Virus record (IMG/VR): IMGVR_UViG_3300045825_000462 | Span: 1-20,713 of that record | Source of the DNA: a virus | Reading direction: 5' to 3' (one strand) | Length of the DNA stretch: 20,713 nucleotides | Shown here: positions 1 through 20,713 of the stretch, piece after piece | How positions within the stretch are numbered: the stretch's first letter is position 1 | Layout: each line of letters opens with the position of its first letter | Translations under genes and position numbers: made by a program | Notes under the pieces: generated by a model | What the model saw: only the letters and a program-made list of their open reading frames with translations | Told to the model about the DNA's origin: nothing | Database searches by the model: none

Positions 1-82
1 GCTAACAGAGCGTAAAGTTTTGGATATGGAGGAAAGCATCGGTACCGACCCGAATACCGCATTTAAGGTACACACAGTTTAG
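1..82 (+). CDS. 3' end of an unknown protein gene (partial)
   Basis: Reading from base 2 gives 26 codons with ordinary composition, ending ...NTAFKVHTV and a TAG stop at 80-82. The gene starts outside the window. I do not recognise the fragment. It converges on the HNH gene that ends at 92, with a short hairpin between them. The evidence is only an open frame of good composition plus the hairpin right at its stop, so confidence is moderate. This would be the only TAG used as a normal terminator in the window; the other intact genes stop with TAA or TGA. Confidence 0.45.
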   Translation, partial: LTERKVLDMEESIGTDPNTAFKVHTV

Positions 83-90
83 CAAACTGT
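74..90. terminator. Short hairpin between convergent genes, possible bidirectional terminator
   Basis: Perfect 7-bp stem ACAGTTT / AAACTGT with a 3-base loop AGC. It overlaps the stop of the leftmost plus-strand frame and lies just past the stop of the minus-strand HNH gene. There is no strong U tract on either side, so terminator function is inferred from position and structure only. Confidence 0.4.
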
Positions 91-91
91 T

Positions 92-865
92 TCAATCACC
101 CGATTGATTTACTTTCCTTTTTTTTTTTACTTCTTTATGGTCAAATGATACATAATGTTCTACATTTCGCTTAAAGAACATAATTAAACATTCAAGAGAT
201 TTGCTGTAACCTGTTAATTTCGTAAACTCTACAAATCCTACCGCTCGGTAAATACAATAATACTCTTCAGCTAAAATTTTTCTATCCGAGGATAGTTTTT
301 GTTTTTTAACTATATTTGCCTTGTTCAGTCTTAGTTTTTCTTTGACTTTCAACGCCTTTTCCTCAATAACACGAGCTTCTTTTTCCGCTTTAACTCTAAT
401 CGAAAGTAGTTTGTTTGTAAAATTGACTACCCGTCCTCGTTCCCAACCTTGTTGTTCCCAAAAAAGTAGGTCATCTTTAGGAATCTTCTTACTTACTTGT
501 TCCTCTAAGTTGTGAATCCACATAGTTCCGAACTGCGAATTACCTTCACCTGTTTGGTTTCTACTTTGTTCACTAACAAAACGCTCACGTAACCAACTAT
601 ACATACGGTTGTTGGCTCTTTTACGTTCCTCTTGACCTATACACATCATGTTTACCGCTATAATCAGTCCATACTCTTTTTGGTATATTTTAACTAAAAG
701 TTGGTGAGCAACAAAGTGTTCTCTAGCTGTTAGTCTGACCATGTTGGTTTTATCATTTGAACCACCCATACACTCAGGTATGATATGGTGATTTTCTGTG
801 TATCCGTTGTTAACTCTGTTTTGTGCTCGTAAAACCAATAGGTCGTAAGTTCGTTTATAATCCAT
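92..865 (-). CDS. HNH homing endonuclease
   Basis: Free-standing HNH endonuclease of 257 residues of the kind common in T4-like phages. The HNH core lies at about residues 24-60 (ENHHIIPECMGG ... NMVRLTAREHF ... H): paired histidines, an Asn-bearing middle and a final His. At about 110-147 is a second module found in many phage homing endonucleases, a GNSQFGTMWIHN stretch followed by KKIPKDD and GWERGRV. The tail is Lys-rich and probably binds DNA. Such enzymes cut a homing site in genomes that lack the gene. The start is at 865, with GGAG about 11 bases upstream and a perfect TATAAATA late-type box at 898-905. It is paralogous to the HNH gene at 1693-2496, with exact residue spacing over the first 27 positions. 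The two flank the first tRNA block. Target site unknown. Confidence 0.85.
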   Translation of the reverse strand: MDYKRTYDLLVLRAQNRVNNGYTENHHIIPECMGGSNDKTNMVRLTAREHFVAHQLLVKIYQKEYGLIIAVNMMCIGQEERKRANNRMYSWLRERFVSEQSRNQTGEGNSQFGTMWIHNLEEQVSKKIPKDDLLFWEQQGWERGRVVNFTNKLLSIRVKAEKEARVIEEKALKVKEKLRLNKANIVKKQKLSSDRKILAEEYYCIYRAVGFVEFTKLTGYSKSLECLIMFFKRNVEHYVSFDHKEVKKKRKVNQSGD

Positions 866-897
866 AGTATTCTATCTCCGAAAAGTATATATACTAT

Positions 898-905
898 TAT
901 TTATA
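898..905 (-). promoter_or_regulatory. T4-type late promoter for the HNH gene
   Basis: TATAAATA reads leftward about 33 bases upstream of the HNH start at 865. In T4 this octamer is the whole late promoter recognised by gp55/gp33/gp45-modified RNA polymerase. Assigned by sequence match and correct orientation. Confidence 0.6.
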
Positions 906-1019
906 AGCGAACTACTATTATCTATCCTTTACTTAGTTAGCAAAATTATAACTTACTAGTTTCAGTCTATTGACCTAATTACACCCTACGCCACGAGAAG
1001 GCTAGTTATATGTAGGATA

Positions 1020-1090
1020 GTCCCATATCCGAATCGAACGGATGGTCATGAATTTGCAATCCACCGCTTTGCTACTTAAGCTAATCAACA
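1020..1090 (-). tRNA. tRNA-Cys-like (GCA), poor acceptor stem
   Basis: The anticodon arm (loop TTGCAAA, anticodon GCA) and T-arm (loop TTCGATT, perfect 5-bp stem) are clear. A 4-bp D stem GCTT/AAGC is also present. The expected acceptor strands (TGTTGAT and ATGGGAC) barely pair, and there is no encoded CCA, unlike most neighbours. The bases after the T-arm form a second small GGATA/TATCC palindrome, suggesting a rearranged 3' end. It may be a decaying tRNA-Cys. Confidence 0.5.
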
Positions 1091-1097
1091 TATATTT

Positions 1098-1173
1098 TGG
1101 CTCCGGTGACAGGTTCCGCCCCTGCATTGTGATAGTTAACAGCTACCCGTCCTTACTATTTGACTACACCGGA
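1098..1173 (-). tRNA. tRNA-Asn (GUU), class I, unusual T-loop
   Basis: Acceptor TCCGGTG/CACCGGA pairs perfectly, with encoded GCCA. Anticodon loop CTGTTAA gives GUU. The 5' TCC and 3' GGAGCCA ends match bacterial tRNA-Asn. The T stem is good, but the T-loop reads GGCGGAA instead of the usual TTCRANN. Confidence 0.85.
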
Positions 1174-1182
1174 ATAAATTTT

Positions 1183-1266
1183 TGGTGCATAAAGAGAGAC
1201 TTGAACTCTCAATCCTTTCGGCGTTGGCTTCTTAGACCAATGTGTATACCGTTCCACCATTTATGC
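1183..1266 (-). tRNA. tRNA-Leu (AAG), class II
   Basis: Perfect acceptor GCATAAA/TTTATGC with encoded ACCA. Stem TTGGT/GCCAA closes the loop CTAAGAA, giving anticodon AAG. A long variable arm is present, as expected for Leu. The T-loop TTCAAGT is canonical. An A34 anticodon for Leu is rare in bacteria. Confidence 0.85.
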
Positions 1267-1272
1267 ATATTT

Positions 1273-1358
1273 TGGTACTCGAGGTGGGTCCTGACCCCAC
1301 AATCTTCTAAGAGCGCTGGCTTCTAAGACCAGTATGTATTCCGTTCCATCACTCGAGC
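1273..1358 (-). tRNA. tRNA-Leu (UAG), class II, unusual T-loop
   Basis: Acceptor GCTCGAG/CTCGAGT with encoded ACCA. Loop CTTAGAA gives anticodon UAG (reads CUA). The variable arm is 15 bases. T stem GTGGG/CCCAC is perfect, but the T-loop is GTCAGGA. Confidence 0.85.
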
Positions 1359-1366
1359 ATAATTAT

Positions 1367-1442
1367 TGGTGTTCCTGGATGGATTCGAACCATCACTATA
1401 TCGGGTTTGAGCCGATTCCCTCTGCCGTTGGAGTACAGGAAC
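1367..1442 (-). tRNA. Class I tRNA with anticodon CAA (nominal Leu)
   Basis: Acceptor GTTCCTG/CAGGAAC perfect, ACCA encoded, T-loop TTCGAAT canonical. Stem ATCGG/CCGAT closes the 7-base loop CTCAAAC, giving anticodon CAA (UUG, Leu). The variable region is only 5 bases, although bacterial tRNA-Leu is class II. Identity is therefore uncertain. Confidence 0.75.
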
Positions 1443-1448
1443 ATTTTT

Positions 1449-1523
1449 TGGTACCAGATGTAGGTAACGCTCCTACTACTTTCTCCTTGTAAGGGAAACA
1501 CTCTACTTTTGAGTTAATCTGGC
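1449..1523 (-). tRNA. tRNA-Val (UAC), unusual T-loop
   Basis: Acceptor GCCAGAT/ATCTGGT, ACCA encoded. Stem TTTCC/GGAGA closes loop CTTACAA, anticodon UAC. T stem GTAGG/CCTAC is perfect, with T-loop AGCGTTA. Confidence 0.85.
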
Positions 1524-1525
1524 AT

Positions 1526-1599
1526 TGGTGCGTCCTGTCGGTAACGATCCGACGACTCCTACTTGGAAGGAAGGTGTGATACCATTTCACTAAGGAAGC
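1526..1599 (-). tRNA. tRNA-Gly (UCC), unusual T-loop
   Basis: Acceptor GCTTCCT/AGGACGC has one mismatch, ACCA encoded. Loop CTTCCAA gives anticodon UCC. There is one mismatch in the anticodon stem. T stem GTCGG/CCGAC is perfect, with T-loop ATCGTTA. Confidence 0.8.
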
Positions 1600-1610
1600 A
1601 TTTATAATTT

Positions 1611-1687
1611 TGGTGCTCGCCGTGGGATTCGAACCCACACCTGGACAGATTTTAAGTCTGATGCGTCTACCGTTGCACTAGACGAGC
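1611..1687 (-). tRNA. Class I tRNA with anticodon UAA (nominal Leu)
   Basis: Acceptor GCTCGTC/GGCGAGC, ACCA encoded, canonical T-loop TTCGAAT. CAGA/TCTG closes loop CTTAAAA, anticodon UAA (reads UUA, Leu). The variable region is short (about 5-6 bases), which does not fit class II Leu. Apart from the anticodon, the arm resembles a Lys (CTTTTAA) arm. Confidence 0.75.
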
Positions 1688-1692
1688 ATATT

Positions 1693-2496
1693 TTATCCAA
1701 ATTTCGGTCTATTCAATAAACCAGAACATTTTCTACTACAACATTTAAAATTATCTGTAGACTTCCCTTTTTTCGTGAAGGTACATTTACATTCTTGACA
1801 AATATAAAATCTATCAATTTTCACTTCATATTGTTTTTTAAATTCTCCAAAAAGAGTTTTCAATTTTGAATATAAAACACCTTCAGATTTATCATAATCA
1901 AAATTTTCAATAACATATTTGTATCCATAAGCTTTATAAGCTTCAAATATATCTAGGAAAGAATTTCTCTTTTCTTGAAGTTTTTCTTCAAGTTTATTTT
2001 TGTTTCTCTCTTTGATTTGATCTTTAATTTCTTTCTTTATATTTTCAAGATCGAATTTAATTTTACGACCTTTATTCCATCCTAAAGGTATTTCATCAGA
2101 TTTAGGTATCTTCTTAGACTCTTTTAAATCTAAATTATGAATCCACATAGTACCGAATTGACTATTACCATCACCCGATTGAGATAAAGATTGAGCTTCT
2201 GAAAATTTTTCCTTTAACCATCCATACATTCTATTACAAGAACGATTTTCGTTCATATTAGTAGATTGAACACACATTATAGAAATAGCTTTAACTAAAC
2301 CATAATGATTAGGATGTATCTTCCACAATAACAAATGAGCTATAAAATGTTCTCTTGTTGTTAAGTCAACTAAATTATCTTTATCATTTGTACCACCTAA
2401 ACAACGTGGTATTATATGATGAGATTCGGTGTAACTTTCAAGAGTTCTTTCTTTAGCTCTATTGATTAAGTTATCATAATGTAAAGTGTAGTTCCT
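1693..2496 (-). pseudogene. HNH homing endonuclease with lost start codon
   Basis: Paralogue of the HNH gene at 92-865. The open frame reaches 2496, and residues 1-27 align without gaps to the intact paralogue, sharing Y3, Y7, D8, R13, A14, R17, Y22-T23-E24 and H26-H27. The codon at 2494-2496, where the paralogue has ATG, is AGG. The next in-frame ATG (2334) lies after the HNH core, and an in-frame TAA lies a few codons upstream, so no normal start remains. The body keeps HHIIPRCLGG, REHF, the GNSQFGTMWIHN module and KKIPKSDE...GWNKGRK. The C-terminus has a four-Cys motif (CQECKC ... CCSRKC) absent from the paralogue. A weaker late-type box (GATAAATA) lies upstream. It is either a recent loss of function or uses a non-standard start. 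Confidence 0.75.
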
Positions 2497-2552
2497 AGAT
2501 AAATATATACTTTATTTATCATTTTCAAAGTAATACGTCCTATATTCTAAAT

Positions 2553-2648
2553 AGATAACTTCGCTCAAGAGGCAGGGTTCGAACCTACAATCTACGGCTT
2601 CAAAGACCGTTGGCATACCAGTTTGCCTACTCTTGAGCGAAGTTATCT
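2553..2648. repeat. 18-bp perfect inverted repeat enclosing tRNA-Gln
   Basis: Bases 2553-2570 and 2631-2648 are exact reverse complements, and one more pair can be added on each side. The inner 7 pairs are the tRNA acceptor stem; the rest is leader pairing with trailer. The two arms can form one continuous helix. Confidence 0.9.
2564..2636 (-). tRNA. tRNA-Gln (UUG), CCA not encoded
   Basis: Acceptor TCAAGAG/CTCTTGA perfect. D-arm GGCA/TGCC. Stem ACGGT/GCCGT closes loop CTTTGAA, anticodon UUG. T-loop TTCGAAC is canonical. The 3' end reads GCGA rather than NCCA, so CCA must be added after processing. The acceptor stem continues into a leader/trailer helix. Confidence 0.85.
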
Positions 2649-2660
2649 AATAGATTTCTT

Positions 2661-2769
2661 GAATTCTCAGCTCTCCACCTTGGAATCGAACCAAGCATCG
2701 GATTTAACTCTCGCCAAACGATTAACAGTCGCCTCGCACACCTTGCGCGCTGTAGAGAACTGAGAATTC
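2661..2769. repeat. 10-bp inverted repeat enclosing the second tRNA
   Basis: GAATTCTCAG (2661-2670) and CTGAGAATTC (2760-2769) pair perfectly, separated from the tRNA acceptor stem by a single G-U-type position. TTTCTT (2655-2660) and AAGAAA (2771-2776) extend it past one bulged base. Confidence 0.85.
2671..2758 (-). tRNA. Class II tRNA with anticodon GUU (nominal Asn)
   Basis: Acceptor TCTCTAC/GTGGAGA. D-arm CGCG/TGCG with GG in the loop. Stem GGCGA/TCGTT closes loop CTGTTAA, anticodon GUU. T-arm CTTGG TTCGATT CCAAG is canonical. The variable region is about 21 bases, as in Ser, Tyr or Leu rather than Asn. CCA is not encoded. The loop differs by one base from that of tRNA-Tyr (CTGTAAA). Amino-acid identity uncertain. 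Confidence 0.7.
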
Positions 2770-2832
2770 TAAGAAAAAATTGAATTAACAATAGAGAATT
2801 TAGTGTTTTAAATGATTGGTTTTTGTTTATCA

Positions 2833-2860
2833 TTTAAAGGGGAACTAAATCCCCTTTAAA
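2833..2860. terminator. Strong hairpin after the 56-residue gene
   Basis: Perfect 10-bp stem TTTAAAGGGG / CCCCTTTAAA with an 8-base loop, seven bases past the stop of the minus-strand gene at 2867. There is no clear U run after it, so this is a putative terminator or transcript-end structure. Confidence 0.55.
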
Positions 2861-2866
2861 GAAAAC

Positions 2867-3037
2867 TTAGATTGAAGTATTCTGTAAAAGAGAATTAGAA
2901 GTATTTAACCAACTTTGAACTGCTTGATTTTGCCCTAAGCTTAACCCTGCCAAATTCAGTTGACTAGCACGGAGCACGCTATTGCGATTTAATACATTGA
3001 CATTAACATTTTGTACGTTGCTGCTTGTGTTACACAT
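2867..3037 (-). CDS. Small protein of unknown function (56 aa)
   Basis: A 56-codon frame starting MCNTSSNVQNVNVNVLNRNS and ending in TAA, rich in Asn, Ser and Leu, with no membrane segment or cysteine motif. The start is well supported: AAGGAG lies seven bases before the ATG. It has a late-type box (CATAAATA, 3063-3070) and an extended -10 promoter (3107-3112) upstream, and a strong hairpin just after the stop, so it looks like a self-contained transcription unit between two tRNA blocks. I do not recognise the product. Its layout (short Ser/Asn-rich protein, dual promoter, terminal hairpin) resembles that of the 45-residue gene at 4070-4207. Confidence 0.7.
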   Translation of the reverse strand: MCNTSSNVQNVNVNVLNRNSVLRASQLNLAGLSLGQNQAVQSWLNTSNSLLQNTSI

Positions 3038-3062
3038 TGTGTGCTCCTTGTTTTTATTGTTT

Positions 3063-3070
3063 TATTTATG
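3063..3070 (-). promoter_or_regulatory. Late-type promoter box (CATAAATA)
   Basis: One base off the T4 late octamer TATAAATA, oriented towards the 56-residue gene with a leader of about 20 bases. The same variant occurs before the 45-residue gene and before the capsid gene. Confidence 0.4.
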
Positions 3071-3106
3071 TTTTGAAAAACTATGTTTTTCTTTTTATGT
3101 ACAGAC

Positions 3107-3129
3107 ATTATAACATAGTATAGCTTAAA
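3107..3129 (-). promoter_or_regulatory. Extended -10 (early-type) promoter
   Basis: Reading leftward: TTTAAGC, about 10 bases, then ATGTTATAATG. TATAAT (3107-3112) is preceded by TG one base away, a sigma70 extended -10. The arrangement recurs at 4248 and, with a variant upstream element, at 4334 and 4810. Confidence 0.6.
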
Positions 3130-3208
3130 GTTAGATTAAATTCTATGAATTTATTAACTTTTGTGAAAGATTTTCATTTAAGAAATAGACCCTTCATAAA
3201 AATCAATC

Positions 3209-3284
3209 TGGTGCCGATTAGAGGCTTTGCTCCCCTCACCTGTAGTTTACAAAACTACTGCTCTGCTGAATGAGCTAAATCGGC
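3209..3284 (-). tRNA. tRNA-Thr (UGU), unusual T-loop
   Basis: Acceptor GCCGATT/AATCGGC perfect, ACCA encoded. GTAGT/ACTAC closes loop TTTGTAA, anticodon UGU. T stem AGGGG/CCTCT, with T-loop AGCAAAG. Confidence 0.85.
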
Positions 3285-3290
3285 ATATTT

Positions 3291-3371
3291 TGGTTGTCGC
3301 TCGACGGAATTGCACCGTATCTGGAGTGTCCACTGTTCTCTCCTGTAATAACTATTATACTACAAACAACA
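3291..3371 (-). tRNA. tRNA-like sequence, anticodon not assignable
   Basis: Acceptor TGTTGTT/AGCGACA can pair, encoded ACCA follows, and the spacing matches the array. The T-arm has only a 4-bp stem (ACGG/CCGT) with loop TGCAATT. The anticodon region is a GGAG/CTCC stem around 13 bases instead of 7, so no standard anticodon can be read. Either a degenerate tRNA or one with an insertion in the anticodon loop. Confidence 0.5.
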
Positions 3372-3376
3372 TATTT

Positions 3377-3469
3377 TGGCGGGCAATGTTGGGTACGATC
3401 CAACAAGAGTTTTTGACGCTCTGCTAGTTTTCAAGACTAGTGCAATTATTCCATTTCTGCCAATTGCCC
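3377..3469 (-). tRNA. tRNA-Ser (UGA), class II, unusual T-loop
   Basis: Acceptor GGGCAAT/ATTGCCC perfect, GCCA encoded. CTAGT/ACTAG closes loop CTTGAAA, anticodon UGA (reads UCA). Long variable arm with a GAG/CTC stem. T stem GTTGG/CCAAC is perfect, with T-loop ATCGTAC. Confidence 0.9.
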
Positions 3470-3474
3470 ATGTT

Positions 3475-3548
3475 TGGTAGTTCTAGAAGGTACTGACCCT
3501 TCGTCTATCCCTTATCAAGGGATTACTCTGCCATTGAGCTATAGAACT
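3475..3548 (-). tRNA. tRNA-Ile (GAU), unusual T-loop
   Basis: Acceptor AGTTCTA/TAGAACT perfect, ACCA encoded. ATCCC/GGGAT closes loop TTGATAA, anticodon GAU. T stem GAAGG/CCTTC is perfect, with T-loop GTCAGTA. Confidence 0.88.
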
Positions 3549-3555
3549 ATATTTT

Positions 3556-3630
3556 TGGCGATCCTGAGGAATTTTGAAATCCCGACCCTTCCGCTGACAA
3601 CGGAGCACTCTGCCTCTGAGCTACAAGACC
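3556..3630 (-). tRNA. tRNA-Asp (GUC)
   Basis: Acceptor GGTCTTG/CAGGATC, with wobbles; GCCA encoded. Loop TTGTCAG gives GUC. T-loop TTCAAAA is near canonical, with a slightly irregular T stem. Confidence 0.85.
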
Positions 3631-3643
3631 ATTTTTAAATTCT

Positions 3644-3718
3644 TGGTGGAGATAGAGGGATTCGAACCCTCGACTCAAGATTGCAAGTCTTATGTATTCC
3701 CAATTATACTATATCCCC
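3644..3718 (-). tRNA. tRNA-Ala (UGC)
   Basis: Acceptor GGGGATA/TATCTCC, ACCA encoded. Loop CTTGCAA gives UGC. Canonical T-loop TTCGAAT with a perfect GAGGG/CCCTC stem. Confidence 0.9.
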
Positions 3719-3722
3719 AATT

Positions 3723-3797
3723 TGGTATCACCAAGGGGATTTGAACCCCTGACTTCACAGTGAAAGTGTGACGAGATAACCCCTTCTCCATGGTGAC
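3723..3797 (-). tRNA. tRNA-Glu (UUC)
   Basis: Acceptor GTCACCA/TGGTGAT, ACCA encoded. Loop CTTTCAC gives UUC. Canonical T-loop TTCAAAT. Confidence 0.9.
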
Positions 3798-3805
3798 ATA
3801 TATGA

Positions 3806-3895
3806 TGGTGGGCAGCCTTGGATTCGAACCAAGAGTCCATAAAGAAACCGGGTTACAGCCGATGCACCTATCCAGTTAGTGTTGATTAACCGCCC
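3806..3895 (-). tRNA. tRNA-Tyr (GUA), class II
   Basis: Acceptor GGGCGGT/GCTGCCC, ACCA encoded. Loop CTGTAAC gives GUA. The variable arm is about 13 bases, as expected for bacterial Tyr. Canonical T-loop TTCGAAT. It is the first tRNA transcribed in its block. Bases 3896-4030 upstream hold no gene I can support and presumably carry the block's promoter, which I could not pinpoint. Confidence 0.88.
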
Positions 3896-4030
3896 ACGAA
3901 CAAGTTGTTTGAGTAAAACTTGAGAAAAAAGACCATACGAATATGGAACGCCGTAAACGAATACGACACTTTTATCCAAGATGAAAAGAAAAATTGATTA
4001 ATTTTGCACGTGTATGTGCTTGAGGAATCA

Positions 4031-4059
4031 TTTTGACTTTCCATCACAGAAAGTCAAAA
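4031..4059. terminator. Hairpin after the 45-residue gene
   Basis: Perfect 11-bp stem TTTTGACTTTC / GAAAGTCAAAA with a 7-base loop, eleven bases past the stop at 4070. The U tract is weak on both strands, so it is only a putative terminator. Confidence 0.5.
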
Positions 4060-4069
4060 TAACTTTCTG

Positions 4070-4207
4070 TTAGGAGTTGGCTTCCGCCGAGTTAATCTCA
4101 TATGATGCCGAAGCATCGGTAATATCAGACGTAGATGTATAAGAGATAATGCTGGTATCACGATATGTTGCGATTGTTGATGATGCGCTTGTTTCGATAC
4201 CAAACAT
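4070..4207 (-). CDS. Small protein of unknown function (45 aa)
   Basis: A 45-codon frame starting MFGIETSASSTIATYRDTSI, ending SAEANS and TAA. It is unusually rich in Ser, Thr and Ala, with no hydrophobic span. AGGAG lies eight bases before the ATG. Upstream are a CATAAATA late-type box (4235-4242), two extended -10 promoters (4248-4253 and 4334-4339) and a perfect TATAAATA (4371-4378), a striking promoter density for such a small gene. A hairpin follows the stop. Function unknown; a small structural or host-modifying protein expressed both early and late is possible. Confidence 0.7.
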   Translation of the reverse strand: MFGIETSASSTIATYRDTSIISYTSTSDITDASASYEINSAEANS

Positions 4208-4234
4208 GATATTCTCCTATGTGTTTATTGTTTT

Positions 4235-4242
4235 TATTTATG
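4235..4242 (-). promoter_or_regulatory. Late-type promoter box (CATAAATA)
   Basis: One-base variant of the T4 late octamer, oriented towards the 45-residue gene, inside its leader. Confidence 0.4.
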
Positions 4243-4247
4243 TGAAC

Positions 4248-4270
4248 ATTATATCATAACTTTGCTTAAA
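4248..4270 (-). promoter_or_regulatory. Extended -10 (early-type) promoter
   Basis: TTTAAGC, then TATGATATAATG: TATAAT at 4248-4253 with TG one base upstream. Same layout as the promoter at 3107-3129. Confidence 0.6.
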
Positions 4271-4333
4271 AACAAATTAATGTTTTAAACTAATTCATGA
4301 TACAAAATTCGTTTATTCTTTTTATGTACGTGT

Positions 4334-4358
4334 ATTATAACACAATGTACCTTAAGAA
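4334..4358 (-). promoter_or_regulatory. Extended -10 (early-type) promoter
   Basis: CTTAAGGTACATTGTGTTATAAT: TATAAT at 4334-4339 with TGT before it. The stretch CATTGTGTTATAAT is shared exactly with the promoter at 4810. Confidence 0.6.
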
Positions 4359-4370
4359 CTACTTATGTTT

Positions 4371-4378
4371 TATTTATA
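4371..4378 (-). promoter_or_regulatory. T4-type late promoter
   Basis: Perfect TATAAATA on the minus strand, just past the stop of the gene ending at 4390 and directed at the 45-residue gene. Confidence 0.55.
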
Positions 4379-4389
4379 GATTTTATAAA

Positions 4390-4779
4390 TTAAAGAATTT
4401 CGTCAAAAACACCTTGTGTAATAAATGCATGTGTATTATAATTAAAATCACGCATCGTGACGGACTCAATCGCTCGCAAAGTAGCATCACGATTTAATAC
4501 TGGGAACACACGCTCGGAGTTTTCATACAAAAATGCACGTACCTCATCTAATGTTACAACTGCAACATACTTGCTTGTATTTTTTTCAGGATTAGCGATG
4601 TAGTTATTAATCCTCATATCAACGATTACTCTACCTTCTGATTTTACAAAACGATCTACATTATTACATTTTGCTAATGCAGTAATTAATGTATCGTCAT
4701 CTTGAATTGACCAACCAATTGTTGCTCCACCATATAATGTACCATTACGTAGGTGGTTATATTTTGTGTCTACTGACAT
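4390..4779 (-). CDS. Hypothetical protein (129 aa)
   Basis: A soluble-looking 129-residue protein, MSVDTKYNHLRNGTLYGG... to ...FITQGVFDEIL, TAA stop, with no membrane segment or recognisable catalytic motif. The start at 4779 is supported by AAGGAA a few bases upstream. An extended -10 promoter lies about 30 bases upstream (4810-4815), so it is probably expressed early. It is the first of a short leftward series with the 45-residue gene, and it diverges from the late gp14-like gene at 4873. I do not recognise the family. Confidence 0.75.
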   Translation of the reverse strand: MSVDTKYNHLRNGTLYGGATIGWSIQDDDTLITALAKCNNVDRFVKSEGRVIVDMRINNYIANPEKNTSKYVAVVTLDEVRAFLYENSERVFPVLNRDATLRAIESVTMRDFNYNTHAFITQGVFDEIL

Positions 4780-4809
4780 ATGTTTCCTTCATATATAAAT
4801 GTGTAATAC

Positions 4810-4835
4810 ATTATAACACAATGAACCTTTGAAAT
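4810..4835 (-). promoter_or_regulatory. Extended -10 (early-type) promoter
   Basis: AAAGGTTCATTGTGTTATAATG: TATAAT at 4810-4815 with TGT before it, about 30 bases ahead of the gene starting at 4779. Confidence 0.6.
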
Positions 4836-4844
4836 AGATTAAAT

Positions 4845-4852
4845 TATAAATA
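4845..4852 (+). promoter_or_regulatory. T4-type late promoter for the gp14-like gene
   Basis: Perfect TATAAATA on the plus strand 21 bases before the ATG at 4873, and back to back with the early promoter at 4810 that fires the other way. Confidence 0.65.
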
Positions 4853-4872
4853 AACTAAAAGAAGGAGTACAT

Positions 4873-5502
4873 ATGGCATGGAACTTTAACTCAAGCCCAA
4901 ATGAATACAATTTATTCAGCAGACAAAGCAAAGAGTTCATTGACAAGTTTGGTATCCAGGTTGAATACTTTAAGATTGATAATATTGGAAGAAATATTAT
5001 CTTTAATGAATTTAACTATAGAAAATCTAATTCAAATGATGTTTTTCCTATCATGGTATATCCTGAAAATACAGAATCATTTGATAATGCCGGTGATATG
5101 TTTAGTAAATTTGGATTACAGTTTACTGACTCGATCAACCTCATGGTTTCAAAAGAATATATGAAATCTATATATGATGTTACAGATTTTAAAAATATTA
5201 TGCAATGTGTAGGTGATCTTATCCGTGTAAATCGAGGTAAGATATTTGAGGTTACAGGTATTGAGGATGAGGTTGCAGGTCTAAGTAATATGTTCACAGA
5301 AAGTAACGGGAAAAATGTCTATATGTTAAAATGTAGAATCTATAACTATAATCCACGTGATGAAGTAGAAGAATTAATTCCGAATGATGAATATGATTTT
5401 AGTAATCTAACATCTGTATTTAATGACATCAAGACAGAACAAGAAACAGAAGCAGCAAAATCAACAACAACTAGAGATTCCGTCTTTGGTACATTAGGAT
5501 AA
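4873..5502 (+). CDS. gp14-like neck (head completion) protein
   Basis: A 209-residue protein resembling T4 gp14, the neck protein that with gp13 closes the filled head and receives the tail (T4 gp14 is about 256 residues). The matching parts are the central MFSKFGLQFTDSINLMVSKE segment (about residues 78-97, compare FFSNFGMQVQDEVTLSI in T4 gp14) and GDLIRVNRGKIFEVTGIEDE (about 117-136, compare GDLIYFP...FEINWVE). The tail is acidic. The start has AAGGAG five bases upstream and a perfect late promoter. In T4 this gene sits with genes 13 and 15; here its neighbours are fibre genes and tRNAs, so the structural block has been rearranged. Assignment is by remembered similarity, not alignment. Confidence 0.7.
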   Translation: MAWNFNSSPNEYNLFSRQSKEFIDKFGIQVEYFKIDNIGRNIIFNEFNYRKSNSNDVFPIMVYPENTESFDNAGDMFSKFGLQFTDSINLMVSKEYMKSIYDVTDFKNIMQCVGDLIRVNRGKIFEVTGIEDEVAGLSNMFTESNGKNVYMLKCRIYNYNPRDEVEELIPNDEYDFSNLTSVFNDIKTEQETEAAKSTTTRDSVFGTLG

Positions 5503-5506
5503 TAAC

Positions 5507-5963
5507 ATGGCAGTTAATACAACAGATTTACACGTAACGGATGTGGCATCATTTGCTATCATACCAACGCACCTACTGTGTTACCAGGGGATAGTTCATT
5601 ACAGTTAGCAACTACTGAATTTATACATAACGCATTATCAGGAGTTAGTACTGCAAAATATCATTTTATTGCAACTGAAGGTCAATCAGTATTTGATGCA
5701 GGTGTTGCTTTGGTTGACCCAATATCAACACACTCACAATAATAGATACTTTAATGATATTAAAACAATCTGAGGTTTATATAAGCTCCGCAAGGGAAAG
5801 ACCTGCAGGTGCTGATGTTGGTACAAACTCTTTATTTTATGGAGGATCTTCATCAACATATAATAATATAGCTTCACTTATAACTACATATGGTACATTA
5901 GTTCAAAATGATGTTAATGTAGGTACAGGTAGATGGGTCTTGCTGATGCATCCCTATAAATAA
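5507..5963 (+). pseudogene. Frameshifted tail-fibre gene remnant
   Basis: Three open pieces in three frames follow one another. The first starts at ATG 5507 (MAVNTTDLHVTDVASF...) and stops at 5606-5608. The second runs in the next frame through NAPTVLPGDSSLQLATTEF, the short motif found in phage tail fibres and matched in the intact gene below (PTPLPGDNTTKVATTAFV), and stops at 5740-5742. The third (5754-5963) ends ...GTGRWVLLMHPYK. The continuity of fibre-like sequence across frames indicates a gene broken by at least two indels, right after the gp14-like gene with only four bases between. The last stop overlaps the late promoter of the next fibre gene. Confidence 0.65.
5955..5962 (+). promoter_or_regulatory. 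T4-type late promoter for the collar/kelch fibre gene
   Basis: Perfect TATAAATA on the plus strand, overlapping the end of the fibre remnant and 56 bases before the ATG at 6018. Confidence 0.6.
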
Positions 5964-5978
5964 ACAAAAAGGAATACT

Positions 5979-6017
5979 ATGTTAGAAAATACCACAGTTA
6001 AACTTTGGAGACAATAA
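5979..6017 (+). CDS. 12-codon leader ORF before the fibre gene
   Basis: MLENTTVKLWRQ and TAA, directly abutting the ATG of the fibre gene (TAAATG). It has a plausible ribosome binding site (AAAAGGA, six bases away). The VKLWR stretch resembles the start of phage minor structural proteins, so this may be a remnant, or a leader peptide that couples translation. Low confidence. Confidence 0.3.
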   Translation: MLENTTVKLWRQ

Positions 6018-8060
6018 ATGATAACTTTAAAAAGAAATAAAGGTTCTGCATTATCACACGATGAACTTGATGACAATTTTGCAGGTTCTGTAAATATATT
6101 TGATGCACAAACTGTTGATGGTGTTAAGACATTCACATCATCACCCGTTGTACCAACACCTTTACCAGGTGATAATACAACAAAGGTTGCAACAACAGCT
6201 TTTGTTACATCTGCTGTTACTTCTGCTGTTACTACTGATACTGTTCAAAATGTAACTGGTCAGAAAACATTTACACAGTTAATCAAAACAGATGGAATTG
6301 TCTCTATATTAAACACAAATGGTGGATCATATATTGATTTAAATGATGGGCAAATCTCTATTGGTACTGGATTGAATAGTGCTAGTAATGTTCCTGAGAT
6401 AAGTATTGAAAATACTGGCTATGGGATGAGTGTTGTATTCCGACCATCAGATACTGTTGTTTTTCAAGCTCCTAGTGTTTTTGGATTCGGTATAAATGTT
6501 CAAGGACCGTCAGGTTTTGGGGATATTTCCTCTCATAATAATATTTGTGATTTTTTACGAATTTATGATTATGGAAATGGGTTAAATGCCTCTTATGAAA
6601 AAACGATACCAATTAATGATAATTCCTTTCAAATGGCAAATACAGCTTTTATTCAATCATTACTTGGTACATCATTGGCTACTAAACAGGCTACATTAGC
6701 TTCTGGTACTAATATTAAAACTGTTAATGGTACTAGTATTCTTGGTGCCGGCGATATTACTATTTCTGGTGGTAGCACAGATATACATTCATTAACTGAG
6801 AAAACAATACTGGCTAATACAGATGAATTTCTTATCTGGGATTCAATTACAAGTACTTATAAGAAAACAACATTCTTACAATTAAAGAATATTGTAGTAT
6901 CAAATACATATTCGGAAGTTGGGTCAATTGTTCTATATAATAATATTCCAACTGGTTACTTAGAATGTAATGGTCAAGCTATTTCAAGAACTATGTACTC
7001 GGCTTTATTTGCTGTTATTAGTACAACTTATGGTGCTGGTGATGGAAGTACAACATTTAACCTTCCTAATTTAGCTACAACTGCTAGTGTTACTTTTGTT
7101 GCTGGTCCAAACTTAACATATGAGTATGCTAATCACGCTATGCAATTCTTATCAACTGATGAATTTGCTCTTGATACTACTGGGATTCAAGGAGCAGTCG
7201 GGGAATTCTACAAGATATCTGGGAATGTATTTGCTAATAGCACAAGTAATGCTGGTATTAATGTTTCAATGACTAATGGAGGTCTTCCCTATAAAATTTC
7301 TCCTTTAAATCATCCTGATTACACCGGAGAGCAGGCTTTCCTAGTATCTGGTGAAGGTTCAGTTAATGGGACCGGATCTGATTTATCAGTTTTCAATGCC
7401 GGGTATTGGTCAGGACCCAATCCTGGTCAAAGTGGGATGTTACCAATGATCAACAATGGGGCAGTAGGGTATTCACAAATCACATTAGCTGATAATCGAG
7501 TATTATTTATGGGTGGTATCAAGAATTCAGTACCGCAAAACACTACAGCAATAGTTCAGTATAATGGGTTGGGTACTCCTATGACTATAACTACTAGTAC
7601 TCCTCTTCCAAGCTCATTATATTATCATAGAGTTTCTCAACTTCATGATGGTCGAATTCTTATTACTGGTGGATTTACTTCTACTGGCGCAGCAAACAAA
7701 ACTTATATTGGTACTATTACTGGAACGACGATCACGTATGTTGAAAGCAACATACTTCCGACGGATTTATTCGGGCATGAACAAACAGTACTATTAGATG
7801 GTAGAGTATTAATTACTGGTGGGTCATCTAATACGGATATGGCTGGATTATCAAATAAAGCCTATATTTTAACAATAGTTGGTAATACAATTTTATATAG
7901 TGATCCTATAATCATGCCAAGTAACCTTTTCGAGCATAGAGCTTTACTACTTTCATTTGGTAGAGTATTAATTACTGGTGGTATGGCGTCAGCAGGTACC
8001 CCAACTAATAAAACATATTTCCTTACCGTCGAGAGTGGTAAAAGAAGTATTAAGTATTAA
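6018..8060 (+). CDS. Tail fibre / receptor-binding protein with collar domain and kelch-like repeats
   Basis: A 680-residue fibre protein. Residues 1-30 (MITLKRNKG...LDDNF) are an N-terminal module shared with the fibre genes at 8086 and 18589. Around 40-60 is the PTPLPGDNTTKVATTAFV fibre motif. About 299-345 is a phage tail-collar domain (GSIVLYNNIPTGYLECNGQ ... YGAGDGSTTFNLP). The last 200 residues hold four kelch-like blades about 52 residues apart, each with DxRVLxxGG or DGRILITGG. The fourth stops abruptly: the strand KTYFLTVESG runs into KRSIKY and a stop supplied by a tandem 7-bp repeat. Most kelch propellers have six or seven blades, so the protein may be truncated. GGAG lies seven bases before the ATG. 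It probably binds the host surface at the tail tip. Confidence 0.85.
   Translation: MITLKRNKGSALSHDELDDNFAGSVNIFDAQTVDGVKTFTSSPVVPTPLPGDNTTKVATTAFVTSAVTSAVTTDTVQNVTGQKTFTQLIKTDGIVSILNTNGGSYIDLNDGQISIGTGLNSASNVPEISIENTGYGMSVVFRPSDTVVFQAPSVFGFGINVQGPSGFGDISSHNNICDFLRIYDYGNGLNASYEKTIPINDNSFQMANTAFIQSLLGTSLATKQATLASGTNIKTVNGTSILGAGDITISGGSTDIHSLTEKTILANTDEFLIWDSITSTYKKTTFLQLKNIVVSNTYSEVGSIVLYNNIPTGYLECNGQAISRTMYSALFAVISTTYGAGDGSTTFNLPNLATTASVTFVAGPNLTYEYANHAMQFLSTDEFALDTTGIQGAVGEFYKISGNVFANSTSNAGINVSMTNGGLPYKISPLNHPDYTGEQAFLVSGEGSVNGTGSDLSVFNAGYWSGPNPGQSGMLPMINNGAVGYSQITLADNRVLFMGGIKNSVPQNTTAIVQYNGLGTPMTITTSTPLPSSLYYHRVSQLHDGRILITGGFTSTGAANKTYIGTITGTTITYVESNILPTDLFGHEQTVLLDGRVLITGGSSNTDMAGLSNKAYILTIVGNTILYSDPIIMPSNLFEHRALLLSFGRVLITGGMASAGTPTNKTYFLTVESGKRSIKY
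6316..6407 (+). repeat. 92-bp exact direct repeat, copy 1
   Basis: Identical over 92 bases to 8243-8334 in the next fibre gene. It encodes the stretch from NGGSYIDLNDGQ to EISI in both genes in the same frame. Confidence 0.95.
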
Positions 8061-8072
8061 GTATTAAGTATT
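8045..8072 (+). repeat. Four tandem copies of AAGTATT
   Basis: Perfect 7-bp tandem repeat, four units, spanning the stop codon of the kelch fibre gene and the gap before the next ATG. The unit contains TAA in every frame within three copies, so any frame entering it stops. Confidence 0.95.
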
Positions 8073-8085
8073 AAAAGGATATAAT

Positions 8086-8901
8086 ATGATAACAAGAACT
8101 TCTAAAGGTGCACAATTAACCTGGCAAGAAATGGATCAGAATTTATTAAGTGTTGTAAATTTAACAGATACCCAGATTATAGATGGATTCAAATCTTTTT
8201 TAAAAACTCTTAAAGTAGGTGAATTAGCATCACTTACCAATTCAAATGGTGGATCATATATTGATTTAAATGATGGGCAAATCTCTATTGGTACTGGATT
8301 GAATAGTGCTAGTAATGTTCCTGAGATAAGTATTCAAAATTATGTTTAGGGACAAACTGTTGAGTTCAATCCTTCAGACTCAGTTATAATTAACTCAACA
8401 TTATCACTTAATGGTAAACTCTATGCAAATACAGATATAGACTGGAATTCTGCAACAACTTTTAATAATATGAATCTTGGAGGTATCAATTTTACTGGTG
8501 GAAGTTATAATTTTTCACCAGAATATATAGGTATGTATCCAAGTACATTTATGACGGTTCGTGGAGTAATTGAGTCTAAAGATTCATGGAGTACTGACTG
8601 GGATGAAGATAATATTATTGATTTTCTTAAAAACACATTGCTTATAAAAGATGTATTATCTGGAACAGTTAATTTTACATTTAAGACATTACCAGAATTC
8701 ACAACAAATGATAACTCAACATCACTCTGGTCAAAAACTATTAAACTTATTTTAACTAATACATTAGATGCAACTATAACATGGGACCCAAAAATTATAT
8801 GGATCAGACCACCTGTTTATTCATCTAGTGAAATTATTGTAGTAATGGAATTAAATATAGGTGCATCAGGTTTAACAAACGCATACGCATATACAGTGTG
8901 A
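8086..8901 (+). pseudogene. Second tail-fibre gene interrupted by an in-frame amber codon
   Basis: One reading frame of 271 codons plus stop, broken only by TAG at 8347-8349. It begins with the shared MIT...KG module, carries the 92-bp repeat, and after the TAG continues in frame as GQTVEFNPSDSVIINSTLSL. Aligned codon by codon with the neighbouring fibre gene (ENTGYGMSVVFRPSDTV), the TAG sits exactly where that gene has TAT (Tyr), so one base change explains it. The part after the stop has its own ATG at 8470 but no evident ribosome binding site there. AAGGA lies upstream of the start at 8086. The gene is either inactivated, read through, or makes an 87-residue stub. The C-terminal domain is not recognised. 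Confidence 0.75.
8243..8334 (+). repeat. 92-bp exact direct repeat, copy 2
   Basis: Exact copy of 6316-6407. It ends 12 bases before the amber codon. Confidence 0.95.
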
Positions 8902-8915
8902 TTTTCACACTGTAT
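8891..8915 (+). terminator. Rho-independent-type terminator after the fibre genes
   Basis: Perfect 11-bp stem ATACAGTGTGA / TCACACTGTAT with a 3-base loop, followed by a pyrimidine-rich CTTCTTTCC. The stem includes the TGA stop of the fibre gene. Confidence 0.7.
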
Positions 8916-8948
8916 CTTCTTTCCTTCAACTTAAATTAATCAAAACTA

Positions 8949-8957
8949 TGTTATAAT
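8949..8957 (+). promoter_or_regulatory. Possible rightward extended -10 promoter (antisense to capsid gene)
   Basis: TGTTATAAT on the plus strand in the gap between the converging fibre and capsid operons. It would fire rightwards into the capsid gene terminator and the antisense of gp23. No plus-strand gene follows. It may be a chance match. Confidence 0.25.
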
Positions 8958-8997
8958 TGTTAACACATCATTCATTAATTCCTAGAATTTTTGAGAT

Positions 8998-9032
8998 AAA
9001 AAAAGGTCACTCAATTAAAAATTGAATGACCT
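8998..9032 (-). terminator. Rho-independent terminator of the head operon
   Basis: On the minus strand, AGGTCATTCAATT pairs with AATTGAGTGACCT (13 positions, one mismatch) across a short loop and is followed by seven T. It lies about 35 bases past the capsid gene stop. Confidence 0.85.
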
Positions 9033-9064
9033 ACGTATTAGAGATACACTAAGGTATCATCCAC

Positions 9065-10390
9065 TTATTGAAGTGGAGATACTTTACCTGCTGCTGCCGT
9101 GAAATCTACACCGAATGTACTGATGAAGTTCTCTGGGTTAAGAGGAGTTGTGTCGATTGCATAACGTTGTGACAAGATGATAGCTGGTTGGCCACTTTCT
9201 TGAAGTGTTACCCGTTGGAACGTTGCTGGAACGTATGGGCTGAAGAATACAGCTGAATCACGACGATCTTGACCTTTGTACAATACAGTTGCATAATCGT
9301 TTTCTGCGAAAGTGTCAACAACAACTTTGTAACGACCATCGAATGTTCCTGCTACTGCTGTAGACATACCATCAACTGTTGTTTGTACACCGCTTGCAGT
9401 GAATCCACCAAGTGCTTCAAGAACAACTGATACTTTTGGAGATACAAGTAATGTATTACCAGCACCACGACGAGTCAAACGACCAATTTTAGCTGCTTCG
9501 TCAGCAAGTTTGATTGCAAGAATACGATATTTTTCGATTTCCCAACGACCATCATATCCACCGATTGCAGCATCTGTTGCAACACGTGCTGTGTTATTAA
9601 CTTTGTTGATGATTTCACGGTCAATTTCTGCTTGCATTTCGTAACTCATGATTCCCATAAGTTCTTCATCAGCGTTCAATTGGTGTTGAGATTTCAAATC
9701 TTGGTACATCTCAAGAGTATATTTACCTTTCAATTTACGAGTTTGTGCTTCAACAGATTTACGTTTAAGTTCGAATCCGATTTCATTCATATCTTCGCCA
9801 AGTTTTTCACCCGCTGCTGTACTGAATGGACCTGTGTAACCTTTAAGAACACGATTAAATGTTGCTTCGTTTGAGTAAGTGTCAAGAATAACTGCAGTAT
9901 GTGTACCGTCAGTGATTGTGTTAGTTCCGTTTGCTACTGCAGTTACATCGTTCCAAAGAACTTTAACTACGTCAACACCGTCTACTACTGCTGATTCTTT
10001 GTAAATAACTTTTCCAGCAACTGTTAAAAGGTCACCTTCTGCTTTAGATACAACAACGATTTGTTTTTTAGGACTTGGAGAGATACCATTGATACCGTTA
10101 CCAGTGTATGAACTTGTCATTGCATAGATGAATCCAGTTGGACCTGCAAGTGGTTGAACACCAGCAATTTCGTTTGCGATCAAGTTAGGATATACACGAC
10201 GTACAAGAGGCATAAGGATTTTTGTAAATCCTGCGATGTCAGCTGCAGCTGTCCCTTCTTTCAACATTGCTTCGATAGCTTTTTCTTGTTGTTCAAGAAT
10301 AACAGCCATAGTATTCATGTCTGATTTCTTAATTGACGAAAAATTTTCGCTCAACAATTCTTTTTGGAATTTTTCTGTTAGGTTTTGCAT
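9065..10390 (-). CDS. 23: Major capsid protein (gp23-like)
   Basis: A 441-residue precursor of the main head protein (T4 gp23 is 521). The diagnostic segment at residues 61-91, PLVRRVYPNLIANEIAGVQP then GPTGFIYAM, matches the T4 capsid signature (MVRR...P.LIA.D..GVQP...PTG). The first 45 residues are charged and helical and should be removed by the gp21 protease. Candidate cleavage sites of the LxE type end at residues 15, 33 and 45. It is the last gene of the head operon (gp20, gp67-like, gp21, gp22, gp23). AAGG lies ahead of the ATG, and a CATAAATA late-type box lies at 10425-10432. A strong terminator follows. It was probably acquired vertically with its operon. Confidence 0.95.
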   Translation of the reverse strand: MQNLTEKFQKELLSENFSSIKKSDMNTMAVILEQQEKAIEAMLKEGTAAADIAGFTKILMPLVRRVYPNLIANEIAGVQPLAGPTGFIYAMTSSYTGNGINGISPSPKKQIVVVSKAEGDLLTVAGKVIYKESAVVDGVDVVKVLWNDVTAVANGTNTITDGTHTAVILDTYSNEATFNRVLKGYTGPFSTAAGEKLGEDMNEIGFELKRKSVEAQTRKLKGKYTLEMYQDLKSQHQLNADEELMGIMSYEMQAEIDREIINKVNNTARVATDAAIGGYDGRWEIEKYRILAIKLADEAAKIGRLTRRGAGNTLLVSPKVSVVLEALGGFTASGVQTTVDGMSTAVAGTFDGRYKVVVDTFAENDYATVLYKGQDRRDSAVFFSPYVPATFQRVTLQESGQPAIILSQRYAIDTTPLNPENFISTFGVDFTAAAGKVSPLQ

Positions 10391-10424
10391 ATTACCTTGT
10401 TTCCTTTTATTAATTGATTTGTTT

Positions 10425-10432
10425 TATTTATG
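10425..10432 (-). promoter_or_regulatory. Late-type promoter box ahead of the capsid gene
   Basis: CATAAATA, one base off the T4 late octamer, about 35 bases before the capsid start and just past the scaffold stop. An extra promoter here would boost capsid protein over the upstream genes. Confidence 0.45.
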
Positions 10433-10434
10433 TT

Positions 10435-11184
10435 TTAGAAAAAACGTGCAGAATCTGCAACTGATTTATCTAATGTAGAACCTGCGAACGCTTCTACGGC
10501 CTCTGATACTGATACTGCAGGTACGTCAGCTGTTACAGCAGGTACGTCATCTGTTTTTGAACCAATAACACTTTCTTTTAATACTTCAAGTGATTTCAAG
10601 TATTTTGCAGAATTGCTTGCATCGAATTCAACTACGCTTGCGAGTTTGTCGAATTTTTCTTTTTGAACAACACTCATACCTTCTTTTACTTCAGCAACTA
10701 GGCCCATTTTAAGAAGTTCTGCTTTTTGTTTTTTCAATTCCATATTTTCAACAACAAGTGCATCAATGCGCGCTGTACTTTCTACAACTGCTTCACGTGC
10801 TTCTGTGTCATCAAGATTTTCAGAAATAGTTTTCAATTCTACACCACCTGCGATAAGCAATGCATTGAAACCTTCCAATAGAGATTCGAGTTTTTCACCC
10901 TGTACACTTTCTTCAATTGTGATTTTGTTTTCTTTGATATACTCTTCAGCGATCAAGTTCAAAAACTCATCAAGATTTTCAAGCAATTTTTCTTTGTATT
11001 CTGCAGCTTCAGCAACGAATTTGTCTGTGATTTCTTTTTCTTTAGCTTCTACCAATTCAACAATTTTTTCTGCTACAAGTGTTTCAACTTTAGTGTCTAC
11101 TGCTGATGTAAAAGATTCAGAAATTTCTTTCTTCAACTCGTCTGTGAAAACAGCTTCATCAAGTTTAGCAAGGATATTTTCCAT
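10435..11184 (-). CDS. 22: Prohead core scaffolding protein (gp22-like)
   Basis: A 249-residue, highly charged, helix-rich protein with long Glu/Lys coiled-coil stretches (for example residues 30-75 and 125-165), close in size to T4 gp22 (269). The scaffold fills the prohead and is degraded by gp21 during maturation. The segment LLKMGLVAEVKEGMSVVQKEKFDKLA near 160-185 is typical of the C-terminal half of gp22 homologues. Position between protease and capsid genes fits exactly. Start at 11184 with AAAAGGAAAATA upstream. Assigned mostly from gene order and composition. Confidence 0.85.
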   Translation of the reverse strand: MENILAKLDEAVFTDELKKEISESFTSAVDTKVETLVAEKIVELVEAKEKEITDKFVAEAAEYKEKLLENLDEFLNLIAEEYIKENKITIEESVQGEKLESLLEGFNALLIAGGVELKTISENLDDTEAREAVVESTARIDALVVENMELKKQKAELLKMGLVAEVKEGMSVVQKEKFDKLASVVEFDASNSAKYLKSLEVLKESVIGSKTDDVPAVTADVPAVSVSEAVEAFAGSTLDKSVADSARFF

Positions 11185-11214
11185 ATCTTATTTTCCTTTT
11201 AATTAATTACAATA

Positions 11215-12144
11215 TTATTTATTAATATTAAACTTTAAGTTAACAGCTTCAATTATAGAATATATAATATCATTAACTGCCGTCGCCTTGTCGTCATCTT
11301 TAAGATCTTTCACATTATCATCAAGTGCAACCATTAGTTTGTCCATTGCACGTTTGCCATCTGGCGAAACATTAAATTTCTTTGCATACGCTGAACCAAT
11401 TTTATGTGTTACTTTGTAGAATTTAGGTGATGCTGCTGCTGTTTCAGGATTAGATTCTATCTCTGATAACATACTGAATAAATCTTTAAATTTGCCTTTT
11501 GCTGCTTCCTGTACCAAAGTTTTATCGACAATTGAACAACCGCTTTCGCTACACATTGTTACCTTCTCAATCTCACCTGATTCTGTTACTTCGTAATCAA
11601 AATCTTGTACTACACCATTTTCAACAATTAATGACTCTGATATACCATTTAAGTAACTACCTGGGTTACTTGGGTTATCAACTAGATCATATGTGATAAG
11701 TTTAAAACTTTCTACCACACCGTCACGTCCTACTGATCCTACACCACGTGAGCTGATACCAATTTTGATGCCTTCATCAATAAGATTTTTCAATCTGTTT
11801 GCCTCAGGATTATCAAGTAATTTTGCTTTTCCGTAAACGAAGTCACCTTCCATACGAAGCTCAGTAATCTTGATAACTGCTTTCATTGGGTCAACTGTTG
11901 TACGTGGAGGATGTTGCCACTCGCCAAGTTTCTCTAATCCTGAACCTTTAAGAACGGATTGATATTCAAGGACTTGTTTTTGCCATACATTTGTTGGATA
12001 GATACGCTTATTGGCATTTCTTACGTTAGCTGTTGAAAATACACCTTCGACATAATATGATTTAGATTTAAAACCACTTGCCTCATTAATATCTTCAACA
12101 CAATATCCGTCTAATGGTACGGCTTGTTCGAGAATAAGTTTCAT
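11215..12144 (-). CDS. 21: Prohead core maturation protease (gp21-like)
   Basis: A serine protease that cleaves scaffold and capsid proteins inside the prohead. From the chosen start the protein is 309 residues. The catalytic His is likely H78 in GEWQHPP, and the nucleophile Ser S131 or S132 in GISSRGVGS, the two signature blocks of the T4 gp21 / herpesvirus-protease-like fold. An acidic residue around YDLVDNP (about 155) follows. The frame could open seven codons earlier at 12165, but AGAGGAG lies just upstream of the ATG at 12144 and nothing good precedes the earlier one. The C-terminal 100 residues beyond the protease domain look like a linker and self-cleaved tail. Confidence 0.92.
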   Translation of the reverse strand: MKLILEQAVPLDGYCVEDINEASGFKSKSYYVEGVFSTANVRNANKRIYPTNVWQKQVLEYQSVLKGSGLEKLGEWQHPPRTTVDPMKAVIKITELRMEGDFVYGKAKLLDNPEANRLKNLIDEGIKIGISSRGVGSVGRDGVVESFKLITYDLVDNPSNPGSYLNGISESLIVENGVVQDFDYEVTESGEIEKVTMCSESGCSIVDKTLVQEAAKGKFKDLFSMLSEIESNPETAAASPKFYKVTHKIGSAYAKKFNVSPDGKRAMDKLMVALDDNVKDLKDDDKATAVNDIIYSIIEAVNLKFNINK

Positions 12145-12207
12145 CGATTTACTCCTCTTTGACATGCTGTACTGAGATAAGAATTTAAAATTTAATTCTC
12201 ACTACAA

Positions 12208-12468
12208 TTATTCTGCATCAATTGATGCGATGTCTTCTTTTTTTGTTTCTGGTTTTACAGGTTCTTGTTTTTCTTCAGGTTTTTTTGCTGAATCGATTTG
12301 TGCAAAGATATCTTTGATACGTGCATATCCTTCCATTTCTGACTTTTTATCCTTAATATAAGGATGTGCTTTTACCTTCTGATCTAGAACTTTTTTGACT
12401 GTCGCTGCGAAAGCTGAAAATTCACCATTCTTCGCTTGATCGAGGGTTGCGGGAGATAATTCTTCCAT
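12208..12468 (-). CDS. Small prohead core protein (gp67-like)
   Basis: An 86-residue protein lying between portal and protease genes, where T4 has genes 67 and 68. The first 55 residues are probably helical (TLDQAKNGEFSAFAATVKKV and onward). The rest is Lys/Glu/Pro rich (KKPEEKQEPVKPETKKED), like the highly charged tail of T4 gp67, an internal core protein cut to peptides by gp21. No separate gp68 is present. A perfect late promoter precedes it (12496-12503). Assignment rests on position, size and composition. Confidence 0.65.
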   Translation of the reverse strand: MEELSPATLDQAKNGEFSAFAATVKKVLDQKVKAHPYIKDKKSEMEGYARIKDIFAQIDSAKKPEEKQEPVKPETKKEDIASIDAE

Positions 12469-12495
12469 TGGATGCCTTTAATTTTTATTCAGTGT

Positions 12496-12503
12496 TATTT
12501 ATA
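12496..12503 (-). promoter_or_regulatory. T4-type late promoter ahead of the gp67-like gene
   Basis: Perfect TATAAATA on the minus strand, 28 bases before the ATG at 12468, in the gap after the portal gene. Confidence 0.6.
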
Positions 12504-12521
12504 GATTAAAATTTACTGAAG

Positions 12522-14093
12522 TTAATATCCGCCGGAATCTTCTTCAGTTTTATAAAATGATGAATATTTTGGATCTTTTTTCTCTTTTTCAATCTGTTCA
12601 GACATCTCAGTAATTTCATCATCACTCATCTTAAGGATGTTTTTAAATGTGAATTCAACACTAAAAATTTTACCTATAAGGTCAGCAATATTGTTATATG
12701 CTTCAATTTTCTTTCCAAACATCTCACTCTCAAGATTCTGAAGGAACGTGTTCTCTTTACTGAAATACAACTCAAATGAATCGTATATCTCATTCCATTC
12801 TTCTGAAGTAACCTTTCCTTGTGCAAGAAGATGTCTGTACATAAGTTCTTCAAATAATTGAAGGAATTTTTTACGTAGTCTTTGTACGTATGCAAAGAAT
12901 TTTACTTCGTCACGTTGAATGCTTGTTGCTGTAAAATCAAATTCTGAATTGTTTCCTTCTACCTCATTATTGATACGTGACATTGGTATCTTCAATGCAG
13001 TGTATAATTTTTTCTTAAAGTAAAGAACATCACCCAGTTCACCCAAGTTACCAGTTTCATCCAATGTATCTACAGTTGTTCCACGACCACCTGATCGATT
13101 TGGAAACCAATAATCTTCAACTAGTGTTGTAACATGATTTTGATTACTAATAGTTCCTTTTTCAACATCATAGAATTTTTTGTATTTGAAATTAGCTTTT
13201 ACCTTATCAATCGCCGCTTCCGCTTTTTGATGTGGTAGATCACCTACGTCAACGTTAAAAACACGTCTAGATATTGAACGACTGAAACGCATTGGAATAA
13301 GCATATCTTCAACAGTTTTCAATTGATTTGCAGGTTTGATTGCTGTATGCAACTCGCTTAAAATAAGTTTTTCTGAACCATTACGTGAGCGTTTAAAACT
13401 TGGATCAATATAAACACCGCTATCAATTTTAAAAACCTCATCAACCTTAAATTTTACTTCAGATGTTGTCTGAGTTGTGAAACCGGTGAATGAATCAATT
13501 TCCTCAATGATATATGTCCATTCTTGTTTTGTTTTATCAAAATATAAATCAATAGGTGTAAGAACATTTAATTTTACAATACCACGTGTAATATCTGAAT
13601 TATCATAGATTGTTTGGATATTAAGTTGTCCATCAACAAACCATTGGTTTATCAATGAATATGCATTAGCATCAAATCTAAGAAGTTTTACCATTTCATC
13701 AAATGCTTCAGTAAGCATTTTTTTAGTTGCTGATGATGTTTCTGCATCGCTGAAGTTTATTTTTACAAGTTGGTCATTACCTGTTGTAAAGACAATTTCA
13801 TTTACAATCTCGGATACTGCTGCTGATACATCAGGATGTGTTACAATATCACGAAATGTTTCAATATATCTTTTTTGTTCCGCCAGGGATGATGCCATAA
13901 GGTCACGTGAAGATCTATCCATTACATTATCGGTATTATCGAAAAATCCAATTGTAGGTGATATCTCATCAGAGAAATTTTTACTGAATGAACGTGCAAC
14001 AACAAGCTGGTCAGTGTCAAAGTCAGATAAATTTTTATCGTCTTTCTGTGCGGGAATAAATGTCTTTTTCAACGACTCGTATATAGTTCCCAT
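12522..14093 (-). CDS. 20: Portal vertex protein (gp20-like)
   Basis: The dodecameric portal through which DNA is packaged; 523 residues against 524 for T4 gp20. Clear family segments include SRRVFNVDVGDLPHQKA (about residues 270-286), then FYDVEKGTISNQNH, VEDYWFPNRSGGRGTTVDTL and the DVLYFKKKLYTALKIPMSRI block (about 355-374), all in the same order as in T4. The C-terminus is acidic. AAAGGAAA is correctly spaced ahead of the ATG. It is the first gene of the leftward head operon and diverges from the terminase gene, sharing a 56-base promoter region with it. Portal and terminase are physical partners, but in T4 they lie on the same strand. Confidence 0.95.
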   Translation of the reverse strand: MGTIYESLKKTFIPAQKDDKNLSDFDTDQLVVARSFSKNFSDEISPTIGFFDNTDNVMDRSSRDLMASSLAEQKRYIETFRDIVTHPDVSAAVSEIVNEIVFTTGNDQLVKINFSDAETSSATKKMLTEAFDEMVKLLRFDANAYSLINQWFVDGQLNIQTIYDNSDITRGIVKLNVLTPIDLYFDKTKQEWTYIIEEIDSFTGFTTQTTSEVKFKVDEVFKIDSGVYIDPSFKRSRNGSEKLILSELHTAIKPANQLKTVEDMLIPMRFSRSISRRVFNVDVGDLPHQKAEAAIDKVKANFKYKKFYDVEKGTISNQNHVTTLVEDYWFPNRSGGRGTTVDTLDETGNLGELGDVLYFKKKLYTALKIPMSRINNEVEGNNSEFDFTATSIQRDEVKFFAYVQRLRKKFLQLFEELMYRHLLAQGKVTSEEWNEIYDSFELYFSKENTFLQNLESEMFGKKIEAYNNIADLIGKIFSVEFTFKNILKMSDDEITEMSEQIEKEKKDPKYSSFYKTEEDSGGY

Positions 14094-14107
14094 TAAGTTT
14101 CCTTTAA

Positions 14108-14115
14108 TATAAATA
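14108..14115 (+). promoter_or_regulatory. T4-type late promoter for the terminase gene
   Basis: Perfect TATAAATA on the plus strand, 34 bases before the terminase ATG. It overlaps head-on with the leftward late promoter at 14129-14136. Confidence 0.7.
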
Positions 14116-14128
14116 ATTGTTATTGTAT

Positions 14129-14136
14129 TATTTATA
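14129..14136 (-). promoter_or_regulatory. T4-type late promoter for the head operon
   Basis: Perfect TATAAATA on the minus strand, 35 bases before the portal ATG. Its expected start site falls within a few bases of that of the opposing promoter. Confidence 0.7.
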
Positions 14137-14149
14137 CAAAAGGATTATT

Positions 14150-15127
14150 ATGACACGACACGATATAGACGATGTAGTAGCACGTTTGGCACTTCCACGT
14201 GACCACGAAGGATATTACGTCGATGCGTTTGGTAATAGAGTTTCATTCAATGGAATCAGAACAATCAAACCCGCATTTACCAAATTAAATCTAACAAATG
14301 AGCATGCAGAAGAAATTTTTAAATGTGCAATGAGTTTTCAATATTTCAGGGAAAACTATTGTATCATCTTGACAGATAAAGGTTATGCACGACCACAACC
14401 ACGTGATTATCAAGCAAGACTTGAAGGTGATTTACTTGATAATAAAAGAAACTTGGTATTATTTGGTAGACAATCAGGAAAGACTGTAACTGTTGCAACA
14501 TACATCTTATGGAAATCATTATTTTATCTAGGCGATGAAATGACCATTGGAATCGCAGCTAATAAACAAGGTATGGCGATTGAGGTACTTGATAAAATAA
14601 AAAATATATTTGTGAATTTACCTTTTTGGTTAATGACAGGTGTAAATTCATGGAACAAGAAAACTGTTGAGTTTGAAAATAAGGTACGTATATTAACAAG
14701 TGCTACTAATGGTGACTCATTTCGTGGTTTTACATTGGAATTGTTATATATCGATGAGTGTGCATTTATCCGTCCTACAATCTGGCAAGATTTTGAGGAT
14801 TCTGTCTTCCCAACGGTAACTGCTGTTGAAGGTTCTCAAATTATTATATCAAGCACACCAAAAGGTATGAATCATTTTTATAACATGGTTCAAGGTGCAA
14901 GATTAAACACCACTGGTTATGTTTTATCTGAGATGGAATGGGACGAGGTTCCTGGTCGTGATAAGAATTGGCGTGATAACATTATAGCTGATAAAGGTAT
15001 TGCATACTTTAATCAAAACTTTGGTTGTGTTGGTGAAAATTCTATTATAAATATATTTGATACATTAACTGGTGAATATATAGATATAACAATAAAGGAT
15101 TTCTATGAGAGATTATACAATAATTAA
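14150..15127 (+). CDS. 17: Large terminase, N-terminal part (ATPase) with N-intein fragment
   Basis: The first half of the DNA-packaging motor. Residues 1-292 are terminase: Walker A GRQSGKT (106-112), Walker B LLYIDE (198-203) and motif III SSTPKG (234-239), as in T4 gp17. At Cys293 (15026) the sequence switches to intein: CVGENSIINI...TGEYIDITIKDFYERLYNN, 33 residues, then TAA. The intein part has only the first splicing block; block B and the C-terminal blocks are in the next gene, which overlaps by 23 bases in another frame. This half would lack nuclease activity until joined to the other half. Start chosen at 14150, where AAAAGG lies upstream; a longer frame from TTG is less likely. Confidence 0.92.
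   Translation: MTRHDIDDVVARLALPRDHEGYYVDAFGNRVSFNGIRTIKPAFTKLNLTNEHAEEIFKCAMSFQYFRENYCIILTDKGYARPQPRDYQARLEGDLLDNKRNLVLFGRQSGKTVTVATYILWKSLFYLGDEMTIGIAANKQGMAIEVLDKIKNIFVNLPFWLMTGVNSWNKKTVEFENKVRILTSATNGDSFRGFTLELLYIDECAFIRPTIWQDFEDSVFPTVTAVEGSQIIISSTPKGMNHFYNMVQGARLNTTGYVLSEMEWDEVPGRDKNWRDNIIADKGIAYFNQNFGCVGENSIINIFDTLTGEYIDITIKDFYERLYNN
15026..15124 (+). other. N-terminal fragment of a split intein (IntN, 33 aa)
   Basis: Begins with the nucleophile Cys1, directly after the extein ...FNQNFG. Its short N-block pattern (Cys-Val, acidic/small residue, a TGEY turn, then IKDFYERL) resembles my memory of the 25-residue N-part of the AceL-TerL intein from Antarctic lake metagenomes. No block B His is present in this piece. 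Confidence 0.85.
15094..15099 (+). promoter_or_regulatory. Ribosome binding site inside the first terminase gene
   Basis: AAAGGA five bases before the ATG at 15105. It supports independent translation of the second terminase gene instead of frameshifting out of the first. Confidence 0.75.
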
Positions 15128-16022
15128 AGAAAAAACCAAAAACAAACATATTTTAGAAAAAAATAATGATGGTGATGTATATGATGAGAAAGAATTATTA
15201 AATATTATTGATTTTAAAGACCTTGACATGTATTTAAAATCTGGCGGGCACAGAACAATGATTAAAGATAATCCTAAATTATATAGATCTATTATTAGAC
15301 ATACATCGTTACTTAATAATGGAAAAAATATAACATTACGTGCAAGAATAATATTTTTAAAAGACCAGGAACAACAAATATATTGTAATTGTAATTCAAG
15401 AATAAAATGGGACTCTGTAGATTTTAGATTTATAAAATGGTGTCCATCATGTAAGCCAGCAACAAATTCAAAAGATTTTTTTATTCAAAAATATGGTTTA
15501 GATGAAGGTACCACAAGATATAACGAGAATTGTTTGAGTCAGTCTAATATATCTAAAGGAAGAAATACATTACAGTATTTTGAAGATAAATTTCCAGGAA
15601 ACGGAAATTTAAGATATGATGAATATTGGGATAAAAACTTTTCTAATAGGAATACTTCAAGAAATTATTCAAAAATATCTCAAGAGTTATTCTGGAAAAT
15701 TTATGATAAAATGGATGATAAATCTGAGATATTTTTTGAAGAGTTAAATTATGAGAAACATATAAATTTAAACAAATATGATAAATTAATATTAACTAAA
15801 AACAAAGTAAGAATAAATTTAGATTTTATGTATCTAAATAAGATAATAGAATTTAATGGGGGTTATTGGCATAACACCCCAGAAGTCTATAAAAATGATA
15901 TTTCAAGATATAATATATGTAAATCTAAAGGTTATGATATTTTATTCATAAATGAAAATGAATATAAGAATAATCCTAACGAGACATTATCAAAATGTAT
16001 AAGATTTTTAGATGCACCTACA
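15105..16022 (+). mobile_element. Vsr/EDxHD-like homing endonuclease region
   Basis: Inserted between the two intein pieces, in frame with the C-piece. The core has an Asp, Glu and His spaced as in very-short-patch-repair-type nucleases, plus a Cys4 ribbon. Similar endonucleases were described in fractured genes with split inteins. The target would be the unsplit or intein-free terminase gene. Confidence 0.7.
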
Positions 16023-17174
16023 GGTATTATTAATAGTAGATATTTAATAAAAACGTCTGATGGATTATCTCCTTTCGATGGTATTAAAAAAATACTAAAA
16101 AATACAATTATATTTGAGTTGGAAAAAAATTCAATAACAGTATCTATAGATCATATGTTTGTTATCAATGATAAAGACGTATATGCACGAGATTTAATTA
16201 TAGGTGATTATCTTGAGTCTATTACTGGATTAGAAAAAATTATAGATATAAGAATTGGGGATGCTGAGTATGTTTATGATATTTTACACACATATAACCA
16301 CAATTATGTTGCAAATAATATAATAAATCATAATTGTCAATTTGAAGGTTCTGATGATACGCTAATATCACATCTTGCATTACAGCGTATGGTTCCAGTG
16401 CCTCCATTGCATGTAAATAAATTCATTGATGGCTTACGTGTTTATGATATGCCTGAGGAAAAATCAAAATATATTTGTGCTGTTGATAGTGCTAAAGATG
16501 GTCTTGATAAAATTGCTATTCAGATGATAAATGTTACAAAATTCCCATTCATACAAGTGGCATCTGCAAATCTCGATATAAGTTATCTTAAACTTGCTGG
16601 TCCTCTAACTGAGTTATGTAAGGAATATAATAATGCATTTTTAGTTGTAGAAAATAATGAAGGTGCAGGTCAATCACTTGTAGATTCTGTTACGAACACA
16701 TACGAGTATGAAAATGTATATAAGGATGCGCCCGGCAAAGACGGAAAAATGCGTAGATATTTTGGGTTTAGAACAACGTCACGTTCACGTAAGGTAACAT
16801 TAAGTTTATTACGTACATTTCTTGAAAATGATAGATTAATACTAAAAGATCATGCAACTATTGATGAATTCTATCATTTTATCGATATTAAAGGAAAATA
16901 TCAAGCGGATGATGGTTATCATGATGACCTTGTAATGGCACTTGCTATTTCATTTGCACCTATTAAAGATATAAGAAATCTTGAAGATCAGAAAAAATTT
17001 ATTGACTCGTTATTTGAGGAAATGGATGAAGATGAGGAAGATACAACTTTTGAAGAAGTATTCGCATTTGGTTCATTTGATGAGATAGATGATAGTATTC
17101 ACAGAAATGAATTCGCAGATTGGAATTCATATCGTGAATCTGAAGATAGATATGTTGATAGCAATTTTGGTTAA
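15105..17174 (+). CDS. 17: Homing endonuclease - C-intein - large terminase nuclease domain
   Basis: A 689-residue three-part protein. Residues 1 to about 305 are an endonuclease: a zinc-ribbon-like four-Cys motif (C94, C96, C113, C116), then a Vsr/EDxHD-like core around 237-285 with D240, E249 and H256 (INLDFMYL...IIEFNGGYWH). Residues about 311-410 are the rest of the intein: block B SIDH (347-350), ending ...NNIINHN. Cys411 opens the C-extein CQFEGSDDTLIS, the terminase nuclease domain with D461 (CAVDSAKDG), E516 (VVENNEG) and D607/D608 (GYHDDLVMA). Splicing would give a 571-residue terminase (T4 gp17: 610). AAAGGA precedes the ATG. The frame is +1 to the first gene. The endonuclease portion is visibly richer in A+T than the extein parts, fitting insertion. 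Confidence 0.9.
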   Translation: MRDYTIIKEKTKNKHILEKNNDGDVYDEKELLNIIDFKDLDMYLKSGGHRTMIKDNPKLYRSIIRHTSLLNNGKNITLRARIIFLKDQEQQIYCNCNSRIKWDSVDFRFIKWCPSCKPATNSKDFFIQKYGLDEGTTRYNENCLSQSNISKGRNTLQYFEDKFPGNGNLRYDEYWDKNFSNRNTSRNYSKISQELFWKIYDKMDDKSEIFFEELNYEKHINLNKYDKLILTKNKVRINLDFMYLNKIIEFNGGYWHNTPEVYKNDISRYNICKSKGYDILFINENEYKNNPNETLSKCIRFLDAPTGIINSRYLIKTSDGLSPFDGIKKILKNTIIFELEKNSITVSIDHMFVINDKDVYARDLIIGDYLESITGLEKIIDIRIGDAEYVYDILHTYNHNYVANNIINHNCQFEGSDDTLISHLALQRMVPVPPLHVNKFIDGLRVYDMPEEKSKYICAVDSAKDGLDKIAIQMINVTKFPFIQVASANLDISYLKLAGPLTELCKEYNNAFLVVENNEGAGQSLVDSVTNTYEYENVYKDAPGKDGKMRRYFGFRTTSRSRKVTLSLLRTFLENDRLILKDHATIDEFYHFIDIKGKYQADDGYHDDLVMALAISFAPIKDIRNLEDQKKFIDSLFEEMDEDEEDTTFEEVFAFGSFDEIDDSIHRNEFADWNSYRESEDRYVDSNFG
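16035..16334 (+). other. C-terminal fragment of the split intein (IntC, about 100 aa)
   Basis: Starts near SRYLIKTSDGLSPFDGIKKI, includes block B (SIDH), an ARDLIIGDYL block, VYDILHTYNHNY and the terminal His-Asn followed by Cys+1 (16335-16337). The order and size (about 100 residues) match the unusual long C-piece of atypically split TerL inteins. Confidence 0.85.
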
Positions 17175-18589
17175 GGAATCTTTGGTATAAGTGTAAACAC
17201 ATTTCTATTAATCGTATCACCGAGTCCTAACTCACCATTACCATTCCATCCACATGCCCAGACGGTTCCATCAGATTTTTCAATGAAAGTGCTTTCATTG
17301 CCCGTAGTTATTTTGCTTGGTGATATTATATTTGGTATCTGGGTGAATACAGTTGTATTCATTTCATTCCCTAAACCAAACTGTCCAGAATCATTATATC
17401 CACAGGCCCATACGGTTCCATCAGATTTTTCAATGAAAGTACTTTTATTTTCAAATTTTATTTTATTTGGGTGATTAAATTCTACTGGTAATTGTGTAAA
17501 CACATTTCTATCAAGAGTATCACCTAAACCTAACTGACTAAAGTCATTATATCCACAGGCCCATACGGTTCCATCAGATTTTTCAATGAAAGTGTTACCA
17601 CCACCTAATGCTATTTTATTTGGATTATTAAATTCCGTAGATAATTGTGTAAACACACTCCTCGATGAAAAATCACCAGTTCCACATGCCCCGGTACCAT
17701 TCCATCCACAACCCCAAACAGTGCCATCATTTTTTTCTATAAATGTATGATTATACCCACATGCAATTTTACTTGGAAATGTAACATCTGGTAATTGTGT
17801 AAACACATTTCTATCAAGAGTATCACCTAAACCTAACTGACTAAAGTCATTATATCCACAGGCCCATACGGTTCCATCAGATTTTTCAATGAAAGTGTTA
17901 CCACCACCTAATGCTATTTTATTTGGATTATTAAATTCCGTAGATAATTGTGTAAACACCTCGGTGCTAAGATTATTACCTAACCCTAACCCACCGGTAC
18001 CATTCCATCCACAACCCCAAACAGTGCCATCATTTTTTTCTATAAATGTATGATTATACCCACATGCAATTTTACTTGGATTATCAAATTGTGTATCAAT
18101 TTTAGTAAATACATTTCTATTAATCGTATCACCTAAACCAAGTTGGCCTCTGTAATTATATCCACAGGCCCATACGGTTCCATCAGATTTTTCAATGAAT
18201 GTATACCAACCGAAAGATACGATTTTCCTTGGATTAGTAAATAAATCCCATTCAGTGCTCAGTTTAAAAAATATGGTTTGTACATCATTACTACTATTAA
18301 TCTGTATCCATGTTTTATTTTTAGTGGAATCTGGGTTAACTGGTATTTCAACACTAACTACAGTTGTAGTACTCGATACAGTTGATAAAAGGGATATTGG
18401 GAATGCCTGAAATTGATTGACATCATCAACTAATACATCTACACCACGAGGTGATTTTGTAAAAGTTTTAATTCCTGCGACTGCTGCATCCGTATCAAGT
18501 TTAACACGATTTATATCAAGTTGATGAAGATTATCATCCATCTCACCTGCAGAAAGAAACGTTCCTTTATTACGCATTAATGTAATCAT
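17171..18589 (-). CDS. Fibre protein with seven RCC1-type repeats
   Basis: A 472-residue protein. It opens with MITLMRNKGTFLSAGEMDDN, the N-terminal module shared by the fibre genes on the other side of the window. Residues about 60-120 form a linker or trimerisation part. From about 130 there are seven RCC1-like repeats of about 50 residues, each with FIEK(S/N)DGTVWxCGxN followed by LGLGD-type turns, enough for a closed seven-bladed beta-propeller. Blades 2-3 and 4-5 are near-identical at DNA level. Probably a receptor-binding or tail-tip protein. GAGG lies upstream of the ATG and overlaps the stop of the previous gene, so translation is coupled. Its stop shares TTAA with the terminase stop. 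Confidence 0.85.
   Translation of the reverse strand: MITLMRNKGTFLSAGEMDDNLHQLDINRVKLDTDAAVAGIKTFTKSPRGVDVLVDDVNQFQAFPISLLSTVSSTTTVVSVEIPVNPDSTKNKTWIQINSSNDVQTIFFKLSTEWDLFTNPRKIVSFGWYTFIEKSDGTVWACGYNYRGQLGLGDTINRNVFTKIDTQFDNPSKIACGYNHTFIEKNDGTVWGCGWNGTGGLGLGNNLSTEVFTQLSTEFNNPNKIALGGGNTFIEKSDGTVWACGYNDFSQLGLGDTLDRNVFTQLPDVTFPSKIACGYNHTFIEKNDGTVWGCGWNGTGACGTGDFSSRSVFTQLSTEFNNPNKIALGGGNTFIEKSDGTVWACGYNDFSQLGLGDTLDRNVFTQLPVEFNHPNKIKFENKSTFIEKSDGTVWACGYNDSGQFGLGNEMNTTVFTQIPNIISPSKITTGNESTFIEKSDGTVWACGWNGNGELGLGDTINRNVFTLIPKIP
17485..18080 (-). repeat. 303-bp tandem duplication within the RCC1 gene
   Basis: 17485-17656 equals 17788-17959 (172 bases exact), and 17691-17777 equals 17994-18080 (87 bases exact), both at an offset of 303. 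Between them lies a 34-base window (17657-17690 against 17960-17993) that is clearly different. One unit is 101 codons, two propeller blades. Confidence 0.92.
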
Positions 18590-18596
18590 ATTTACC

Positions 18597-19241
18597 TCAC
18601 TGAATTGTAATGTATTTAACTAACCACACATCAGTTTCATTATTTAAAGTACATTTAACTTTTAATGTTTGCTCTGCACCTTTTAAATTTTCAATGGTAA
18701 AGGTACTCTTATTCTTAATAGTTTTCTTTGATGTTTTTTGTCCACCAATTTTTATTGTTTCAGGATTTTTATCTTGTTGTTTAACATATGTTGAGCTAAA
18801 ATGATCAATATCATCAATAGGATCTTCAATGATAAGATGAAATTTATATGATGTTTCCCCTTCATTCAATGAAAATTTACCTGATTGTTCATCAAGGGTG
18901 CAGTTTACACCATTTACAACTAGGAACACTAATCCCATTTCTTTACGTGCAAAATCGTAAACGGGAAAACTATCCAAATAATCATCAACACACATAATTG
19001 CTAGTTGATAATCTTCCTTTGAAACCTTACCAAGATTTACTTCTTTTAACCCATCATTATGTGATACAGAAACTGGGAGATGTTCAGAGTACATATATCC
19101 TTTTATAATCCCTGATTGTTCATTAACAAAAATCATCAAAGATTTATTTTCATCGTATTCATCAACAAGTATTGATCTTTGAGATTCGAATAGTTGTTGA
19201 AACGAGTTTCGTTCCTCTTGTGTTTCATATAATTTAATCAT
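18597..19241 (-). CDS. Hypothetical protein (214 aa)
   Basis: A soluble, acidic-to-mixed 214-residue protein, MIKLYETQEERNSFQQLFES... to ...VWLVKYITIQ. Helical at the start, beta-rich from about residue 30; a Lys/Thr-rich stretch (KIGGQKTSKKTIKNKST) near 166-182 precedes a last beta-like domain. No catalytic motif or signal peptide seen. Its ATG overlaps the stop of the upstream U32-like gene (TAATG), with AGAGG ahead of it, so the two are translationally coupled, and it hands over to the RCC1 fibre gene after five bases. A fibre-associated or modifying role is possible from context only. Confidence 0.8.
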   Translation of the reverse strand: MIKLYETQEERNSFQQLFESQRSILVDEYDENKSLMIFVNEQSGIIKGYMYSEHLPVSVSHNDGLKEVNLGKVSKEDYQLAIMCVDDYLDSFPVYDFARKEMGLVFLVVNGVNCTLDEQSGKFSLNEGETSYKFHLIIEDPIDDIDHFSSTYVKQQDKNPETIKIGGQKTSKKTIKNKSTFTIENLKGAEQTLKVKCTLNNETDVWLVKYITIQ

Positions 19242-20212
19242 TATTTTTCCTCTTTTAGAAATTTTTCAAGTAAGGTATCGCAGTAATTACATTCATTACA
19301 TTTGTTCTTACAATTTACTGTGTGTTCAAAAAAATTATACTCATCTAGAACATATGCATTAACAGTTTTGTAAATGTAATGAGGATTGGTATCCAATGCA
19401 ACGGAGAGTGATATATTTTTATTATCAAACATATAAGCTTTCAATCGTGATCTCACATCCTCTAGTGGTTTTCCTCTACATGCGATTTTGAAGTAATTGA
19501 TACCCATATCACGATATTTATTGATATATCCTGGAACGATAAATGGAGATTTCAATGTGAGTGATTTATCACTTTCAAAATCTGAACCACACGTGAGTAC
19601 AGAAAAATTATTGTTTTTTGTTAAGTCATGATTTGATAGTGCATCATCACAAAACTGTTTATAAGGACAGTTTGCAATACATCCTTCGTTAACAAGCAAT
19701 GTGGTAGTTATATCATTGTTTTTACAATATTGTATAATTTTTTCTAATTCATCTTTATTTCTGTTTAGTGATCGATCTAACATAATATGTTTAAATTTAA
19801 AAAATGAAACATATTGAATAACATCATCTAACGTTTTCAATTTATTATTAACTGAATTTTTTATGACAATTTTTTTATTCAATTCTTGAAACTGATGTGA
19901 TCTCATTACTGCTGTATTGTTTATTGTTAACATTTCAACACCAAGGGTATCAATAATGTTAATAATATTGTTCAATCCATCATCTGAATAAACATCCTCA
20001 TTATATGTTGCACCATTTAATACCAAATGAAGTTTTATGCCTTTTGATTGAATCTTTCTCAACTCATAGAACATTTTCTCATTGAACCCAGTAGCACGTG
20101 CTGATGATGTATATGCATTTGGTATTGAGAAATATACATCACTAATTTTATCGTATGTATTAATTTCTTCAAATACCTCGCTCAATCCTGCTGTATAACC
20201 AATACTAAACAT
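19241..20212 (-). CDS. U32-peptidase-like, cysteine-rich TIM-barrel protein
   Basis: A 323-residue protein built like the U32 family (which includes the Fe-S proteins UbiU and UbiV): alternating beta/alpha segments ending in NNDITTTLLVNEGCIANCPYKQFCDD (about residues 165-190), whose N(E)GCxxNCP block is the family's metal-site signature. A further Cys cluster, CKNKCNECNYC, lies near the C-terminus (about 300-310). No CxxxCxxC radical-SAM motif is present. The cysteines suggest an iron-sulfur cluster. U32 proteins act in tRNA or cofactor hydroxylation or as putative proteases; the phage role is unknown. AAAGGAAA precedes the ATG. It sits in an operon with structural-looking genes. Family call is from motif recognition. 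Confidence 0.65.
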   Translation of the reverse strand: MFSIGYTAGLSEVFEEINTYDKISDVYFSIPNAYTSSARATGFNEKMFYELRKIQSKGIKLHLVLNGATYNEDVYSDDGLNNIINIIDTLGVEMLTINNTAVMRSHQFQELNKKIVIKNSVNNKLKTLDDVIQYVSFFKFKHIMLDRSLNRNKDELEKIIQYCKNNDITTTLLVNEGCIANCPYKQFCDDALSNHDLTKNNNFSVLTCGSDFESDKSLTLKSPFIVPGYINKYRDMGINYFKIACRGKPLEDVRSRLKAYMFDNKNISLSVALDTNPHYIYKTVNAYVLDEYNFFEHTVNCKNKCNECNYCDTLLEKFLKEEK

Positions 20213-20221
20213 TAATTTCCT

Positions 20222-20692
20222 TTATTTCATTGCTGCTGAAACAGTAACACCAAATGATAATGTCGATTGTGTTGCATGATAACCAGCAACAGCTTTTGCA
20301 GAAACAACAATTATCGCCGAGTGTCCTGAAACAGAACCCGAAACTGAAGGTGCTGACGAAGCAACGGGAACACCGCCACCATACCCCGTTGTACCAGTTG
20401 TAGCACCAAGAACGGAAACACTTATTGAATAATTCCATGCATCAGGATTAACAATGCCTAATATAGATGATAGTTCATAATTATATGTTCCTGCTGATTT
20501 AAACCCACCACTGTTAAATGTGATTGATTTAGTTGATGCTAACTTTACAGCTGCAGCTGCAACTGATGCGGATGCTGCAGCTGCAACTGATGCCTGACCA
20601 ATTAATCCTAAAAGGTAATTGTAATCAGCCTTTGTTGAATAACTACTTAAATCTTGAAGTTCTTGACGCTCTAAAATTACTTTTGTTCCCAT
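20222..20692 (-). CDS. Ala-rich hypothetical protein (156 aa)
   Basis: A 156-residue protein with a charged helical N-terminus (KVILERQELQDLSSYSTKAD), an Ala/Ser run (about 35-50, QASVAAAASASVAAAAVK) and a Ser/Gly/Val-rich beta-like C-terminal half. No Cys. The look is that of a virion or fibre-associated protein, but I do not recognise a family. AAGGAG lies shortly before the ATG at 20692. It is the first gene seen of the leftward operon; its promoter must lie in the last 21 bases or outside the window. Nine bases separate it from the U32-like gene. Confidence 0.75.
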   Translation of the reverse strand: MGTKVILERQELQDLSSYSTKADYNYLLGLIGQASVAAAASASVAAAAVKLASTKSITFNSGGFKSAGTYNYELSSILGIVNPDAWNYSISVSVLGATTGTTGYGGGVPVASSAPSVSGSVSGHSAIIVVSAKAVAGYHATQSTLSFGVTVSAAMK

Positions 20693-20713
20693 GTTATCTC
20701 CTTACGATTTTGC

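What the first reader, a model, noticed from the sequence alone, without database searches (positions are those of the whole stretch)
14150..17174. Terminase split by an atypical split intein with the break after only 33 intein residues
The sequence shows terminase ATPase, Cys1 intein start, 33 residues and a stop, then an overlapping gene in another frame with its own AAAGGA site that ends the intein (HN, then Cys) and supplies the nuclease domain. Block B lies in the second gene. This is the rare N-short split described for AceL-TerL-type inteins (from memory). The functional motor would need trans-splicing of two separately made proteins.
Basis: partly seen in the sequence, partly recalled or inferred. 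Interest (0 to 1): 0.88.

Follow-up and report, generated by a model that had tools for sequence, protein, structure and literature searches.

The report
Split-intein terminase with fused endonuclease
A phage's DNA-packaging motor gene is cut in two by a self-splicing protein element (an intein) that breaks after only 33 of its own residues and carries a DNA-cutting homing enzyme joined to its second half; it is a clear new example of a known kind of element, with unusually good "before and after" relatives.

Summary
Gene A (14150-15127) encodes the T4-type terminase ATPase plus 33 intein residues. Gene B (15105-17174, +1 frame, own AAAGGA site) ends the intein (HN|C) and encodes the terminase nuclease domain. 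Three assemblies agree at the break.

A natural uninterrupted 144-aa intein at the same terminase position (L097) aligns straight across the break. C1, block-B His, block-F Asp and HN|C are all conserved. The best solved relative is CatC, the AceL-TerL-type consensus intein. In Vibrio phage Va1, which has the same layout, the element is a precise 1519-bp insertion relative to uninterrupted terL genes of close relatives; removing it gives the same 632-aa enzyme.

The short-N split is common in terminase inteins, not rare. Endonuclease-IntC fusion has precedents: Aeromonas PX29 (annotated in GenBank), Va1, and IMG/VR loci L021 and L099.

Verdict: a new member of the known atypical split-intein, "fractured gene" class, almost certainly trans-splicing to a 571-residue TerL. 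Splicing and homing are inferred, not shown.

The parts
14150..15127 (+). Gene A: T4-type terminase large subunit, ATPase half (N-extein, 292 aa) plus IntN (33 aa)
   Evidence: Pfam Terminase_6N E 9.5e-15; PHROG terminase large subunit E 1.5e-59; Walker A at 14468, Walker B at 14744
15026..15124 (+). IntN, 33 residues, catalytic Cys1 at 15026
   Evidence: Aligns with IntN of other TerL inteins (Cys invariant) and with residues 1-33 of the uninterrupted intein of L097
15094..15099 (+). Ribosome-binding-site-like AAAGGA for gene B, inside the IntN coding sequence
   Evidence: Read directly; precedes the only in-frame start of gene B with a strong site
15105..17174 (+). Gene B: homing endonuclease - IntC - terminase nuclease half (689 aa)
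   Evidence: ORF; homologue over 91% of its length in Vibrio phage Va1, 39% identity, E 1e-113
15105..16037 (+). Vsr/EDxHD-type homing endonuclease, residues 1-311; catalytic domain about residues 207-302 (15723-16010); likely active-site residues E208, D240, E249, H256, D265
   Evidence: MTES_1575 and DUF559 nuclease-fold matches below Pfam cut-off; fold match to I-Bth0305I catalytic domain 3R3P, prob 1.00, TMt 0.69; D240, E249, H256 and D265 invariant in window, Va1, L021; all five residues invariant in window, Va1 and the Aes508 VSR protein
16038..16334 (+). IntC, residues 312-410 of gene B (99 aa): block B SIDH at 16143, block F VYD at 16272, terminal NHN
   Evidence: Pfam Intein_splicing E 6.5e-8, just below cut-off; PDB CatC 6DSL, gp41-1, VidaL; His, Asp and HN|C conserved in 20-22 aligned TerL inteins
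16335..17171 (+). C-extein: terminase nuclease domain, 279 aa, starts with nucleophile Cys+1
   Evidence: phmmer to T4 gp17 structures 3EZK/3CPE E about 1e-19; PHROG terminase E 2.8e-30

Best explanation
A mobile split intein sits in the phage's T4-type terminase gene, just before the nuclease domain. Gene A makes the ATPase half with a 33-residue IntN tail. Gene B, started inside the IntN coding sequence, makes a homing endonuclease, then IntC, then the nuclease half. IntN docks into IntC to complete one HINT fold; Cys1, the block-B His, Asn410 and Cys+1 carry out ordinary class-1 protein splicing in trans, giving a 571-aa terminase. The released large fragment is endonuclease-IntC. The endonuclease cuts uninterrupted terL genes of co-infecting relatives, so that repair copies the whole cassette. 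Shown: anatomy, conserved residues, precise presence or absence in close relatives of Va1, uninterrupted versions of the same intein. Inferred: that splicing and homing actually occur.
For: Both halves align collinearly with an uninterrupted 144-aa intein at the same codon of a related TerL. The AlphaFold model of that intein is a full HINT (pLDDT 90.7; VidaL, RecA and gp41-1 inteins as best PDB matches), and the window's break falls at its residues 33-43, after the first helix has begun. All class-1 catalytic residues are kept. CatC is the closest solved sequence. Empty site: the Va1 terL flanks are 98.7% and 97.5% identical to the uninterrupted SRILMA gene, and precise removal gives 632 aa, equal to SRILMA and phiKT1024. 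The window's spliced 571-aa product aligns with uninterrupted TerL along its length apart from a shorter N-terminus. HEN, IntC and exteins are about equally conserved (33-38%, 38-47%, 39-53%) with no broken frame. The insert has 23% GC against 35% and 33% in the exteins.
Against: No expression, proteomic or splicing data. IntN could not be modelled with IntC in the window itself (pLDDT about 26-43 there). AceL-TerL and others can be slow or condition-dependent (PMC11766414). The endonuclease's DNA target is unknown, and its Pfam matches are below curated cut-offs.
Confidence: 0.86

Rival explanations
1. The two genes are joined by a programmed +1 ribosomal frameshift, so the intein works in cis as one large endonuclease-containing intein.
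For: Gene B is in the +1 frame in window, Va1 and L021. A read-through of the break in one frame is possible on paper. Uninterrupted inteins exist at the same site (L097, L035, L054).
Against: Gene B has its own ribosome site and ATG. No shared slippery sequence at the break in the three loci. The offset is not always +1: the 31-nt overlap in PX29 puts 17B in the other frame. Relatives with a separate endonuclease gene between the halves (L010, L012, L023 and others) cannot be joined by one frameshift.
Confidence: 0.04
2. The intein no longer splices and the terminase works as two non-covalently joined subunits (genes in pieces, as in the split phage ribonucleotide reductase).
For: Genes-in-pieces enzymes made by endonuclease insertion are known in phages (cited in PMC10448857). 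Splicing cannot be tested from sequence.
Against: Every splicing residue is intact here and in Va1 and L021 despite only about 35-45% overall identity. A dead intein would leave more than 400 foreign residues at the ATPase-nuclease joint with no reason for HN|C to be kept. Isolated phage Va1 must make a working terminase from the same layout.
Confidence: 0.07
3. Assembly or sequencing error, or a freshly broken pseudogene of a one-frame intein.
For: The window is a 20.7-kb metagenomic virus contig, and its two confirming contigs (L001, L002) are the same phage.
Against: Three assemblies agree at the break. Distant relatives keep the same break, overlap and +1 frame. A plausible ribosome site lies exactly where gene B needs it. 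Gene B is open for 689 codons.
Confidence: 0.02

Closest known systems
AceL-TerL, GOS-TerL and consensus Cat atypical split inteins
   Same: Same host protein (TerL), short IntN of 25-37 aa, long IntC, HN|C end; CatC is the best solved match
   Different: Here a homing endonuclease of about 311 aa is fused in frame to the start of IntC; the characterised Cat IntC of 104 aa stands alone (PMC11766414)
'Fractured genes' of Dassa et al. 2009 (split intein with a Vsr-type endonuclease gene between the halves; paper not held, from own knowledge)
   Same: Split intein, Vsr-like (EDxHD) endonuclease encoded between the two halves, phage gene
   Different: There the endonuclease is a free-standing gene; here it has no separate gene and IntC has no start codon of its own
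Vibrio phage Va1 genes Va1_137/Va1_136
   Same: Same two-gene layout, same site, homologous endonuclease-IntC fusion, IntN of 32 aa
   Different: About 39% protein identity; GenBank annotates two terminase genes and mentions no intein or endonuclease
Aeromonas phage PX29 17A/17B
   Same: GenBank notes 'putative N-intein' and 'putative GIY-YIG endonuclease and C-intein': the same fusion order in TerL
   Different: GIY-YIG instead of Vsr-type endonuclease, insertion one residue earlier, other frame offset

Membership tests
Class-1 inteins (HINT, protein splicing) | Nucleophile at position 1, block-B His, block-F Asp, terminal HN, nucleophile at +1 | tested here: met
   C293 of gene A; H350, D392, H409, N410, C411 of gene B; conserved in TerL inteins
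Class-1 inteins (HINT, protein splicing) | HINT fold | tested here: met
   IntC part of the model matches gp41-1, Cat and VidaL (prob 1.00); an uninterrupted homologue folds as a full HINT. IntN of the window itself was not modelled.
Naturally atypical (N-short) split inteins, AceL-TerL type | Two separate genes with IntN of about 15-37 aa and block B in the second gene | tested here: met
   33 aa; SIDH in gene B; literature range from PMC11766414 and PMC10189870
Naturally atypical (N-short) split inteins, AceL-TerL type | Sequence kinship to the TerL/Cat group | tested here: met
   Best PDB sequence match CatC: E 1.5e-4 with the window's joined halves alone, 5.7e-21 with the seven-row profile
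Naturally atypical (N-short) split inteins, AceL-TerL type | Splices in trans | not testable with these tools
   Needs co-expression
EDxHD/Vsr homing endonucleases (I-Bth0305I) | Vsr-like catalytic fold with conserved acidic and His residues | tested here: met
   Foldseek to 3R3P prob 1.00, TMt 0.69, E 0.03; E208, D240, H256, D265 invariant in window, Va1, Aes508; the sequence match to 3R3P alone is weak (E 0.08)
EDxHD/Vsr homing endonucleases (I-Bth0305I) | Site-specific cleavage and homing | tested here: inconclusive
   Precise presence or absence between Va1 and close relatives fits homing, but mismatches close to the junction show no long conversion tract, and direction is unknown; cleavage untested
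Fractured-gene loci (Dassa et al. 2009) | Endonuclease encoded between the split-intein halves as its own gene | tested here: not met
   It lies between the halves but is fused to IntC; the nearest in-frame start upstream of IntC is inside the nuclease domain

The most novel reading that the evidence does not exclude
The endonuclease-IntC fusion is a stable, repeatedly formed intermediate between a free-standing endonuclease and a split intein. Endonucleases of different families enter uninterrupted TerL mini-inteins at the same stretch after the first helix, splitting them there, and then fuse to IntC (window, Va1, L021, L099, PX29) or to IntN (VP-1, L037, L051), so that release of the endonuclease fragment depends on trans-splicing.
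Probability: 0.45. Interest if true: 0.6.

Novelty: new member of a known kind. Interest (0 to 1): 0.42.

Why it matters
It adds a well-framed case to the TerL atypical split inteins used for protein labelling. In one terminase clade it brings together the empty site, the uninterrupted mini-intein and the endonuclease-split form at one codon. That makes the question of how endonucleases create split inteins testable, and supplies new short-IntN pairs with matched unsplit controls.

Tried and rejected
A mixed alignment of IntN-only, IntC-only and full rows was misaligned by MAFFT and was not used for folding. IntN stayed unmodelled in the window, so I folded the uninterrupted homologue instead. 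The genome-contig scan found no relative. The promoter scan around the break is no better than shuffles. Considered and rejected: separate translation of IntC (no start codon); assembly error. Dassa 2009, the GOS-TerL paper, the Cat mechanism paper and the I-Bth0305I paper are not in the library.

Full report
Observation. The two reading frames are as described. Gene A, 14150-15127, holds a T4-type terminase ATPase (Pfam Terminase_6N E 9.5e-15; PHROG terminase E 1.5e-59). It runs through NQNFG into CVGENSIINIFDTLTGEYIDITIKDFYERLYNN and stops: 33 residues after the junction. Gene B, 15105-17174, is in the +1 frame, overlaps gene A by 23 nt and is preceded by AAAGGA. It reaches NHN|CQFEG and continues as the gp17 nuclease domain (3EZK/3CPE, E about 1e-19). 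Exteins add up to 571 residues.

The break is real. Two other IMG/VR contigs of the same phage carry the same genes with the same break (L001, L002). Vibrio phage Va1, an isolated phage with a complete genome, and the 154-kb contig behind L021 have the same two genes, the same +1 frame and IntN of 32 and 31 residues. Identity to the window is only 33-53% by domain, so the layout is old rather than a recent slip.

What was missed. Residues 1 to about 311 of gene B are a homing endonuclease. Pfam matches fall below curated cut-offs (MTES_1575, DUF559), but the model's nuclease part matches the catalytic domain of I-Bth0305I (3R3P, probability 1.00). Residues E208, D240, E249, H256 and D265 are invariant in the window, Va1 and the "VSR" protein of Aeromonas phage Aes508. 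This is the EDxHD family (PMC3943268, PMC6083498), also called EDxHD/Vsr in PMC12350094. IntC is only residues 312-410. There is no usable start codon between the nuclease domain and block B, so IntC is made only as an endonuclease-IntC-nuclease fusion.

It is one intein in two pieces. In L097, a terminase of the same clade, the same codon carries an uninterrupted 144-residue intein with no endonuclease. The window's two halves, joined, align with it from end to end without a large gap (57/145 identical, E 9e-26). The AlphaFold model of L097's intein is a confident HINT (pLDDT 90.7, pTM 0.83; VidaL, RecA and gp41-1 inteins as best matches). The window's break corresponds to its residues 33-43, at the end of the first helix and just after it. 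In the window's own model IntC matches gp41-1, Cat and VidaL, but IntN was not placed because its alignment rows were missing. Against solved sequences, CatC, the engineered consensus of the AceL/GOS-TerL inteins, is first (E 5.7e-21 with a seven-row profile; 1.5e-4 with the window alone).

Mobility. Va1's terL and the uninterrupted terL of Vibrio phage SRILMA are 98.7% and 97.5% identical on either side. The insert is exactly IntN to IntC, 1519 nt, one base more than a multiple of three, which is why the frame changes (the window's insert, 1309 nt, has the same remainder). Removing it gives 632 residues, the length of the SRILMA and phiKT1024 enzymes. Mismatches between Va1 and SRILMA start within about 15 bases on both sides of the junction, so there is no long co-conversion tract, and gain versus precise loss is not decided. 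The window's insert has 23% GC against 35% and 33% in its exteins.

Survey. A scan of IMG/VR with the IntC profile gave 64 loci, most of them in TerL. A free-standing ORF between IntN and IntC is commonest; where it could be typed it is usually GIY-YIG, DUF7487-bearing or Vsr-like. Others have no endonuclease (L013, L033, L047, L061), an uninterrupted intein (L035, L054, L097), or an endonuclease fused to IntN (VP-1, L037, L051). Fusion to IntC occurs in the window, Va1, L021 and L099 (Vsr-like) and in Aeromonas PX29 (GIY-YIG), whose GenBank entry already says so. On a C-extein tree the window, Va1 and L021 fall in one starred clade (100/97) with uninterrupted terminases and L097; PX29 and L099 lie elsewhere. 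Fusion therefore arose more than once or moved between lineages. The tree cannot tell gain from loss, L099 has a long branch, and the layout labels were assigned by me from ORF maps.

Known or new. Short IntN fragments are established: 25 (AceL-TerL), 30 (Cat), 37 (GOS-TerL), 15 (PolB16) (PMC11766414, PMC10189870). Split inteins with a separate endonuclease gene between the halves are the "fractured genes" of Dassa et al. 2009 (own knowledge; paper not held), and other phage cases have been reported (PMC6892783). I found no paper describing a Vsr-type endonuclease fused to IntC, but PX29 is a public precedent for the fusion. I file this as a new member of a known kind.

Mechanism and certainty. 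Shown by sequence: gene layout, intact splicing residues, collinearity with an unsplit intein, precise presence or absence in relatives of Va1. Inferred: translation of gene B by coupling to gene A, docking of IntN into IntC, trans-splicing to a 571-residue motor, and homing by the released endonuclease-IntC fragment. A non-covalent two-part terminase and a +1 frameshift remain possible but are much less likely for the reasons given under rivals.

Noticed in passing
L097:2118-5854: A terminase of the same clade appears cut by three inteins: split at Walker A, split at Walker B with an endonuclease-like ORF between, and an uninterrupted mini-intein at the window's site.
   Followed up: partly
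L037:1614-4004 and L039:1642-4010: In closely related terminases the endonuclease is either a separate gene (L039) or continues from IntN in one frame (L037), so the fused and free states differ by little.
   Followed up: partly
window 17171-18589 (-): RCC1-like repeat protein beside terL; contig L001 of the same phage lacks one 303-bp double repeat, so copy number varies or the assembly collapsed.
   Followed up: no
window 92-3797 (-): Twelve tRNA genes (1183-3797) with two homing endonuclease ORFs of one family (phrog_655) next to and among them, at 92-865 and 1693-2334.
   Followed up: no
window 8045-8074: About four copies of the 7-bp unit AAGTATT at the very end of a tail-collar ORF (6018-8060), a possible frame-changing repeat.
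   Followed up: no
L015:1505-6778 and L062: Campylobacter phages such as IBB_35 have a terminase region broken by several ORFs including a MobE-like endonuclease and an intein C-part; the exact layout was not resolved.
   Followed up: no
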